This document shows, piece by piece, positions 1 through 64,000 of a stretch of DNA of 64,000 nt. The stretch is from the NCBI GenBank assembly GCA_003167215.1, contig PMTV01000014.1, positions 174,287 to 238,286 on the forward strand, written 5' to 3'. Both the position numbers and the translations under genes were made by a program. The notes under the pieces were generated by a model, which worked only from the letters and a program-made list of their open reading frames with translations, made no database searches and had not been told where the DNA came from. This DNA comes from Acidobacteriota bacterium (GTDB lineage: Bacteria; Acidobacteriota; Terriglobia; Acidiferrales; UBA7541). Every line of letters begins with the position of its first letter. Position 1 is the stretch's first letter.

Positions 1-740
1 CCGGCTTTCTGCGAGACTTCTTCGAATGTTCCGTCGCCGCGGTTGTGATAGAGCAAGTCGGTTTCGCCCATCATGCCCCAGGGACCGCACTGCACGACGA
101 TGCCGCGAAATTTGCAGGAGCCGAATGCAGCGACGTTGGCGAGGTCCACGTGAACGTACCGCGCGACGAAAATATCGACGAAGCCGTCTTTATCGTAGTC
201 CGCCCACGCGGCGCCTGTCATGAAGCCGCTTCCCCGGACGCCGGCTTTGTCGGTGACATCTTCAAAAGTGCAATTGCCACGGTTACGGTAGAGCGCATTG
301 CCGCCATAGCCGGTGACGAATATATCGGGCAATCCATCGTTGTCAAAATCGGCGACGGCAACGCCCATGCCCCAGCCCTTGCGGGTGAGCCCTGCTTGCT
401 TTGTGATGTCCTCAAATTTCAGTGGGGCGGATTGGCGGTAGAGCGTGATCATCGGGTCGCCGCCCTGTCTGTAGCGATCGACGGTCGAGCCATTGACGAC
501 CAAGGCCGAGAGGGTGCCGCTATTATCGCAATCAATAAAGCCGACGCCACCGCTCATCGATTCGACAATGTACTTCTTGTCTGGTGAGGAGATGTGGGGG
601 ATGGTGAGGCCGGCACGCGCCGCTATTTCCTCAAAAATCGGCACCGGCGCGCGAGGTTTGCCGGTTTGCGCACGGGTCCCGATACATAACAAGCCGATAA
701 ACAGGAATTGGAATGTTTTCTTCGTGGGCCGTAGTCTCAA
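1..740 (-). CDS. FG-GAP/VCBS repeat protein (CRTAC1/UnbV-like), N-terminal part
   Basis: This is the N-terminal 246 residues of a secreted beta-propeller-type protein; the rest lies beyond the left edge. A hydrophobic segment (TFQFLFIGLLCIGTRAQ) looks like a signal peptide. It is followed by FG-GAP calcium-binding repeats with typical motifs such as ADFDNDGLPDIFVTGYGG and ADYDKDGFVDIFVARY, and a CTFEDVTDKAGV linker of the ASPIC/UnbV type. No ATG is available. The frame opens after the TAG that ends the LuxR gene, so the TTG at 738-740 is the best start, without a clear Shine-Dalgarno site. It is in the same frame and orientation as the LuxR fragment upstream, 27 bp away. Its function is unknown beyond a likely role in envelope or extracellular binding. 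Confidence 0.8.
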   Translation of the reverse strand, partial: MRLRPTKKTFQFLFIGLLCIGTRAQTGKPRAPVPIFEEIAARAGLTIPHISSPDKKYIVESMSGGVGFIDCDNSGTLSALVVNGSTVDRYRQGGDPMITLYRQSAPLKFEDITKQAGLTRKGWGMGVAVADFDNDGLPDIFVTGYGGNALYRNRGNCTFEDVTDKAGVRGSGFMTGAAWADYDKDGFVDIFVARYVHVDLANVAAFGSCKFRGIVVQCGPWGMMGETDLLYHNRGDGTFEEVSQKA

Positions 741-767
741 TTCAAGTGATGTGCGAATCGCCTCTGG

Positions 768-1136
768 CTAGGAATCGGCCGCGCCGCTAGGTCTTTCCTG
801 CAAGCAATAAAGCACTAACTCGACGCGAGAAGAAACTCCCAGCTTGTCGAAAATGCGAAAAAGGTAGTTCCTTACCGTATGTTCGCTCAGTTTCAGATGG
901 ACCGAAATCTCGCGGTTGGTCATCCCTTCCGCAACCTGACGCACCACCGATTCTTCGCGCTTCGAAAGCAGATCAATTCCACGAGCGTCCTGCCAGCGCA
1001 TCGGCATCGTCAAGCTGAGCGCTTCAAGAATATAACCGAGCTGCTGGCTATTTGCCCACACCTGTCCTTGATGGACGGAGGCTTTGCGTCCATCTAAGGC
1101 TGTACGATCCCGTTGGACCGTTGAAAATTCATTCAA
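768..1136 (-). CDS. LuxR/NarL-type DNA-binding regulator, lacking its receiver domain
   Basis: The last 75 residues are a complete GerE/LuxR helix-turn-helix (LLSKREESVVRQVAEGMTN, then LSEHTVRNYLFRIFDKLGV), which binds DNA. The preceding part (SVHQGQVWANSQQL) matches the linker that normally follows a CheY-like receiver in NarL-type response regulators. Upstream of that the homology stops: the first 20 or so residues are read from sequence antisense to the neighbouring glycosyltransferase. A normal member has 200-280 residues; this one has 122. The receiver has therefore probably been lost by a deletion near 1081-1095. It may still make a receiver-less DNA-binding protein, or it may be a pseudogene. 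Confidence 0.65.
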   Translation of the reverse strand: MNEFSTVQRDRTALDGRKASVHQGQVWANSQQLGYILEALSLTMPMRWQDARGIDLLSKREESVVRQVAEGMTNREISVHLKLSEHTVRNYLFRIFDKLGVSSRVELVLYCLQERPSGAADS

Positions 1137-2083
1137 AGCCGATCCCGCGCTTGGGTGGCGTCGCGATCACTCTAGCTTTTGCCGCTGGGATAAGCCTTGC
1201 GGGGCATCTCTTCCAAATCCGGGTCTGGCCTTTCTTTGCGGCGCTGATCTTGATTTGGGCTGCGGGGCTCACTGACGACATTCGGGGACTCTCGCCAACT
1301 TTACGGCTCGCAGCTCAAGTTGGCGGTGCGATTTCGCTCTGGTCCGGAGATTGGCGATTGCCCTGGCTCACTGGGCCCGTCAATCTAGCCGCCTCTTGCG
1401 TGTTGATGGCGCTCTTCATCAACTCGTTTAATTTTCTTGACGGGTCCGACGGTCTATGCGCCGGGGTCACGGGAATCATCGCAGCTGCATATCTCATATT
1501 CCCCGGTTTCACACTCAGCCTTCTAGGAACGACAGTGGCGTGGAGTTTACTGGGCATCTGTTTTGGATTCTTGGTTTTCAACTTCCCTCCCGCGGGTATT
1601 TTCATGGGGGATTCGGGGAGCACCGTCCTGGGATTTGGCATCGCGTTTCTTGCATTTGATTTCTATCGCATGAACGCTCTAGGTGGGCATCGCCTTGCGC
1701 TTGCTTTCCCGCTGCTGATGGCCTCGCTGCCGTTGCTCGATGGAATTCTGACCATCCTCCGCCGGCTGCACTCAAGGCATTCGCTTTCACTCGGTGATCG
1801 TCGGCATTACTACGATTTATTGTTGCGGCTGAACTGGTCGCCACGAAATGTGGTTTTGGCAACCTATGGACTGACCGCGGGGATGTGCATCATTGCATGG
1901 CTTGTTCTTAGAAGCGATTTCACACCGGCTTTTTTGCTGTGCGCCACCACCATCGGTGCATTAGTGGTCGCCGCTCTGCGGCTCGGATCTCTTCGAATGA
2001 ACGAAAAGTTACGCCCTCGCTTCGATCAGCGCAACATGGAAGATGGCGGCAGGAGTTTGCGAAACGTTCTTAGGTCTGACTAA
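1052..2083 (+). CDS. WecA/MraY-family polyprenyl-phosphate sugar-phosphate transferase, 5' truncated
   Basis: This is an integral membrane enzyme that would transfer a UDP-sugar phosphate to undecaprenyl phosphate, starting a surface polysaccharide. Visible family motifs are KIHSKPIPRLGG, the acidic pair in GLTDDIRG, NSFNFLDGSDGL, FMGDSGST, and a final His-rich loop ending SLGDRRHYYD. About nine hydrophobic segments remain. WecA proteins start with a transmembrane helix roughly 40 residues before the LYDPVGPLKIH segment. Here that helix is absent, and the TTG-initiated leader up to about residue 15 is antisense to the LuxR fragment. The gene therefore looks 5'-truncated and may be inactive. 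Its 3' end overlaps the convergent giant gene by 14 bp (2070-2083). Confidence 0.7.
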   Translation: MPTPVLDGRRLCVHLRLYDPVGPLKIHSKPIPRLGGVAITLAFAAGISLAGHLFQIRVWPFFAALILIWAAGLTDDIRGLSPTLRLAAQVGGAISLWSGDWRLPWLTGPVNLAASCVLMALFINSFNFLDGSDGLCAGVTGIIAAAYLIFPGFTLSLLGTTVAWSLLGICFGFLVFNFPPAGIFMGDSGSTVLGFGIAFLAFDFYRMNALGGHRLALAFPLLMASLPLLDGILTILRRLHSRHSLSLGDRRHYYDLLLRLNWSPRNVVLATYGLTAGMCIIAWLVLRSDFTPAFLLCATTIGALVVAALRLGSLRMNEKLRPRFDQRNMEDGGRSLRNVLRSD

Positions 2084-5000
2084 TGATGATCGCACGCGTA
2101 CCGCGCCGGCTGCGATCCTTCGGCGTGGATTGTTTTTGAATGTTTCCCAGCGCAACCAGCAACCTGCGCAGCTTGGCTCGCTCCTCGAGGTCCATTTCCA
2201 CCACCTCGAACGCGCGCGCCTGCGTGTTCGCATCGCGAACGATGGTTTGCGCTTTCACCGGCTTTTGTCCGGTGTTCAGTTTCATGTTTACCAGGCTGCC
2301 AGGATGCAAACTCTGGTCGCAAATTGCCACACCGCCGCCCAGAGTCAGTTCCGGAATATCCAACCTGCAATTTTCCTTCAGATTTGTGGTCATGCCCGAC
2401 ACGGCGTGTTCCAGCCGCAAGCGCGGGTAGCGTCGTTGCCGTATTGCCGAAGAATTTGGATCCGCGTCGAGCGGCTCAATCGAAAGTTCTGCAACGCTTA
2501 GCCCGCTTCGCGGAATGAAATTGCGTATCCATTCAGGGTCAATTTTCTCCATCGCCTGCGCCGCCACGAGTCTCAATTCGCTCGGATTGGCCCAGCGAAA
2601 TGCCTTGCGGGCCTCGGCGATTTTTCGCAGCACAACTTCCGCGCCCCCGGTGCGAAGGCGGCCAAGCGCTTCAATCGCTTTTAACCGCAGGTATCCCGTG
2701 CCGTCTTTTGGCAAATCGCCTTCAGCCAGCCGCAATAAACGCATGTCCGATCCCTGCTCTCCGCTCATTCCAATCTCATCGATCGCAAGCGGGCGGATCA
2801 GCGCGTCAAGACTATCGAATATCGTCAGGAGCAATCGGCCTCTCTCAGACCCGCCGCTGGAAGAAATCTGCCGCACCACCCTGTCGTGAGTCGTGCGTTT
2901 CCATTCGGACATTCGTCCTGGAAGCACTTCCACTACCAGGTCCGCATCCAGACGCGTCAGAATGCCGATCGCTTCTGTCACTTCTGAGGCGCCGCCCTTG
3001 CGAAGTTGTTCACGTAAATGCTGCAGTCCTTCCGGCCCCAGCACTTCCATCATCGAAATCAATAAATCGCAATCTTCGCGAAATCCGGAACGGCTGAATC
3101 GGCCGGCCAAGTGCTCGGATGCGGGGGCCGGCATGCGTCGCAGAAGATCCGCCAACCCGCTCGGAACACTCCCCGCTTTCAGCGCTTCTTCGATGAACTC
3201 CGGCAAGCGGTTCTCAACTGCAATCCTCGGACGTAGATTGTTCCCCAGACCAGGCCGCTCGGTTTCCACGTACTCCACTAATTCGACAGCGCGCTGGATC
3301 GCCGGGTACGATCGCTTATTGGCCGCTTCCTGCGACAGGCGAACGAATGCCGCGCCTACGAGGCTTTGCAGTTCGGAATCCCGCTCTTCGGCAAGTTGAA
3401 CGCCCACCTTGCGGATTGTTTCCACCAGCAACCGTTCATCACTCTTCGCGTAAAGTCCTGCCAGTTCGGAAAGACCCATGGAAGTCTGGCGTCGCTGCTC
3501 GGGCGATTTGTTCGTGATGCAATTCGCATAATTGCGCAGCGTATTCTCTGCCGCTTCCTTTTCACCGCGTTCCGTCAATCCTTCCACGTATTCCCGGATC
3601 TTCGCAGGAGGAACGCACCAGGCCTCGGGAGATTCGAGCACAGCTTTCTTCTTCTCATCTCCCACCTGAGCCCAAAACTGCTGAGCCAGAAGGTCCACGT
3701 GAGACTGCACTTCGATTCCATGGCGACTCATCTTCTCTTCATACACGCCCAAAATCTTTCGCAAGCCGTCCAGCTCCAGGCTCATTTCGTCTAGCACTTG
3801 ACGCACCGCGTTTACTTCGATGTCCCCTTTCTCGTAACTTTCCAGCGCGAAACGGACGGCGATGTGTTCCGCAAGCTTCATAAGCGTAGGTTTGTCCGAC
3901 GTTTCCGATGGCGCTTGCGCAGCCAGCGCCGACAATGCTTGGCTCACCGTAAAGCGAGCGCGCCGCGGCAGCGTGGATAGTCGCGATTGAAATGAAGCTG
4001 GATCAATTCTGTCTTTGGATGAGTCCGTCGTCCGGGCAATCTGCGCAAGAACCTGCAAAATTCCTTTTAATTCATCTTCATGCAAAGTCATGAGCCCGGT
4101 TTCTACAGCCATTGAACCGGCGGTGCCGCGCGCGGAACGGCTGCCGCGAATTCCAGCCGTTGCGTTTCCCCAACGGCTCACCTCGCCGGGTTCCGAACTG
4201 CCTGATTCGGGCACTTTCCAAATGTTTGGGCCGGATCCACCTGTGTTTCGGGCACCCGCGCCACGGTTCCCGCCTCCGCCCTGTCCCGCTGGAATGCTGC
4301 CAACAGAACCGGAAGGCGAAGAACCCGATCCACTGCTTCTATCGCTTCGGCCTGGACCACCGGGCCCGGAGCCTGCTCCGCCAGAACCTGCGCCACGCGT
4401 CGAACCGATGTCACTTCCGCCCCGCGCAGCATGTCCCGGAGCTACCGGGATCGCTTCCCCGCTGAGCCCACGCGCGTTCGATCCGGATTCCGTGGAATTT
4501 TCTTTGTTGAGCCAAAACCCGCCGGCATTGGGATCAAGGGGAGCGCCCTCTTCGCTGCCTCCAACAATATTCCAAGTGCCGAAGTCGCTGGAGCGGCTTT
4601 CGCTTGCTAAATTTGATCCGTGAACAGGAACTCCGCCGCTGATGCGCGCTCCCGATCCTTGTCCCTCGCTCGACGATTGCTTCGAACTGTCTTTGTTAAA
4701 CCAAAAGCCGCCGGCGTCCGGTTCCAAAGCTGCTCCACCGCCATCGCCGCCGACGATGTTCCACGTTCCGGCGCCAGACGATCCGCCGCTCTCGGCTCCG
4801 CCTTGCGAACCGCCCACGGAACTGACCGGACCTGACATGCGAACACCATCAGCACCCGGCTCACCGTGACCTGCAGGAATCCCTCGAATTATTTCCGATG
4901 AGTCGCCTGCGTAATATCCGGGACCACCGCCATATCCGCTCGTGCCTCGCCCGTCTCCTCCGCGCGACTCGGAACCGCCGCCGCGACCGGAACCAGACCC

Positions 5001-5762
5001 CTCGAAACTATTTCCGGAGCCGCTGCCGCCGCTCCTATCTCCGCTTCCACCGCCATTGCCGGAACCACTGCCGCCGCTGCCGTCTCCGCCTGATCCGCTA
5101 CCGCTGTTGCCGTCGCCGGAACCGTCCCCGCCCAGGCCGCCAGCCCTCGGCCCGCTCCCAGACCCAGACCCTTTTGTTCCTTCCGCGGCAATGATCAACT
5201 GCAAAAGTCTCTCAGGATCGTTGAAGAGTTCGTCGGATTTTTCGGAATTCAAACCCAGCGTGCGCGCAGCAAGTTGCGCCGCAATTGTGGATTTGGCGAC
5301 TGCGGAGTCAGCCGGCACAAAACACACTTCGTTCACGTGGATGTGCGGATCGCCTTGCAACGCAGTTTTCAATTGTTCGGCTAGTTGCACCGGCTTTGCG
5401 CCAGTGCCGGTGGGGAAAGCACGCACGAACCGTGCCAGACTTGCCTGTGTTACTTTCGGGGAAAAGTGAATGCTGGCGATGCCCGCGGACGAGAGCATCT
5501 TTGCAAAACTCTTCTCCGCCGCTGCCGATTCCAATGGTGTGCCGTCGAGCAGGAGTTGATCCCCTGACACGCCCAGCAGAACGCCGGCTTCATTCTCCGA
5601 GCCTGAGCCGAGCGCGGTGCGCAGCTCGCTCCAGCCGGTTTCGAATTGCTTTACCGTGCGCGGGTGACCAAAATCGTACATCCGCGCGAATTTCAACAAA
5701 ATGTTGAGGCTGCGCACGAAAGCGCGGGCCGCTGCGGGCCGAGTGTTGGAATTTGTGGCCAT
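2070..5762 (-). CDS. Large Gly/Ser-rich protein with helical repeats and a PilZ-like C-terminus
   Basis: This is a 1230-residue protein with no signal peptide. Residues 1-170 form a folded helical domain (FVRSLNILLKFARMYDFGHP, then LLGVSGDQLLLDGTPLE) of a type I associate with Acidobacteriota signalling proteins. Residues 200-540 are very rich in Gly and Ser and contain a duplicated unit (GTWNIVGG...DAGGFWFNK and GTWNIVGG...NAGGFWLNK) about 63 residues apart. Residues 545-1100 look like HEAT-type alpha repeats. The last 110 residues resemble PilZ: RRYPRLRLE gives the RxxxR motif, but the second motif (ELTLGGGVAI) lacks the usual Ser, so c-di-GMP binding is doubtful. It is probably cytoplasmic and a scaffold; the function is unknown. 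A 17-bp motif upstream is shared with the PilZ-like/TonB gene. Confidence 0.85.
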   Translation of the reverse strand: MATNSNTRPAAARAFVRSLNILLKFARMYDFGHPRTVKQFETGWSELRTALGSGSENEAGVLLGVSGDQLLLDGTPLESAAAEKSFAKMLSSAGIASIHFSPKVTQASLARFVRAFPTGTGAKPVQLAEQLKTALQGDPHIHVNEVCFVPADSAVAKSTIAAQLAARTLGLNSEKSDELFNDPERLLQLIIAAEGTKGSGSGSGPRAGGLGGDGSGDGNSGSGSGGDGSGGSGSGNGGGSGDRSGGSGSGNSFEGSGSGRGGGSESRGGDGRGTSGYGGGPGYYAGDSSEIIRGIPAGHGEPGADGVRMSGPVSSVGGSQGGAESGGSSGAGTWNIVGGDGGGAALEPDAGGFWFNKDSSKQSSSEGQGSGARISGGVPVHGSNLASESRSSDFGTWNIVGGSEEGAPLDPNAGGFWLNKENSTESGSNARGLSGEAIPVAPGHAARGGSDIGSTRGAGSGGAGSGPGGPGRSDRSSGSGSSPSGSVGSIPAGQGGGGNRGAGARNTGGSGPNIWKVPESGSSEPGEVSRWGNATAGIRGSRSARGTAGSMAVETGLMTLHEDELKGILQVLAQIARTTDSSKDRIDPASFQSRLSTLPRRARFTVSQALSALAAQAPSETSDKPTLMKLAEHIAVRFALESYEKGDIEVNAVRQVLDEMSLELDGLRKILGVYEEKMSRHGIEVQSHVDLLAQQFWAQVGDEKKKAVLESPEAWCVPPAKIREYVEGLTERGEKEAAENTLRNYANCITNKSPEQRRQTSMGLSELAGLYAKSDERLLVETIRKVGVQLAEERDSELQSLVGAAFVRLSQEAANKRSYPAIQRAVELVEYVETERPGLGNNLRPRIAVENRLPEFIEEALKAGSVPSGLADLLRRMPAPASEHLAGRFSRSGFREDCDLLISMMEVLGPEGLQHLREQLRKGGASEVTEAIGILTRLDADLVVEVLPGRMSEWKRTTHDRVVRQISSSGGSERGRLLLTIFDSLDALIRPLAIDEIGMSGEQGSDMRLLRLAEGDLPKDGTGYLRLKAIEALGRLRTGGAEVVLRKIAEARKAFRWANPSELRLVAAQAMEKIDPEWIRNFIPRSGLSVAELSIEPLDADPNSSAIRQRRYPRLRLEHAVSGMTTNLKENCRLDIPELTLGGGVAICDQSLHPGSLVNMKLNTGQKPVKAQTIVRDANTQARAFEVVEMDLEERAKLRRLLVALGNIQKQSTPKDRSRRGTRAIIISQT

Positions 5763-5814
5763 AGATATGGGGCTAGAACCCCGCCTCTACAGGAAAGTAT
5801 GTAGGTTAGGGACT

Positions 5815-5831
5815 GGCGCTGCAATGGTACG
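5815..5831 (-). promoter_or_regulatory. Upstream motif shared with the PilZ-like/TonB gene
   Basis: On the plus strand this reads GGCGCTGCAATGGTACG. It lies 52 bp upstream of the start codon of the 1230-residue gene. The same motif, with 15 of 17 bases identical, lies 75 bp upstream of the TonB fusion gene at 15452-15468, in the same orientation. It could be a regulator site or part of a promoter. No function is shown by sequence alone. Confidence 0.25.
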
Positions 5832-5895
5832 GATGTCGTGATTAGTACTAACGGTTGGGCTATAAATATCGTAGGCGAGAGGTAATAGGAAGAGC

Positions 5896-6594
5896 CTAGC
5901 GCCCGCGCCGTCTTTTCAACCATCCTTCTAACTCTTTGATATCACTCAGGATAGTTAAAGCTCCCAGCTCGCGGAGTCGGGTACCACGCTGGCGGCGTTC
6001 TTCGCTCCGGCGAGGCAGAATACCCACAAACGGCATTTTCGCAGCCTGAGCGGCAAGAGCATCATCCACATTGTCTCCCACGTACAACGCGTTCCCCGGA
6101 TCGCGGCCATTCAAAATCTGCAACAGACCATCTGGAGCCGGCTTTGGCCGCTTCACATTTTCTACGCTGACTATCCCATGGAAAAAAACCCGGCATCTGC
6201 AGCGATCCAAAGTGTAATCAAGTTCCCGTCGGATCCGGCCGGTAAAGATATAGAGCTCCGCAAGTTTTGAAAGGCACCGCAAATTCGCAGCCGGCAGCAG
6301 CCATTTTTCTCGCGTCACATTTCCTTTGCCGTTCTTACCCCAGTAAATTTCCACAAACTTGCCCTTCACCTCGTCGTATTCGATCTTCTTTCCGAGCGCA
6401 TTTACCCAAGCTGTGGACAGTTTCCAGTCGTCATTGAACCCCGGTCGATTTTTCCAGCGATGGAGTTCCCGGCGAGTGACTCTCTTGCCCACAAAGAATT
6501 TCACAGTTTCAAGCGTTGTGCGTTGAAACGAGCCTCGCGTGTCCACCAGAACGCCGTCCACGTCGAAAATAATCACAGCGGGCTGGAATGTCAT
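5896..6594 (-). CDS. HAD-superfamily phosphatase (subfamily IA, TIGR01548-like)
   Basis: This is a cytoplasmic haloacid-dehalogenase phosphatase of 232 residues. Motif I is IIFDVDGVLVDT near residues 8-19, with the nucleophile Asp and the acid Asp. Motif II is the Thr in YIFTGR, motif III the Lys in KRPKPAPDG, and motif IV the acidic pair in YVGDNVDDALAA. The cap insert (LHRWKNRPGFNDDWKLS) resembles the TIGR01548 group, whose members often sit with histidine biosynthesis genes. No his genes are adjacent here, so the substrate is not identifiable. It lies 49 bp downstream of the arginase-like gene on the same strand and may be co-transcribed with it. Confidence 0.85.
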   Translation of the reverse strand: MTFQPAVIIFDVDGVLVDTRGSFQRTTLETVKFFVGKRVTRRELHRWKNRPGFNDDWKLSTAWVNALGKKIEYDEVKGKFVEIYWGKNGKGNVTREKWLLPAANLRCLSKLAELYIFTGRIRRELDYTLDRCRCRVFFHGIVSVENVKRPKPAPDGLLQILNGRDPGNALYVGDNVDDALAAQAAKMPFVGILPRRSEERRQRGTRLRELGALTILSDIKELEGWLKRRRGR

Positions 6595-6643
6595 GGACTG
6601 GGAGTGTGGAATATCAAGTTCGATTTACTGGTATGCGACTCGT

Positions 6644-7813
6644 TTAGGAAGTTGATCCGTCTGATTCGCCGGAAGATGCCGCTCGCCCGACGTCGTGGCC
6701 GCCGGAATCGGATTCGCCGGAATCCGGCTCGTTCTCAGTGTCGAGCGAATCAGAGGACCAGGCCTCTCCTGCCTTCGCAGAGGTCAAGACCGGCTCGTCG
6801 ATTCCGTCTGCGGGTGCGGCACTTTCCGCAGAAGGCTTTGGTGCAGACGCGCTTGCGGGGGAAAGATCGGGAACCGGAGCCGCTGCCGCCACCGCATTCA
6901 ACGCGTCCAGTCTCGCGCCAAGCACTTCAGTCAATAAATCGATAATCAATTTCGCGCCGCGCCCGTCCGAATCTTTTGCCGGGTTGTAAGCAGTTACTTC
7001 CATCGCCGCAAGATGTTTCTGCTGCAGGAACACTAGAAGAGCCTCGCGAACCTCTTCGATAGTCAAGCCGCCGACGCCGGGATAATTTGTCGCCTGAAAG
7101 TCTGCGATCACGTCCACATCGAAGTGCAACAAGAATTCGTAGCCATTTCCGCGAATTCGATCGACCGCTTCTTGTGCCGCCGCTTTCGCGCCCATGCGCT
7201 TCACGTCTTTCGCCAGGTATCGCCGGAGCGGCGATCGCCTAAGCAACTCCTCTTCGGCGGGACCGAGACGCTCCACTCCAAACAGCGCGAGGTCTGGCTC
7301 GCGCACTAAAGGTGGCTCACCCCAAAATCGCACAAGCTCCGGAGCGCCGCGGGCAGTCAAATGCGAAACAACCATGCCATCTAGGCAGCCCGATGGCGTC
7401 GTAGCCGGCGTGTTCAAATCGGCATCGCGGTCCATATAAATCATGCCCACATGGCGAAAATAACGGCGCACCCCTGCTACTGCGGCCAGCGCGACAGAGC
7501 AATCCCCTCCTAGAATCAGTGGAAGCGCCCCGGATTTAACGGCCAGCTCGACGCGCGGCTTTAGCGCCTCGATTGCGGCAAGTACTCTCGGAAGATTACG
7601 TGCACGGGGACTGTCGTTGTCGGGTTTGTATTGCTGGGGAGGATCATCGCCAAGATCATTTACGACGTAACCAATCGAGTTTAGTTTCTCGGTTAATCCC
7701 GCTGCACGCAATGCAGCAGGCCCTCCCTCGTGCCCGAGCGACATTGCGGCCGCGCTTGTGGGCGCGCCGAGGAGTGCGATCTTATTCGGCTGGCGGACTA
7801 CTTTAACCGCCAC
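6644..7813 (-). CDS. Arginase/agmatinase-fold protein with altered metal ligands
   Basis: This has the ureohydrolase fold (arginase, agmatinase, formiminoglutamase) over residues 10-300. The family's six Mn ligands come from GGDHS, DAHxD and DxD. Here the segments read GGDCS (Cys105 for His), DRDAD at 128-132 (Asp130 for His) and FDVDV at 231-235. Four of six ligands are kept and both His are replaced. The substrate loop is ATTPSGCLDGM. A Ser/Gly/acidic tail of about 85 residues follows the catalytic domain and is unusual for the family. A canonical arginase exists elsewhere in the window (62912-63823), so this paralogue may use another substrate or metal, or be non-catalytic. Confidence 0.8.
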   Translation of the reverse strand: MAVKVVRQPNKIALLGAPTSAAAMSLGHEGGPAALRAAGLTEKLNSIGYVVNDLGDDPPQQYKPDNDSPRARNLPRVLAAIEALKPRVELAVKSGALPLILGGDCSVALAAVAGVRRYFRHVGMIYMDRDADLNTPATTPSGCLDGMVVSHLTARGAPELVRFWGEPPLVREPDLALFGVERLGPAEEELLRRSPLRRYLAKDVKRMGAKAAAQEAVDRIRGNGYEFLLHFDVDVIADFQATNYPGVGGLTIEEVREALLVFLQQKHLAAMEVTAYNPAKDSDGRGAKLIIDLLTEVLGARLDALNAVAAAAPVPDLSPASASAPKPSAESAAPADGIDEPVLTSAKAGEAWSSDSLDTENEPDSGESDSGGHDVGRAASSGESDGSTS

Positions 7814-7860
7814 TCAAGAGCTCCTTAGGCTTTTCTTACCGGCATCCGACTGTCGACGGT

Positions 7861-8844
7861 TTATTGCGCCACCGGATTCTGCCGCGCTGCAAGTTCCGGC
7901 GGCAACGTAAAGCGCACGTCTTCGCGAATTAGGTCGAGATCGCGGTGATTCGTAAATCCGAAATTCGAGAGCCGCTGGCTCACTTGCTCCACCAGAATCT
8001 CCGGAGCCGACGCGCCGGCCGTCAATCCCAGAGTGGTCACTCCTGTGAGCCAGGAAGCGTCTATATCGTTTGAATCTTCGATCAAACGCGCCGCCACGCC
8101 CGCGCGCTTCGCTACTTCCACAAGCCGGTTTGAATTCGAGCTGTTCGCCGAGCCCACCACGAATATCAACTCCACTTCGCGCGTCAACGCTTCTACTGCT
8201 TCTTGACGATTTTGCGTCGCGTAGCAGATGTCGTCCGAAGCAGGTCCGACGATAGTCGGGAACCGCTGGCGCAGGCGCGCAACTATTTCCTGCGTGTCGT
8301 AGAGCGATAGGGTCGTCTGCGTGAGGAATGCGAGGCGATTCGGGTCCTGCACCTCGAGTCGGTCCACTTCCTCGACGCTGCCCACAACCAGAGTCTGCTC
8401 CGGAGCTTCTCCCGAGGTTCCGACGATTTCCTGATGATCGCGATGGCCGATCAGAATCAGCGTGCGCCCTTCGCGCGCAAATTTCAGAGCTTCCAAGTGC
8501 ACCTTCGTCACCAGCGGGCAAGTGGCATCAATGACGCGCAACTGCCGCTCCTGCGCTTCCGTGCGGACCCGCGGTGGCACCCCGTGAGCGCTGAAAACAA
8601 GCACAGCGCCGACCGGAACTTCATCAATCGATTCCACGAAGATTGCGCCGCGGCGCCGCAGCTGATCCACCACATAGCGGTTATGAACGATTTCATGATG
8701 AACGTAAACCGGGCGGCCGTAAGCTTCGAGCGCGAGCTCTACGATGTCCACCGCGCGAACCACGCCCGCACAGAATCCGCGCGGCCGGACGCGCACCAGC
8801 GTCTTGCCCCCGTTCGTCGTGCCTTGTATATTCGTTAAGGTCAA
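7861..8844 (-). CDS. ispH: 4-hydroxy-3-methylbut-2-enyl diphosphate reductase
   Basis: IspH (LytB) performs the last step of the MEP isoprenoid pathway, reducing HMBPP to IPP and DMAPP with an iron-sulfur cluster. The three cluster Cys are visible in RGFCAGVVRA, DATCPLVTKV and DDICYATQNRQ. The catalytic Glu lies in GHRDHQEIVG and the substrate-binding Ser/Asn in GSANSSNSNRL. The length of 327 residues is usual. The start is a TTG at 8842-8844 behind a good Shine-Dalgarno (GGAGAG, 4-5 bp spacing). It ends 47 bp before the arginase-like gene, so one transcript could carry ispH, the arginase-like gene and the HAD gene. Confidence 0.95.
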   Translation of the reverse strand: MTLTNIQGTTNGGKTLVRVRPRGFCAGVVRAVDIVELALEAYGRPVYVHHEIVHNRYVVDQLRRRGAIFVESIDEVPVGAVLVFSAHGVPPRVRTEAQERQLRVIDATCPLVTKVHLEALKFAREGRTLILIGHRDHQEIVGTSGEAPEQTLVVGSVEEVDRLEVQDPNRLAFLTQTTLSLYDTQEIVARLRQRFPTIVGPASDDICYATQNRQEAVEALTREVELIFVVGSANSSNSNRLVEVAKRAGVAARLIEDSNDIDASWLTGVTTLGLTAGASAPEILVEQVSQRLSNFGFTNHRDLDLIREDVRFTLPPELAARQNPVAQ

Positions 8845-9071
8845 TTAACTCTCCGCAAAGAGTCTTATTTTACCTGAACTGGCGCTTCGCTTCCACTTCG
8901 TTCCTTCGCCGAGTTCCTCATGGATGGTCGAAGCCCGGCCAGGCCTCCAATGCCAAAATGTCCAATCTATCCATATAGTTGGAAAGGATGAAACGCTCCT
9001 AGCCCAGGGCCGGCGCCGGAGACCAAAATGTCGCAAGAATTGCGACGAGGACTTGCCGGGATTTTCAGGCC

Positions 9072-9236
9072 GGCAGCGAAAGGCTATTTGAGCAGACGTT
9101 GCGAGGTAACCAGCAGGGCAGGCCGCAGACGGCGGACGAAATTGCATCCGCGGCCCTGTTTCTAGTGGCGAACTAATCGAACGCGATTACTGTGCAGACT
9201 CTGACCGTGGATGGCGGAATGACTTTCTACCGAGCT
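9072..9236 (+). pseudogene. C-terminal remnant of a short-chain dehydrogenase (SDR)
   Basis: Read on the plus strand, codons from 9072 give LFEQTLRGNQQGRPQTADEI, then ASAALFLVAN, a TAA stop at 9174-9176, and SNAITVQTLTVDGG. This is the familiar C-terminal end of SDR oxidoreductases (AxFLxSxxxxxITGQTLxVDGG) with a nonsense codon. Nothing recognisable as the Rossmann N-terminus or the YxxxK site lies upstream, so only about 50 codons survive. The 3' part overlaps the end of the small membrane protein gene on the other strand. Confidence 0.6.
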
Positions 9237-9528
9237 CGTCCACCATGTTGTATCCCCGGCGCGCCGAACGCGCGATCACGCGAATTCCTGCTTCTGTCAA
9301 ATCCAACCCTCGCTCACCAATTGCTCCCAGAAGATAAGCGGTTCCGCCAATAACCAGCAGCGCGCCAAACGCAACACCGAACAACAGCTCAGCAGCGAGC
9401 AATTCGCGCACAAAATAGATTTGCAAGAAGAAGAAAAGTCCGATCGCAACTAGCAGCCACTTGCGCAGTTTCGCCTTTTCGATAACCCCGACTGCAAATG
9501 CATTCAGCCTTTCCAGGATGATTTTCAT
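9187..9528 (-). CDS. Small membrane protein, two transmembrane helices
   Basis: This 113-residue protein has an N-terminal amphipathic part (MKIILERLNAFAVGVIEKAK) and two hydrophobic helices (about residues 24-42 and 48-70) joined by a short acidic loop, then a basic C-terminal tail. The start ATG follows GAGGG at suitable spacing. I do not recognise a family. The last 16 codons run through the SDR remnant on the opposite strand, so the natural C-terminus may have been altered when that sequence arrived or decayed. Confidence 0.65.
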   Translation of the reverse strand: MKIILERLNAFAVGVIEKAKLRKWLLVAIGLFFFLQIYFVRELLAAELLFGVAFGALLVIGGTAYLLGAIGERGLDLTEAGIRVIARSARRGYNMVDELGRKSFRHPRSESAQ

Positions 9529-9755
9529 TAGCCCTCGTTTGCCTCATTCGTGTAGAAGCAAGCAGAAGACCAAAACGAACGCCCCATAACTCGTTGAAAA
9601 CTCGCCAGTGTCGGGGAATCAGGAGGCCAAATCGAGGGAAAAGAGAAAAGGGTTTCCGTAACGCGAACAAGTGCGGATTTGTTACAAGGTCGCCTACGCG
9701 GACGTTTTTTGTTGCCCCTTTTCGGCTACAGGCTATTTCACTTGCGTTTTGTTTC

Positions 9756-9781
9756 GCCTGAAGCGAAGCAGTTTTTCAGGC
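9756..9781 (-). terminator. Hairpin directly after the acyl-CoA dehydrogenase gene
   Basis: An inverted repeat GCCTGAA/TTCAGGC with a 12-base loop begins one base after the TAA stop of the acyl-CoA dehydrogenase gene, read on the minus strand. It is followed by an A-rich rather than T-rich run, so it may be a weak or factor-assisted terminator. Confidence 0.35.
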
Positions 9782-11578
9782 TTAACGCCCTTCGAACGGA
9801 TAGCGATCCTGGGCCAGCACCGCGGTCGCAACACGCGCTCTTAACGCGATCGTGTCGATAGGAGCATGCTTTGCGAAACGCCGCAGCACCGCGAGCTGTG
9901 TTATCAGCGTGTCACCGGCAACCGTCGCGGCTAATGCTGTGCGAGCTTGTTTCTCGACGCGGTCCATCGCGTCATATATAAACGCTCGGGCTGCGTCGCA
10001 CATAACGCTCGCGGATTCTCCTCGCGCTGCCGACGCCTTCTGCGCCCTGCGGAGCGAAGATTCCATGGCATACACATCCATCACCACATTGGCCAGCGCC
10101 GCCATCACTTCCTGCTCGTCGGCAAGTTTTTCGCGGAATTTCTGCACCGCGGTTCCCGCCGCAAGAAGGAAAATTTTCTTCGCCTGCGCCAGTGAGCGCT
10201 CTTCTTCAGCAAAAGCTCCGCTTTCAGACTCCTCGTACGACGGGCCTGCCAGCACTTCGTCCGCCAGCTTCATCGCCGCGGGAATCAAAGGCAAAATGCC
10301 GGCCATCGAACGCTTCATCAGCATTTGAATGATGAGCATGCGATTGATTTCGTTCGTCCCTTCGAAGATACGGTTCACGCGGCTGTCACGGTAAGCGCGT
10401 GCCACCGGATAGTCTTCGTGAAAGCCATAGCCCCCGAAGATTTGAACGCCCTCATCGACGCAGAAGTCCAGCGTCTCGCTGCCGACCACTTTGCTTATGG
10501 AACTTTCGATCGCGTATTCCTCAAGCACTTGCATGGCTTGCTGCGTTTTGTCCACACCAGCCTTCGGATTTGCGACGGCGGCTTCAACCATTCCCGCGGA
10601 ACGATAAATCATGGACTCCACGGCATATATCCGAATGGCCATTTCGCCGAGCTTCGCCTTGATCAGTCCGAAGTCGCAGAGCCGTTTGCCAAACGCCGTT
10701 CGCTCCTTGGAATATTTTGAAGAAGCTTCCAGCACTTTCTTCGATCCGCCGAGGCAGGAGGCGCCCAGCGAAAAACGGCCGACGTTCAGTGTGTTGAATG
10801 CAACGATATGGCCGCGTCCCACTTCATGCAGAAGATTCTCTTTGGGAACCGGAGTATTTTCGAAAAATATCGGCACGGTAGAGCTGCCGCGGATGCCCAT
10901 TTTCTTTTCTTCCGCGCCCACCGAGAAACCGGGAGCGCCGCGTTCCACGATGAAGCAGGAAAACTTTTCCCCATCAATCTTTGCGAAGACGATATAGACA
11001 TCGGCGAAGCCGCCATTCGTAATCCACATCTTTTGGCCGTTCAGAATCCAGTTCTTTCCATCCGGCGAAAGCACCGCGCGGGTGCGCGCAGCGAGCGAAT
11101 CCGATCCGGCCTGCGGTTCGGAGAGGCAATAGCAGGAGAGCAGCTCGCCGGTCGCGATTTTCGGCAGATATTTCTTCTTCTGCTCCTCCGTACCGAAGTA
11201 CACGATCGGAATCGTTCCGATACTAGAGTGGCCTCCGTGCGAAACCGCAAAGGACCCATAAGCGGATAGTTTTTCTGCGAGGACCGTCGAGGATACTTTG
11301 TCCAGGCCTGAACCCCCGAACTCTTCGGGAATCGCGCCGCCTAGCAGCCCAATTTCTCCGGACTTCTTCAGCATCTGGGCCATAAGCCCTTCTTTGTGTT
11401 GTTCCAGCGCCGCGATTTCCGGCACGACTTCTTTTTGTACGAATTCTTCAGCGGTTTGGCCCACCAGTCGCTGGTCGTCAGAGACATCCGCAGGAGTGAA
11501 AATATCTTCGGGCAGGCAGGATGTAATCAAGAACGCGCCGCCGCGATTCAGCGCCGCCGAAACCGATGTAGTGGCCAT
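9782..11578 (-). CDS. Acyl-CoA dehydrogenase (very-long-chain type)
   Basis: This is an FAD enzyme for the first step of fatty acid beta-oxidation, 598 residues long, which is the longer VLCAD/ACAD9 layout with an extra C-terminal helical domain. Visible sites are the FAD/substrate motif CYCLSEPQAGSD, WITNGG, the RTAFGKRLCDFG helix, and RIFEGTNEINRML, which holds the catalytic Glu. The reading frame is open 44 codons further upstream, but the ATG at 11576-11578 follows GGAGG at 8 bp and starts MATTSVSAALNRGG, so I place the start there. It lies with a thiolase (12155-13348) and a FadN-type enzyme (22990-25413) on the same strand, which together cover all four beta-oxidation reactions. Confidence 0.93.
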   Translation of the reverse strand: MATTSVSAALNRGGAFLITSCLPEDIFTPADVSDDQRLVGQTAEEFVQKEVVPEIAALEQHKEGLMAQMLKKSGEIGLLGGAIPEEFGGSGLDKVSSTVLAEKLSAYGSFAVSHGGHSSIGTIPIVYFGTEEQKKKYLPKIATGELLSCYCLSEPQAGSDSLAARTRAVLSPDGKNWILNGQKMWITNGGFADVYIVFAKIDGEKFSCFIVERGAPGFSVGAEEKKMGIRGSSTVPIFFENTPVPKENLLHEVGRGHIVAFNTLNVGRFSLGASCLGGSKKVLEASSKYSKERTAFGKRLCDFGLIKAKLGEMAIRIYAVESMIYRSAGMVEAAVANPKAGVDKTQQAMQVLEEYAIESSISKVVGSETLDFCVDEGVQIFGGYGFHEDYPVARAYRDSRVNRIFEGTNEINRMLIIQMLMKRSMAGILPLIPAAMKLADEVLAGPSYEESESGAFAEEERSLAQAKKIFLLAAGTAVQKFREKLADEQEVMAALANVVMDVYAMESSLRRAQKASAARGESASVMCDAARAFIYDAMDRVEKQARTALAATVAGDTLITQLAVLRRFAKHAPIDTIALRARVATAVLAQDRYPFEGR

Positions 11579-11796
11579 GATGCTGTCCTCCGTCAAATGA
11601 CCCAACGATGCCTTGATTCTACGACAAAATTGAAGCTTTGTGACCCTTGATCGCCCTAGACAAATGTCGCGTTGCGGAACGAGGCTTTCCGCAGTTATAG
11701 TGACGCGCATTATTTAAGCTCGCTCGCGTGCACCGCGATTTAGGGCCGGGGCAAAACAAAAGCGTCGAAGAGAATTTTGTAAAGCGAAGGAGACAC

Positions 11797-12144
11797 ATGG
11801 GAAATCCAGTGGTTCACTTTGAGATCGGATGCCGCGACAGTAAAAAAACTCAGGAATTTTACTCCAACTTGTTTGACTGGAAGCTCGAGGCCATGGGTCC
11901 GGCTGCGATGATCAATACCGGAGAAGCGGTTGCCGGCCACATCACCGCACTCGGCCACGAACCCCATCACTACACGATTTTCTACGTCCAGGTGGACGAT
12001 GTACAAGCTTGTCTGGACAAGGCAAAAGCGCTGGGTGGAAAAATGCTCGTTCCCCCCGTAGACATACCCACAGGAAAATTTGCCTGGATGCAGGATCCCG
12101 AAGGAAATACGGTTGGACTTTTCAAACCGGCAAAGCGCGAGTGA
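11797..12144 (+). CDS. VOC (glyoxalase/bleomycin-resistance-fold) family protein
   Basis: This is a single-domain 115-residue vicinal-oxygen-chelate protein with two beta-alpha-beta-beta-beta modules. HFEIGCRDSKKTQEFYSNLF begins the first, YTIFYVQVDDVQACLDKAKA the second, and FAWMQDPEGNTVGLF is the usual C-terminal strand with the metal-site Glu region. The ATG at 11797 follows AAGGAG, which fixes the start. Such proteins are cytoplasmic and of varied function (isomerase, dioxygenase, resistance), and the substrate cannot be read from sequence. It is convergent with the thiolase gene, 10 bp apart. Confidence 0.85.
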   Translation: MGNPVVHFEIGCRDSKKTQEFYSNLFDWKLEAMGPAAMINTGEAVAGHITALGHEPHHYTIFYVQVDDVQACLDKAKALGGKMLVPPVDIPTGKFAWMQDPEGNTVGLFKPAKRE

Positions 12145-12154
12145 GCCGGTATCC

Positions 12155-13348
12155 TTACGAGAGACGCTCGAAAATTCCAGCCGCGCCCATGCCGCCGCCC
12201 ACGCACATGGTTACCATGCCATAGCGTCCCTTGCGCCGATCCAGTTCACGCAGAATCGTGGCCGTCAACTTCGCGCCGGTGCAGCCTAGCGGATGGCCCA
12301 GCGCTATCGCGCCGCCGTTCACGTTGACGCGCGCGGGATCTAAACCGGCAAGCTTGATCACCGCCAACGACTGCGCGGCGAACGCCTCGTTTAATTCAAT
12401 CACATCGATTTGATCGATCGTCAGGCCTGCAATCTTCAGCGCTTTCGGAATTGCATACACGGGGCCGACGCCCATCTCTTCCGGCAGGCATCCCGCGGTG
12501 GCAAATGCCAGGAACCGCGCGAGGGGTTTCAATCCAAGCGCTCGTGCTCGCTCGGCGCTCATGACCACGGCCGCTGCCGCGCCGTCACTCATCTGCGAGC
12601 TGTTCCCCGCAGTCACGACTCCGCGTGCGTGGAACGCAGGCTTCAGCTTTCCGAGCACCTCAACGGAGGTATCGCTCCGAGGACCTTCATCTGTATCGAA
12701 ATTGATCTTCACGTTTTTCGCCTTCGAGTTCCCGTTTCCGTTACTCTCGAAACTGACGTAATTCACTTCCACCGGCACGATTTCGTCCTTGAATTTCCTT
12801 GCAGCGATGGCAGCGATAGCTTTCTGATGGCTAGCGAAAGAAAACTCATCGGACTGTTCGCGCGTGATGCCATATTTCTTGGCGAGATTTTCGGCAGTGA
12901 GCCCCATACCGAGATAAGCATCCGGATAACTGTCCATCAGCGAAGGATTTGGCGAAATTTTGTTTCCACCCATCGGGACCATGCTCATGGATTCAGTGCC
13001 GCCGGCCACCGCAACATCTCCCTGCCCTGCCATGATGCGCTCCGCAGCCAGTGCAATCGCCTGAAGTCCAGACGAACAAAAGCGATTAATCGTCATGGCG
13101 GAAGTTTCCACAGGCAAGCCGGCGCGCAAGGACGCGATCCGCGCCACATTCATTCCTTGCTCAGCCTCGGGCATCGCGCAGCCCAGGATCACATCTTCAA
13201 TCTCTTTCGGGTCCAGCCCGCCGGCCCGCGCGATTGCTTCTTTGATCACTACCGCAGCCAGATCATCAGGACGCGTGGCACGCAGCACTCCCTTGGAAGC
13301 TTTGCCCACTGGAGTTCTCACGGAACTGACAATTACTGCTTCGCGCAT
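12155..13348 (-). CDS. fadA: Acetyl-CoA acyltransferase (thiolase)
   Basis: This is a 3-ketoacyl-CoA thiolase of 397 residues, which cleaves 3-ketoacyl-CoA to acetyl-CoA and a shortened acyl-CoA. The acylated Cys is in [18 protein letters not shown] near residue 91. The His site is [16 protein letters not shown], and the second catalytic Cys is in [17 protein letters not shown]. The N-terminal [10 protein letters not shown] is typical. The ATG follows GAGGTGATAG. A fadI-like or acetoacetyl-CoA thiolase role cannot be excluded. It is next to no other beta-oxidation gene, but the dehydrogenase and FadN-type genes lie within 12 kb on the same strand. Confidence 0.93.
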
Positions 13349-13486
13349 CTATCACCTCGGCATGCACTGAATCCGATTGCAAACATAACGATACTATATT
13401 CGATGCGTGGACGATCGAAAAGAAGCAGCGCTCGGGAGCGACCCCGTCCCGGTTTACCTTGCAGGCACGAATGCTGAGGATCGAAA

Positions 13487-15376
13487 CTAACGGTGGAACT
13501 TGATTGTCACGAGCATCTGTACGGATACCGGCTGTCCATCGAGTTTCGACGGCTCATACTTCCATCGGCCGAGGGCGTCCAGGGCGGATTGCCGCAACAT
13601 CACAGGTCCCGAAATCGCTTCCGTATGGATGACGTGTCCGGTTTTGTCAATTGTTGCCCGGATGACCACGTCGCCTTCAATGTTGGATTTCTTGGCAGCG
13701 GTAGGATAGATCGGAAGACTGGAGAAAATGAGCTTGGGTTCCTTCACGAGTCCGCCCACTTTCACCGGGCCGTCCGGCTTGATCTCCGGCGCGGGAGGCG
13801 ACGCGACATCGGATGGACCGATAACTCCGGGGAGTGCGCCGCTCGCGGACGCAGGTGGCTCCGCTGCTGCGTCGAGCGACGGCGCGGCATTCGCTTCTTC
13901 GCCGCCGGTACGTTGCGAACTCACTGGATGGGAATTCAAAGTTGCGTTCATCATATCGGACGTGACATGCGGTGCGTCCTGCTTTGCGGCGGTGCCGGGC
14001 CGATTTCCAGAAACCGGCAAATCGTGTTTTTCCGCCGGAGCATTTCCGTTGACGATTATAGAGGGCGATGGGTTTGCTATCGCGGCGCGAGTCGGATTGG
14101 AGACCTGCGAAGGCGCCGCGCTCACTTCTGGTGTTTTGGGTGCGTTCAAATTGGCCGCGGAAGGCGGTTGAGTTAGGGCCGGCGGGCTTGACTTCGGGCT
14201 GCTTCCGTTCGCAGACTGCATTCGAACGTAGAAAACGCCGGCGCCTACTGCAATAAACAACAAGGTTATGACCGCGGCTATCAAAATCCAGTTCTGCCCT
14301 GCTGGCGTTTTTGATTTGGCGGAAGCCTCGGTGTAGGACTCCAATGCATCGTCAGAGGCTGCAGCGGATGCGGGACGCTGGGCGCTAAGAGTTGCCCCGC
14401 CGGAGAGACTTCCGAATGTACTGCGCACACTTTCGTCGGACGTCGTGGCTGCGAGCTCCCCAAGTTCAGCAGAGCCGGCGGAGCCGGCATGGACTTCCTG
14501 CACGGACGATACTGCCGGCGCTGGCGCATGCGAATCCGCGTGTGAAACGGCCGAGGGAGGTGCCACAACGGAAGCGGAAGGAAAATTAATTACATTGCCC
14601 TCATTGGCTTTTTCCGGAGCCGGCGCTTTCTTCAGAGTTTCAAAACTCGGTGTCATGGGCGCTGGCGGCGCGGGCGTGATCGTGGACGCTGCAGGCTGCA
14701 CTTGTTGCTGCAGACCAATCGAAATGAAAGACGGTTCCGGTTTAGTTGGCGAATCAATCTGCGGATCAGCAACTGCCGGTTTGATGGCTGGCGAAAACGA
14801 CGTTGCTTCGGCCGGTTTTTCCGTGACCGCGGGAGCAGGTGCCGGCGCCCAGGAAATATCCGACGCCGACGCAGCTGGCGCCTGCTTGACGATGGGCACC
14901 GCCGGTGCTGGTGCGGCCGGTTGCGCTGGCTTGTTTGCAGTTGCAGGTCCTTCGGAAGGAAAGTAAACGCTCCAGTACCCGGGCTGTTTGTGCGTGAATT
15001 CAACTTCGACGTAGCCCTGCAAATTCGAAAATGTGCGAACCTTCACCACGCGGCAAATCGCATCTTGACGCGATTTCAAGTTGGTCACGACCAGCATTTG
15101 ACCCACGTTGACGGACGTGGACATTCGAATCACCGCGCCCTGAGGGAACACGATCATCGTGCTCGTTTGTTCTTCGAACGGTTCGGTGTGCGGCGTGATT
15201 TCACGCACCACTTCCGTCACGCGGGAGCCGTGCACTTTGACCGGAACTTCCAGGGACACAGCGTCGGACCGCAGGTGCCCAGCCGGGCTCGCCTTCGCCG
15301 GAGTGCCGCGATTCGAGCTGCCGGTTTCCACAGCTGAATTTGTCACTTCTGAAGTGTCCTTCGTTAGTGGTGCCAT
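13487..15376 (-). CDS. PilZ-like domain / TonB C-terminal domain fusion protein
   Basis: This 629-residue inner-membrane protein has an unusual layout. Residues 35-145 form a beta-rich PilZ-like domain (SVNVGQMLVVTNLKSRQDAI, CRVVKVRT, GYVEVEFTHKQPGYWSVYF) without the RxxxR motif. A long Pro/Ala-rich stretch follows, then one transmembrane helix near residues 362-386 (WILIAAVITLLFIAVGAGVF). A second disordered linker precedes a TonB C-terminal domain at about 540-629 (IEGDVVIRATIDKTGHVI, ALGRWKYEPSKLDGQPV). TonB domains deliver energy or contact outer-membrane partners. Here the N-terminal module is predicted to be cytoplasmic and the TonB domain periplasmic. No exbB/exbD or receptor gene is nearby. 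Confidence 0.88.
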   Translation of the reverse strand: MAPLTKDTSEVTNSAVETGSSNRGTPAKASPAGHLRSDAVSLEVPVKVHGSRVTEVVREITPHTEPFEEQTSTMIVFPQGAVIRMSTSVNVGQMLVVTNLKSRQDAICRVVKVRTFSNLQGYVEVEFTHKQPGYWSVYFPSEGPATANKPAQPAAPAPAVPIVKQAPAASASDISWAPAPAPAVTEKPAEATSFSPAIKPAVADPQIDSPTKPEPSFISIGLQQQVQPAASTITPAPPAPMTPSFETLKKAPAPEKANEGNVINFPSASVVAPPSAVSHADSHAPAPAVSSVQEVHAGSAGSAELGELAATTSDESVRSTFGSLSGGATLSAQRPASAAASDDALESYTEASAKSKTPAGQNWILIAAVITLLFIAVGAGVFYVRMQSANGSSPKSSPPALTQPPSAANLNAPKTPEVSAAPSQVSNPTRAAIANPSPSIIVNGNAPAEKHDLPVSGNRPGTAAKQDAPHVTSDMMNATLNSHPVSSQRTGGEEANAAPSLDAAAEPPASASGALPGVIGPSDVASPPAPEIKPDGPVKVGGLVKEPKLIFSSLPIYPTAAKKSNIEGDVVIRATIDKTGHVIHTEAISGPVMLRQSALDALGRWKYEPSKLDGQPVSVQMLVTIKFHR

Positions 15377-15451
15377 TGTTATACCGGCGGTACGCCGTCC
15401 CCCCAGAAGTTATGGTTCTTCTGATATAAGCATTTTTTAGGGGTGTCGTTA

Positions 15452-15468
15452 GGTGCGGCAATGGTACG
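15452..15468 (-). promoter_or_regulatory. Upstream motif shared with the 1230-residue gene
   Basis: On the plus strand this reads GGTGCGGCAATGGTACG, 75 bp upstream of the PilZ-like/TonB gene. It matches 15 of 17 bases of the motif at 5815-5831 in the same orientation relative to its gene. It is a candidate shared control site, with no further support in the sequence. Confidence 0.25.
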
Positions 15469-15629
15469 AAGGTACTCAGGGTGAACTTTTTGGACACGCC
15501 GGGGCCCAGGTGACCGTCGAACGCTTGGCCAATGAAATTGACGGAACCGCAGTGGAAAGGCCTAGATCTGGCACACCTGTAACTTCATTTCGCCCGGGGG
15601 GCGTGCCCAAAAACCCAGCACTGGCGGAA

Positions 15630-16979
15630 CTAACGAGGCGGCACAGGACGTTTGCGATACTCCTCGTAGAGATCGCGATGGCGATTGTCCGTGCTGGTAA
15701 GTTGTCCTTTGATGAAGAGGTAGCGCACTTGAGTTTGAATTTCGAGCGGATCGCCGCTTGTCACAATAATGTTTGCCAGCTTTCCTGGCTCGAGAGTGCC
15801 GACTTGATCTGCAAGTCCCAGGATTTGCGCGGCATTCAACATTACGGCTTTAAGACCCTCGTCATGCGGTAAACCATAACCCACCGCCGTCCCAGCATAC
15901 TGCGGAAGCCTGCGCGAGAAAGATGTGCCAAAACTCGAAAACGCAAATGGAATTCCAGCTGCGTTTAATTCGGCCGGCTGGGTCATTGGCTTGTCGTACG
16001 GAGCGTCCTCTCGTTCGGGGAGCCGCTCGGTAGGGCCCAGAATCACCGGGATCTTCTTTTCCTTCAGCAGGTCTTTCACTTTCCAACTCTCTGCGCCGGA
16101 GGCCAGAATCATTTTCAGATTTTGCTTCGCGCAGAAATCCACCGCGTTGCGAATGTCTCGCGCATCATCGGCCACCATCAGTACCGGAAGTTTTCCTTCC
16201 ACCACCGGCACAAGCGCCTCCAGCTTCAAATCGCGCACAAAAAGATCCGGTGAACCTTTTTCTTTCGCTTGCGCGTAGTGCCGCGCGCGCACAAGCCAGT
16301 CACTTAGCTCGTTCACCGACTTGTCGTATTCTTTTTTCGCTTCCGTGTACGGTTTTTCCTTGAAGCTGAACGTTGAAAAATCGAACGAACGCGTCTGGAT
16401 CGACGGCCAATTAATCACCATTGCCACCGAACGCTTGATTTGCATCTCGTCCATTGTCCAGCCGGCCAAATTGAACGTCGAGGCCTGGCCGGTGATCACT
16501 CCGCCGCCTTCCGAATCGAACCCGCCGATGCCCGGCACCGCGAGCACTTCCGTTATCCCGTTCGCGCGTGTCACCGGAATGTGTGCAGTCGCCGGGTTTA
16601 CCGCCGTCGCAGCGATCAGCTCAGGATTGAACGCGCCGAGCTCACGCGTATCCACGGTCGCTGAAACCGCACCGACCTCGTTCAACCCCATTTGCGTGAT
16701 AGGGTCGAACATTCCGGGATAAACTTCCAGCCCTGCCGCATCGATCACTTGCGCATCATCGGGAACTGCGATATTCGCTCCAACTGCCGCGATTTTTCCG
16801 TCGCGAATCACCACAGTGCCGTTTTCAATCGCGGGCCCCGCCAAGGTGTAAACCTTGGCGCCCTTGATGGCGTAAACATTCGCGGCCCGTTGCGACCACA
16901 GAGGAAACGCCAGCGACAGCGCCAAACAAAATGAAATTAGCTGCAAGCTCGAGGACTTCACGCTGATAGCTCTACTCAC
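15630..16979 (-). CDS. Exported amidohydrolase-family protein without the HxH metal motif
   Basis: This 449-residue protein has an N-terminal signal peptide (LISFCLALSLAFPLWSQ) and the composite beta-sandwich/TIM-barrel fold of imidazolonepropionase-like amidohydrolases (IKGAKVYTLAGPAIENGTVV, VYPGMFDPITQMG, LGTLEPGKLANIIV). The segment that normally reads D-x-H-x-H after PGxID is FDPITQMG, so the first two metal His are absent. It is the third gene of an overlapping operon (4-bp ATGA overlap at 16976-16979). The family includes periplasmic dipeptidases and related hydrolases. Loss of the His pair suggests a non-catalytic or partner subunit. Confidence 0.85.
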   Translation of the reverse strand: MSRAISVKSSSLQLISFCLALSLAFPLWSQRAANVYAIKGAKVYTLAGPAIENGTVVIRDGKIAAVGANIAVPDDAQVIDAAGLEVYPGMFDPITQMGLNEVGAVSATVDTRELGAFNPELIAATAVNPATAHIPVTRANGITEVLAVPGIGGFDSEGGGVITGQASTFNLAGWTMDEMQIKRSVAMVINWPSIQTRSFDFSTFSFKEKPYTEAKKEYDKSVNELSDWLVRARHYAQAKEKGSPDLFVRDLKLEALVPVVEGKLPVLMVADDARDIRNAVDFCAKQNLKMILASGAESWKVKDLLKEKKIPVILGPTERLPEREDAPYDKPMTQPAELNAAGIPFAFSSFGTSFSRRLPQYAGTAVGYGLPHDEGLKAVMLNAAQILGLADQVGTLEPGKLANIIVTSGDPLEIQTQVRYLFIKGQLTSTDNRHRDLYEEYRKRPVPPR

Positions 16980-18433
16980 AGGCCACCTCCGGCAATGTTG
17001 CCTACGTTGCTTTGGCTGGTCGGCGGTTGTTTCTTTTTGGCATCAGGCTTTTTCTCCGGCTTGCTTTCTGATTTTCCTTCCGCTTTTTTCTCTTCGGCAG
17101 CTTTCTTTTCCTTTGCCAGCAGGTCTTGCTTTTCCTTTTCAAGCGCTGGACGCGCATCAATATCGCGCTGCCGGTCAAAATAAACCCGGCCGTCGATCAG
17201 CGTCTTTTGCACCACCGCGTACACGCTCAAAGGATCGTGATTGAAGATAGCGAGGTCCGCGTCCTTGCCTACCTCGATCGAACCCACGCGATTGTCGATT
17301 CCCAGCTGGATTGCAGGATTCAAAGTGACCAACTTCAGAGCATCGTTGGCTGACAGGCCGCCGTATTTCATGCTCTTGGCCGCTTCCTGGTTCAAGTGAC
17401 GCGCTTCTTCGGCGTCATCCGAGTTGATCGAAACAATCACGCCGCGGTCGGTCATCAGCGCAGCGTTGTACGGAATCGCGTCATAAGCTTCCATCTTGTA
17501 ACCCCACCAATCCGAAAATGTCGAGCCTCCGGCGCCGGACGCCGCGATTTCATCTGCGATTTTGTAGCCTTCCAGCACGTGCTGGAAGGTACGGATCTTG
17601 AATCCAAATTCATTTGCCACCCGGATGAGCATCAGAATTTCGTCCGCGCGGTAGCAGTGCGAGTGCACGTACCGTTTTCCTTCGAGCACTTCCACCAGCG
17701 GCTCGAGCTTCTCATCCCGCCGCGGCGGGATTAGATTCTCGTTCCCCGCTGCTTTCTTCTGGTTGTAGTCGTCCCACTCCTTTTTGTACTGACGAGCTTC
17801 GATGAAAGCCTCGCGAATCGTTTCTTCCACGCCCAGCCGGGTCGCGGGATATCGAGGTTCCACTCCGGGCGGCGGCGAAAAATTCGAGCGCTTGGGATTC
17901 TCGCCCAGCGCAAATTTAATTCCAGGCAGCGCCCCTTCGAACGGCAACTGGCTGGCGGGTTTGCCCCATCGTAACTTGATCACCACCGTTTGCCCGCCGA
18001 TCGCGTTCGCACTTCCGTGCAGAATATTCGCCGCGGTCACTCCGCCGGCGAGGTCATCGTAAATACTCATGTCGTCGGGATCTAAGACATCGGCGATGTT
18101 TGCCATCGACGAAACGGAAACGCTGCCTTCATTCACACCACCGTCTATAGCGATGTGCGAGTGGCAATCGATGATCCCGGGCATCACGTATTGGCCGTTC
18201 GCGTCAATCACCGTCGCGCCGTCGGGAACTTTCAAGTCGGTTCCCACCCCCGCTATCTTCCCGTCACGAATCAGGATCGAACCGTGCTCGATATTCCCGT
18301 GCGTAATTGTGAGGATTGTGGCGTTCTTTATCAGAATCGCGCTGTCTTTCTGAGTGTTCGAATCCTGGGCCCGAACGGAAAACGGAGCGAGTGCGGCAAA
18401 TGCAACTGTCGCAAGCAGCAGGGCGCGTTTCAT
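16976..18433 (-). CDS. Exported amidohydrolase with intact HxH motif
   Basis: This 485-residue protein is the middle gene of the operon. It has a signal peptide (LLATVAFAALAPFSVRA) and the full amidohydrolase core: VMPGIIDCHSHIAIDGG supplies the HxH ligands near residues 91-93, YVHSHCYRADEIL and TFQHVLEGYKIADEI supply further His, and VSINSDDAEEARH supplies the terminal Asp region. The C-terminus after NHDPLSVYAVV is a Lys/Glu-rich tail of about 45 residues that is probably disordered. It overlaps both neighbours by 4 bp, so translation of the three paralogues is coupled. It is the only one of the three with the conventional metal site; the substrate is unknown. Confidence 0.88.
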   Translation of the reverse strand: MKRALLLATVAFAALAPFSVRAQDSNTQKDSAILIKNATILTITHGNIEHGSILIRDGKIAGVGTDLKVPDGATVIDANGQYVMPGIIDCHSHIAIDGGVNEGSVSVSSMANIADVLDPDDMSIYDDLAGGVTAANILHGSANAIGGQTVVIKLRWGKPASQLPFEGALPGIKFALGENPKRSNFSPPPGVEPRYPATRLGVEETIREAFIEARQYKKEWDDYNQKKAAGNENLIPPRRDEKLEPLVEVLEGKRYVHSHCYRADEILMLIRVANEFGFKIRTFQHVLEGYKIADEIAASGAGGSTFSDWWGYKMEAYDAIPYNAALMTDRGVIVSINSDDAEEARHLNQEAAKSMKYGGLSANDALKLVTLNPAIQLGIDNRVGSIEVGKDADLAIFNHDPLSVYAVVQKTLIDGRVYFDRQRDIDARPALEKEKQDLLAKEKKAAEEKKAEGKSESKPEKKPDAKKKQPPTSQSNVGNIAGGGL

Positions 18434-19860
18434 CGGCCTACCCCCTCGCCGCTAGTCATGTCTTTGGCAGGCGCACCGGGCGGTTCATCTGTTTTATGAT
18501 CGCCCACCTTTTCTGCGGGCGGCTCTTCATGAATTTCGAACCACCGTCCGTCGACAAAAACGTGCTTCACTTTCGTCTTCTCGTCGAAGATCTCGCCATC
18601 CGTCACAACTAAGTTTGCGATCTTTCCCGGAGCGATGCTTCCCATGCGGCCGCTCACGCCGAGAATCTCGGCCGAGTCGGATGTAAACGCTCGCAAAGCG
18701 GCATCCGGCGCTAGTCCCGCAGCGATCGCTTTCCTGGCATTCTTGAGAATGTCCTTTGGGCCCGATAAACCGCCGGAATAAAACGCGAACTTCACGCCGG
18801 ATTTAGACAGCGCCGCCGGTGTCGAAGGTGCGCGGTCGCGGAAGCGCAACTCCCGCAATGTTTCCTCGCCCTCCGGATCAGCATCCTTTGCGCGCTCCGG
18901 CCATTTCAGGTTCACCAGGACTGGAACTTTTTTAGCCGCGATCGCGTCCGCAACTTCGTATCCATGCTGGCCGCCATAGATCACCGCATTGATTTTCCAT
19001 TCATCCGCAAGGCGCAGCGCGCGCAAAATTTGCACCGAATTGTTGGCCGGTAGCAGAACGATTTCTTTGTCGCGTAGTTCGCGAGCGATAACCTGCTCGG
19101 TGCGGTCATACGGCAAACGCTCAAACTTGGTTTCGTTCGCTTCGTAGATGGGCTCGGCCTGCGCGTACCAATTGCTATCGTCAAACACCTGGCGAATATA
19201 AGCGATCGAGCCCATCAATGAATCCGGGAACGCCCAGAAATTGCCGACAGATGTGAACGAAATCGGAAGCGTGGCCACTGCTTTCACAATGTAGTCGCCA
19301 CGGCGATCGCCGGCGAGGTCAACCAGGGACGCCTGCCCGGGGAAAATTCCGCCATCGGGCATCGTAAGAGCCGTCGTAAAGCCCGCGTTGCGCCAGGTTT
19401 CAATTCGCTTGTCGTCCGTCTTGAATTCGTCCGCCGCCACTCGCCACGGGCTTGTGCCCGGCCGATCCTCCGGGCCCTTCGCAATTTCTCCGGACGGTGC
19501 CGCGCGTCTTCGTCCTCGCCCCGCCGGCGCGCTTTCAGCAGGTTCTTCCTTCGGCAGACCAAGGTCGGTGCCTGCATCGATGAGCCCGGGATAAACGGTC
19601 AAGCCTTTGCCGTCGATTACCCACGCTTCCGGCGGAATCGCGACACTTTCTCCTACCGCTTGAATCAATCCTTTTGCCACCACTACGGTTCCATTATTTA
19701 TCGGCGCGCCCGACCCGGTCACGATACGCGCGTTCGTAATTGCGAAGTATCGCGGTGCGCCCCCCGCTGCTCGCGCCGAGTGGGCCCAGTTAATCAAGCT
19801 CACGATGCACGCCACCATGAGAATTAAAAGCACGTGTCGAAACTCGAATCGGTTCTTCAC
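18430..19860 (-). CDS. Exported amidohydrolase-family protein without the HxH metal motif
   Basis: This is the first gene of the three-gene amidohydrolase operon, 476 residues. It has an N-terminal hydrophobic export signal (VLLILMVACIVSLINWAHSA). The sandwich strands FAITNARIVTGSGAPINNGT and VYPGLIDAGTDLG align with the family, but the D-x-H-x-H motif is replaced by DAGTDLG, so the metal-binding His pair is missing. The C-terminal strand (SIAPGKIANLVVTDGEIF) is normal. It overlaps the next gene by 4 bp (18430-18433). With the third gene it forms a pair of apparently metal-less paralogues flanking an intact one. Confidence 0.85.
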   Translation of the reverse strand: MKNRFEFRHVLLILMVACIVSLINWAHSARAAGGAPRYFAITNARIVTGSGAPINNGTVVVAKGLIQAVGESVAIPPEAWVIDGKGLTVYPGLIDAGTDLGLPKEEPAESAPAGRGRRRAAPSGEIAKGPEDRPGTSPWRVAADEFKTDDKRIETWRNAGFTTALTMPDGGIFPGQASLVDLAGDRRGDYIVKAVATLPISFTSVGNFWAFPDSLMGSIAYIRQVFDDSNWYAQAEPIYEANETKFERLPYDRTEQVIARELRDKEIVLLPANNSVQILRALRLADEWKINAVIYGGQHGYEVADAIAAKKVPVLVNLKWPERAKDADPEGEETLRELRFRDRAPSTPAALSKSGVKFAFYSGGLSGPKDILKNARKAIAAGLAPDAALRAFTSDSAEILGVSGRMGSIAPGKIANLVVTDGEIFDEKTKVKHVFVDGRWFEIHEEPPAEKVGDHKTDEPPGAPAKDMTSGEGVGR

Positions 19861-20179
19861 TTCACCCTCCCCGACAGCGACACTGCACCACCATGCGTAA
19901 TCGGTGCTTACGAAAGCGACTGATACTAGCCGCCAGTCAACCCAAAATCAAGGAAACTGCGCTGCGCTTCAGCGCTGGAACGCGATGAAAAGGGTCGCGT
20001 GCACACCAGGCAGTTCCGATTGCAGATTGCAGTCCGCGATTTCTTATAGGCAGGAACACCGATGCATGGACGCGGCAGCATTCGAAAAATTATCGGAGAT
20101 CGAGTCAGTTCAAAATGAGGAAACCCTCGGCCCGCGCCCGCGGGCCCGAGGAAGCTCGGAGCATCTTCCGGAAAAAAAC
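19861..20179. other. Intergenic region upstream of the amidohydrolase operon
   Basis: This 319-bp stretch lies between the stop of the lipoprotein gene and the start of the amidohydrolase operon, both on the minus strand. It should hold the operon's promoter. I see one strong hairpin (annotated separately at 20125-20151). No convincing coding sequence is present on either strand. Confidence 0.6.
20125..20151 (-). terminator. GC-rich hairpin after the lipoprotein gene
   Basis: A 10-bp GC-rich stem with one bulged base (CCTCGG + CCCG, paired to CGGG + CCGAGG) lies 28 bp past the stop of the lipoprotein gene. On the minus strand it is followed by GGTTTCCTCATTTT. It fits a rho-independent terminator with an imperfect T-tract. 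Confidence 0.45.
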
Positions 20180-22288
20180 TTAAAACTGACGCGCTATTGT
20201 GCCCGTCATCACACGAGAGCTGTCCATTTCCAGCAGCAATGCAGTATTGTCGTCAACGACGAAGTAGGAGAGAGTATTGCTTTGCAACGGTTCGCTGAGC
20301 ACCAACGGATTCCCGCGGCCATTTAAGCCGACGGTGGGCATCGTGCTGGTGTTTGCCAACGCTTGACCGGAAACCACTTTTCCGTTGGTGGCAATGTTAT
20401 TGATGTCCAGCGTGCCGCTCACCGACCCAGCGCTTCCGGCGCTCATCTGGCCCTCGATATCCTGCTCGCCTGCGGAGGTAAGCTCCACTCCTGCCAAGTT
20501 CAATGCGAAGCTTCCTTGCGGTGTCATCGCACCGTTTTGTGTGTAAGCCAATCCAGTTCCCACTCCGACGTTGGTATCCGTTTCCAACAGCACCGCGCCG
20601 GTGGAGGGTGAGCCGTCTGCTGCGACGTAGTTGAACAAGTAAACGGCGAACGACAAGTTTTTGCTGTTCGTCAACGTGATGCCCAATCCAATTCGGCCCG
20701 TATTGGTGTCAGGCAACGAAGCAGTCGCCGACGTAATATTTGGCGTCGTGATGTTGGTCGAACTGGTAGTAGGGCTAGTCAGGCTGCCGTCATCGTTAAG
20801 GTCCAGCACGCCGCCGCCGCCCGTCAGGAAAGCTGCACCGACTCCATATGGATTACCGCTACTGTCCGAACCCCTCACAACAAACACTTGCGACCCACTC
20901 ATGTTGGTCGTTGCGGATGGCGCTCCATAGAAATCGCCGGCGAAAAGCGTGCTCGAACCACCTTCAAGCACTTTCAAGTGCGTAGCATCCACAATGTAAT
21001 ATACAAAAGTGAGAGTGCCGGATGAAACGCCGCCGTTATTCCCGAAATCTGAGTCGAATGTCGGACAATCCAGGAAAAGAGTCCCACGCCCGGTCGCCGG
21101 ATCTGCGGGGCCGAAGCCTCCCTGAACTTGTAAATCCGTCACAGAGACTCCAGCGTTGTTCAAATCCAGAATCCCATTATTCAGTGGGAAAGTATTCTCG
21201 TTGTTTGCCACCACTCTTCCGTCCATGCCTAAGTGAGCTCCATTCTTTTCGAGTCCGGAGACACTGAAGGCATAAGCCCCCAGCGAAAATGGCGCGCCGA
21301 ACTGTGAAGGATCCTGCATATCAATGGTGCCACTGCCCGTCGCGATTGTGTCGAAACGGATTACCAGTGCATGCTGATTTGAAATAAGCGCAAACTGCAA
21401 AACGTCAGTGGAAGTGCCAACGTTCAGATTTGCCGTCGTGCGTCCATCCGGCCCTACGAGGTACGTACTCCCTGCCGCAAATGCCGACATCGTGGGCGCA
21501 GCAAAGCCGCTGTTGATATCCTCGGTTCCCCCCGTAATATTTCCATTCCCATCTGCCGCAAAAGTTCCGGCCACGGACAAGAAACCTGATTTATCGTCTC
21601 CCAAATAAGAAAACGCATACGGCCGGGGATTAGCTTGGTTCACGAGTGAGTTCAAGGAAGCGTTCGAGAAGAGGATCGTCACCGTGGCGGTGCCGGAATT
21701 CCCGCCTGAAGAGGCGCTGATCGTCACCGTTCCGCTCGCCGGAGGCGTAATCGGAGCTGTATATAGCCCGCAGGTCGCTCCATTCGTAATGAATCCGGGA
21801 CTGCCCGAGTTGCCGTTTAAATTTGCTTGCCAAATTGTCGCCGCGCATCCTGCAGCAGTCGTGAATTGCAGGGTTGCGCCCGCAGGCACCGCAACCGCCG
21901 CAGGAGTCACAGCCACAGGCTGCGACGCCACAACATTGATGGTAATCGGTGGGCTCGCGTTTGAACCAGACACAGCCTGGATCGTATCGGTCTCTGGCGC
22001 TCCAGGAGCCGTGAATACGCCGCCAGCAGTGATGGTACCTGTGCCGCTGAGCACAGACCACGTGGCGGAAGTGATGGTCGCCCCCGAATACGCCGTAAAT
22101 TGCGCGATCGACGGTTGGCCGCCATTCGCAGATTCTGGAATGGTCGCCGATCCCGGATAAACCACCAAGCCGCCGACTACCGGCTTGCCGCCTCCGCTTC
22201 CGCCGCTATTCGAGCCGCATGCAGAGAGAAGTAGAGCGCCCGCGATTAAGGCCACAAAAACTGAGCAGCGTACATATTTCCCGGGCAC
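20180..22288 (-). CDS. Large secreted lipoprotein, unknown function
   Basis: This 702-residue protein begins with a signal peptide ending in the lipobox LLLSAC, so it should be lipid-anchored after Cys24. A Gly/Ser linker follows, then an Ig-like bacterial repeat region (residues 40-210, with the motif GTGTITAGGVFTAPG) and a long Gly/Thr/Asn-rich beta-strand part with repeated units of the type (F)AADGNGNITGGTEDIN. Such proteins are common on the Acidobacteriota surface; I do not recognise a function. The start is a GTG whose first base is the last base context of the preceding TAG (overlap at 22288-22290), so translation is coupled to the 165-residue gene upstream. Confidence 0.85.
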   Translation of the reverse strand: MPGKYVRCSVFVALIAGALLLSACGSNSGGSGGGKPVVGGLVVYPGSATIPESANGGQPSIAQFTAYSGATITSATWSVLSGTGTITAGGVFTAPGAPETDTIQAVSGSNASPPITINVVASQPVAVTPAAVAVPAGATLQFTTAAGCAATIWQANLNGNSGSPGFITNGATCGLYTAPITPPASGTVTISASSGGNSGTATVTILFSNASLNSLVNQANPRPYAFSYLGDDKSGFLSVAGTFAADGNGNITGGTEDINSGFAAPTMSAFAAGSTYLVGPDGRTTANLNVGTSTDVLQFALISNQHALVIRFDTIATGSGTIDMQDPSQFGAPFSLGAYAFSVSGLEKNGAHLGMDGRVVANNENTFPLNNGILDLNNAGVSVTDLQVQGGFGPADPATGRGTLFLDCPTFDSDFGNNGGVSSGTLTFVYYIVDATHLKVLEGGSSTLFAGDFYGAPSATTNMSGSQVFVVRGSDSSGNPYGVGAAFLTGGGGVLDLNDDGSLTSPTTSSTNITTPNITSATASLPDTNTGRIGLGITLTNSKNLSFAVYLFNYVAADGSPSTGAVLLETDTNVGVGTGLAYTQNGAMTPQGSFALNLAGVELTSAGEQDIEGQMSAGSAGSVSGTLDINNIATNGKVVSGQALANTSTMPTVGLNGRGNPLVLSEPLQSNTLSYFVVDDNTALLLEMDSSRVMTGTIARQF

Positions 22289-22785
22289 TAGTTGCCCCCC
22301 TTCATTGTCGCCTTCGCGGGGATAAAGTTCCCGCGCGAAACCACGCCACGAATTGGGACGCCTTGCTCGCTCCGAAGTATGAATATGCGGTCTGGGGTCG
22401 TAAGGATTCGCGCTAGCAGCACGCTGCTGCCACCTTCTTTCGCCATCATTCCGGTAATCTCAACGGCGTCGCCAGTTGAAAGGTCTAGAGTTTTCGCGTT
22501 CACATTCGGACTGACTCCCAAGTGTGCATCTAGCATGCCCTGCGCCGTTGCGATCTGGGCGTGCATGCCTCGCAGCGCGCCACTGCTGCTCTGTTCGATA
22601 CTTTGAATCGTGCCCTGAATCTTAATCTCCTTCGCCACGCGATAAGTGCGTTCGGGCAGTGGTCGGCTGACCGCAGAAACGGCTCCCGCAGTTGGTGTCT
22701 GCGCGCTCGCGTGCGGAGCGAAAACAAACGCCGCTGCCAATCCGGCGAGGAAAATTACATCGAACAATCGATACCGCATCATCAT
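22288..22785 (-). CDS. Exported hypothetical protein, OB-fold-like
   Basis: This 165-residue protein has a signal peptide (FLAGLAAAFVFAPHASAQ). The mature part has the pattern of a small beta-barrel (IKIQGTIQSIEQSS, DAVEITGMMAKEGGSSVLLAR) like the DUF5666/nucleic-acid-binding OB fold group. It ends with ILRSEQGVPIRG, which resembles Acidobacteriota exported proteins of unknown role. It overlaps the lipoprotein gene at TAGTG, so the two are very likely one operon and may act together at the envelope. Confidence 0.75.
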   Translation of the reverse strand: MMMRYRLFDVIFLAGLAAAFVFAPHASAQTPTAGAVSAVSRPLPERTYRVAKEIKIQGTIQSIEQSSSGALRGMHAQIATAQGMLDAHLGVSPNVNAKTLDLSTGDAVEITGMMAKEGGSSVLLARILTTPDRIFILRSEQGVPIRGVVSRGNFIPAKATMKGGN

Positions 22786-22989
22786 TTCTCCTTAAACCTA
22801 ATAGGGCTATTTCTTTTTTTGCCGCGGAAAGTTCCGGGTATGCGCTAATTCCACTGTTGCGGGTTCTAAGTGTACCCCGGACTGCTTAGATTCAATCCAT
22901 GACACACGGGTTTCCCGGCGTTGCCGCAAACTCAGACCAACTGGGAAGCCGCGCAATTCTTGTCAGGCGATTCGATTTCTTCTGCGAAC

Positions 22990-25413
22990 TCAATTCCGCA
23001 AGGGTTTGCCAGTTTTCAGCGTGTGCGCCACGCGCTCCTGGGTCTTGCGCTCGCCGCACAGGCTGACGAAAGCTTCGCGCTCTAGATCGAGAATGTATTG
23101 TTCTGAAACCATTTGGGGCGCGCTAAGCGCGCCACCAGCCAGTATGTTCGCAAGGTTGCGGCCGACCACGCCATCGTATTCAGTCGCGAACTCGCCGCGG
23201 ACGAGCATATGGATTGCCAGTTTCGCTGCTGCCAGGAACTCATCGCCAAGCACGCGGATTTCCGCGGGCGCCGGCGGATGATATCCGGCGCGAACCATCG
23301 CCAGCGCGGTCCGCTTTGCGTCCGCCACTTGCCGGTCGCGATTCATGGAAATTAGGTCTGAAGGCCGCAAGAAACCGAGCGAGCGCGCTTCTTCTCCGCT
23401 GGTGGATACTTTCGCCATCGCAATCGTTTCAAAAATGGGCTTCAGCGCGTGAAATAAATCCAGGTTTTCGCCCCCGGCCGAATGCTCGTTCGCGCGAATG
23501 AGCATTTCTTTCGTCCCGCCCCCGCCGGGGACCAAACCCACGCCCGTCTCGACAAGTCCAATATAGGACTCGCCCGTCGCCTGAATCCGCACTGAGTGCA
23601 TACTGATCTCGCATCCGCCGCCAAGCGCCATGCCTTGGGGAGCCGCTACTACCGGACCCGGCGCATATTTTATGGCCATGTTCACACGTTGGAATTGGCG
23701 TACGGCCATGTGAATCTCGTCCCACTCGCCCTCTTGCGCGCCGATCAGCAGGAGCATTAAATTCGCGCCCACGGAAAAATTGGGCGCCTGGTTCGCGATC
23801 ACCATGGCGTCAAAATCCGAACTCAGGCGCGCAATGCCGGCATGGATCATGGCCCCGATATCTCCGCCAATCGAATTCATTTTCGAATGAAATTCGCAGC
23901 AGATGACACCGTCGCCGAGATCGATCAGGCTCGCACCGGCATTGCTCTGCACTACGGCTGTGCGATCCTTCAGCGACTTCAGGAGAATCACTCCTGCCGG
24001 CACTTCCACCGGTTTGAGAACGGCCGTCGCAACGTCGAAATAGCGCGTGCTGCCCTTTTCCGTTTCGTAGAAAACTTTCTTTGGCGTGGCGAGCACTTTC
24101 TCGGCTAATGGCGGTAGCTCTTTGCCGTCGCGTTCAAGAGCTTGGGCCATCCGCTCAACGCCAATCGCGTTCCACATTTCGAACGGGCCAAGTTCCCAGG
24201 CAAAGCCCCAGCGCATCGCGCGATCCACATCCACTATAGTGTTGGCAATTTCCGGCAGGCGTCGCGCGGCGTAAAGGCACATCGCGCTAATTCCGCTCCA
24301 CAAAAACTGATTTGCCTTATCGCCGCCTTTGCCTTCCAGTGCCGGGCCTGCCAGCGCGCGCAATCGCTCGCGTGTGTCTTCAATTCCCTTACCCGCTTCG
24401 ATCGAACCGAACTTCGCTTTCTGGCGTGGCCGGTATTCCACCTTCTTCCAGTCCAGCGTCAGAATTTCCGATTCCCCGCCCTTCTTCACGCGTTTGTAGA
24501 AACCGCCGCCCGTTTTATCGCCAAGCCACCCGCGCGCGACCATTTCTTCCACAAATTTGGGCACGCGATACATTTCGCGCGATTCGTCGTCTGGGGCGTT
24601 TTCATAAATGTTGCGCACCACATTAACCAGCACGTCCAGTCCCACCAAATCTGCCGTCCGAAATGTCGCCGACTTCGGCCAGCCCACCGCCTGCCCCGTG
24701 CACACGTCCACTTCCTCAATCGTCATGTCCATCGCCTGCATCTGCCGCAGCGCATTTAACATCGAGAAAGTACCGATGCGGTTGGCGATGAAATTCGGAG
24801 TGTCTTTTGCCGGCACCACACCCTTGCCCAGCCGCAAATCGCAAATTTCGCTCAGCGATTCCAGCACCTCGGGTTTCGTCTTTGGTCCGGAAATCAACTC
24901 GACCAACTTCATGTAGCGCGGCGGATTAAAAAAATGAGTGCCGGCCCAATGTTGTTGGAAGTCGTCCGAGCGCCCTTCGGCGATCAGTTTGATGGGAAGT
25001 CCTGATGTGTTCGAGGTAACGATAGTTCCCGGCTTCCGAATTGCATCAACCCGCGAGAAAAGGCTCCGCTTGATCTCCAGATTTTCCGCAACAGCTTCGA
25101 TAATCCAATCCACTTCCCCACACCACGTCAGGTTGTCTTCAAAGTTCCCTGGTGTCACCAATCGCGCTGTCTCTGGCGTGAAAAACGCCGCCGGACGCGA
25201 TTTCTTCGCGCCTTCCAACCCCGCGAGCACGATCCGATTTCGCACCGCAGGAGTTTCCAAAGTCATGCCTTTGCGTTTTTCTTCGGCATTCAGCTCGCGT
25301 GGAACCATGTCGAGCAAATAACACGGAATTCCAGCGTTGGCGAGGTGAGCCGCAATACGCGCGCCCATCGTTCCAGCTCCCAGCACAGCCGCTTTTTCGA
25401 TTCGATGCTTCAT
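22990..25413 (-). CDS. fadN: 3-hydroxyacyl-CoA dehydrogenase / enoyl-CoA hydratase (FadN-type)
   Basis: This is a bifunctional beta-oxidation enzyme of 807 residues. The NAD-binding Rossmann segment comes first (KAAVLGAGTMGARIAAHLAN), followed by GTHFFNPPRYMKLVELI, the dehydrogenase C-terminal domains, and then a crotonase domain from about residue 510 (VIANQAPNFSVGANLMLLL for the oxyanion site, MALGGGCEISMHSVRI, GLVETGVGLVPGGGGTKEML). The dehydrogenase-then-hydratase order matches Bacillus FadN rather than E. coli FadB. I start at the ATG 25411-25413, which follows GAGGCACGG; a TTG 21 bp upstream is weaker. It is divergent from the patatin gene. Confidence 0.93.
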   Translation of the reverse strand: MKHRIEKAAVLGAGTMGARIAAHLANAGIPCYLLDMVPRELNAEEKRKGMTLETPAVRNRIVLAGLEGAKKSRPAAFFTPETARLVTPGNFEDNLTWCGEVDWIIEAVAENLEIKRSLFSRVDAIRKPGTIVTSNTSGLPIKLIAEGRSDDFQQHWAGTHFFNPPRYMKLVELISGPKTKPEVLESLSEICDLRLGKGVVPAKDTPNFIANRIGTFSMLNALRQMQAMDMTIEEVDVCTGQAVGWPKSATFRTADLVGLDVLVNVVRNIYENAPDDESREMYRVPKFVEEMVARGWLGDKTGGGFYKRVKKGGESEILTLDWKKVEYRPRQKAKFGSIEAGKGIEDTRERLRALAGPALEGKGGDKANQFLWSGISAMCLYAARRLPEIANTIVDVDRAMRWGFAWELGPFEMWNAIGVERMAQALERDGKELPPLAEKVLATPKKVFYETEKGSTRYFDVATAVLKPVEVPAGVILLKSLKDRTAVVQSNAGASLIDLGDGVICCEFHSKMNSIGGDIGAMIHAGIARLSSDFDAMVIANQAPNFSVGANLMLLLIGAQEGEWDEIHMAVRQFQRVNMAIKYAPGPVVAAPQGMALGGGCEISMHSVRIQATGESYIGLVETGVGLVPGGGGTKEMLIRANEHSAGGENLDLFHALKPIFETIAMAKVSTSGEEARSLGFLRPSDLISMNRDRQVADAKRTALAMVRAGYHPPAPAEIRVLGDEFLAAAKLAIHMLVRGEFATEYDGVVGRNLANILAGGALSAPQMVSEQYILDLEREAFVSLCGERKTQERVAHTLKTGKPLRN

Positions 25414-25536
25414 CCGTGCCTCGCAAAGACCCAAGCGTGCGCGTCGAGGTTACAGAAGCGGAAACCCGCGGTCAACCCGAAGCCCTTGCAACCGCTAAGT
25501 GCGTTACAGTGTCCTATAGAACTAGAGGCGCTACAA

Positions 25537-26430
25537 ATGGGAACTACTTCCAATTGGCTGGGGAAAGCCATTCGCGGCCTGCGTTCATTTGCCTATAACT
25601 CCGGCGGTCCGCGGCCTAAAGTCGGAGTGGCGCTGGGCGGCGGATTCGCGCGGGGCATCGCCCACATTGGCGTTCTGCGCGTCCTGGAACAATACGAGAT
25701 TCCCGTTGATTTCATCGCCGGCACCAGCGTCGGCGCCCTGATTGCCGCCGCCTATGCCAGCGGAACAACCCTCGACGAAATGGCTCGCCAAGGAAGTTTG
25801 ACTCGCTTCCGTGATTTTGGACGCTGGACGCTTTCGCGCATGGGCATGGCTTCCAACGAGCGCCTCGATGATTTCCTCCATCGTTTCACTACCGCGAGAA
25901 GTTTCGCCCAGATGAAAATTCCTTTGGCTATCGTTGCCACCGACTTGCTTTCCGGCGAGTCCGTCCATTTCACCAAGGGAGAGATCAGCCCGGCGCTTCG
26001 AGCTTCTTGCGCTTACCCGGGCCTTTTCCTGCCAGTTGAACATGACGGCCATTTTCTTGTGGACGGATTTCTCACCGAACAAGTGCCTGCACCCGCCCTC
26101 CGCGAAATGGGCGCTGAGGTGATCATTTCGGTTCACTTGGAGCCGGGAATTCTGGATTCGAAGCCGCGCAATACCATCGAAGTGATCAGCCGGGCTTTCT
26201 CAATTATCCAAACGGCTGCGAATCAGCCCTGGCGTGGTGAGACCGACGTGCTCATCGAACCCGGAGTGCACCACATACTCTGGGATGAATTCGTGAAGAC
26301 CCCGCAACTCATTGCCGCAGGGGAAGACGCAACGAATGCCGCCATGCCCCAAATCAAAGCGGTACTGGATCGCGACCCTCAACAGATAGAAGAGGCCCGA
26401 CAAGCTTCCCAAGCCTCCGAGGAAATTTGA
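25537..26430 (+). CDS. Patatin-like phospholipase (RssA/NTE type)
   Basis: This is a cytoplasmic patatin-fold serine hydrolase of 297 residues. The oxyanion Gly-rich loop is VALGGGFARGIAHIGVL, the nucleophile Ser sits in GTSVGALIAA (GxSxG), and the catalytic Asp is in LVDGFLTEQVP (DG-x). Patatins release fatty acids from phospholipids or lysophospholipids, which fits the neighbouring beta-oxidation gene on the other strand. The open frame extends back to 25345 but overlaps the divergent fadN start. The ATG at 25537 has AGAGG nearby and begins MGTTSNWLG, so I prefer it. Confidence 0.9.
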   Translation: MGTTSNWLGKAIRGLRSFAYNSGGPRPKVGVALGGGFARGIAHIGVLRVLEQYEIPVDFIAGTSVGALIAAAYASGTTLDEMARQGSLTRFRDFGRWTLSRMGMASNERLDDFLHRFTTARSFAQMKIPLAIVATDLLSGESVHFTKGEISPALRASCAYPGLFLPVEHDGHFLVDGFLTEQVPAPALREMGAEVIISVHLEPGILDSKPRNTIEVISRAFSIIQTAANQPWRGETDVLIEPGVHHILWDEFVKTPQLIAAGEDATNAAMPQIKAVLDRDPQQIEEARQASQASEEI

Positions 26431-26598
26431 ACCCTGTCGGCTTGGCCTCCCGCTAGTAAGAATACGCCTTGATTTTACCGGGGAGCGCTCGCCGTTCGAG
26501 TACCCGCGTTGCTAACTATCCAATGGATTCCGCGTCGAATGAATTGTGAAGGGCCGAACTTCTCCTGCGATGACCGCTGCAACGCCCCAATCATACGC

Positions 26599-26619
26599 AA
26601 GAAGAGTTCGGCTCTTCTT
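26599..26619. terminator. Perfect hairpin in the convergent gap after the patatin gene
   Basis: AAGAAGAG/CTCTTCTT forms an 8-bp stem around a TTCGG loop. It lies between the patatin gene (plus) and the 87-residue gene (minus), about 70 bp past the stop of the latter, and could end transcription from both sides. The T-tract is poor. Confidence 0.35.
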
Positions 26620-26686
26620 CCGCTAACAATATTCTTTGATTCATATCTGGTGATTCCGAATTTCGGAAGATTTGTAACGTCCTCGT

Positions 26687-26950
26687 TCAACTTGCCGTCG
26701 TAATCTCCACGATCACTGGCTTGCCATTCCCTTTGCCCCGTTTTGTGAGCCATTCGCCCAGTGCCATAGCCAACCGGCCGCGTTCGACGTTCAGCCCCGC
26801 CTCCAGCTTACCCTCGCCCGTTGGCAGCGTGTCGTCGAACTCGGCCGAGCCCGTGAAATTCCGCATGCAAAAGCTGTCTAGCCAATCCAGTGGCGCCGGC
26901 ATTTTCTCGCCGCCGATCAGGACATCCACCTGAAGCTTTTGCGCAAACAT
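26687..26950 (-). CDS. Small conserved-looking protein, unknown
   Basis: This 87-residue protein has a compositionally normal sequence: an N-terminal beta part (KLQVDVLIGGEKMPAPLDWL), SFCMRNFTGSAEFDDTLP, and a C-terminal helix and strand (RLAMALGEWLTKRGKGNGKP then VIVEITTAS). It has no signal peptide or membrane helix. The ATG at 26948-26950 lacks a clear Shine-Dalgarno site. I do not recognise a family. The regular amphipathic pattern makes it more likely to be a gene than a chance frame. Confidence 0.5.
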   Translation of the reverse strand: MFAQKLQVDVLIGGEKMPAPLDWLDSFCMRNFTGSAEFDDTLPTGEGKLEAGLNVERGRLAMALGEWLTKRGKGNGKPVIVEITTAS

Positions 26951-27119
26951 TCTGTGGCAAGTATAACATCGGGCACTCTAAGGCCGTCTGCACGAGGCCG
27001 CTGCCTTGCTTTTCCTCGCTCTGTGACCTAGAATTTTTGGGTAGCCAAGCGCAGAAATAAACGCGACCTGCGGCTCCTGCGAGCCTTGCATTTTCGCGCT
27101 CGAAATCCTCGGAGGTTCG

Positions 27120-28883
27120 GTGTCTACACCGCTTGAAAGATGGGTCGATGAATCCGCTCGCCTCGCCAAGCCCTCAAAAATTATGTGGTGCGATGGGTCG
27201 AAGGCGGAAAGCGACCGTCTGGCGGATGAAATGCTGCGCGACGGCACCTACATCGAGCTGAACCAGAAAACCCGCCCGGGCTGTTACCTGCATCGCAGCA
27301 ATCCGAACGATGTCGCGCGGACCGAGGGCATAACCTACATATGCACTCGCCAGAAAGACGACGCCGGTCCAACCAATAATTGGATGTCCCCGCTCGAAGC
27401 CAAGGAAAAAGTCCGCCCACTATTTGACGGCGCGATGAAGGGCCGCACCATGTACGTGGTGCCTTACATTCTGGGCCCGGTGAACTCGCCCTACAGCAAA
27501 GTCGGCGTCGAGATCACGGACTCGGCGTACGTTGTCGCCAGCATGCGCATTATGTCTCGAATGGGACAAGCCGCGCTTGACCGCGTGGGCGGCTCCGACG
27601 ATTTTGTTCCCGGCCTGCATTCACTCGGCGATCTGAATCCCGATCGCCGCTTCGTTCTCCATTTTCCTGAAGAGAAACTGATCTGGAGCGTCGGCTCCGG
27701 CTACGGCGGCAATGCCCTGCTGGGCAAGAAGTGTTTCGCCCTTCGTATTGCCAGTTATATGGCCCGCGAGCAGGATTGGATGGCCGAACACATGCTCATC
27801 CTCGGCCTGGAAGATCCTTCCGGCAAGGTAACCTACATGGCCGCAGCATTCCCCAGCGCATGTGGAAAAACAAACTTGGCAATGATGGTTTCGGCGCTGG
27901 AAAGCAGGGGCTACCGCGTGTGGACTGTTGGCGACGACATCGCCTGGATGCATATCGCCTCCGACGGCTCCTTGCGCGCCATTAATCCGGAAGCGGGATT
28001 CTTCGGCGTGGCGCCCGGCACCAATGCAAAAACGAATCCGAACGTCAGAACTGCGCTGCAACACGACGCCATCTTCACGAATGTCGCCATGACTGCCACT
28101 TCGCGGGAACCTTGGTGGGAAGGAATCAATGGTGTCCCGCAGGAAGAAATCATCAATTGGAAAGGCGAAGATTGGAAGCCGGGTATGGGCCCGGCTGCGC
28201 ATCCGAATTCGCGATACACCGTTTCGGCAAAACAATCTCCCTCGATTTCGGCCCATTGGGAAGATCCTGAGGGCATACCCATCTCCGCGATCATATTTGG
28301 CGGCCGCCGCGCACGCGTCGCCCCTCTTGTGTATCAATCTCGCGACTGGCAACACGGCGTATTCGTGGGCGCTACCATGGCTTCTGAAACCACCGCCGCC
28401 ACCACGGGCGCTGTGGGTGTGACGCGGCGTGATCCCATGGCCATGCTTCCGTTCTGCGGTTACAACATGGGCGATTATTTCAGGCACTGGCTGGAGATGG
28501 GTTCCAGACTCGAAAACGCTCCCAAAATTTTCCATGTGAACTGGTTCCGCAGGGATCAGAGCGGGAAATTGCTCTGGCCCGGCTACGGCGAAAATGTGCG
28601 CGTCCTGAAGTGGATGCTCGACCGGATCGAAGAGCGCGCGGATGCCATCGAAACACCTATCGGCGATGTTCCGGCTCCTGGTTCGCTCGATCTCGACGGC
28701 CTTGCCATCTCGCGCGAGTCCCTGAATGAATTGCTTCGCGTGGATCCCGGCGATTGGGCAGAAGAAGTCGCTGCTACCGGAAAGTTCTTTGAGAAATTTG
28801 GCAACCGCCTTCCGGACGAAATTCGCACCGAGCACAAAGCTCTGGCCGATCGCCTCCAGCGCTCCACCGTTGTTACCAAGTAA
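27120..28883 (+). CDS. pckG: Phosphoenolpyruvate carboxykinase (GTP)
   Basis: This is the gluconeogenic enzyme converting oxaloacetate and GTP to PEP, GDP and CO2. It has 587 residues, typical of the GTP-dependent class. Visible sites include the kinase P-loop AAFPSACGKTNLAMM near residues 243-257, the active-site acidic segment GDDIAWM, the IFGGRR loop and GFFGVAPGT. The start is a GTG at 27120 behind GGAGG at 7 bp. In a fatty-acid-degrading organism this enzyme feeds sugar synthesis from acetyl-CoA via the glyoxylate shunt; that link is inferred. The M13 peptidase follows on the same strand. Confidence 0.95.
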   Translation: MSTPLERWVDESARLAKPSKIMWCDGSKAESDRLADEMLRDGTYIELNQKTRPGCYLHRSNPNDVARTEGITYICTRQKDDAGPTNNWMSPLEAKEKVRPLFDGAMKGRTMYVVPYILGPVNSPYSKVGVEITDSAYVVASMRIMSRMGQAALDRVGGSDDFVPGLHSLGDLNPDRRFVLHFPEEKLIWSVGSGYGGNALLGKKCFALRIASYMAREQDWMAEHMLILGLEDPSGKVTYMAAAFPSACGKTNLAMMVSALESRGYRVWTVGDDIAWMHIASDGSLRAINPEAGFFGVAPGTNAKTNPNVRTALQHDAIFTNVAMTATSREPWWEGINGVPQEEIINWKGEDWKPGMGPAAHPNSRYTVSAKQSPSISAHWEDPEGIPISAIIFGGRRARVAPLVYQSRDWQHGVFVGATMASETTAATTGAVGVTRRDPMAMLPFCGYNMGDYFRHWLEMGSRLENAPKIFHVNWFRRDQSGKLLWPGYGENVRVLKWMLDRIEERADAIETPIGDVPAPGSLDLDGLAISRESLNELLRVDPGDWAEEVAATGKFFEKFGNRLPDEIRTEHKALADRLQRSTVVTK

Positions 28884-29012
28884 AACTCCATTGCTCCTGC
28901 TGTTGTGTCTTCATTGGCCAGATCTACTGGCGGCTTCCGGTTCGGGTCGCCGTCATACGCTAGCGCGCAAGGCTTGCTGCTGTTATGCTCAGCCGTTCTT
29001 CGGAGGGTTCCC

Positions 29013-31100
29013 TTGGCATTCAAGAAAGCCGTATGGATAACTGCCTTCTTCGCCATTACAACTTGCGCTCAGCAGACAAAACCCGCAGCTAGCACACCCA
29101 ACTCAGCCCCCGGAGCCTCTCCGCAGCGCGCGGAGCCCGTGCTTCCCTACACCCCCAGTCTCGACCCCGCGGCCATGAATCGCACCGCCGATCCTTGCGT
29201 AGACTTCTACGAGTACTCCTGTGGCGGCTGGAGAAAAATGAATCCGATTCCCTCCGACCAAACTTCCTGGAGCGTTTACGGCAAACTCTACGAAGATAAT
29301 CTGAACTATCTTCGCGGCATTCTCGAAGAAGCCTCCACCGCCAAGAACCGCGACGCGGTTGCCCAGAAAATTGGCGACTATTACGCCTCTTGCATGAATG
29401 AACCTGAGATAGAAAAGCTCGGCGCCGGCCCCATGAAGCCGGACCTGTCGGCGATTCAAGACCTCAAGAGCACGAAAGACCTCGCTACCTTGATCGCAAC
29501 TCTCCAGCTTAAAGGCGACTCAGTTCTTTTCCGCGCCGGGCCCACCCAGGACCCCGACAACTCTGATGAAGTCATCGTCAACGTTTCTCAGGGCGGCCTC
29601 GGGCTTCCCGACCGCGATTATTACCTTACAGACGACGCCAAATCGAAGGAAACTCGCGAGCGTTATTTGCTGCACGTTCAGATGCTCTTTGAATTGATGG
29701 GTGATTCCGCGGACACCGCCAAGAACAACGCCGCCGTCGTGATGCGCATGGAGACCAGTCTTGCGAAGGCCTCCCTTACCCGCGTCGAGCGCCGCGATCC
29801 CTACAAAGAGAAGCACAAGATGAGCGTTCCGGACCTTTATAAAATCGCGCCGGACTTCGATTGGAACGCCTACTTCGCTGCCGGCGGCGTCCCTAAATTT
29901 CAAATCCTGAATGTGGGCTGGCCGGATTTCTTCAAGGACGTCGATGCCCAACTGAAATCCGAGTCACTCCAGGACTGGAAGACTTATCTTCGGTTTCATG
30001 TCGCCAATTCCCGCTCGCCATATTTGTCCGCTGCCTTCGTAAACGAAGACTTCGACTTCTACCGCAAATACCTCCGCGGCGCCAAAGAGCTTCAGCCTCG
30101 CTGGAAACGTTGCGTGCGCAACATTGACCGCGATCTCGGAGAAGCCTTGGGACAAGCATACGTGCGCAAAACGTTTTCGCCCGAACTGAAGGCTGCCACG
30201 GTGGACATGACCAGGCGCATCGAAGACGCTATGGCACTGCGTGTTCAGCAGCTGGATTGGATGAGCCCCGAAACCAAGCAGCAGGCGCTGGCCAAGCTGC
30301 ACGCCATTCGTAACAAAATCGGCTATCCGGACAATTGGCGCGACTACAGCTCGGTGAAAATTGTGCCCAATGATTTTTATGGAAACAACCTGCGCGCCAC
30401 CGAGTTCGAAACTCATCGCGAGCTAAACAAAGTCGGGAAGCCCGTGGACCGCGGCGAATGGGGCATGACGCCTCCCACCGTCAATGCCTACTTCGATCCT
30501 CAAATGAACGACATCAATTTTCCCGCTGGTGTTTTGCAGCCTCCTCTCTACGACGCCAAATTGGACGACGCTCCGAACTACGGCAATACCGGTTCCACCA
30601 TCGGTCACGAGTTGACCCACGGCTTCGACGACGAAGGCCGCCAGTTCGATGCCAAGGGGAATTTGAAAGACTGGTGGACCAAGGAAGACGCCGATCAATT
30701 CGTGAAACACGCCGACTGCGTCGTGGACCAGTATGCGCAGTACATCGTCGTTGACGATGTCCACATCAATTCGAAGCTGACCGAAGGCGAGGACGTTGCC
30801 GACCTCGGCGGAACGATTCTGGCCTACATCGCCTGGAAGGACGCCACCAAGGACATGACGCTGAAAGACCGTGACGGACTCACGCCCGATCAGCGTTTTT
30901 TCGTCGGCTTGGCGCAATGGGCTTGCGAAAATAATCGCCCCGAGAATGAGCGGGTGAACGCGATAACCGATCCACACTCTCCGGGAAAGTACCGCATCAA
31001 CGGCGTGGTGGTGAACATGCCGGAGTTCGGCGCCGCCTTCTCCTGCAAAGCGGGACAGCCTATGGTGAAGCCGCCTGATAAGGTCTGCCACGTCTGGTAG
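29013..31100 (+). CDS. M13-family zinc metallopeptidase (neprilysin/PepO-like)
   Basis: This is a secreted endopeptidase of about 695 residues. The mature N-terminal part has the family's Cys pattern (DPCVDFYEYSCGGWRKMNPI). The substrate motif NAYF is followed by FPAGVLQPPLYD. Zinc ligands are the two His of GHELTHGFDDEG and the Glu of EGEDVADLGG, where the common N is D. The protein ends with the conserved C-x-V-W. The frame extends upstream to 28905, but a TTG at 29013 has a perfect GGAGG 6 bp before it and yields a compact signal peptide (AVWITAFFAITTCAQQ), possibly a lipoprotein one. I therefore choose TTG. Confidence 0.92.
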   Translation: MAFKKAVWITAFFAITTCAQQTKPAASTPNSAPGASPQRAEPVLPYTPSLDPAAMNRTADPCVDFYEYSCGGWRKMNPIPSDQTSWSVYGKLYEDNLNYLRGILEEASTAKNRDAVAQKIGDYYASCMNEPEIEKLGAGPMKPDLSAIQDLKSTKDLATLIATLQLKGDSVLFRAGPTQDPDNSDEVIVNVSQGGLGLPDRDYYLTDDAKSKETRERYLLHVQMLFELMGDSADTAKNNAAVVMRMETSLAKASLTRVERRDPYKEKHKMSVPDLYKIAPDFDWNAYFAAGGVPKFQILNVGWPDFFKDVDAQLKSESLQDWKTYLRFHVANSRSPYLSAAFVNEDFDFYRKYLRGAKELQPRWKRCVRNIDRDLGEALGQAYVRKTFSPELKAATVDMTRRIEDAMALRVQQLDWMSPETKQQALAKLHAIRNKIGYPDNWRDYSSVKIVPNDFYGNNLRATEFETHRELNKVGKPVDRGEWGMTPPTVNAYFDPQMNDINFPAGVLQPPLYDAKLDDAPNYGNTGSTIGHELTHGFDDEGRQFDAKGNLKDWWTKEDADQFVKHADCVVDQYAQYIVVDDVHINSKLTEGEDVADLGGTILAYIAWKDATKDMTLKDRDGLTPDQRFFVGLAQWACENNRPENERVNAITDPHSPGKYRINGVVVNMPEFGAAFSCKAGQPMVKPPDKVCHVW

Positions 31101-31128
31101 GTGACGGCGCCGGCGAAAACTCGCGGCA

Positions 31129-31383
31129 CTAAAGAATGTCGCGGATCTCGGCGTCGATCGAAATGTGAGTCTGCGGAAATCCGTTGATCTGAAAACTCGC
31201 GCCGGAGCCGGCGCCGGCCGCATTTTGAAAATGAAAGAACCGGCTGATGTGGTAGTCCTCGTCCAGAAAGTCGAAAACCCGCTCCGTTTCTTCGCGTGAA
31301 ATTCCCAGAGCAGCAATCGACACTGGCTTCCCGTAGCCGCCCGCTGCTGCCACATATTTTTCAACCAGTTCTTTCAAGCTCAT
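31129..31383 (-). CDS. Small hypothetical protein paired with the Cys-rich gene
   Basis: This 84-residue protein begins MSLKELVEKYVAAAGGYG and continues with a helix-turn-helix-like stretch (IAALGISREETERVFDFLDE) and ISIDAEIRDIL at the C-terminus. The middle resembles a small winged-helix or recognition domain, without a firm family match. The ATG lies two bases after the stop of the upstream Cys-rich gene (TAA-CG-ATG), so the two are almost certainly translated from one message. Confidence 0.65.
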   Translation of the reverse strand: MSLKELVEKYVAAAGGYGKPVSIAALGISREETERVFDFLDEDYHISRFFHFQNAAGAGSGASFQINGFPQTHISIDAEIRDIL

Positions 31384-31385
31384 CG

Positions 31386-32006
31386 TTAGATCCAAACGTA
31401 CGTGCCCGCGTCCCCGTACGGAAGATTCATGTAAAAAATGTTGGCCTCAGCGAATTTCTCGAATGCGGATAATAGCTTTCTGGCGCCGTGTTTTCCGCAA
31501 AAAACTTCTCCGGGCGCGCTCGAGATGAGCTCAACCTCGTCCAGACTCGGAATTTGCTCTTGCGAAAACCACAGCCAAGTCGCTCCCCGCGAGCATTCGC
31601 GGCACGTCTCCGTGCTTCGCTCCAGGCGCGCGTTAATCGCGGCAGCCGTTTCCGGCGCCAATCCCGCGGCCTCGAAGTCCGTCGTCGCCACGAAAAAATA
31701 CTGCGTGAAAATTGCCGGGTCCGGTTCGAACGCTACCACTCGTCCGGGAAACGATTCGAGTTCTGCGGCGAACGTGTCGCTTAAACATTCAAAGCAAAGC
31801 GAGACTTCCGGCCGCACCGGCTCTCTTCTATTCGCCCTCTTCCCGCGCAAGTACAGCGTGTCCGGCAAGACCGCCGCAATCCAGCTTATATTTTCGTCCA
31901 AGTGAACGCATTCGGGGGCAGCTCCCTTCAACCGCGCCCACCAGTTGCGGCTGCGCGGCAAAATCTGAAGGCTCGGATACGCCTCGCGATATGAAATGCG
32001 AGCCAA
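31386..32006 (-). CDS. Hypothetical protein with putative zinc-binding Cys pairs
   Basis: This 206-residue cytoplasmic-looking protein has three Cys-containing knuckles: LCFECL (C-x2-C), TCRECS (C-x2-C) and VFCGKHGARKL (C-x2-H). Their arrangement suggests one or two structural zinc sites. The region around TWLWFSQEQIPSLDEVELI is acidic and the C-terminus ends NLPYGDAGTYVWI. The start is a TTG at 32004-32006 with CAGGAAA close upstream. I do not recognise a family. It is followed directly by an 84-residue gene and is divergent from the peroxiredoxin gene. Confidence 0.7.
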   Translation of the reverse strand: MARISYREAYPSLQILPRSRNWWARLKGAAPECVHLDENISWIAAVLPDTLYLRGKRANRREPVRPEVSLCFECLSDTFAAELESFPGRVVAFEPDPAIFTQYFFVATTDFEAAGLAPETAAAINARLERSTETCRECSRGATWLWFSQEQIPSLDEVELISSAPGEVFCGKHGARKLLSAFEKFAEANIFYMNLPYGDAGTYVWI

Positions 32007-32174
32007 TTTCCTGGATATGCTCCCCTCGGTAAAATCGTATCCTATCAGATTGCGAACCCCAATGGCGCGGCACCAAACTGCGAACGTTTGTCTGCTCCAG
32101 CCGCTTCGGCTATCATTGCCACTGGATGAAAACCGTCCTTATTTGATTCGCGCGAGCGAACAGGAGGATTTTGC

Positions 32175-32639
32175 ATGGCGATCTCAGTGGGTGCAGCGGC
32201 TCCGGATTTCACGTTGAAGGATCAGAGCCAGAAAGAAGTAAAGCTTTCGGAATTTCAAGGCAAGAAAAATGTGGTCATCGTGTTTTACCCTCTCGACTGG
32301 AGTCCGGTCTGCACGAACGAACACATCTGTCTGGTGAACGACATGAGGCGTTTCGAAGAGCTCGACGCGCAAGTGTTGGGCGTGAGCGTTGACAGCGCTT
32401 GGTCGCACAAGGCTTTCGCCGAAAAAATGGGAATTAAATACCCGCTTCTCGCCGATTTTCAGCCCCGCGGCGCCGTCGGCGAAAAATATGGCGTATATCT
32501 GGCCGACAAAGGGATCACCGGACGCGCCATCGCCATCGTGGACCGCTCGGGGAAAATCGCCTGGTTCAAGAACTACGACATCCCCACTCTGCCGGACGTC
32601 AAGGAAGTCTCCGAGGCGCTTGCAAAGTTGAAAAATTAA
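32175..32639 (+). CDS. Peroxiredoxin, Bcp/AhpE-like
   Basis: This is a 154-residue thiol peroxidase with the AhpC/TSA fold, reducing H2O2 and organic peroxides. The peroxidatic Cys is in FYPLDWSPVCTNE and a second Cys follows five residues later (CTNEHIC). That is the C-x4-C spacing of atypical two-Cys Bcp enzymes. The conserved Thr of the TxxC motif is Ser here. The C-terminal GRAIAIVDRSGKIAW strand is usual. The ATG at 32175 follows AGGAGG. It is cytoplasmic; the electron donor is probably thioredoxin. Confidence 0.93.
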   Translation: MAISVGAAAPDFTLKDQSQKEVKLSEFQGKKNVVIVFYPLDWSPVCTNEHICLVNDMRRFEELDAQVLGVSVDSAWSHKAFAEKMGIKYPLLADFQPRGAVGEKYGVYLADKGITGRAIAIVDRSGKIAWFKNYDIPTLPDVKEVSEALAKLKN

Positions 32640-32669
32640 CGCCAGCCGCCACGCACTAGAGGTCGTCGG

Positions 32670-33176
32670 CTATTGCCGTTTCGGCGCGGCGTCTGTTTGT
32701 GGTACAGGAGCATTTGTGGCAGGCGCCGCGCCGCTGGCAGCTTTTTGCGACAGCGTGCGAATGTAGTCCACCAATTCCCACCGCTCCTGCTCCGTGAGTT
32801 TGTTCTGAAAGCTGGGCATAGGATGCCGTCCGTGCGAGATTTTCCAAAAAAGCTCGCCGTCCGTCATTTGGCCCATCGCGTGTGCATCCGTAAAATCCGA
32901 AGGAGCAATGGAGAGTTTTTCCGCGCGCTCGCCCTTACCATCCCCTCTCTCTCCATGGCAACTCTGGCAATGAGTTGAGTAGCTCATCATTCCCGCGGTG
33001 ATGGAGTCATCCGTCGGCGGCACGGGATTCTGAAGATTTCTCGCCGCCGCTGGGGCGTTCCAATCGCGCGTTGCATACAAAATGATGGAGCCCGCCACGG
33101 CCACGATCACGAACACAACGGAAACCCCTAGCAGCAATTTCCGCTTTGGCGCTTCTGGATTCTTATCGGGATTCAT
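32670..33176 (-). CDS. Membrane-anchored class I cytochrome c
   Basis: This 168-residue protein has a cytoplasmic N-terminus, one transmembrane helix (LLLGVSVVFVIVAVAGSIIL) and a periplasmic monohaem domain. The haem site is THCQSCHGERGDGKG (CxxCH) and the axial Met is in RHPMPSFQNKLT. A Pro/Ala-rich tail follows. It is an electron carrier, probably between respiratory complexes or to an oxidase. It lies downstream of the NRAMP-like transporter and a small membrane protein on the same strand, but the 145-bp gap before it leaves operon membership open. Confidence 0.92.
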   Translation of the reverse strand: MNPDKNPEAPKRKLLLGVSVVFVIVAVAGSIILYATRDWNAPAAARNLQNPVPPTDDSITAGMMSYSTHCQSCHGERGDGKGERAEKLSIAPSDFTDAHAMGQMTDGELFWKISHGRHPMPSFQNKLTEQERWELVDYIRTLSQKAASGAAPATNAPVPQTDAAPKRQ

Positions 33177-33321
33177 GAATGGAATGCAAACCGTTGTGCA
33201 AATTCAATGTACCAAAAGATTTCTTCACGCAGGCTGAGGACTTCGAATTGTAACAGACAACGCAACGTGCCGGAAAAACGCGCCCTGCAGGTCCGCTGGA
33301 ACCCCGGCGCGAAATTGGCAC

Positions 33322-33576
33322 TCAGTGCGCCGCCTGAATTGCGCGAAGCACCGAAATGAAGACAATCACCAGCATCACCACCACGTAAATGCGCAAGCCC
33401 CAAAGCATAGCTCGCACTCCCCCCGAAAGTTTTTGACGGCCGAAACGCATTCGCTCTTTGGCTGCTACTACCTGGTCGGCTTCAAGCAGCGACAAGACCA
33501 CCCGCGGGTCTTCGAGATGCGGCTGCTCCCCAGTCACGATAATTGGTTCAATATTGGGTTCCAATTCTCGCTTCAC
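33322..33576 (-). CDS. Small single-span membrane protein
   Basis: This 84-residue protein has an acidic N-terminal half (PIIVTGEQPHLEDPRVVLSL), a basic amphipathic stretch (KERMRFGRQKLSG) and one transmembrane helix (IYVVVMLVIVFISVLRAI). The start is GTG behind GGAG. It lies 46 bp downstream of the NRAMP-like transporter on the same strand and may be co-expressed with it. No family is recognised. Confidence 0.6.
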   Translation of the reverse strand: MKRELEPNIEPIIVTGEQPHLEDPRVVLSLLEADQVVAAKERMRFGRQKLSGGVRAMLWGLRIYVVVMLVIVFISVLRAIQAAH

Positions 33577-33622
33577 TATTTCTCCGTCGTTTCAAAAGTA
33601 ACACCCGCGTTCTCGCGCCAGC

Positions 33623-35056
33623 CTAGCCTCCCAGCAACTTCGGGAACACCGTCGCCAGGCCAAATCCGATTCCCGCGCAGATCAAAAGCACGGTCACTGT
33701 CACACCAGCCACGTTGGCCCACGTTCCGTTCACGTACTCACCCATTACCTCTCGATCGTTCACCAAAAGTAGTAAAAACGCCAGCGCCGGCGGCATGGCG
33801 AGAACCGCGATCACGTTCACGGTAAGCACGACAAACTCGAGTGGAAAACGCGGAATTAGCACGAGTGCCGCTGCCGCGGCGGCCGAACCCAACAAAACCA
33901 AGTAAAAGGGCCACGCGTCGCGCAACGGGCGATTCAGGCTATGCCCGGTTTGCAGAACTTCGCCGAACGCGTAAGCCGAAGAAGTAGAAATCGCAATCGC
34001 CGCCACAATTCCCGCTTCAAAAATTCCCAACGCGAAAAGCGCCGCGCCGGTGTGTCCGATCCAAGGCTCAAGCGCTTCCGCGAATTGCGCGCCTTGAAAG
34101 TTCGAAGCATCAATACCGTGGTGAAACAGCGGCGCCGTTGCCAGGATTGCGGCAATGGCGCACACGGATGCCAGGACAACTCCTAGAATTGTGTCGAAAC
34201 GGCCCGCATTGATGTCACGCGGCTGCATGCCCTTATCCACCACGGCGCTTTGCTGGAAGAAAAGCATCCACGGCGTCACGGTCGCGCCGATCGTTGCCAG
34301 AATCAGTAGCAGAATTTCGTAGTGGCTTCCGCTGGGCAGCGGCATCCACGTCAACAGTGCGTGGCCCACTGAATGCCAATTCGGACGCGCCAGGATCGCC
34401 GCCGGGATGAAAAGCCCATTGAAGATCGCCAGCGCCAGCGTGATTCGTTCCCAGGTCCAATAACGGCCGGTCGTAATCGCGCCCGCCACGATTACAAGCG
34501 CTCCCACAACCGCGACCACCGGCGGGATGCCGAAAAAACCTAAACCTGCGCGCACCCCGATGAACTCCGTCACCAGCGTCAGAAAGTTGCCGAACACTAA
34601 ATCGCCCATGGCGAAAAAACCCCAGAACTTTCCGAAACGATCGAAGATTAATTCCGCGTGACCCCGATGAGTGACGGCCCCCAAGCGCACCGTCATTTCC
34701 TGCACGATGAATCCCATCACGAAAGTCAGGATGACAAACGGTATGAAAAATCCTATTCCGTAGCGCGCGCCGTCCGCCGAATAGGAAAGCATACTGGGAG
34801 CATCGTTCTCGCCCAGAAAGACCAGAACTCCGGGCCCGATCAGAAGCCACAGTACGCGCAAACCCCCGAATCTTTTCGACCGACGACCCTCCCGGCGGGC
34901 TTGGGACACTTGCCAGCGGTCGAGAGCGCGATCCACATCCTCATGGGTTAAAAGACCTGCGAGCTCGGGTGCCGTGGAAGACGCGGCGGCAGATTCCGTG
35001 GTTGGATGCGCGTGGATAAACGGGGCAGCGTTAGGCTCGGGTTTGGGCCTGTCCAT
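33623..35056 (-). CDS. NRAMP-family transporter, atypical metal motif
   Basis: This is a polytopic inner-membrane protein of 477 residues with about 11 helices and a long cytoplasmic N-terminus. The fold signature is present (LLIGPGVLVFLGENDAPSML in helix 1, TPWMLFFQQSAVVDKG after helix 5-6). In classical NRAMP proteins helix 1 carries DPGN, but here the position reads ENDAPS. The helix 6 motif is ALGIFEAGIVAAIAISTSS, without the usual A-M-I-A. Metal selectivity therefore probably differs from MntH; NRAMP-related Mg transporters also have altered motifs. The ATG at 35054-35056 lies just inside a repeat-rich control region. Confidence 0.82.
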   Translation of the reverse strand: MDRPKPEPNAAPFIHAHPTTESAAASSTAPELAGLLTHEDVDRALDRWQVSQARREGRRSKRFGGLRVLWLLIGPGVLVFLGENDAPSMLSYSADGARYGIGFFIPFVILTFVMGFIVQEMTVRLGAVTHRGHAELIFDRFGKFWGFFAMGDLVFGNFLTLVTEFIGVRAGLGFFGIPPVVAVVGALVIVAGAITTGRYWTWERITLALAIFNGLFIPAAILARPNWHSVGHALLTWMPLPSGSHYEILLLILATIGATVTPWMLFFQQSAVVDKGMQPRDINAGRFDTILGVVLASVCAIAAILATAPLFHHGIDASNFQGAQFAEALEPWIGHTGAALFALGIFEAGIVAAIAISTSSAYAFGEVLQTGHSLNRPLRDAWPFYLVLLGSAAAAAALVLIPRFPLEFVVLTVNVIAVLAMPPALAFLLLLVNDREVMGEYVNGTWANVAGVTVTVLLICAGIGFGLATVFPKLLGG

Positions 35057-35057
35057 G

Positions 35058-35105
35058 AGTTAACCTAGCTAAACTATCCATATAAACTACGCTTAACTAA
35101 GTTTC
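35058..35105 (-). promoter_or_regulatory. Repeat-rich region upstream of the NRAMP-like gene
   Basis: Within 50 bp upstream of the start codon the minus strand carries an imperfect palindrome (AGTTTAGCTAGGTTAACT at 35058-35075) and further TAGTTTA/TAGTTAA repeats. The half-site looks like those of DtxR/MntR-type metal regulators, which commonly control NRAMP genes. It sits over the ribosome binding site, so a bound repressor could block expression. The match is by eye. Confidence 0.3.
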
Positions 35106-35198
35106 AGGTCAACTGTACCGGCCATACGCATTTCAAAAATCGCCAGGAAGTGTTTGTCCGCCTCTGCTATAGTTAAAGTGATTCCAAGGAGGGTAGTG

Positions 35199-35507
35199 AT
35201 GGCTGAAACACCGAAACCGCAGCAACAGCAAGTCCAGATTAAGGCTGACGAGAGGGAATTACTCGGACAATATGCAAATCTGGTAGTCGTTCACCACAAT
35301 GCGGAAGAGTTCACCCTGAATTTCATTTATCTTTTTCCCAGCGTCCCTCACGGAAAATTGGTCGGCAGCCTGATCCTAAGCCCCGCCCACGCCAAGCGAT
35401 TGGCAAAAGCTCTGCAGGAAAATGTATCTCGTTTCGAAGAGCAGTTTGGAATGCTTCCGGAAGGTCCCGGCCCAGGTCCGGAGCCCAACGTCGGATTTGT
35501 GCAGTAA
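35199..35507 (+). CDS. DUF3467 family protein
   Basis: This 102-residue protein of unknown function belongs to DUF3467: YANLVVVHHNAEEFTLNFIY and LVGSLILSPAHAKRLAKALQ are the conserved core. The N-terminus is Gln-rich and the C-terminus Pro/Gly-rich. The ATG at 35199 follows AAGGAGG at 6 bp, which overrides earlier in-frame starts. It has no signal or membrane segment. The stop abuts the stop of the convergent PilZ gene with no spacer. Confidence 0.88.
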   Translation: MAETPKPQQQQVQIKADERELLGQYANLVVVHHNAEEFTLNFIYLFPSVPHGKLVGSLILSPAHAKRLAKALQENVSRFEEQFGMLPEGPGPGPEPNVGFVQ

Positions 35508-35840
35508 TCACGCGGCGGACATACTTCCTATTACCCAGCCGTCCCTGGATTCCAGGAATTCGACCCCGACAGCAAAGCCGGCTTCCGGGACTAACTGACA
35601 GTACGCCACGCGCGCTAAGGACTTGAATGAACCGGTGAGCGTAGCAATGGTCAGCCGGTCACCCGGCGTCCACCGGCGAGTGCTCCAGACACGCGCTCCA
35701 CCTGCGCTAACATTATCGGTGAACGTTGTTTCGGTACCCGGCAGCGCGAGATGCCCGGTTATCTGAACGCTTACTTCCATCGGAATTCGCGACTCGCGTC
35801 GCTCCGCTATCGTCTTTGGGACCCCCATCCCAAGTCGCAT
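35508..35840 (-). CDS. Stand-alone PilZ domain protein (c-di-GMP receptor)
   Basis: This 110-residue single-domain protein has both c-di-GMP-binding motifs: RRESR (RxxxR) near residues 14-18 and DNVSAGG (D/N-x-S-x-x-G) near residues 42-48. The rest is the PilZ beta-barrel (DRLTIATLTGSFKSLARVAY, GFAVGVEF). The ATG follows AGGAGG. It starts 18 bp after the stop of the diguanylate cyclase gene, so the enzyme that makes c-di-GMP and a small receptor are probably one operon. Confidence 0.88.
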   Translation of the reverse strand: MRLGMGVPKTIAERRESRIPMEVSVQITGHLALPGTETTFTDNVSAGGARVWSTRRWTPGDRLTIATLTGSFKSLARVAYCQLVPEAGFAVGVEFLESRDGWVIGSMSAA

Positions 35841-35858
35841 CGCGCGACCTCCTTTTTT

Positions 35859-37178
35859 TTACAGACAGGCCGCTACATGCCTCAAACGGAATTTCTTCTC
35901 ACTGCGGCCCTTCATGCCATAGAGCGCGCGATCGGCAGCGCCCAACAGCTTTTCAATCGTCGTACCGTCGTTGGGATAGACAGCCAAACCCGCACTAACC
36001 GTCACCGGCGGTTCCTGGCCATCGCGTGCAAGCCGCTCGCAAATCCGCAGAGCGGCCTTGCGACCTTCTTCTTCTCCCGATTCCGGCAGGATTAGTACGA
36101 ATTCGTCGCCGCCGTACCGCGCAGGCGTGTCGATGGATCGGCAATCATTTCGCAAGGCCACGCCCAAGCGCTTGATTGCCCGGCTGCCCGTCAGATGCCC
36201 GAACATGTCGTTGATCTTTTTCAACTTGTCGAGGTCGAACAACACCACCGCGAAGCTGCGCCCGGTACGCCGGGAACGCTGAATTTCATTTTCCAGGACT
36301 TCGAGAAGCCGGCGATGATTTGCAAGTCCAGTAAGCGAGTCAGAGGCAGCCAGCCGGCTGACCTGATCGAATAGTTGTGCGTTATCCAGCAGCGTGCCGC
36401 CCAGAACTACGACATAACTGAGGTCCATCGTCACGTGCGCCAGCGTAAAAGCTGCATCGAAGACGTGTTGCGACTGGCTGATCGTGATGTGGCAAATCAC
36501 ATTCATCGCCGCCGCGATAAACAATGCGCGGTCGAGCGACGATTCGGAATTCCCGCGACGCAGACGCCACGCGTATCCCACCGTCGCCGCAGCAAAGATT
36601 GCTGCCGGCAGTAAATCCCAAGGACGCGGAATAATTGCGCCGGGATGAATCTTTGGAGCGTCCGGCAGCATGAAATAAAAAATACTGGTCAAATAGGCGG
36701 CGGCCCCCACCAGCAGTGTAGAGCCGGCCATTTCCTTCCCTGGTTCTCGCGCGACTGGAATCCGGCGCTCCACCACCAACGCAGCCAGCAATAGAATTCC
36801 CAGGAGCGTCCGCCCTGCGAGCCACCCGATTGAAATATCATTCCCTGCGCTGGCCGTGACGAGCATGCCGCGATAGAACGTCATGCTTGTCCCCGCCTCG
36901 ATCAGCCCCGCCATTACAAAGCCGAATGCCAAAATCAAAGAAATTCGATCGTGTGTTCCGCGAAACCGAACCAGCGCGTTCGCCGCAAACGTGAAAGCGA
37001 TTAGGCTTCCCGCCATTTGAAGATAGGTGTCAAGAAGGGGATCCGCGATGTAAGAAGAATTTCGAACGACCCAAAGGAGAATGAGGTACGACGTAACGGC
37101 TATCGTCCAAAGAAGGACGAGACGAAAACGATGCAGAAAACCCCAAATCTTGCTCGGACGACCCACCACTTCCCCCAA
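35859..37178 (-). CDS. Membrane diguanylate cyclase
   Basis: This 439-residue protein has about eight transmembrane helices in residues 15-250 (a MASE-type sensor), followed by a GGDEF domain. Active-site motifs are intact: SDSLTGLANHRRLLE, VLFDLDKLKKINDMFGHLTG, and RYGGDEFVLILP. An inhibitory site RxxD (RSID) lies five residues before GGDEF, so product inhibition is expected. It makes c-di-GMP from two GTP. The start is TTG at 37176-37178, or one of the GTG codons just after it; the start is uncertain. The PilZ gene follows on the same strand. Confidence 0.92.
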   Translation of the reverse strand: MGEVVGRPSKIWGFLHRFRLVLLWTIAVTSYLILLWVVRNSSYIADPLLDTYLQMAGSLIAFTFAANALVRFRGTHDRISLILAFGFVMAGLIEAGTSMTFYRGMLVTASAGNDISIGWLAGRTLLGILLLAALVVERRIPVAREPGKEMAGSTLLVGAAAYLTSIFYFMLPDAPKIHPGAIIPRPWDLLPAAIFAAATVGYAWRLRRGNSESSLDRALFIAAAMNVICHITISQSQHVFDAAFTLAHVTMDLSYVVVLGGTLLDNAQLFDQVSRLAASDSLTGLANHRRLLEVLENEIQRSRRTGRSFAVVLFDLDKLKKINDMFGHLTGSRAIKRLGVALRNDCRSIDTPARYGGDEFVLILPESGEEEGRKAALRICERLARDGQEPPVTVSAGLAVYPNDGTTIEKLLGAADRALYGMKGRSEKKFRLRHVAACL

Positions 37179-37375
37179 AGAGACGAACTTCTGCCCGAGG
37201 AGAAACTTGCAACTGATGTGCCGTTCCGGAACATAGTTTTAGTACTAGTTAACTATCTGAAATCATGCAGTTTAATCACACACAACGCCGGAGCACGCCC
37301 GGACATACTACGTATATAATTTTCGCCCCTGGGTAGGAATGTTACAATACCACCCAAGAGCTGCCCAAATTTGGC

Positions 37376-37609
37376 TTAAGGCTTAGGTTGCGGAGGGGGA
37401 AGTTCGTGGGCCTCAACCAGGCTCTGAAAGTTCGATTTTTTGTGCGAACCATCACAGAAGGGCTTCCGCTCGGAGGCGCCGCAACGGCACAGTCCGATCT
37501 TGGTTCGCCCTCCCAGACCATAAGACTTGCCTTCCTGATCGACAATCTGCACTTCACCATCTATAAGCAGCGGTCCATTATTAACAACGGTCACTTTGAT
37601 ATCTGGCAC
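37376..37609 (-). CDS. CDGSH iron-sulfur domain protein
   Basis: This 77-residue protein carries the CDGSH [2Fe-2S] motif (mitoNEET-type): LCRCGASERKPFCDGSHKK gives the C-x-C ... C-x3-H ligands. The preceding beta-sheet (VQIVDQEGKSYGLGGRTKI) is typical. It has no membrane anchor. The GTG start at 37607-37609 follows GGAGG. Such proteins carry redox-sensitive clusters and may transfer clusters or electrons. It lies 72 bp after the moeZ stop on the same strand, downstream of a sulfur-transfer operon. Confidence 0.92.
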   Translation of the reverse strand: MPDIKVTVVNNGPLLIDGEVQIVDQEGKSYGLGGRTKIGLCRCGASERKPFCDGSHKKSNFQSLVEAHELPPPQPKP

Positions 37610-37681
37610 TCGATCCTCCGATCGAAACTTGTGAAGTTTTAACGCGGTTTCTTAAGTGAGGTCTGATGATCTCGGAACCCG

Positions 37682-38878
37682 TCAATACTTTGGAACAGAG
37701 GCATCTACTTCATCCGACCATGCAAGGATACCACCCTTCAGGTTCAACACCTTGCGGAAACCTGCGCTTCGCAGAAACTCAACTGCTTCCGCGGAGCGCT
37801 TGCCGCTGCGGCAGTGCGCCACGATTTCGCGCGAACTATCCAACTCGTTTACCCGGCGCGAAAGCTCGCCCAGCGGAATCAAGTGTCCGCCGAGATTGCA
37901 GATTTGAAACTCATGCGGTTCGCGCACATCAAGAATAAAAAGATCATCGCCGCGATCGAGCCGGGCTTTGAGTTCGCGCGGAGAGATTTCGGGCACCACC
38001 GCCTGGGCCGGGCTCGCAGATTCTTCCCCGCGAATTCCGCAGAATTCCTCGTAATCAATGAGCTTCGTAATCGTCGGGTGTCCGCCGCAAACCGGGCACT
38101 CCGGATTTTTCCGCAGCTTCAATTCTCGAAAGCGCATCGCCAAGGCGTCAAAAAGAAGCAAGCGCCCAACCAGCGGTTCGCCTTTCCCGATGATCAGCTT
38201 CAAAGTCTCAGCGGCCTGTATCGCTCCCACAATTCCCGGAAGCACGCCGAGCACTCCTCCTTCAGCGCAAGAAGGCACCAGCCCCGGAGGAGGCGGCTCA
38301 GGATACAAACACCGGTAGCACGGGCCGCCCGGATAACCGAAAATAGTGATTTGCCCCTCGAAACGGAAGATAGAACCGTAAACATTCGGCTTGCCCAAAA
38401 TCACGCACGTATCGTTCACCAGGTAGCGTGTGGGAAAATTGTCTGTACCGTCCACCACGATGTCGTAGTCCTTCAGGATATCGAGGGCATTTTCACTCGT
38501 AAGGCGCGTTTCGAAATTGTCGATCTGAATATCCGGGTTTAGATTCCGCAGGCGATTCGTCGCCGCTTCGATTTTGGGACGTCCAATGTCGTTCGTGTCG
38601 AAAAGAATCTGCCGCTGGAGATTGCTCAGGTCCACCTTGTCGAAATCGACTAAGCCGATTCTCCCCACTCCCGCAGCCGCAAGGTACAAGCCCAGCGGCG
38701 CTCCTAGCCCACCAGTGCCGATACAAAGAACTTTCGCTTGTTTCAGCTTGAGCTGCCCGTCCATACCAACTTCGGGCATGATCAGATGGCGGCTGTAGCG
38801 CGTTATTTCCTCTTTTGACAGTTCCACGCTCGGATTTCCCGTCTCCGGCGAATTAGGACTTTTTGTTTTTGAGGCCAC
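37682..38878 (-). CDS. moeZ: MoeZ-type adenylyltransferase with C-terminal rhodanese domain
   Basis: This 398-residue enzyme activates a ubiquitin-like sulfur carrier by C-terminal adenylation and then thiocarboxylates it. The E1-like domain shows the nucleotide motif GTGGLGAPLGLYLAAAGVG, the zinc Cys pairs CYRC and CPVCGG, and PNVYGSIFRFEGQ. The rhodanese domain (from about residue 285) has the active Cys in VAHCRSGKRSAEA. The GTG start follows CAGGAG, 15 bp after cysO. It is the last gene of the cysM-mec-cysO-moeZ run, so CysO is its likely substrate. Confidence 0.93.
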   Translation of the reverse strand: MASKTKSPNSPETGNPSVELSKEEITRYSRHLIMPEVGMDGQLKLKQAKVLCIGTGGLGAPLGLYLAAAGVGRIGLVDFDKVDLSNLQRQILFDTNDIGRPKIEAATNRLRNLNPDIQIDNFETRLTSENALDILKDYDIVVDGTDNFPTRYLVNDTCVILGKPNVYGSIFRFEGQITIFGYPGGPCYRCLYPEPPPPGLVPSCAEGGVLGVLPGIVGAIQAAETLKLIIGKGEPLVGRLLLFDALAMRFRELKLRKNPECPVCGGHPTITKLIDYEEFCGIRGEESASPAQAVVPEISPRELKARLDRGDDLFILDVREPHEFQICNLGGHLIPLGELSRRVNELDSSREIVAHCRSGKRSAEAVEFLRSAGFRKVLNLKGGILAWSDEVDASVPKY

Positions 38879-38893
38879 GCAAATTCTCCTGAT

Positions 38894-39178
38894 TTACTTG
38901 CCCGTGCCCCCGGCGATCGAAGGCACGATACTGACGATGTCTCCATCACGAAGCTGCGTCTCTTCCTTCTCCAAATAGCGAATGTCTTCATCGTTCACAT
39001 AAACGTTCACGAAGCTCCGCAGGCGCCCATCGTCGGAGTACAAATGCTTCTTCAGCTCCCCGAATCGAGTGGTAAGCCCCTTAAGGGCCTCGCGAACGTT
39101 GCCGGCTTCCATTTCGACACTCTCCTGCTTACCCGCGTAGGGCCGTAGCGGCGTAGGAATGATTACTTTCACTGCCAT
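38894..39178 (-). CDS. cysO: Sulfur carrier protein CysO (ubiquitin-like)
   Basis: This 94-residue beta-grasp protein resembles MoaD/ThiS. MAVKVIIPTPLRPYAGKQES, FVNVYVNDEDIRYLEKEETQ and IVSIVPSIAGG match CysO. In the family the functional end is -GG, but here three residues follow (GGTGK at the very end). That suggests the tail must be removed before MoeZ can adenylate it. The adjacent JAMM protease gene (mec) is an obvious candidate for this cut, as in QbsE/QbsD-type systems. The ATG follows GGGAG. Confidence 0.93.
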   Translation of the reverse strand: MAVKVIIPTPLRPYAGKQESVEMEAGNVREALKGLTTRFGELKKHLYSDDGRLRSFVNVYVNDEDIRYLEKEETQLRDGDIVSIVPSIAGGTGK

Positions 39179-39205
39179 TCGGTGATCTCCCTTTCATTGT
39201 TTCAA

Positions 39206-39655
39206 TTAGATGCTTGCAGATTGTGCGATGGATTCAATCACTTCCGCGTCGTACGCGGAACGATCGTCGCGCAATCGCCACGACTTCGTATCGCGCGCCT
39301 CGCTCGCTTCAACACTCACGATAACGTAGCTGTACCACGGCCAAGCGTGTTCGCGATCGAATTCGCTGGGACGCGCCGGAGCATTCGGGTGGGAATGGTA
39401 CCAGCCGATCACCTCAACCCGCATTTCTCGCGCCTTCTTCTCCGCCTTTTGAACGTCGCCCGGAGTTACCTCGAAACGATTGCGCGGCGAATCATCCCGG
39501 CGATTCGCCAGCGGAAGCAGCCCGATAACTTCGCGTGACGTTTCGCTATCCTTTCCCAACAGCGCGCCACAGCATTCAAACGGATATGTCTCCACGCCGT
39601 GCGCGTGAATTCGGCGAATCAGCGCGTCTGAGATTCGCAGTGTCGTGCCGCTCAC
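39206..39655 (-). CDS. mec: JAMM/MPN+ metallopeptidase (Mec)
   Basis: This 149-residue zinc isopeptidase has the JAMM signature: the upstream Glu in FECCGALLG and the HSHPNAPARPSEFDREHAWP motif with H-x-H and Asp ligands. In mycobacteria Mec releases cysteine from the CysO-cysteine adduct. Here it may also trim the GGTGK tail of CysO. The GTG start overlaps the stop of cysM (GTGA at 39652-39655), so translation is coupled. Confidence 0.93.
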   Translation of the reverse strand: MSGTTLRISDALIRRIHAHGVETYPFECCGALLGKDSETSREVIGLLPLANRRDDSPRNRFEVTPGDVQKAEKKAREMRVEVIGWYHSHPNAPARPSEFDREHAWPWYSYVIVSVEASEARDTKSWRLRDDRSAYDAEVIESIAQSASI

Positions 39656-40650
39656 CCTTCGCTCCAGAATTTCTCGCTCAGATATTTTTCGCCGGAATCC
39701 GGGAAGACCGTTACGATCACCGCTGGCTGGCCGTTCGGCAAATTCCGCGCTACCTCAAGGCACGCCCACAGCGCGCCTCCCGAACTGACTCCTGCCAGGA
39801 TTCCTTCTTCGCGCGCCAGTCGCTTCACCATTCGGTGCGCATCTTCCGTGCGCACCGCCATATCCTCATCGGCAAGTTTTGGGTCATAGATGCTCGGCAC
39901 AATCGCCGTGGCCATATGCTTCAGTCCCTCAAGGCCGTGAAATCCAGAGTCAGGTTGCATGCTGATGCAGCGAATGGCCGGATTCAGTTCCTTCAGCCGG
40001 CGTGTGGTGCCGACGAAAGTCCCGCTGGTTCCCAGTCCTGCCACAAAATGTGTGATCTGTCCGCGCGTCTGCTCCCAGATTTCCGAAGCCGTAGTGAAAT
40101 AGTGCGCCGCCGGATTCGCAGAATTGCTGTACTGATCGGGGTAAAAATATTTTGCGGGTTCTGTTTCATAAATCTGCCGCACGCGGCGAATAGCTCCATC
40201 AGTTCCTTCATCCCCGGGCGTCAACACGATCTCCACACCGTAGGCCGCTAGGATTTGTTTGCGTTCGGGCGAAGCACTGGACGGCAAGCACAGCTTCACC
40301 TTGTATCCAAGCGCCGCGCCAATCATTGCGTACGCGATGCCCGTATTTCCGCTGGTGGCGTCGAGGATCACTTTGCCCGCCCGCAGCGCTCCCGTTCGCT
40401 CGCCTTCGCGGATCATGGAATACGCCGCGCGATCCTTTACCGAACCGCCTGGATTGAACCATTCAGCCTTGGCATAGAACCCGGCATCGGGAAACTCAGC
40501 GCCGATACGCCCCAGCCGAAGCAGAGGCGTATTGCCAATGCGCTCTAACAGGTTCTGTCCGAACCGTGCCGTAACGCCGGAAGTTTCTCGCGATAATGAT
40601 TGTTTGTTCGCCGAACTCATGCGTTCGTCCGCCAAGTTCCCTGTCTCCAC
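39652..40650 (-). CDS. cysM: CysO-dependent cysteine synthase (PLP enzyme)
   Basis: This is a 332-residue PLP-dependent beta-substituting enzyme. The Schiff-base Lys is in FNPGGSVKDRAAYSMI, phosphate binding is at ATSGNTGIAYAM, and GLGTSGTFVGTTRRL binds the cofactor phosphate. With CysO thiocarboxylate as sulfur donor it makes a CysO-cysteine conjugate from an activated serine. The first gene of the run starts at GTG 40648-40650; an in-frame ATG lies at 40618-40620 (MSSANKQ) and is an alternative. Context, not sequence alone, argues for the CysO-linked role over ordinary O-acetylserine sulfhydrylase. Confidence 0.9.
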   Translation of the reverse strand: METGNLADERMSSANKQSLSRETSGVTARFGQNLLERIGNTPLLRLGRIGAEFPDAGFYAKAEWFNPGGSVKDRAAYSMIREGERTGALRAGKVILDATSGNTGIAYAMIGAALGYKVKLCLPSSASPERKQILAAYGVEIVLTPGDEGTDGAIRRVRQIYETEPAKYFYPDQYSNSANPAAHYFTTASEIWEQTRGQITHFVAGLGTSGTFVGTTRRLKELNPAIRCISMQPDSGFHGLEGLKHMATAIVPSIYDPKLADEDMAVRTEDAHRMVKRLAREEGILAGVSSGGALWACLEVARNLPNGQPAVIVTVFPDSGEKYLSEKFWSEG

Positions 40651-40853
40651 GCCTCTGCCGTTAATGTCGCTTCATTCCTGCGATCGGAATGAACTCAAAC
40701 AGCAAATTAGATGCGGAGAGGGCCGCCGCGTATGCAGCGAATTCGGAACAGTTTAGCAGATGACTGGCAACTTTAGCGCGATCCCTGGCGCCCAATCCGG
40801 GGTTGCCAATTTTTGACTTTACAGAAGCCCTGCTGACTCACTAGTCTGATGGC

Positions 40854-41297
40854 ATGTGGTACGTCAACAAGCTATTCGGACAGACGCAAGTGGAATCGCT
40901 CGCGGCCAAGGGGTTTCTCGTCCGTAGCTCCGGCGGAGTCGTTCGAATCGAGAAGTACAATTGCGGCGCGGAACTGCGCAAGACATCCGGTGACAGTTTT
41001 CAGATGACTGAGATTCCCTGCATCATGCTGCAGGGTCAGTTCACATTGCTGTGGGATGCGGGCTATCAGAAATTCCTGCTTACCCACGACAAGAAAAAAT
41101 TCCCGGCGCATAAGGGCCAATTGGTAGACTTGCGCAAGTTCAATGAAGAACTGCGAACCGCCCTGGGCGTCCCCACTTATTACAACGAAGCTATCGGATC
41201 CACCTGCCACATAAGTGAATATGACCGCGTAAAAGGCCGCCCCGGCGATGTGCCCGACGAAGGCGTAGGCGTGGAAGCTGAAAAATCAAAACACTAA
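40854..41297 (+). CDS. Hypothetical protein
   Basis: This 147-residue protein of unknown function has no signal peptide or membrane helix. It has a compact start (MWYVNKLFGQTQVESLAAKG), a central beta-rich stretch (IPCIMLQGQFTLLWDAGYQK) and an acidic tail (GDVPDEGVGVEAEK). Codon usage and composition look native. The ATG lacks a clear Shine-Dalgarno site. It is divergent from cysM with a 203-bp spacer that should hold both promoters. I do not recognise the family. Confidence 0.65.
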   Translation: MWYVNKLFGQTQVESLAAKGFLVRSSGGVVRIEKYNCGAELRKTSGDSFQMTEIPCIMLQGQFTLLWDAGYQKFLLTHDKKKFPAHKGQLVDLRKFNEELRTALGVPTYYNEAIGSTCHISEYDRVKGRPGDVPDEGVGVEAEKSKH

Positions 41298-41373
41298 GCC
41301 TTCTGCGAAGCTCTCCAGCACTGATGACTACAAACAACCACCGTCTAGAACGTTTGTTGGGGAGGCAGACGCG

Positions 41374-41844
41374 TTACAGCTCCTTCGTCTGTTCCAAACG
41401 CTGCCGCAAGAGAGCCGCATCGATTCGATGCTGCGCAAATAATAGTCCGCCCAGGAAAATCACGGGCACGTCGTCGTTGTAGCGTTCCAGCAGGACAGGA
41501 TCTTCGTCGATATCCACCTCGCGAAGCTTCGCATCGAATTCGGAAAGCAGCGGAGTCATCATCGCTTTCGCTTCATCGCACAGATGGCATCCCTCCCGCG
41601 TGTACATCGTAATCTCGCGCGGGCCGGCGATGATCAGTCTTCCGCTTTCCGTGCGACTGTAGAAATCGGCGCTTTCTTCGCGCAGCAAACCTCTCTGCGC
41701 CAAATCTTGTACCGAGTCCAGCACAAGTTCCCGTTCCGCCGGTTCGTTGCCCCCGACAAACTCAAACAGTGTGTGCAGATCCAGCGAATCTTTTTCGAGC
41801 TGATCGAAGGTGGAAAGAATTTTCTTGCTGGTTATTGTTTCCAT
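41374..41844 (-). CDS. Glutaredoxin-like protein with N-terminal helical domain
   Basis: This 156-residue protein has about 75 N-terminal residues of a small helical domain (TFDQLEKDSLDLHTLFEFVG) followed by a thioredoxin-fold domain of the DUF836/glutaredoxin-like type with the redox pair CHLC (MYTREGCHLCDEAKAMMTPL) and the cis-Pro segment DDVPVIFLGG. A frame extension upstream overlaps the DinB gene; the ATG 41842-41844 beginning METITSKK is the better start. It may be a thiol oxidoreductase of the cytoplasm. It is read on the same strand as the DinB gene, 22 bp downstream of it. Confidence 0.8.
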   Translation of the reverse strand: METITSKKILSTFDQLEKDSLDLHTLFEFVGGNEPAERELVLDSVQDLAQRGLLREESADFYSRTESGRLIIAGPREITMYTREGCHLCDEAKAMMTPLLSEFDAKLREVDIDEDPVLLERYNDDVPVIFLGGLLFAQHRIDAALLRQRLEQTKEL

Positions 41845-41866
41845 TTGCTCGGTCGCTCCGTCTGGG

Positions 41867-42400
41867 TTACGGTTTGATCGTATAATATTTCTGGAAAGGC
41901 CCCATCGACGGAAAGAACGCGCGTGATCGGAACAGCTCCGCGATCTGCCGGATGTGGCCCAGATCGTGGAACGCCCATTCATTCATCAGTTGCCCGATTG
42001 AAATCTGCCCGATTTGGCCGTGTTGTCCGGCTCGCGCGATTGCATGCGCCGGGACGTAACGAAGCAGCGACAGCGATCGGTCGCGTTCGTGGCAGAATGT
42101 TTTCAGATTTTCCCGGGCCTTGCCGCTGGAGTATTTCCCTGCGGCATACGCTGCGTTTTGATCGTAGGGCTCCAGTGCCGGATTGTTTTTTTCGAGCATC
42201 TTCTGTATGCGCTCGCGGAAGCCAAGGACCTCCGCCTCCCCGAGATGCGCCAGCACTTCGCTGATCGACCAGCGATCCATCGCGGGCTTCCAGTGCATCT
42301 GCTCGTCACTGGCTGACCACACGATTTTCTCGATGATGATGGGCGTCTGCTCCAGAACGGCCAGTCCCGGCAACGCATCCGGATTTGACGGTGCGGCCAT
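41867..42400 (-). CDS. DinB/YfiT-like metal-binding protein
   Basis: This is a 177-residue four-helix-bundle protein of the DinB superfamily. Metal-site His come from EVLAHLGEAE, the central QHGQIG segment and the C-terminal FHDLGHIRQIAEL motif. Roles in the family include thiol-dependent transferases (bacillithiol or mycothiol type). The ATG at 42398-42400 follows GGAGG, so the upstream extension of the frame is rejected. It is divergent from the receiver-like gene at 42518. Confidence 0.85.
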   Translation of the reverse strand: MAAPSNPDALPGLAVLEQTPIIIEKIVWSASDEQMHWKPAMDRWSISEVLAHLGEAEVLGFRERIQKMLEKNNPALEPYDQNAAYAAGKYSSGKARENLKTFCHERDRSLSLLRYVPAHAIARAGQHGQIGQISIGQLMNEWAFHDLGHIRQIAELFRSRAFFPSMGPFQKYYTIKP

Positions 42401-42517
42401 CAAAACCTCCGTGAAGTCCTTCCCGGGACATTTATACCTTAGCGTATAGCCGAAGTGGAAGAACTGAACTTGTGCAGTCGCGAAGCGCATGATAAACCGG
42501 AAAGAGAGGTAGCCCGC

Positions 42518-42880
42518 TTGGCAAACGTATTAGCTATGGTGGATGATCTTTTCTTCCAGGCGAAGATTGTCGAAACTGCCCGCCATCTGGCAGTCGACTT
42601 GCGCATTTGTACCACTCCAGACGCATTGCTCACCGAAATCTCCAAGGCAACTCCTAAACTCGTGGTGGTGGACCTCAATTCGCGCAACCAGCCGCTTGAG
42701 GCCATCCAACGCATGCAAGCAGCAGCTCCGGATGTGCCCCTGGTTGGCTTTCTCTCACACGTCCAGACCGAACTGGCTGAGCAAGCCCACGCAGCCGGTT
42801 GCCGCGAAGTGATGCCGCGTTCGAAATTCACCAACGACCTGGCAACCATCCTTGCTCGCGGGAAATCCGAGTCGAAATGA
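42518..42880 (+). CDS. Receiver-like (CheY-fold) single-domain protein
   Basis: This 120-residue protein has the alternating beta/alpha pattern of a response-regulator receiver: ANVLAMVDDLFFQAKIV, a candidate phospho-Asp in LVVVDLNSRN, VPLVGFLSHVQT, and REVMPRSKF where the conserved Lys would be. The Thr/Ser of the fourth strand is Ser. It has no output domain. I choose the TTG at 42518 behind GAGAGGTAG; an upstream GTG at 42455 is possible. Its stop overlaps the next start (ATGA at 42877-42880), so it is translated with an exported protein. Confidence 0.75.
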   Translation: MANVLAMVDDLFFQAKIVETARHLAVDLRICTTPDALLTEISKATPKLVVVDLNSRNQPLEAIQRMQAAAPDVPLVGFLSHVQTELAEQAHAAGCREVMPRSKFTNDLATILARGKSESK

Positions 42881-43779
42881 CAAAACATTTTTTTCTTTCC
42901 GCTGCACTCGCGGCGGCCACCATCGTCTCGTTGGCGCTTTCCAGCGCTCCCGCGATACAGGCTCAAGAAGGCTCGGATCCTGCAGCGGCGCTTTCGGCGG
43001 CTATCGTTGCCGCCTGTCGCGGCAATGAAACACAATTCTCAAATTATCTCACTGCGGACAGCGCCGCTGCTTTCCGCGTGCTGCCCGCTGAACAACGCAC
43101 GGCTTTTTTGAAAAGGTTTTCGCTTTCTGATATGCCCGGCAAGCCGCTCAGTTCCACGGACCCGCAGAATCACGCCGTGCTTCTTTGCCAAACGCCGAGC
43201 GGCACGGTGCAATACCGCTTTGGCTCTGTGCGCGTCCATGAAAACCTCGCCTTCATTCCCGTCTCCGTAGTGGACGGTGAGCAAGCCGAGTTCGGACTCG
43301 TGCGTGAAAGCGGAGGATGGCGCCTTCTCTCCCTTGGGCTCGTTCTGCTCGATATTCCACAGCTCGCAAAGCAATGGATAGCGCAAGATCTGCGTGCCCG
43401 CGAAGACACTGCGATTGAAGGATTGCAGAATTTGGCTGCCGCGATTCAGACCTACAACCGTGCGTTCGGAAAGTTGCCGGAATCGCTTGCGGAGCTGGGT
43501 CCCGCGCCCAAAGGCCAGATCTCACCCGAGCAAGCGTCGCTCGTAAGTGCGGATATCGCTGCCGGCAAAGAGAATGGATATTTGTTTCGATTCCGCATCG
43601 TGCCGGATCCGTCCGGAAACGATACGAATTTCGAACTCGCTGCCACACCGGAATCCTACGAGAAGCTTCCCCGCCGCTCCTTCTTTCTTGACGCAGCCGG
43701 AAAAATTCACGCCGCCGACAAGCATGGCGCGGTGGCAACCTCCGACGATCCACTCATGGAAGGCGAAAAGACGCCCTAG
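42877..43779 (+). CDS. Exported hypothetical protein coupled to the receiver-like gene
   Basis: This 300-residue protein has a signal peptide (FFLSAALAAATIVSLALSSA then PAIQAQ). The mature part starts with a helical domain around DSAAAFRVLPAEQRTAFLKR, then beta strands (VQYRFGSVRV, FIPVSVVDGEQAEFGLV), then a stretch (ALAAAIQTYNRAFGKLPESL-like) seen in pilin-like and secreted Acidobacteriota proteins. It should be periplasmic. The ATG overlaps the receiver gene's stop by four bases. The function is not recognised. The pairing with a cytoplasmic receiver is odd because the two proteins sit in different compartments. Confidence 0.75.
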   Translation: MTKHFFLSAALAAATIVSLALSSAPAIQAQEGSDPAAALSAAIVAACRGNETQFSNYLTADSAAAFRVLPAEQRTAFLKRFSLSDMPGKPLSSTDPQNHAVLLCQTPSGTVQYRFGSVRVHENLAFIPVSVVDGEQAEFGLVRESGGWRLLSLGLVLLDIPQLAKQWIAQDLRAREDTAIEGLQNLAAAIQTYNRAFGKLPESLAELGPAPKGQISPEQASLVSADIAAGKENGYLFRFRIVPDPSGNDTNFELAATPESYEKLPRRSFFLDAAGKIHAADKHGAVATSDDPLMEGEKTP

Positions 43780-43849
43780 CAAAACCGTTCCCTCAGGTAT
43801 AATGGCCGCCAGATAGTTTGAGCTGACCGAAATTCCGAAGAGGAAGCGG

Positions 43850-44464
43850 ATGTCACAATCAAAAGTTCTCGCCGATAGAATCTTTCCGGCAGAAGGTCTC
43901 GCCGCGGATGTCGTAAGGATTGCCGCTGCAAACATTTTGCTCGTGTTGTGCGCGCACATCGCGTTTCCTTTGCCTTGGACGCCCGTCCCCGTTACCGGCC
44001 AAACTTTCGGCGTTCTTCTCGTCGCCATCCTTCTAGGCTCCCGCCGCGGAGCGCTTACTCTCGGGTTGTATCTCTTGGAGGGATTGGCCGGCCGGCCCGT
44101 TTTTCAGCCCCTTGGCCAGCCGGGCCCTGCGCGGTTCCTCGGTCCCACCGCGGGTTATTTGCTGGCGTATCCGCCCGCGGCATTCGTTACAGGATGGTTG
44201 ATGGAGCGCGGCGCCTCCGGCGCACGAACGCATTTTGCATCTCTCCGTGCAAGTGGCGCGAAACTTATCGGTGCGCTCGTTTCCGGCGAGGTAATAATTT
44301 TCGCGGGTGGTTGCGCTTGGCTTGCTCTGGTGACCGGATCCGGCTGGGCGAATTCCTTCCGCCTCGGCGCTCTGCCCTTCCTGCCCGGTGAGATTATCAA
44401 GATGGCGCTAATCGTGGCTGCCGTCGGCGGATTGGAATTCGCCCGGCCAAAAAATTCGAACTGA
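43850..44464 (+). CDS. bioY: Biotin transporter S-component BioY
   Basis: This is a 204-residue membrane protein with six hydrophobic helices, the substrate-binding subunit of biotin ECF transporters. TPVPVTGQTFGVLLVAILLG and YLLEGLAGRPVF are the BioY hallmark segments, followed by GPTAGYLLAYPPAAFVTGWL. The ATG follows AGAGGAAGCGG. No ECF A or T component is adjacent, so it either works alone or with a shared energising module elsewhere. I see no BirA operator in the 70 bp upstream. Confidence 0.92.
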   Translation: MSQSKVLADRIFPAEGLAADVVRIAAANILLVLCAHIAFPLPWTPVPVTGQTFGVLLVAILLGSRRGALTLGLYLLEGLAGRPVFQPLGQPGPARFLGPTAGYLLAYPPAAFVTGWLMERGASGARTHFASLRASGAKLIGALVSGEVIIFAGGCAWLALVTGSGWANSFRLGALPFLPGEIIKMALIVAAVGGLEFARPKNSN

Positions 44465-44529
44465 CGGCTCGCGTTTCCTGGTTTTAGAGTTGGTTGCAGG
44501 GCTATATTTCCCGACTTTGACCTTTCAAC

Positions 44530-44964
44530 ATGTCCACGCAAATCACGCCCCAAAAGCCAACTCCCGAAGATGCTCTTCGCGCTGCAAACACCCGGTTTTA
44601 TTCCGCTTTCGAATCCCTTGACATCGCTCAGATGGAAGCTGTCTGGGCTCACGACGACGAAGTGGAATGCGTGCACCCCGGCTGGGAGCTTTTGCTTGGC
44701 TGGGACGAAGTGCGCGAGCGCTGGGCTCGGCTCTTCGCAAACGCGCGGCGCGTCCGTATCGCTCTGAGTTCCGTCTGGATACGCATCGAAGGACGCGTCG
44801 GATGGGTAGCCTGCACCGAACACGTCACCACCGCGTTTGCCGATAGCTTTGACGATGCCATGGTTCAAGCCACCAACATCTTCGTGCTCCAGGAAGAGGG
44901 CTGGATGCTCGTAGCTCATCACGCCTCACCGCTTCCAAATCCCGCCCATTCCACAGTCCAGTAG
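44530..44964 (+). CDS. NTF2/SnoaL-like domain protein
   Basis: This is a 144-residue single-domain protein with the SnoaL/DUF4440 cone fold: ANTRFYSAFESLDIAQMEAV, the HPGW motif in VECVHPGWELLLG, VGWVACTEHVTTAF and the C-terminal EEGWMLVAHHASPL. Such proteins are cytoplasmic and often of unknown or ketosteroid-isomerase-like function. The ATG at 44530 lacks a strong Shine-Dalgarno site. It stands alone between bioY and mqnD. Confidence 0.85.
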   Translation: MSTQITPQKPTPEDALRAANTRFYSAFESLDIAQMEAVWAHDDEVECVHPGWELLLGWDEVRERWARLFANARRVRIALSSVWIRIEGRVGWVACTEHVTTAFADSFDDAMVQATNIFVLQEEGWMLVAHHASPLPNPAHSTVQ

Positions 44965-45235
44965 CGCGCGTTTTTATTACCGGACACCAATTCGTCTGCA
45001 TACCTCAAACTACGCCGGCATTAATTTCGCATGAATTCTGCGCGCCCCGGATTTCCTCGCTACTCCTGTACCTAAACCAGTACCGTGTGCTATTCTTTGT
45101 TCGTACTATTCGGCACTCACGCCGGAAGGTCCACACCGTTCGTACTTTTCATCGCAGCGGGCACGAGTCTCTATCGTATCTCTTCAGCCCTGGGCGAATG
45201 TGACCGTTTCCGTGAGCGCCAGGACGGACCCCAGC

Positions 45236-46126
45236 ATGTCCACACCAGCAGCCGTACCGAAAACAGCAGAGATTCGCCTCGCGCATTCGCCCGACAGCGA
45301 TGATGCTTTCATGTTTTACGCTCTGGCCACCGGCAAAGTCCGCTTGCCTGGTGTGAAATTCACCCACGTGCTGTCCGACATCGAATCGCTGAATCAGGCT
45401 GCCCGAAAAGAAGTCTATGACGTCACCGCCATCAGCTTTTACGCCTATCCATTCGTCGCTGACAAATATGTCCTGCTCGATTGCGGCGCCAGCTTTGGCG
45501 AAGGCTATGGTCCCATCGTCGTCGCCGGCCACCCGATTAAGAAAACGGATCTAGCCGGACGCAAAATTGCAATTCCTGGCGAGCTTACAACTTCGTATCT
45601 CGCCTTGAAGCTCTTCGAACCCAACGTCGAAACGGTGACCATGCCGTTCGATAAAATTCTCGCGGCCGTACAAGCCAAGGAAGTCGAAGCCGGCCTCTTG
45701 ATTCACGAAGGCCAATTGCTTTTCTCCCAGATCGGACTCCACCGCGTCGTTGACCTCGGCCAATGGTGGCAGGAGATTACCGGACTTCCCTTGCCGCTTG
45801 GCGCAAATGCTGTTCGGCGCAAGCTGGGCCCCGATCTCGGGCGCCAGATCGGCCGTGTCATTCGCGAAAGCGTTTCCTTTGCTCTGGAACATCGCGAAGC
45901 CGCGCTGAATTATGCTCTGCAATTTGCGCGCGACATGGATCCGGTTTTGGCCGACAAATTCGTGGGAATGTACGTGAATCGCTGGACGCTGGATTATGGC
46001 GAAGAGGGACGCCGCGCCGTTCGCGAACTCCTCGCCCGGGGCGCCGCAGCCGGCATGGTTCCCAAGTCTGTCTCCATAGAATTTCTGACCAGCGACGTGA
46101 GTGAAACTCGATTGCGATCCGCATAA
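45236..46126 (+). CDS. mqnD: 1,4-dihydroxy-6-naphthoate synthase (menaquinone, futalosine route)
   Basis: This 296-residue enzyme has the periplasmic-binding-protein type II fold of MqnA/MqnD. RLAHSPDSDDAFMFYALATG and VYDVTAISFYAYPFVADKYV are MqnD-like, with IVVAGHPIKKTDLAGRKIAI and AGLLIHEGQLLFSQ following. It converts cyclic dehypoxanthine futalosine to 1,4-dihydroxy-6-naphthoate in menaquinone synthesis. I use the ATG 45236 (AGGACGG upstream); a GTG at 45200 is an alternative. No other mqn gene is in the window. The 271-bp gap before it contains several GTAC-bearing stretches of unknown meaning. Confidence 0.9.
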   Translation: MSTPAAVPKTAEIRLAHSPDSDDAFMFYALATGKVRLPGVKFTHVLSDIESLNQAARKEVYDVTAISFYAYPFVADKYVLLDCGASFGEGYGPIVVAGHPIKKTDLAGRKIAIPGELTTSYLALKLFEPNVETVTMPFDKILAAVQAKEVEAGLLIHEGQLLFSQIGLHRVVDLGQWWQEITGLPLPLGANAVRRKLGPDLGRQIGRVIRESVSFALEHREAALNYALQFARDMDPVLADKFVGMYVNRWTLDYGEEGRRAVRELLARGAAAGMVPKSVSIEFLTSDVSETRLRSA

Positions 46127-46204
46127 AGTTGTAAGTTCGTACCGCAGCGCGATTCCTTCCGGCCTCGTCGCCGCGTCCCCTGCTAGAATTCTTCTAGGAT
46201 TATT

Positions 46205-49200
46205 TTGGCTGACATGAGGAACTTCATTCAACAGGGCTTGGCCCTCCGGGAATTATTGCGCGAACGCATCCTGATCCTGGATGGCGCGATGGGCACCATG
46301 CTGCAGCAGGCGAATCTCACTGCCGCGGATTTTGGCGGCCCGCAGCTCGAAGGCTGCAACGAGTACCTCGTCGTCAGCAAGCCGGAGGTTGTGCTTTCAA
46401 TCCACCGGAAATATCTCCAGGCCGGCTCGGACATCATCGAAACAAACTCCTTCGGCAGCACCCCGGTCGTACTGGCGGAATATGGCCTCGGCGCGCGTGC
46501 GCGCGAAATCAGCCGCATAGCCGCCGAACTGGCGCGTCAAGCTGCTGACGAATTCTCGACCCCCGCAAAGCCGCGGTTCGTGGCTGGTTCCATGGGTCCC
46601 ACCACAAAAGCCATCAGCGTCACCGGCGGCATCAATTTCGAACAGCTTCGAAATAATTACCACGATCAGGCGCGCGGCCTGATTGAAGGTGGCGCAGACC
46701 TTCTTCTCCTGGAAACTTGCCAGGACACTCGCAACATCAAGGCTGGCGTCCTCGCGATTCAGCAACTAAGTCATGAACTCGGCCAGCCGATTCCCCTGAT
46801 GGTTTCCGTAACCATCGAGCCGATGGGAACCATGCTTGCCGGCCAGGGCATTGAGGCGCTGTGGTCCTCGCTCGACCACGTGGACTTGATTTCGCTGGGC
46901 CTCAATTGCGCCACCGGGCCGGAATTCATGACCGATCATGTTCGCACCTTGCATTCGCTCACCAGCGGCTTCGTGTCCTGCTACCCCAACGCCGGCCTGC
47001 CCAATGAAGAAGGCCTCTACCAGGAAACGCCCACGTCACTTGCGCAACAGCTCGAGCGTTTTGTCGATCGCGGCTGGCTGAACATCGTCGGCGGCTGCTG
47101 CGGCACCACCGAAAAACACATTCGCGCCATTGCTCAGATGGTCGAGAACAAGTCTCCGCGGCGCCCACCTGATTCGGCTCATCGCGCCGTGTATTCCGGG
47201 ATCGAAATTATCGAGGCGGAAGAGAGCACGCGCCCGCTCGTGGTCGGCGAACGCACAAATGTGATCGGCTCGCGCCAATTCAAGAATCTCGTGGCCGCGG
47301 AACTGTGGGAGGAAGCCACCGAGATCGCGCGGCGGCAAGTGAAGAGCGGCGCGCATATCGTGGACGTCTGCTTGCAAAGCACCGACCGTGACGAAATCAA
47401 CGACATCCCGCCGTTTTACGAACAGCTCATCCGCAAAATTAAAGCTCCCATCATGATCGACACTACCGATCCGCGCGCGGTCGAGCTCGCCCTCACTTAT
47501 TGCCAGGGCAAGAGCATCATCAATTCGATTAACCTCGAAGATGGCGAAGAAAAATTCGAGCGCATCTGCCCGCTTGCTCGGTCCTACGGAGCCGCAATTA
47601 TCGTTGGATGCATCGACGAAGATCCAGTGCAGGCGCAGGCATTCACTCGCGAACGCAAACTCGAAATCGCGGAACGCTCCTATCGCCTGCTTACCGAACG
47701 TTTTGCAATTCACGCGGAAAACATAATCTTCGATCCGCTGGTTTTTCCTTGCGGCACCGGCGACAAAAATTACATTGGCGGCGCGCTGGAAACAATCGAA
47801 GGCGTTCGCCTGATTAAAAAAGAAATCCCCTACGTGCGCACGGTGCTGGGGATTTCCAATGTTTCGTTCGGCTTGCCTCCCGGTGCGCGCGAGGTAGTGA
47901 ACTCCGTCTTTCTGTATCATTGCACCAAAGCAGGCTTGGACCTCGCCATCGTCAATGCCGAGCGCATCGAGCGCTTCGGCTCCATTCCGGAGCCCGAAAG
48001 AAAGTTGGCCGAAGATCTTTTGTTCAACACCCCGCCCTCCTCGGTTCCCGAAGGTCACGCGCAAGCCGAACATTTGCGAAACGCTCCGCCTGATTGGCGC
48101 GAGCAAACGCCCGACCAGAAAGCCGCCATCAACCAATTTCATATCACTGCCATCACCGATCACTTCCGCGCATCCGGCTCGCGAAAAAAAGAACGCGCCG
48201 CCGACCTTCCGCTCGACGAACGCCTCGCGAACTACATTCTCGAAGGCTCCAAAGACGGCTTGGTTGACGATCTCAATCGCAAACGCGCCGAAGGAAATGC
48301 GCCGCTGGACATCATCAACGGTCCCTTAATGACCGGAATGGCGGAGGTCGGCCGCTTATTCAACAACAACGAGCTGATCGTCGCCGAAGTCCTGCAATCC
48401 GCCGAAGCCATGAAAGCCGCAGTCAGCCATCTCGAACAGTTCATGGAGAAAGCCGACACCGAGAAGCGTGCAAAAGTAATGCTGGCGACGGTGAAAGGCG
48501 ACGTGCACGACATCGGCAAAAATCTCGTCGAGATCATCCTGAAAAATAACGGCTACGACGTGATTAACCTCGGCATCAAAGTTCCCCCCGAGGAATTGAT
48601 CCGCGCCCATCGCGAGCACAACCCCGACGCCATCGGCCTCTCCGGCTTACTCGTGAAAAGCGCGCAGCAAATGGTCATCACTGCCGCGGACTTGCGCGAA
48701 GCTGGAATTGACGTGCCCTTGCTGGTCGGCGGCGCGGCGCTATCGGAAAAATTCACGCGGCTGAAAATTGCTCCGCAATACAGCACCGCCGTCTGCTACG
48801 CGAAGGACGCCATGACCGGCTTGCGCTTGATGAATCATCTGAGCGACCCCGCGCAACGCCAGGCAGTTCTGCGCGACAACACACATTCCGGAACCATCGC
48901 CGTGGAAGAAGCCGCGCCTCTCCCTCTTGGTTCCGCTGGAGAAGAGCGCTCGCCGCGAATTCGCACCGACATTCCAATTCCGCCCGTCGCTTATCTGGAC
49001 CGCAAAGCCCGCTCCATTCCCGATCGAAATGAAATTTGGAGCTATATCAACCCCTTCATGATTTTCGGTCGTCACATGGGCTTTCGCGGGAATTTCGAGA
49101 AGGCGCTCAAAGAACGCGACCCGCGCGCGCTCGAACTCTTTCACAGCATGGAAGAAGTAAAACGCGAAGCTGAGTCGTTCATGAAAATTTCAGCCGTGTG

Positions 49201-49819
49201 GCAATTCTTCGAAGCCGAACGCGAGGGGAATTCTATCGCCTTGTTCGAGCCCGGAAAAGTTTCGCCTATCCACAGATTCCATTTTCAGCGCCAGCGCGTC
49301 GCCGACAAACTCTGCTTGAGCGATTACATCCTGCCCGCCGAGCCTGCTATCGCTGCTCAGAACGGCGCGGATAAACAAAATGTCCGCCGCGATCATCTCG
49401 CGCTCTTCGTCGTCACCGCGGGAGCCGGAGTGCGCGAACGCGCCGAAGAAGCCAAAACCGCCGGCCGTTATCTTTTCTCGCACGGTCTGCAAGCGCTCGC
49501 AATCGAAACCGCCGAAGCCTGCGCCGAATGGCTGCATCGCCGCATCCGCGAAGATTGGGGATTCCCTGACCCGCCCGCGTTGACCATGGCCGAGCGTTTC
49601 ACTTCGCGCTATCGCGGCAAACGCTACAGCTTCGGTTATCCCGCCTGCCCCAACCTCGACGACCAAGCTGGCATTTGGATGCTCCTGCATCCGGAGGAAA
49701 TCGGCGTGCACCTCACCGAAGGCATGATGATGGACCCCGAAGCCAGCGTCAGCGCCCTCGTCTTCCACCACCCCGATTGCACTTATTTCACCGTCGGCGA
49801 CCAACCCGACCCGCAATAG
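46205..49819 (+). CDS. metH: Cobalamin-dependent methionine synthase
   Basis: This is full-length MetH of 1204 residues, transferring methyl from methyl-THF through cobalamin to homocysteine. Domains in order: homocysteine barrel (1-320; zinc Cys in LGLNCATGP and GGCCGTTEKH), pterin barrel (345-630; GERTNVIGSRQFK), cobalamin cap (680-770), cobalamin domain with KGDVHDIGKN that supplies the lower His ligand, and the SAM-dependent activation domain (950-1195; FTSRYRGKRYSFGYPACPNL). The TTG at 46205 has AGGA at 5 bp; the in-frame ATG at 46214 is an alternative. No riboswitch fits in the 78-bp leader. Confidence 0.96.
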   Translation: MADMRNFIQQGLALRELLRERILILDGAMGTMLQQANLTAADFGGPQLEGCNEYLVVSKPEVVLSIHRKYLQAGSDIIETNSFGSTPVVLAEYGLGARAREISRIAAELARQAADEFSTPAKPRFVAGSMGPTTKAISVTGGINFEQLRNNYHDQARGLIEGGADLLLLETCQDTRNIKAGVLAIQQLSHELGQPIPLMVSVTIEPMGTMLAGQGIEALWSSLDHVDLISLGLNCATGPEFMTDHVRTLHSLTSGFVSCYPNAGLPNEEGLYQETPTSLAQQLERFVDRGWLNIVGGCCGTTEKHIRAIAQMVENKSPRRPPDSAHRAVYSGIEIIEAEESTRPLVVGERTNVIGSRQFKNLVAAELWEEATEIARRQVKSGAHIVDVCLQSTDRDEINDIPPFYEQLIRKIKAPIMIDTTDPRAVELALTYCQGKSIINSINLEDGEEKFERICPLARSYGAAIIVGCIDEDPVQAQAFTRERKLEIAERSYRLLTERFAIHAENIIFDPLVFPCGTGDKNYIGGALETIEGVRLIKKEIPYVRTVLGISNVSFGLPPGAREVVNSVFLYHCTKAGLDLAIVNAERIERFGSIPEPERKLAEDLLFNTPPSSVPEGHAQAEHLRNAPPDWREQTPDQKAAINQFHITAITDHFRASGSRKKERAADLPLDERLANYILEGSKDGLVDDLNRKRAEGNAPLDIINGPLMTGMAEVGRLFNNNELIVAEVLQSAEAMKAAVSHLEQFMEKADTEKRAKVMLATVKGDVHDIGKNLVEIILKNNGYDVINLGIKVPPEELIRAHREHNPDAIGLSGLLVKSAQQMVITAADLREAGIDVPLLVGGAALSEKFTRLKIAPQYSTAVCYAKDAMTGLRLMNHLSDPAQRQAVLRDNTHSGTIAVEEAAPLPLGSAGEERSPRIRTDIPIPPVAYLDRKARSIPDRNEIWSYINPFMIFGRHMGFRGNFEKALKERDPRALELFHSMEEVKREAESFMKISAVWQFFEAEREGNSIALFEPGKVSPIHRFHFQRQRVADKLCLSDYILPAEPAIAAQNGADKQNVRRDHLALFVVTAGAGVRERAEEAKTAGRYLFSHGLQALAIETAEACAEWLHRRIREDWGFPDPPALTMAERFTSRYRGKRYSFGYPACPNLDDQAGIWMLLHPEEIGVHLTEGMMMDPEASVSALVFHHPDCTYFTVGDQPDPQ

Positions 49820-49879
49820 CCGCACTTCCAAACATCTTGAGCAAACTCTTGCGGCGAGGCCGATAAATCAGCGTGCGGC

Positions 49880-52582
49880 CTACGGCAAAGGGATGCGATA
49901 CAAGTTGCGGCGGGTGTTGTGGATGCTGTAGGCGTAAACGGACGGGCTAATGGCCGAATCCACGAACCGGGGAATCACCGCTGCACTTTTTGCGTTGGTG
50001 AAGTCCTCGATTTTTGTGATTCCAGCAGGAGGCAAGCTCGGAAGGCCCGAGTCGTGCAGCACCAGTAGCGGGAAGGTGGCATCGCGCGACACCGAGACGG
50101 TAACGTACATGAATTTTCCGGTGACATCCCAACTTGCCCTGCAATAGAGCAGGCAGAGCGGTACAGTCTTGCTTCCATCCGTTGCGATCGCACTAATCTG
50201 AGCCGTGTGCTCCTGGTCGGGACCCAGCCCGCCGGCGATGATCCACCGACCGTCCGGCGACACCGCATACACATCGAACACCCGTTGCGGGGAAATCTTG
50301 CGGCGGCTCGTTCCATCCGCTTTCATGCGATAGAGAAAATTTGCTCCGCCTTCGATGGCGCGGAACACCAGATCGCCATCGGGCAGGAAAAACGGGGAAT
50401 CCTCAATCGCCGTGGAAGAAATATGCACCGGGGAGGAGCGACGACTCGTTGGCGCGACCCAGAGACCGGAACGGCCGCTCTGGTCGTTCATCGTGAATGC
50501 GACTTCTTTTCCATCACGAGAGACTGAGTAGTCTCCCATGGAATAACCGGGCAGGACCCTCTCCACTTTTCCGCCCGTCAGATCCTTAACCCACAGCTCG
50601 TCACCGCGCGTTTGTCCGTTCGTCATCAAGAAATAGAGACTTTTTCCATCAGACGAGAAGGACGCATGGTCCGCATTTCCTTCGGACGAGATTTGATGCT
50701 CGCCGTCCTTGTCGTGCAGCCACACTGTGCTGTCCTCTGAGCCGACCGAGGTAATTAGCGATTTGCCGTCCGCGGACATCGCAATGCCTTCCTGGGAAGT
50801 CGGGCCCGGAGTCACCTGCTCAGGGTCTCCGCTCGGAAAATGTTGCCGCCAGATGTGGGATTTGTCACTTTTCGTCACCGTGAGGTACACCCATTGGCCG
50901 TCGGGCGACCACGCGCCAGAAGTGCAAAGACCGTCGAGGGGACCCACGACGCGCGCGTTGCCAGTTTCCTGGAAAGGAACCACACGGCACGGGAGAAAAT
51001 CTCCGCGAGAGCCCATCTCCACCACCAGCACCCATCGCCCATCAGGGGACAGATAGGAATGATGGATCATGCCGCGCTCGCCGGGAGGCGCGTACACTTC
51101 GCGCCGCTGCCCTCGTCCTTCGTCGGTGGTCACCAGCACCATGTGCAATCCTTCCTTGATCTCAGAAAAAAGCAGCCGCTTTCCATTGTCGATCCAGGTC
51201 AAGGACGATGCGTTTGGAAGCATTATGTGTGGCTCGCCGCCGAGAACCGGAACTTCCCACACGGTCCACGGTATGGCGGTGCCATAGGCAATGAGCGAGT
51301 TGTCGGCGGAGAAGACTGGGTTTAATTTCTGCAAGGCGTCATGCGTGAGCTCGACGGGCTGGCCATCGGGCAGGAACTTCACGCAAATTTGTCCCGCGCC
51401 GTAGAATGAACCAGTCCCGCGGATGAACGCGAGCATCCGTCCATCCGGCGAGAGCGCCGGGTACACCGCGGAGTCCGTGAAAAAAGTTAGCTGCTCCCAA
51501 TCCTTGCTCGCAGGAGGACTACTCCGAGACGAGCGATGCAGGAACAATGTTCCTGCCGCTACCGCCAGCACAAGAATTGCAGCCGCGGCGTAGTAGTAGG
51601 CTCTTTTTCCCGCGCCCTTCGGCATCACGCCCGAAGCCACAGCCTGTGATTCTGCCGTGACCTGTTCCGCTTTTTGTGCGGATGACGCATGCGAGCGGCC
51701 CGACGTGCTGTCGCGTTTCAGCCTCTGTAATTCTGCTCGCACGTCCGACGCGTGCTGGTAACGCAGATTGCGGTCTTTCTCCATCGCCCGGTCGATAATT
51801 TCTTCCAGCTTCGCCGGCAGATCGGGATTCAGGCGCACGGCTGTGACCGGCTCTCGATTCAGGATAGCGTCGAAAATGACCCCGGAAGTATCTCCGCGAA
51901 ATGGCAAAACGCCCGTGGCCATCTCGTATAACACCACGCCGAACGAAAAGAGATCCGTGCGCGGATCCAGTTGCTCGCCTCGCACTTGTTCCGGCGACAT
52001 ATAAGCCACTGTGCCCAGTGCTGTGCCCGGGCTTGTCAGGAATTCATCCGCAGTTGCGGTGGGCAGCGCGGAAACGCCGGGACCTTCGCCGCCGGAGCTT
52101 TGCTTGGCTAAACCGAAATCCAGAATCTTGGCATGCCCGCGCGCGGTGACGAAAATGTTTGCAGGCTTGATGTCGCGGTGCACGATTCCTTTGGCGTGCG
52201 CCGCATCCAGCGCGTCCGCGATTTCAATCCCCAACTCCACAATTTGTTCTAGAGGCAGCGGCTTGCCGGAGATGCGCTGTTTCAGCGTCTCGCCTTCCAG
52301 AAATTCCATGGCAATGAATTGCTGGCCGTCTTGCTCGCCGATGTCGTAAATCGTGCAGATGTTCGGATGATTTAACGCCGATGCCGCCTGCGCTTCCCGC
52401 CGGAACCGTTCGAGAGCGCCCGGGTCGTGGGACATCTCGCTAGGCAGGAATTTCAAACTGACTGCGCGATGCAGCCGCGTGTCCTCCGCTTTATAGACCA
52501 CGCCCATCCCGCCCCCGCCCAGCTTTTCGACAATGCGATAGTGGGAGATTGTCCGGCCGATGAAAGAGGAGGAGTCCGTCAC
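49880..52582 (-). CDS. Ser/Thr protein kinase with PD40/TolB-like beta-propeller
   Basis: This 900-residue Hanks-type kinase is membrane-anchored. The kinase domain (residues 10-275) is intact: VEKLGGGGMGVVYKAEDTRL, the Lys in AVSLKFLP, IVHRDIKPANIFV and KILDFGLAK. One transmembrane helix (YYYAAAAILVLAVAAGTLFL) near residue 335 follows. The outer part carries repeated WD40/PD40 strands (LSPDGRMLAFIRG, FSADNSLIAYG, WSPDGQWVYLTV, SPDGRWVLVVEM) and should sense something in the periplasm. The start is GTG at 52580-52582. It is convergent with metH. Confidence 0.93.
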   Translation of the reverse strand: MTDSSSFIGRTISHYRIVEKLGGGGMGVVYKAEDTRLHRAVSLKFLPSEMSHDPGALERFRREAQAASALNHPNICTIYDIGEQDGQQFIAMEFLEGETLKQRISGKPLPLEQIVELGIEIADALDAAHAKGIVHRDIKPANIFVTARGHAKILDFGLAKQSSGGEGPGVSALPTATADEFLTSPGTALGTVAYMSPEQVRGEQLDPRTDLFSFGVVLYEMATGVLPFRGDTSGVIFDAILNREPVTAVRLNPDLPAKLEEIIDRAMEKDRNLRYQHASDVRAELQRLKRDSTSGRSHASSAQKAEQVTAESQAVASGVMPKGAGKRAYYYAAAAILVLAVAAGTLFLHRSSRSSPPASKDWEQLTFFTDSAVYPALSPDGRMLAFIRGTGSFYGAGQICVKFLPDGQPVELTHDALQKLNPVFSADNSLIAYGTAIPWTVWEVPVLGGEPHIMLPNASSLTWIDNGKRLLFSEIKEGLHMVLVTTDEGRGQRREVYAPPGERGMIHHSYLSPDGRWVLVVEMGSRGDFLPCRVVPFQETGNARVVGPLDGLCTSGAWSPDGQWVYLTVTKSDKSHIWRQHFPSGDPEQVTPGPTSQEGIAMSADGKSLITSVGSEDSTVWLHDKDGEHQISSEGNADHASFSSDGKSLYFLMTNGQTRGDELWVKDLTGGKVERVLPGYSMGDYSVSRDGKEVAFTMNDQSGRSGLWVAPTSRRSSPVHISSTAIEDSPFFLPDGDLVFRAIEGGANFLYRMKADGTSRRKISPQRVFDVYAVSPDGRWIIAGGLGPDQEHTAQISAIATDGSKTVPLCLLYCRASWDVTGKFMYVTVSVSRDATFPLLVLHDSGLPSLPPAGITKIEDFTNAKSAAVIPRFVDSAISPSVYAYSIHNTRRNLYRIPLP

Positions 52583-52754
52583 TTTACGCGCATCTTAAGG
52601 TCTTATGAGACGCCAAGTCAACGAAGCCACGCTGCTTCCAAACCAGCATGGATAGAAACAATCTTGCCATGCAGGGCTAACACCCGTTGCAATGGTTAAT
52701 TCGTCGCCCGAAGTCTTGAGCAAAGGAACATGCAAAATCGCGAGCGTGTGTAGG

Positions 52755-53618
52755 TTATTTCTGGTGCTGCGCTGTTCTGCCGTTGCCGTCCGCCGAGTGC
52801 GCCATGATAGATCGCAGCACCGATTCGAACTTGGCTGCATTAGCGGCCTGTGCCGCGGAAGCGACCTTTTCGTTCGTAGGCAATGCGGAAATGGACAATG
52901 TCTTCGAACTCCGCGCGGAAATGTATTCTCTTCGGGAATCGCTTTCCAGAGCGCGGTATATTCCTGCCTTCAGGTGTTCGAACACCTGCTCGGCGTCCGC
53001 CGACGCCTCAATCACCTCAAACTTATATTCTTCGCTAAGCCGGTCGAACTCCGCCATCAGCGCCGTCTGATAATTGCAAAAGCAGTCGAACATATCCCGC
53101 CCCGGATAAAGATCCATCCCCGACTCCCAATAGTCGAACCCTCGCGAGAAAACAACGCGGGGAATCAGCTGGCCGATGCTGAGCCGCAAATAGAATGTCG
53201 CATCCGGCTTCAACGCCACGCTGTAAATGCTGCGAATCCATTTTGAGTCCATTCCGCGAACGAAGGCCCTCGCCATCAGCGAATAAACGTACCGGTCGGT
53301 CAGTACGATGAACCCGGACCGCAGCGCCGGAACAATCTCGTTCTCTAAACGATCGATAAAATCCGTCGCGTAAAAAAGGCTTTGCGTCACGCGTCCCAGG
53401 TTATTTCCTTCTTTCGCGCGCCGGAGCCCTTCACCCGCCAGCGTCGAGCGCGCCATGCCCGTGTCCAGCACCGCATGTCCCAGCTCTTCGAGCCATGGCT
53501 TCAACAGATCGATCTGCGTCGTTCGCCCAACGCCATCGGTCCCTTCAATCACGATCAGCTTGCCGCTCAGATCGGAAATTCGCATCCCCGGGAGAAGCTT
53601 TCCATATGTCTGCCTCAT
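52755..53618 (-). CDS. Thymidylate-kinase-like protein with altered P-loop
   Basis: This 287-residue P-loop protein is related to dTMP kinase. The Walker A segment is EGTDGVGRTTQIDLLKPWLE, where the catalytic Lys of G-x-D-G-x-G-K-[ST] is replaced by Arg. The DRY motif is kept (IVLTDRYVYSLMARAFVRGM) and the region SKWIRSIYSVALKPDATFYL matches its neighbour. About 70 extra C-terminal residues are Ala/Ser-rich. It is the second gene of a coupled pair (ATGA at 53615-53618). Loss of the Lys suggests weak or no phosphotransfer, or a partner role. Confidence 0.8.
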   Translation of the reverse strand: MRQTYGKLLPGMRISDLSGKLIVIEGTDGVGRTTQIDLLKPWLEELGHAVLDTGMARSTLAGEGLRRAKEGNNLGRVTQSLFYATDFIDRLENEIVPALRSGFIVLTDRYVYSLMARAFVRGMDSKWIRSIYSVALKPDATFYLRLSIGQLIPRVVFSRGFDYWESGMDLYPGRDMFDCFCNYQTALMAEFDRLSEEYKFEVIEASADAEQVFEHLKAGIYRALESDSRREYISARSSKTLSISALPTNEKVASAAQAANAAKFESVLRSIMAHSADGNGRTAQHQK

Positions 53619-54370
53619 CGTTGTACCCTCACGTTCACCGCTTTCTCGAGTTGGGTTTTTACGATTTGTCTCACTTGCGTTTGCTGCACTTCGATGGGCA
53701 ACGTGGCGTCAATCACCGTCAGTCCAAATTCGCTAACCATTTTCTCGTATTCCTTCAGTATCAAACCTTGAAAGAGGCGGAAACTTTCTTCGGGGTCATC
53801 GCTCAAGTCCAAATCCATCCCCGCTTCGTAATATTTAAGTTCATCGCGCCCATCCATCAGCCGCCCGATGGCGGTCTCCAGCGGCACTCGGAAGTAAAAA
53901 GCCACCGTGGGCTTTACCGCAAATCCATAAAGCTCGCGAACCCACTCGCGATCCATTCCGCGTGCCACGTCCCGCGCGAACGCCGTATAGATGTAGCGGT
54001 CGCACAGCACCACCGCGCCCGCTTTCAACAGCGGCAGAATGCTTTTCTCCGTCCGGTCGGCGAAATCGGTGGCGTGAATCAGCGAAAACGTCGCCGCCGT
54101 CAGCATCTTCTTTTTCTTTCCGAACTTCGTCGTGTCTTTCACCAACGGAGAAGAATTCCACTCGCTGAACACCACCCCATAGCCTTTCGATTCAAGCCAT
54201 TTGTGCAGCAAGCTTAGTTGCGTGGATTTTCCCGACCCGTCGATGCCTTCAACGATGAATAATCGTCCGGGAAATCCATCATCGCCACGCGGCTGAGTCT
54301 CCCGCTCAGCGGAGCGGACCGGCAAAAACACCTCGAAAGTTCCCAATCGGTTGCCAGAAGTAATCTCCAT
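53615..54370 (-). CDS. Thymidylate-kinase-like protein
   Basis: This 251-residue P-loop nucleotide kinase-like protein has an intact Walker A (FIVEGIDGSGKSTQLSLLHK), a DRY motif (VVLCDRYIYTAFARDVARGM) and KPTVAFYFRVPLETAIGRLM. About 33 N-terminal residues precede the core, which is longer than normal Tmk. The ordinary dTMP kinase adds phosphate to dTMP. This one shows no typical LID motif of E. coli type, so the substrate is uncertain. It precedes, and overlaps by 4 bp, a paralogue with a K-to-R P-loop. Confidence 0.8.
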   Translation of the reverse strand: MEITSGNRLGTFEVFLPVRSAERETQPRGDDGFPGRLFIVEGIDGSGKSTQLSLLHKWLESKGYGVVFSEWNSSPLVKDTTKFGKKKKMLTAATFSLIHATDFADRTEKSILPLLKAGAVVLCDRYIYTAFARDVARGMDREWVRELYGFAVKPTVAFYFRVPLETAIGRLMDGRDELKYYEAGMDLDLSDDPEESFRLFQGLILKEYEKMVSEFGLTVIDATLPIEVQQTQVRQIVKTQLEKAVNVRVQR

Positions 54371-54874
54371 TGCCCTCTCTCGACGCAGATCTACGCTTCA
54401 ATCGGTTTTCTAGATCGCTCCAGGCTCTGAGTTCCCGGAGCGACCCAATAAAATCCTTCATCTAGTCGCCGTTTGCAGCAACATTCTCAAATCCCTGTAT
54501 CGAACTGGAGACTAGGACCCCGGTCTAGGCAAGTAATTTTGGACAGATATTTTCACTTTGAGTCTCACCTTGCGGATATACACGTTCGCAAGAAGCCGTT
54601 CGTCGCAAGCCATCCCAGAGGGGTGCAATTGGGCACCGCGCAAATTAGTTTCCCGCGCCTGCAGCTCCAGAATGTTGCAGAATGTATTGCAAGAGGGAGC
54701 GGAAATGGGGAATCATCGCCCTCTGCAACCGGTTCCAACCCAGCCTGATTCGCCGCAGGAAGACGCGCCGAGTCCGATCTCAGGCGCAATACAGTTCCAT
54801 TCCTTGGCAGGTCGAACGCGACCGCTCGGGCAAGATTCCGCCGATTATTGCTCGCGACGGTGCAGGGGGATTAC
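54371..54874. other. Intergenic region between the kinase pair and the pseudokinase gene
   Basis: This 504-bp divergent region should hold promoters for both sides. It contains one marginal plus-strand frame (54672-54878, about 68 codons, MLQNVLQEGAEMGNHRPLQP) whose TGA overlaps the ATG of the pseudokinase gene (ATGA). The product has no recognisable features, and I cannot tell whether it is translated. No repeats or RNA structures stand out. Confidence 0.4.
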
Positions 54875-56425
54875 ATGACCGAGGCCGCGACAAAACAGAT
54901 AGGCCAAGTCGTCGACGGGAAATTCCGCCTTGGCCAATTTGTCGGCGGAAATGACCGCAGCTCCGTATTTCTGGTTGATTACGACGGCCAGGAAGTCCCC
55001 AAAGCCGCAATCAAGCTAATCCCGGCCGATTCAGTTGACGCCCCGGCCCAACTCGCCCGCTGGAAACAAGCCGCAAAGCTTTCTCATCCCCACTTGATCC
55101 GCCTCCTGCAAATGGGCCGCTGCGAGCTGGATCACACGCCGATGCTCTACGTGGTGATGGAATACGCCGAAGAGAACTTGTCCCAGGTAGTTGCCCGCAG
55201 GCCGCTCTCTCCTGCGGAAGCGCGTGACATTCTCGGCCCTGTGGCTGACGCGCTCGCCTATGTTCACTCCAAGGGCTTCGTTCATTGCCGCCTGAAACCC
55301 GCCAACATCATGGCCGATGACGATCTTCTCAAAATTTCGAGCGATGGACTCTGTCGCATTGGCGAATACAGCGGCAGCTTGGGAAAGCCCGGCGCCTACG
55401 ATCCTCCCGAAGCAGCCGGTGGAAGAATTTCTCCGGCTGGCGATGTCTGGTCGCTCGGAATGACTTTGGCCGAAGTTTTGACCCAGCGCTTACCCGCGTG
55501 GGAGCGAACCAATCAGGCCGAGCCGTCGCTGCCATCCAACCTGCCACCGGAGATCCTCGATTTGGCGCGCCACTGTTTGCGACGCGACCCGCAATTGCGC
55601 TGGACCGTTGCGGACATCGCCGCGCGCCTGCAACAAAATTCACCCACACCGCCAAAACAGATCACTCCCAGCCCGCAAACTTCGTTTGCCAACCCGCGTG
55701 CCATTGGCGGAGTAGTGCTAGCCGGTGTGGCGTTGGTGGCGATCCTGGGAGGATTTCTGCTCTTTAGGACCCACTCACAAAATCAGCCTGCTGCTTCCGT
55801 CGCTGTCGAGCAGCCACCAGCCCAGCCGGCACTCCAGACAAAAGTTTCGCCGCAAGCTCAGCCGCCAGCGCAGTCAAGAGCTCAGTCGTCGGTTCCTGCA
55901 AAAGTTCAGCCAAAACCAGAGAACAAGCCAGTGCTGTCCGCCAAATCGGCCTCACCCGTTCGGACGCCGCAACAAGCTCCGCCCGTCGCGAAACCGGCTC
56001 CGCAGCCCGTGGCAAATTCCGTGCAAAAGCCCAGCGAGAAAAAACCGCCCGCGAGCAATCCTGCTCCATCACCAATCCCAGTTCAATCCGCCGCGCCCGC
56101 CACAACATCCGCCAGCGGTGTTGTCCGCGGCAAAGTCCTTCAGCAAATCCTGCCCGACGCGCCGCAGAAGGCCCGAGACACGATTCGAGGCAAAGTAAGA
56201 ATCAGCGTCAAAGTTCACGTAAACGAATCAGGCAACGTAACCGAAGCATTGTTCGATTCCCCGGGCCCCAGCCCGTATTTCGCCGACCGCACGCTGGTTG
56301 CCGCGCAACTTTGGAAATTTTCCCCCGCGAAAATCGACGGCCGCAGCGTGCCAAGCGACTGGCTCCTGCGTTTCGAGATCGACCCTGCCGCCATCAACGT
56401 CTATCCCAGAGAAATCGCTCCATAG
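54875..56425 (+). CDS. Membrane pseudokinase with C-terminal TonB domain
   Basis: This 516-residue fusion has a Ser/Thr kinase fold at residues 10-265 with key residues lost. The VAIK-type Lys is kept (KAAIKLIPA), but the HRD catalytic loop reads HCR (137-139, in FVHCRLKPANIM) and DFG reads SDG (156-158, in ISSDGLCRIG). The Gly loop is FVGGNDRSSV. It should not transfer phosphate. A transmembrane helix follows near 277-298 (GVVLAGVALVAILGGFLLF), then a Pro/Gln-rich linker and a TonB-type domain at about 438-510 (VRISVKVHVNESGNVTEALF, AAQLWKFSPAKIDG). The ATG 54875 follows AGGGGG. Confidence 0.85.
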   Translation: MTEAATKQIGQVVDGKFRLGQFVGGNDRSSVFLVDYDGQEVPKAAIKLIPADSVDAPAQLARWKQAAKLSHPHLIRLLQMGRCELDHTPMLYVVMEYAEENLSQVVARRPLSPAEARDILGPVADALAYVHSKGFVHCRLKPANIMADDDLLKISSDGLCRIGEYSGSLGKPGAYDPPEAAGGRISPAGDVWSLGMTLAEVLTQRLPAWERTNQAEPSLPSNLPPEILDLARHCLRRDPQLRWTVADIAARLQQNSPTPPKQITPSPQTSFANPRAIGGVVLAGVALVAILGGFLLFRTHSQNQPAASVAVEQPPAQPALQTKVSPQAQPPAQSRAQSSVPAKVQPKPENKPVLSAKSASPVRTPQQAPPVAKPAPQPVANSVQKPSEKKPPASNPAPSPIPVQSAAPATTSASGVVRGKVLQQILPDAPQKARDTIRGKVRISVKVHVNESGNVTEALFDSPGPSPYFADRTLVAAQLWKFSPAKIDGRSVPSDWLLRFEIDPAAINVYPREIAP

Positions 56426-56658
56426 CGGTACGACGAGCACGGCTTAGGCCGAGCGCGAGCTTCAGCCCCATTGCTCTTTTTCAAGTTGTTTATAATCTTA
56501 CAGTTATAGACAAATCCGCAAGTACCCCAAACCTGCTGTGAGCGCATCTTATCTATAGGGCCGAAATGCTGTTCTTCGGCTCGCGACTCTGGTCCGCGAC
56601 AATAGCGGCGCTATCAAGCAGTTGAAACTCTCAGATCCTGGGAGAAGGGATAAAACGA

Positions 56659-57645
56659 ATGCGAAACTTAAAGATGGGGAAAAACTCGATAACGAAGCAC
56701 TCTATAGCCTTGGGAGCGATGCTTGGTCTTGCTCTCGGCATGATCGCCGGACCGACACTGGCCGCACCGCACAAGCCCAACACTTCAACCGATGTCCCAG
56801 TGAAAATGGTCGTGACGGTGAAGCCGCACCGCGGCGCAGAAGTGCCAGTGGTCGCAGAAGCTGACGTGAAAGTGTATCAGCGTGACCTGCAAAATAAAGT
56901 GACCAGCTGGATCCCGCTTCAGGGAGACCGTGCCGGATTGCAGCTTTTCATTTTGATCGACGACAATTCCAGAGACAGCCTCAGCTTGCAATTCAGCAGC
57001 ATCGCGAAATTTATCGACGAACAACCGGCTAGCACAGCCATCGCCGTGGGTTATATGCACAACGGCATGGTCACCACCGCCCAAGCCCTTACGACGGACC
57101 ACGCCCTGGCCCAAAAAGCGTTGCGCTTGCCCATCGGCGCTTCGGCGGGATATACCAGCCCGTACTTGGCGCTGTCCGACCTGATGAAGAAATGGCCGGA
57201 GACCCAAGACCGCCGCGAAATCTTGATGTTCACCAACGGGATCGATCCTCTCGGCGGCGGATCTTCGAATGATCCATTCACCAACCCCTACCTCGATGAG
57301 GCTTTGAATCGCGCCCAACGAGGAGGCTTCATCGTCTATTCAATTTATACTCCCGGAGCAGGCGTTGCCGGCCGTAGTGGTTTCCGTACAAACCTGGCGC
57401 AGTCTGGCTTGGATCTGCTTGCTCAAAAGACAGGTGGCGAGACCTACTACCTCGGTCTCGGCGCTTCGGTTGATTTCACTCCCTACTTGCAGGATGTAAG
57501 CTACAACCTGAAGCACCAGTACGAGCTTACTTTCCTCGCCAAGGGCGCCAACAAGCCGAGTCTTGAGCCCGTAAAAGTAAAAACAGAAATGCCAAACATG
57601 GGCCTGAGAACTGCGGAAAACGGCTACGTCGGAACCGGTATCTAA
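56659..57645 (+). CDS. Secreted VWFA-related domain protein
   Basis: This 328-residue protein has an N-terminal signal (GAMLGLALGMIAGPTLAAP). The body is a von Willebrand A-like fold of the Acidobacteriota type: FILIDDNSRDSLSLQFSSI carries a MIDAS-like D-x-S, then STAIAVGYMHNGMV, REILMFTNGIDPLGG, and GGFIVYSIYTPGAG. The C-terminus has VSYNLKHQYELTFLAKGANK, typical of the family. It should be periplasmic or secreted; the role is unknown. The ATG at 56659 has GGGAGAAGGG about 10 bp upstream, and ATG 56674 is an alternative. Confidence 0.85.
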   Translation: MRNLKMGKNSITKHSIALGAMLGLALGMIAGPTLAAPHKPNTSTDVPVKMVVTVKPHRGAEVPVVAEADVKVYQRDLQNKVTSWIPLQGDRAGLQLFILIDDNSRDSLSLQFSSIAKFIDEQPASTAIAVGYMHNGMVTTAQALTTDHALAQKALRLPIGASAGYTSPYLALSDLMKKWPETQDRREILMFTNGIDPLGGGSSNDPFTNPYLDEALNRAQRGGFIVYSIYTPGAGVAGRSGFRTNLAQSGLDLLAQKTGGETYYLGLGASVDFTPYLQDVSYNLKHQYELTFLAKGANKPSLEPVKVKTEMPNMGLRTAENGYVGTGI

Positions 57646-57662
57646 CGCCAACCAGCGCACCG

Positions 57663-57687
57663 GCGCAGCAGCTAAAAACTGCTGCGC
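57663..57687 (+). terminator. Hairpin after the VWFA-like gene
   Basis: A perfect 9-bp stem GCGCAGCAG/CTGCTGCGC with loop CTAAAAA lies 18 bp past the stop of the VWFA-like gene. No T-tract follows, so it is a candidate terminator or 3' stabilising structure only. Confidence 0.4.
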
Positions 57688-58228
57688 TGGCTAGCGCAGG
57701 TACAAAATTAACCAGATCGGGCGAGCCCGGTCGTGTTTTGTTGCCCTGTTTTTTCGCCCCTCGATTCTCGAATCTCGCATTTAGATTTCCGCCGTTCGGT
57801 TGCATTTCCTTGCTTCCCACGCCCAATTCTGATTACATTCTGAGTTTGCTTTATAAGGACCGAGGGTGGCTGATGGAGGCTGTTCGAATCGAAAAGGTGG
57901 CTGCTGGATGCGCTGAGGGCGCTTTCCTAACCGGCTGCGCCGGAATTAGGAATCGTGCCGTCGTCTCACCCAAGGAGGGTTTGGTCGAGGCTGGCGCCGA
58001 GCAATCGCGCGACAAGTCTTGGTCCGCCCGCGCGAGAATGCCACAATCACAGGTACAACCATCCAGCGAATCCAGCCATTTTTGCAGCAAGTTAAATCGC
58101 CAAACTCCAGAAGTAGAAATCACTCTAAACCCCAGAAAACAAAGAACCGCGAACTGCTCAAATCGCCAAAAAATCAAATTCTGCGAGGTTCGAAATTCGA
58201 GCCTGATTTTGGCTCAAAACTCACCCAT

Positions 58229-58308
58229 TTCTAATCGAGAACTCTTGGAATTAGAAATTCCGCAACGTGCTGAAAACAAACACCGAGGGCCCGTTCTAAT
58301 CGAGAACT
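58229..58308. repeat. 15-bp direct repeat upstream of the MetE-like pair
   Basis: TTCTAATCGAGAACT occurs identically at 58229-58243 and 58294-58308, 65 bp apart, 100-180 bp upstream of the first MetE-like gene. Each copy contains an imperfect inverted element (TTCT/AGAA). It could be a pair of regulator sites or a chance duplication. Confidence 0.35.
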
Positions 58309-58405
58309 TTGAACCAAACCATTGCTCCAATTTCCGGGCTTATGTAGCGGCCGCCTTTAGGCCGGCGCAGTTTCCTCGCCAGTCCTCAGAACAGGCGGGA
58401 CAATC

Positions 58406-59479
58406 ATGAGCGCCGCCCCCGGCCTCTACCTTTCCAGCACGGGAAGCTATCCGCGCATCGGCGATTCCCCGGAATTGCAGCTCCTGCGGCGAACCATCGT
58501 CGCGCTCGACCGAGGCGACCGTTCCACCGCCGATCTCCTCGACGTACAGAACGACGTAACCCGCTTCGTCATCGCCGAACAGGTGAAAGCCGGCCTTGAC
58601 GTCGTCACCGACGGGCTGATTCGCTGGTACGATCCCATTTCTCACTCGGCCGGCAAACTCGACAACATTCAAATCAAAGGGCTCGTTCGCTTCTTCGATA
58701 CCAACACCTATTTTCGCCAGCCCGTCTTCACCGGAACGCCGCTCAAACGCGGACATCTTGCCGCCGGTGATTACAGCTTCGCGCGAAACGCCCTCGGCCA
58801 TTTGCCTACGCCAGCCGGCAAGGCTGGGAAGCTCAGCATCAAGCCTGTGCTGACTGGCCCCTACACGCTCGCAAAATTTTCGCTTGGCGAACAGCACGCC
58901 AATGGCTCATCCGGTCCGTTCGCCGCTCTCGAAGACCGCGCTCAAGCCTATTCGGAGATTCTTGCTCTCGAGATCGAGACGCTCGCGCAATTGGGCGCCG
59001 AGTTAATTCAAGTGGACGAGCCTGCCGCCATCAAGTACCCCAATGACTGGGCGATTTTCGAGGCTTCGCTCGCTCCGCTTATAAAAGCGCGCGACAATTT
59101 TACGAAGAGCGGACGCAAACTCGAGTTGGCTCTCTACGTTTACTTCCATGATTGCGCGCCGTTCTACGAAAAACTGGTTGCTCTGCCCGTGGACATCGTC
59201 GGCCTGGATTTCACTTACTACCCGAAACTCGTGGATATGATTGCCGCAAAAGGATCTCCGAAAGCGCTCGGACTCGGCCTCGTGGACGGCCGCAACACGC
59301 GGCTGGAAGATCCCGCGCACATCGCGCGCCAAATTGAACGCATCCTACCGAAAATAAAAGGCGAACGCGCCTTCCTCGGAACTTCATCCGGTCTCGAATA
59401 TCTTCCGCGCGATCGCGCATTCGCCAAACTCGAATTGCTCTCAAAAGTTCGTTCTGAGCTAAAGGGCGGCCGCCCATGA
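58406..59479 (+). CDS. MetE-like barrel protein, zinc site partly lost
   Basis: This is a 357-residue TIM-barrel protein of the MetE/UROD superfamily. YLSSTGSYPRIGDSPELQLL resembles the N-terminal part of cobalamin-independent methionine synthase, and QVDEPAAIKYP is the conserved acidic loop. MetE binds zinc through His, Cys, Glu and Cys. Here FHDCAPF keeps H-x-C, but the Glu position is Asp (GLDFT) and the final Cys is Ser (GTSSGLEYLP). It overlaps the next gene by 4 bp. It may be the non-catalytic half of a split MetE or a partner subunit. Confidence 0.8.
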   Translation: MSAAPGLYLSSTGSYPRIGDSPELQLLRRTIVALDRGDRSTADLLDVQNDVTRFVIAEQVKAGLDVVTDGLIRWYDPISHSAGKLDNIQIKGLVRFFDTNTYFRQPVFTGTPLKRGHLAAGDYSFARNALGHLPTPAGKAGKLSIKPVLTGPYTLAKFSLGEQHANGSSGPFAALEDRAQAYSEILALEIETLAQLGAELIQVDEPAAIKYPNDWAIFEASLAPLIKARDNFTKSGRKLELALYVYFHDCAPFYEKLVALPVDIVGLDFTYYPKLVDMIAAKGSPKALGLGLVDGRNTRLEDPAHIARQIERILPKIKGERAFLGTSSGLEYLPRDRAFAKLELLSKVRSELKGGRP

Positions 59480-60492
59480 GCCGTGAAAAATTGGAAAAGC
59501 TCGGCCTGAAGTTGCCGCTCTTTCCCACCACTTCGGTTGGCAGCTTCCCCAAGCCCGATTATCTGGTGAGAGCCCGCTCAGAATTTACGAAGGGCCAGAT
59601 TCCGGAAAAAGATCTTCACGACCTGGAACGCAAGGCCACCGCTTTTTGGATCGAGCAGCAGGAAAAACTCGGCCTGGACGTCCTGGTGGACGGCGAAATG
59701 TACCGCGGAGACATGGTCGCCTATTTCGCCGAGCGGCTGCCTGGATTCGCAACCAGCGGCTTGGTTCGCAGCTATGGAAATCGCTACTACCACAAACCTG
59801 TAATTGCCGGTGAAGTTGGTTGGCGCGGCCCGGTCACCGTTGACTGGTGGAAATACGCTCAAAGCCTCACCAAGAAGCCGGTCAAGGGCATGCTCACCGG
59901 CGCCTACACCATCATGGACTGGAGCTTCAACGAGTTTTACCCCGATCGCCGCGCAACTGCCTTTGCGCTGGCGAAAGTAATCCGCCAGGAAGTGGAAGCG
60001 TTGATCGCTGCAGGCTGCAGAATCATTCAAATCGACGAGCCCGCGCTCTCCGTGCGCCCCGAAGAATTGCCCATCGCCATCGAAGCCATGGAATTCACCA
60101 CCAAGGGCCAGGACGCCTATTTCATTACCCACGCTTGCTACGGTGAGTTCGAAAATATCTATCCCGGCATGCTCGATCTGGCTGTGGATAATTTCGATCT
60201 GGAAATGTCCAATAGGGACCTGGATCTGCTCGAACTTTTCCGCCGCCATCCGTTCACGAAAGACATTAGCTTCGGAGTGGTGGACGTGCACTCCCACACG
60301 AACGACAGCGCAGGGGCCGTGCGCGAAAGAGTCGAGCAGGCTCTGACCATTCTCCCCAAAGAGCGGGTGTGGGTGGACCCCGACTGCGGGTTAAAAACTC
60401 GCACCGTTGAAGAGGCCGTCGAAAAGCTGCGCTCTTGTGTCACCGCCGCCAAATCGTTTCGCAACGCTTCCGCAACCGAGAAGAAATCGTGA
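59476..60492 (+). CDS. Core MetE-type methionine synthase (C-terminal barrel only)
   Basis: This 338-residue protein equals the catalytic C-terminal barrel of MetE without the folate-binding N-domain. Zinc ligands are complete: THACYGEF (H-x-C), FDLEMSNRD (Glu) and DPDCGLKTR (Cys); the substrate loop is QIDEPALSVRP. Core-MetE proteins of archaea and some bacteria take methyl from a corrinoid protein or another donor instead of methyl-THF. Here an MetE-like partner precedes it with a 4-bp overlap (59476-59479), so a split two-subunit enzyme is also possible. MetH is encoded 10 kb upstream. Confidence 0.87.
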   Translation: MSREKLEKLGLKLPLFPTTSVGSFPKPDYLVRARSEFTKGQIPEKDLHDLERKATAFWIEQQEKLGLDVLVDGEMYRGDMVAYFAERLPGFATSGLVRSYGNRYYHKPVIAGEVGWRGPVTVDWWKYAQSLTKKPVKGMLTGAYTIMDWSFNEFYPDRRATAFALAKVIRQEVEALIAAGCRIIQIDEPALSVRPEELPIAIEAMEFTTKGQDAYFITHACYGEFENIYPGMLDLAVDNFDLEMSNRDLDLLELFRRHPFTKDISFGVVDVHSHTNDSAGAVRERVEQALTILPKERVWVDPDCGLKTRTVEEAVEKLRSCVTAAKSFRNASATEKKS

Positions 60493-60635
60493 TCGCCGAC
60501 CCGCGTCTTCCTGAAATCGTTCAGCCGCCCGCGGGATTGATGCGAAAAAAGCGGCCTGTCTATGTTTGGATCGGCCTCGCGCTTTTGCTCGGAGCCTTTA
60601 TTGCGCTGCTTCTAATTGTTTTCGCGTCCGACTAG
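60489..60635 (+). CDS. 48-residue single-span membrane protein
   Basis: This short protein starts with GTG at 60489, overlapping the stop of the MetE-like gene (GTGA). It has a short N-terminal stretch (MIADPRLPEIVQPPAGLMRK), a basic KKRPVY boundary and one hydrophobic helix (VWIGLALLLGAFIALLLIVF). The overlap and the well-formed helix suggest a real gene. The function is unknown. Confidence 0.6.
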   Translation: MIADPRLPEIVQPPAGLMRKKRPVYVWIGLALLLGAFIALLLIVFASD

Positions 60636-60661
60636 CTGATATGAAACTGCACGGGGGCTGA

Positions 60662-61507
60662 ATGCAACGCGTCCTTTCGACATATCGTTACATCCATCAG
60701 CCGCTCGGCCCCGCATTGCTGGCCGAGATTTCTCACGCGGGAGTCGCCGGCGTTGAGATTTTCTGCGCGCCCCAGCATTTCACCTATCGCGAGCCGCAAG
60801 CCGTGCGAGAACTCGCCGAGGCGCTCGGCGAATATCATCTGGAGGTACACGCTCTCCATTCGCCCACCGAGCGCGATCTTTCGCCGGGACGCGAAAGCGG
60901 AGTGCCCATTTCCATTTCTGACACGGAGCGCATCCGCCGGCTCGACGCGGTAGATGAGGTAAAGCGGGCGCTCGAAGTGGCCGAGCGAATTCCCTTCCGC
61001 TATCTGGTTCAGCATATGGGACACGGTCGCCAAAGCGCAGACCCCCGCAAGCTCGATGCAGCCTTCAGTTCACTGGAACAACTTTCGATTTTCGCGAAGG
61101 CGCGCGGAGTAACGATTGCGCTGGAAAATACGCCCGATGAGCTGGGCGCACCGGCTTCGCTGCAGCACTTCATTGCCGATACGCACTTGCATGATTTGCG
61201 GCTTTGCTTCGACACCGGCCACGCGCATATCGAAGAGGGCGTCGAAGTAGGTTTTGACGCCATGCGCGAACGCGTGGTGACCGCGCACATTCACGACAAT
61301 CACGGCGAAAAGGACGAGCATCTGCTCCCCTACGAAGGCAACATCGATTGGGAGGCTGGCCTTGCTGCGCTCGCGAACGCTCCGCAGTCGGTTGCGCTCG
61401 TCCTGGAATTGAAGGAGCAGCCCGGCGGAGGTCCCACGCTCGATCAAATTCGCGCGACGTTTGATAAGCTGGAAAAGAATTTCGAGAAAAAGCGGCCACG
61501 CTCTTAG
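60662..61507 (+). CDS. Sugar phosphate isomerase/epimerase-like TIM barrel
   Basis: This is a 281-residue protein of the AP endonuclease 2/xylose isomerase-like superfamily. Metal and acid residues fit the family: Glu in VTIALENTPDELG, Asp in LRLCFDTGHAHIEEG, His in TAHIHDNHGEKDEHL and Glu in VALVLELKEQPGG. The length is usual. The ATG follows a GGGGG run. The substrate cannot be read from the sequence. It lies in a plus-strand run from the MetE pair through asnS. Confidence 0.87.
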   Translation: MQRVLSTYRYIHQPLGPALLAEISHAGVAGVEIFCAPQHFTYREPQAVRELAEALGEYHLEVHALHSPTERDLSPGRESGVPISISDTERIRRLDAVDEVKRALEVAERIPFRYLVQHMGHGRQSADPRKLDAAFSSLEQLSIFAKARGVTIALENTPDELGAPASLQHFIADTHLHDLRLCFDTGHAHIEEGVEVGFDAMRERVVTAHIHDNHGEKDEHLLPYEGNIDWEAGLAALANAPQSVALVLELKEQPGGGPTLDQIRATFDKLEKNFEKKRPRS

Positions 61508-61542
61508 ATCTTGGCCATTAAAAATAATTCATAGGGAGGTAA

Positions 61543-62868
61543 ATGACTCAGGATAAGCAGCCGGCTACAACCATCATCACCATCGAAGACGCCGGCAAAC
61601 ATGTCGGCAGCACCGTCACAATTCGAGGTTGGCTCTATAACCAGCGCGAATCGGGCAAACTCCTTTTCCCCATTTTTCGCGATGGGACGGGTGTGATTCA
61701 AGGCGTAGTGTCGCTGAAAGAACATGCCGAAGCCTTCAACGCCCTCAAGGGCCTCCCCCAAGAATCCAGCGTGATTGTCACCGGCACGATTCGCGCCGAA
61801 GCGCGCGCAACGGGCGGGTTTGAGATGCACGTCAGCAACGTGGAAGTCGTGCAGCGAGTATCCGATTCAGAACCATACCCGATCCAACTAAAAGAGCACG
61901 GCGTGGATTTTCTCCTGGATCGCCGCCATCTGTGGATTCGCACCCCGCGGCAGGCCGCCATTCTGCGCATACGAGCAGAGGCAGAGCTCAGTGCGCGAAT
62001 TTATATGGACAGCCAAGGCTACACGCTCACCGACGCGCCCATATTTACTCCCGCAGCCTGCGAAGGAACATCCACGCTTTTCGAAGTGAATTACATTGAC
62101 GATCAGAAAGCGTATCTGACGCAATCCGGCCAGCTCTACGTGGAAGCGACCGCTGCAGCGCTGGGCAAGGTGTACACATTCGGGCCAACCTTTCGCGCCG
62201 AGAAATCTAAAACTCGCCGCCATTTGACCGAATTCTGGATGCTCGAGCCCGAAGCCTCATTCGCGCACCTGGAGGATATGGTCCAACTCGGCGAGGGGCT
62301 GGTAAGCGCCGTGGTGCAATCCGTGGTTAAAAATCGTACTCGCGAACTGGAAACGATTCAGCGCGACATTTCGAAGCTGGAAAAGATCGTCCCGCCCTTT
62401 CCCCGCGTCAGTTACGACGACGCGATCAAGGTTTTGCAGAAAGCTGGCAACCCTGCCAAGTGGGGCGACGACTTCGGCGGAGATGAGGAAACGATTCTCT
62501 CCAAGGAATTCGAGAAACCGGTGATCATTCACCGTTATCCCGCCGCCATGAAGGCCTTTTATATGGCCACGGATGAGCAGCGCCCGGATCTTTCGCTGAG
62601 CTTCGACATGATCGCTCCGGAAGGCTACGGCGAAATTATCGGCGGCGGCGAGCGCCTGGCAAATTATGACACGCTGGTTAAACGCCTTCGCGAGCACAAC
62701 TTACCCGAGGAAGCATTTCAGTGGTATCTCGACTTGCGCCGTTACGGCAGCGTGCCCCACGCGGGGTTTGGGCTTGGCCTGGAACGTACCGTGGCCTGGA
62801 TTTGCGGAACGGAGCACATCCGCGAAGTGATTCCCTTCCCTCGGATGCTCTATCGCGTCTATCCTTAA
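61543..62868 (+). CDS. asnS: Asparaginyl-tRNA synthetase
   Basis: This is a 441-residue class IIb aminoacyl-tRNA synthetase. The N-terminal OB anticodon-binding domain ([20 protein letters not shown]) is followed by the catalytic core with motif 2 ([20 protein letters not shown]) and motif 3 ([15 protein letters not shown]). [11 protein letters not shown] and [12 protein letters not shown] are the AsnRS signatures that separate it from AspRS. The ATG follows AGGGAGGTAA. It charges tRNA-Asn directly; whether a GatCAB route also exists cannot be seen here. Confidence 0.95.
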
Positions 62869-62911
62869 TGCTCCTTCGCCCTGAAACCGAGGGCGCGAAA
62901 GACACAACAAA

Positions 62912-63823
62912 ATGCCAGACAAAATAAGAATCATCGGTGTGCCGATGGACTTGGGCCAGAGCCGCCGCGGTGTGGACATGGGTCCCTCAGCGTTGCGCGT
63001 CGCTGGATTGCAGGCGCGGCTGAAGCAGCTTGGTCGTCAGGTAGAAGACATCGGCAACGTAGTAGTCCCTCAGCCCGAGGAAAAACCCTACGGCGAAAAA
63101 CGCGCCAGATACCTCGACGAGATTGCCGAAGCCTGTAAAGGCCTGGCGGACATGGTGAAGAAAACGCTGGACGAGGACCTGGTGCCGGTGGTGCTCGGTG
63201 GCGACCATTCCATTGCAGTCGGAACGACCGCCGGTACCGCAGCCCATTTCAACAAGCAATCCAAGCGCATCGGAGTGATTTGGCTGGATGCCCACGGCGA
63301 TATGAACACGCCGGAATCCTCGCCTTCCGGAAACGTTCACGGCATGCCGCTCGCTGCCATTATGGGTTACGGTCCTCCGGAGCTTACCGAACTCGCCGGC
63401 ATCAAGCCCATGGTCGAACCGCGCAATGTGGCATTAGTCGGCATCCGCGATCTGGACGCGAAAGAGCGCCGCCTGGTGAAAGAATCGGGCGTTCATATTT
63501 TCACCATGCGCGATATTGATGAACGCGGAATGCGCGAGGTGATGGCCGACGCGTTGCGATTCGCCAGCGACGACACTGCGGGGATTTCGGTGAGCCTCGA
63601 CATGGATTTTGTGGATCCGACAGACGCTCCCGGCGTGGGAACGCCCGTTCGCGGTGGCGTTACCTACCGCGAAGCCCACCTCGCTCTGGAAATGATTGCG
63701 GACAGCCGCTCGATGGTCTCCTTTGAGCTGGTGGAAATTAATCCGGTGATCGACTTGCACAACATGACCGCGCTTCTGGGCGTCGAACTCCTTTTGTCGG
63801 GCCTGGGAAAGAAAATTTTGTGA
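62912..63823 (+). CDS. rocF: Arginase
   Basis: This 303-residue Mn enzyme hydrolyses arginine to ornithine and urea. All ligand motifs are canonical: [31 protein letters not shown] and [19 protein letters not shown]. The Glu segment is [12 protein letters not shown]. The DxDxxDP and [10 protein letters not shown] segments favour arginase over agmatinase. It lies 43 bp after asnS and 40 bp before ddl. It contrasts with the arginase-fold protein at 6644-7813, which has lost both metal His. Confidence 0.94.
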
Positions 63824-63863
63824 TTTCTATGCGTATTCTTTATTCAATCATTCGGGCCCCCCA

Positions 63864-64000
63864 ATGATTTCCCGGAAACGCTTGCGTATTGGCGTGCTCT
63901 TCGGCGGGCGGTCGGGTGAGCATGAAGTCTCGCTGGCTTCCGCGGCCTCCGTAATTCGCGCGCTGGATCCGGAAAAATACGAAGCTGTGCCGATCGGCAT
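63864..64000 (+). CDS. ddl: D-alanine--D-alanine ligase, N-terminal part
   Basis: This partial CDS runs off the right edge after 45 codons. The product starts [20 protein letters not shown] and continues [10 protein letters not shown], the N-terminal signature of D-Ala-D-Ala ligase, an ATP-grasp enzyme that makes the dipeptide for peptidoglycan. The ATG at 63864 has no strong Shine-Dalgarno site. It follows the arginase gene by 40 bp. Confidence 0.9.

Follow-up and report, generated by a model that had tools for sequence, protein, structure and literature searches.

Transmembrane pseudokinases conserved in Acidobacteriota, with predicted periplasmic TonB, SPOR or DPBB domains

The window, which is the whole 64,000-nucleotide stretch of an Acidobacteriota genome analysed here, encodes a protein in which a kinase domain that has lost its catalytic motifs is joined through a single predicted membrane helix to a TonB domain. 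On the sequence comparisons set out below it is a true pseudokinase, the catalytic motifs being lost family-wide whilst the domain is under selection, and the family is retained under strong purifying selection. Judged from domain content, the main lead to function is that the predicted periplasmic module is swapped between members, with TonB_C, SPOR and DPBB domains all occurring in the family. We read the window protein as a non-enzymatic transmembrane pseudokinase scaffold that would be anchored to the wall or outer membrane, a reading that we consider an even call. The broader proposal is of a class-wide dead-kinase family with interchangeable envelope modules, which would either read the wall or outer membrane and signal inward, or be positioned from inside, in both cases non-catalytically; we hold this slightly less firmly.

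The features of the gene are listed in Table 1. The open reading frame is a real gene and its layout is not a product of chance, judging from its conservation: the start region is kept in orthologues and the same order of domains recurs in homologues from 93% down to 26% identity. Pfam places a Pkinase match (PF00069) at residues 43-249 (E = 2e-27), and this profile was matched by all 59 homologues scanned. An AlphaFold2 model built with 59 homologues was confident for both the kinase fold (pLDDT ~95) and the C-terminal domain (pLDDT ~96), with a TM helix at about residues 279-293 and a disordered linker, and the modelled kinase part matched PknB and Aurora A with Z ~25 (VIA-align). The predicted topology places the kinase domain in the cytoplasm, one helix across the inner membrane and the TonB_C domain in the periplasm. 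The pseudokinase, transmembrane helix, Pro-rich linker and TonB domain of the original prediction are therefore borne out by Pfam, by the model and by the homologues.

Table 1. Features of the pseudokinase-TonB gene, in window coordinates.
Feature	Position	Strand	Description
Whole pseudokinase-TonB gene	54875..56425	+	516 aa + stop: pseudokinase, TM helix, Pro/Ala/Gln-rich linker, TonB C-terminal domain
Shine-Dalgarno-like AGGGGG	54864..54869	+	From sequence; 5′ of the ATG at 54875
Pseudokinase domain, predicted cytoplasmic	54902..55645	+	Residues 10-257; Pfam Pkinase, AlphaFold2 model, structure match
Lys47, beta3 'VAIK' Lys	55013..55015	+	K or R in 107/113 homologues
HCR at the HRD position	55283..55291	+	Residues 137-139; Asp position His/Arg in 95/113 homologues
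SDG at the DFG position	55340..55348	+	Residues 156-158; Asp position Ser/Thr/Ala in 92/113; Phe position Asp in 106/113
Single predicted TM helix	55709..55765	+	~Residues 279-297; core without His
Pro/Ala/Gln-rich linker, predicted periplasmic	55766..56116	+	~Residues 298-414, ~117 aa; predicted disordered
TonB C-terminal domain	56117..56422	+	Residues 415-516; family motif GPSxYFA

Alignment to PknB places H137-C138-R139 at the HRD motif and S156-D157-G158 at the DFG motif. Both aspartates that mark an active Ser/Thr protein kinase are thus missing from the window protein and the ATP-anchoring Lys47 is retained, exactly as had been read from the sequence beforehand. The protein also lacks the alphaC Glu as well as the G-loop's second and third glycines, losses that the original prediction did not mention, and its beta7-beta8 hairpin is one residue shorter than that of PknB. 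To place these losses in context, 113 homologous domains from Acidobacteriota were surveyed, with TonB, SPOR, DPBB and Cys-rich types pooled. The HRD Asp is absent in 109 of them (the position holds His in 58, Arg in 37 and Asp in 4) and the DFG Asp in 112 (Ser in 69, Thr in 14, Ala in 9 and Asp in 1), whilst the alphaC Glu and the same two G-loop glycines are gone in nearly all. The beta3 position holds Lys in 89 and Arg in 18. The lone domain with a DFG Asp, that of L192, reads DLG and has neither the beta3 Lys nor the HRD Asp. The survey therefore upholds the conservation of the aspartate losses, with the qualification that four members have HGD at the first motif: L118 (from 6983), L119:7988-8773, L124:7245-8030 and L182:7682-8467. 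These four carry SSD or STD at the DFG position and fall within the family in the tree described below, three of them as one clade; they may have regained the Asp or may be half-dead intermediates. Homologues with both motifs intact had been named in advance as the sign that this copy was simply decayed, and not one of the 113 domains has both aspartates.

The Phe position of DFG, residue 157 in the window protein, is acidic in 109 of the 113 domains. Every domain with Lys or Arg at residue 47 has Asp or Glu at residue 157 (107/107), and the acid is lost in four of the six that have neither (Fisher p = 2e-6), but this covariation goes back to only 2 to 5 independent events and does not reach significance once the tree is taken into account. 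It is a hint that Lys47 and Asp157 may be a rewired pair, with a new salt bridge replacing that between Lys and Glu. The retained basic and acidic residues would also suit a nucleotide-dependent switch, as first suggested for this protein, in which ATP or another ligand bound through Lys47 alters the choice of partner, and DYD pseudokinases have been modelled with ATP despite an absent alphaC Glu (PMC12599244). Nevertheless, we regard such a switch as quite unlikely, because the G-loop Gly, alphaC Glu and DFG Asp are all gone, and the few independent events behind the Lys-Asp pattern weaken it further.

Some supposed pseudokinases have proved to be AMPylases or glutamylases, and a pseudo-enzyme with residual or non-canonical catalysis was accordingly considered for this family. 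The kinase fold is kept, His137, Asn144, Glu179 and Asp190 of the C-lobe are strongly conserved across the homologues, and the four HGD members retain one catalytic Asp. Set against these points, the replacement of the HRD Asp by His or Arg in most members and the near-universal loss of the DFG Asp make catalysis of this kind improbable.

The family is maintained by selection. Pairwise Nei-Gojobori comparisons of ten pairs gave dN/dS of 0.03-0.23 for the kinase part, 0.06-0.39 for the C-terminal domain and 0.23-0.59 for the TM-linker part (where dS was finite), so that constraint on the kinase part is similar to that on the C-terminal domain and stronger than that on the TM-linker part. Of 89 genomes of the taxonomic family, 57 carry the gene. 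The pseudokinase family was found in 152 of the 399 genomes sampled from the class (~38%), covering 37 of 136 genera; a phylum-wide sample showed it to be almost confined to that class. The closest homologues come from metagenome-assembled genomes of soil and peat Acidobacteria, and more distant ones from Candidatus Acidiferrum, Candidatus Sulfotelmatobacter, Acidobacteriaceae and Bryobacterales. A locally decayed kinase or a non-expressed gene would account for the lost catalytic motifs, which is the sole point in its favour. Identical losses across the family, dN/dS far below 1 and a reading frame intact in nearly all genomes carrying the gene make that explanation exceedingly improbable, and decay of this single copy is ruled out by the range of dN/dS together with conservation across 37 genera.

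The C-terminal domain gave a TonB_C match (PF03544) at residues 437-496 (E = 4e-5) that, at 24.3 bits, fell just short of the cut-off of 24.6, and the profile was matched by 57 of 59 full-length homologues. Because fold searches with the full-length protein were filled by kinases only, this domain was also folded alone (pLDDT 96). Its top structural matches were the C-terminal domains of TonB from Neisseria, E. coli and others (best Z 10.9), and rows 1-13 of a Foldseek search were TonB-like, with E-values of at least 0.002. By these model comparisons the domain is a true TonB fold.

A closer look at relatives shows that this fold is one of several at the same end of the protein. A SPOR domain (PF05036), which is absent from the window protein itself by Pfam scan, was found by Pfam in members of a sister branch (L185, L186, L193 and L195) and by sequence signature in Acidobacteriaceae-type members (L230-L244). 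It was also recognised by sequence in 20 of 20 further picks (L279-L298), with Pfam SPOR matches at E <= 1e-3 in six of the ten of these that were scanned. The deep member L192 ends in a DPBB lytic-transglycolase domain (Pfam, E = 6e-16). Both types can occur in one genome, as G337 holds a TonB member (L183) and a SPOR member (L286). SPOR domains bind the denuded glycan strands of septal peptidoglycan (PMC6895207). By analogy, contacts with the envelope are the best fitting of the functions first proposed for the window protein, though a swap in relatives is no proof that TonB_C here works as SPOR does there.

The main competitor to a scaffold is a regulated energy transducer, in which an ExbB/ExbD- or TolQR-like motor drives the TonB domain and the pseudokinase gates or addresses it; control of energy coupling had likewise been proposed from the sequence. 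The window protein resembles TonB and TolA in its TM helix, Pro-rich spacer and C-terminal fold, and differs from them in its 257-residue pseudokinase and in having no His in the TM helix. The cytosolic part of canonical TonB is no more than a short tail, and in TonB and TolA a TM His is required, in TonB for work with ExbB/ExbD. A His in the TM core was found in 2 of 97 homologues. Linkers of the TonB type range from 26 to 140 aa (median 78), with 25 of 78 at <=60 aa, and those of the SPOR type from 44 to 75 aa. The outer membrane would therefore hardly be within reach of many members, whereas the window protein, with its linker of ~117 aa, could span the distance. A similar argument from length was made for SjdR, a TonB-like protein that shapes the septa of Anabaena (PMC8262864). 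Among the neighbouring ORFs of ~95 loci, no ExbB/ExbD or receptor gene is linked to the pseudokinase-TonB gene. The host genome does contain three ExbD genes, on contigs 4 and 9, away from the window and with TonB_C genes of their own close by. On sequence evidence this genome uses TonB_C promiscuously as a periplasmic module, for it also encodes a PilZ-TM-TonB_C protein (L262, contig 11) and a trypsin-like protease in which TonB_C occurs twice (L250, contig 12).

The closest parallel to the layout is found in the Agl-Glt gliding machinery of Myxococcus xanthus, where GltG and GltJ have a cytosolic signalling domain, one TM helix, a Pro-rich periplasmic stretch and a C-terminal TonB_C domain (PMC3169522, PMC5349195). 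GltG, with the order FHA-TM-Pro-rich-TonB_C, binds the TolQ-like motor protein AglR in a two-hybrid test (PMC3169522). Its FHA domain may gate or address in the manner envisaged here for the pseudokinase. The layout is unusual but has this parallel, where the original prediction had known of no described system. GltG differs in that its cytosolic domain is FHA and in being encoded with the AglRQS motor, whereas the window gene has no linked motor. Furthermore, the NCBIfam GltJ model scored only 19.5 bits against a cut-off of 450, in the TM-linker part, and no glt or agl genes were seen among the neighbours of the pseudokinase gene; by these signs the protein does not belong to the GltG/GltJ gliding family. 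The shared layout, the true TonB fold, the long linker and the ExbD genes of the host speak for a transducer. We nevertheless consider it unlikely, given the replacement of TonB_C by SPOR or DPBB, the rarity of the TM His, the many short linkers, the unlinked motor and receptor genes and the promiscuity of TonB_C, none of which is final. A scaffold is preferred to TonB energy control because of the module swap, the missing TM His and the lack of linked ExbB/ExbD or any other partner.

A tree of 124 kinase domains, including 13 other active kinases (PknB types of the host's own genome among them), had Acidobacteriota kinases as the nearest rows outside the family. The dead family, together with two intact kinases (L187 and L234), splits from the 13 other active kinases with an SH-aLRT of 100; the split between these two and the dead members has a support of only 83. 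They are the only intact kinases (HRD and DFG) near the family, are far outgroups and have no TonB domain: L187:7280-8674 has a TM helix and C-terminal TPR repeats, and L234 has other C-terminal repeats. As sequences, they are the nearest guide to the role of the ancestor, and read from this outgroup an active membrane kinase may have died once and then exchanged its periplasmic end. DPBB and SPOR members are basal and the TonB group lies further in; the branches are deep and long, and the order of SPOR and TonB_C is not firm. Within the TonB group, at a support of 96, lies a nested Cys-rich type (L137, L139, L144, L145 and others). In these and in L147 a Cys-rich stretch (CDECGKEY) stands instead of TonB_C, and most have a TM helix close to the C-terminus, with no Pfam match to the Cys-rich part.

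The host genome comprises 3.78 Mb on 68 contigs, with the window on contig 19, and encodes about 28 active PknB-type Ser/Thr kinases. Clustering of ORFs across ~95 loci found no constant neighbour of the pseudokinase gene, and no wall or division genes lie beside the SPOR-type members. In the window, two tandem divergent thymidylate-kinase-like genes (52758-54370, - strand) are transcribed divergently from the pseudokinase-TonB gene. This pair had been put forward as possible partners, and probably is not, since apart from the window only the closest orthologue, L087, has it next to the gene. Beyond it lies an intact PknB-type kinase (49880-52582, - strand; HRDIKPAN, DFG) that carries WD40/PD40 beta-propeller repeats. 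This kinase may act upstream of the pseudokinase, but it is not beside the gene in L087. The gene downstream (56659-57645, + strand) resembles the acidobacterial VWA family TIGR03436, at 50.7 bits against a cut-off of 81.25. A defence system was rejected, as the PADLOC matches (mad6, PD-T4-6) are explained by the common kinase fold and there is no defence partner. A plasmid origin was also rejected, plasmid matches being below 35% identity and confined to the kinase half, as was a phage origin, the PHROGs match being to a generic kinase family only.

Several bacterial Ser/Thr pseudokinases offer comparisons. ActPs1-3, GLW, CP1, DYD and DLHK, several of which have a TM helix after the kinase domain, show other motifs and occur in other phyla (PMC12599244). 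Closest in logic is MviN (MurJ) of Mycobacterium tuberculosis, ActPs3, a membrane-linked, ATP-deficient, PknB-like pseudokinase of envelope control with an extracytoplasmic domain behind its TM part; it fails to bind ATP, is a substrate of PknB and recruits FhaA to hold back peptidoglycan synthesis (PMC12599244). The likeness is one of description; the motif replacements differ, and MviN, from Actinobacteria, is a flippase of many helices that has a carbohydrate-binding domain, whereas the window protein has one TM helix and TonB_C (SPOR in relatives). The SPOR branch resembles FtsN/DedD-type proteins, which are bitopic with a short linker and a SPOR domain that binds septal peptidoglycan, but these have no kinase-like domain, and the window protein itself has TonB_C rather than SPOR. 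Membrane pseudokinase scaffolds are thus already known; the Acidobacteriota family with its swapped envelope modules is, as far as we have checked, apparently undescribed. We found no published kinase-TonB fusion, and neither TonB nor SPOR nor Acidobacteria comes up in a 2025 review of pseudokinase families in bacteria (PMC12599244), though the family may carry a number in the kinase atlas behind that review.

In the scaffold that we propose, the periplasmic module would provide an anchor, either on peptidoglycan or on a partner in the outer membrane, with the TonB domain most likely serving as a tether or contact module rather than delivering a power stroke. The dead kinase domain would be a docking platform for cytosolic partners, and the scaffold would probably act together with, or be controlled by, active PknB-type Ser/Thr kinases. 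Cytosolic signalling would in this way be coupled to where the envelope is or what state it is in.

A role is known for few pseudokinases of bacteria, and the Acidobacteriota family is readily recognised and carries modules whose type of binding is known. Septal localisation is predicted for the SPOR branch, and comparison of the SPOR and TonB_C branches could show whether TonB_C serves as an envelope tether outside energy transfer. Moreover, the family would make the Acidobacteriota, which are rich in Ser/Thr kinases, suitable for studying the division of work between pseudokinases and active kinases.
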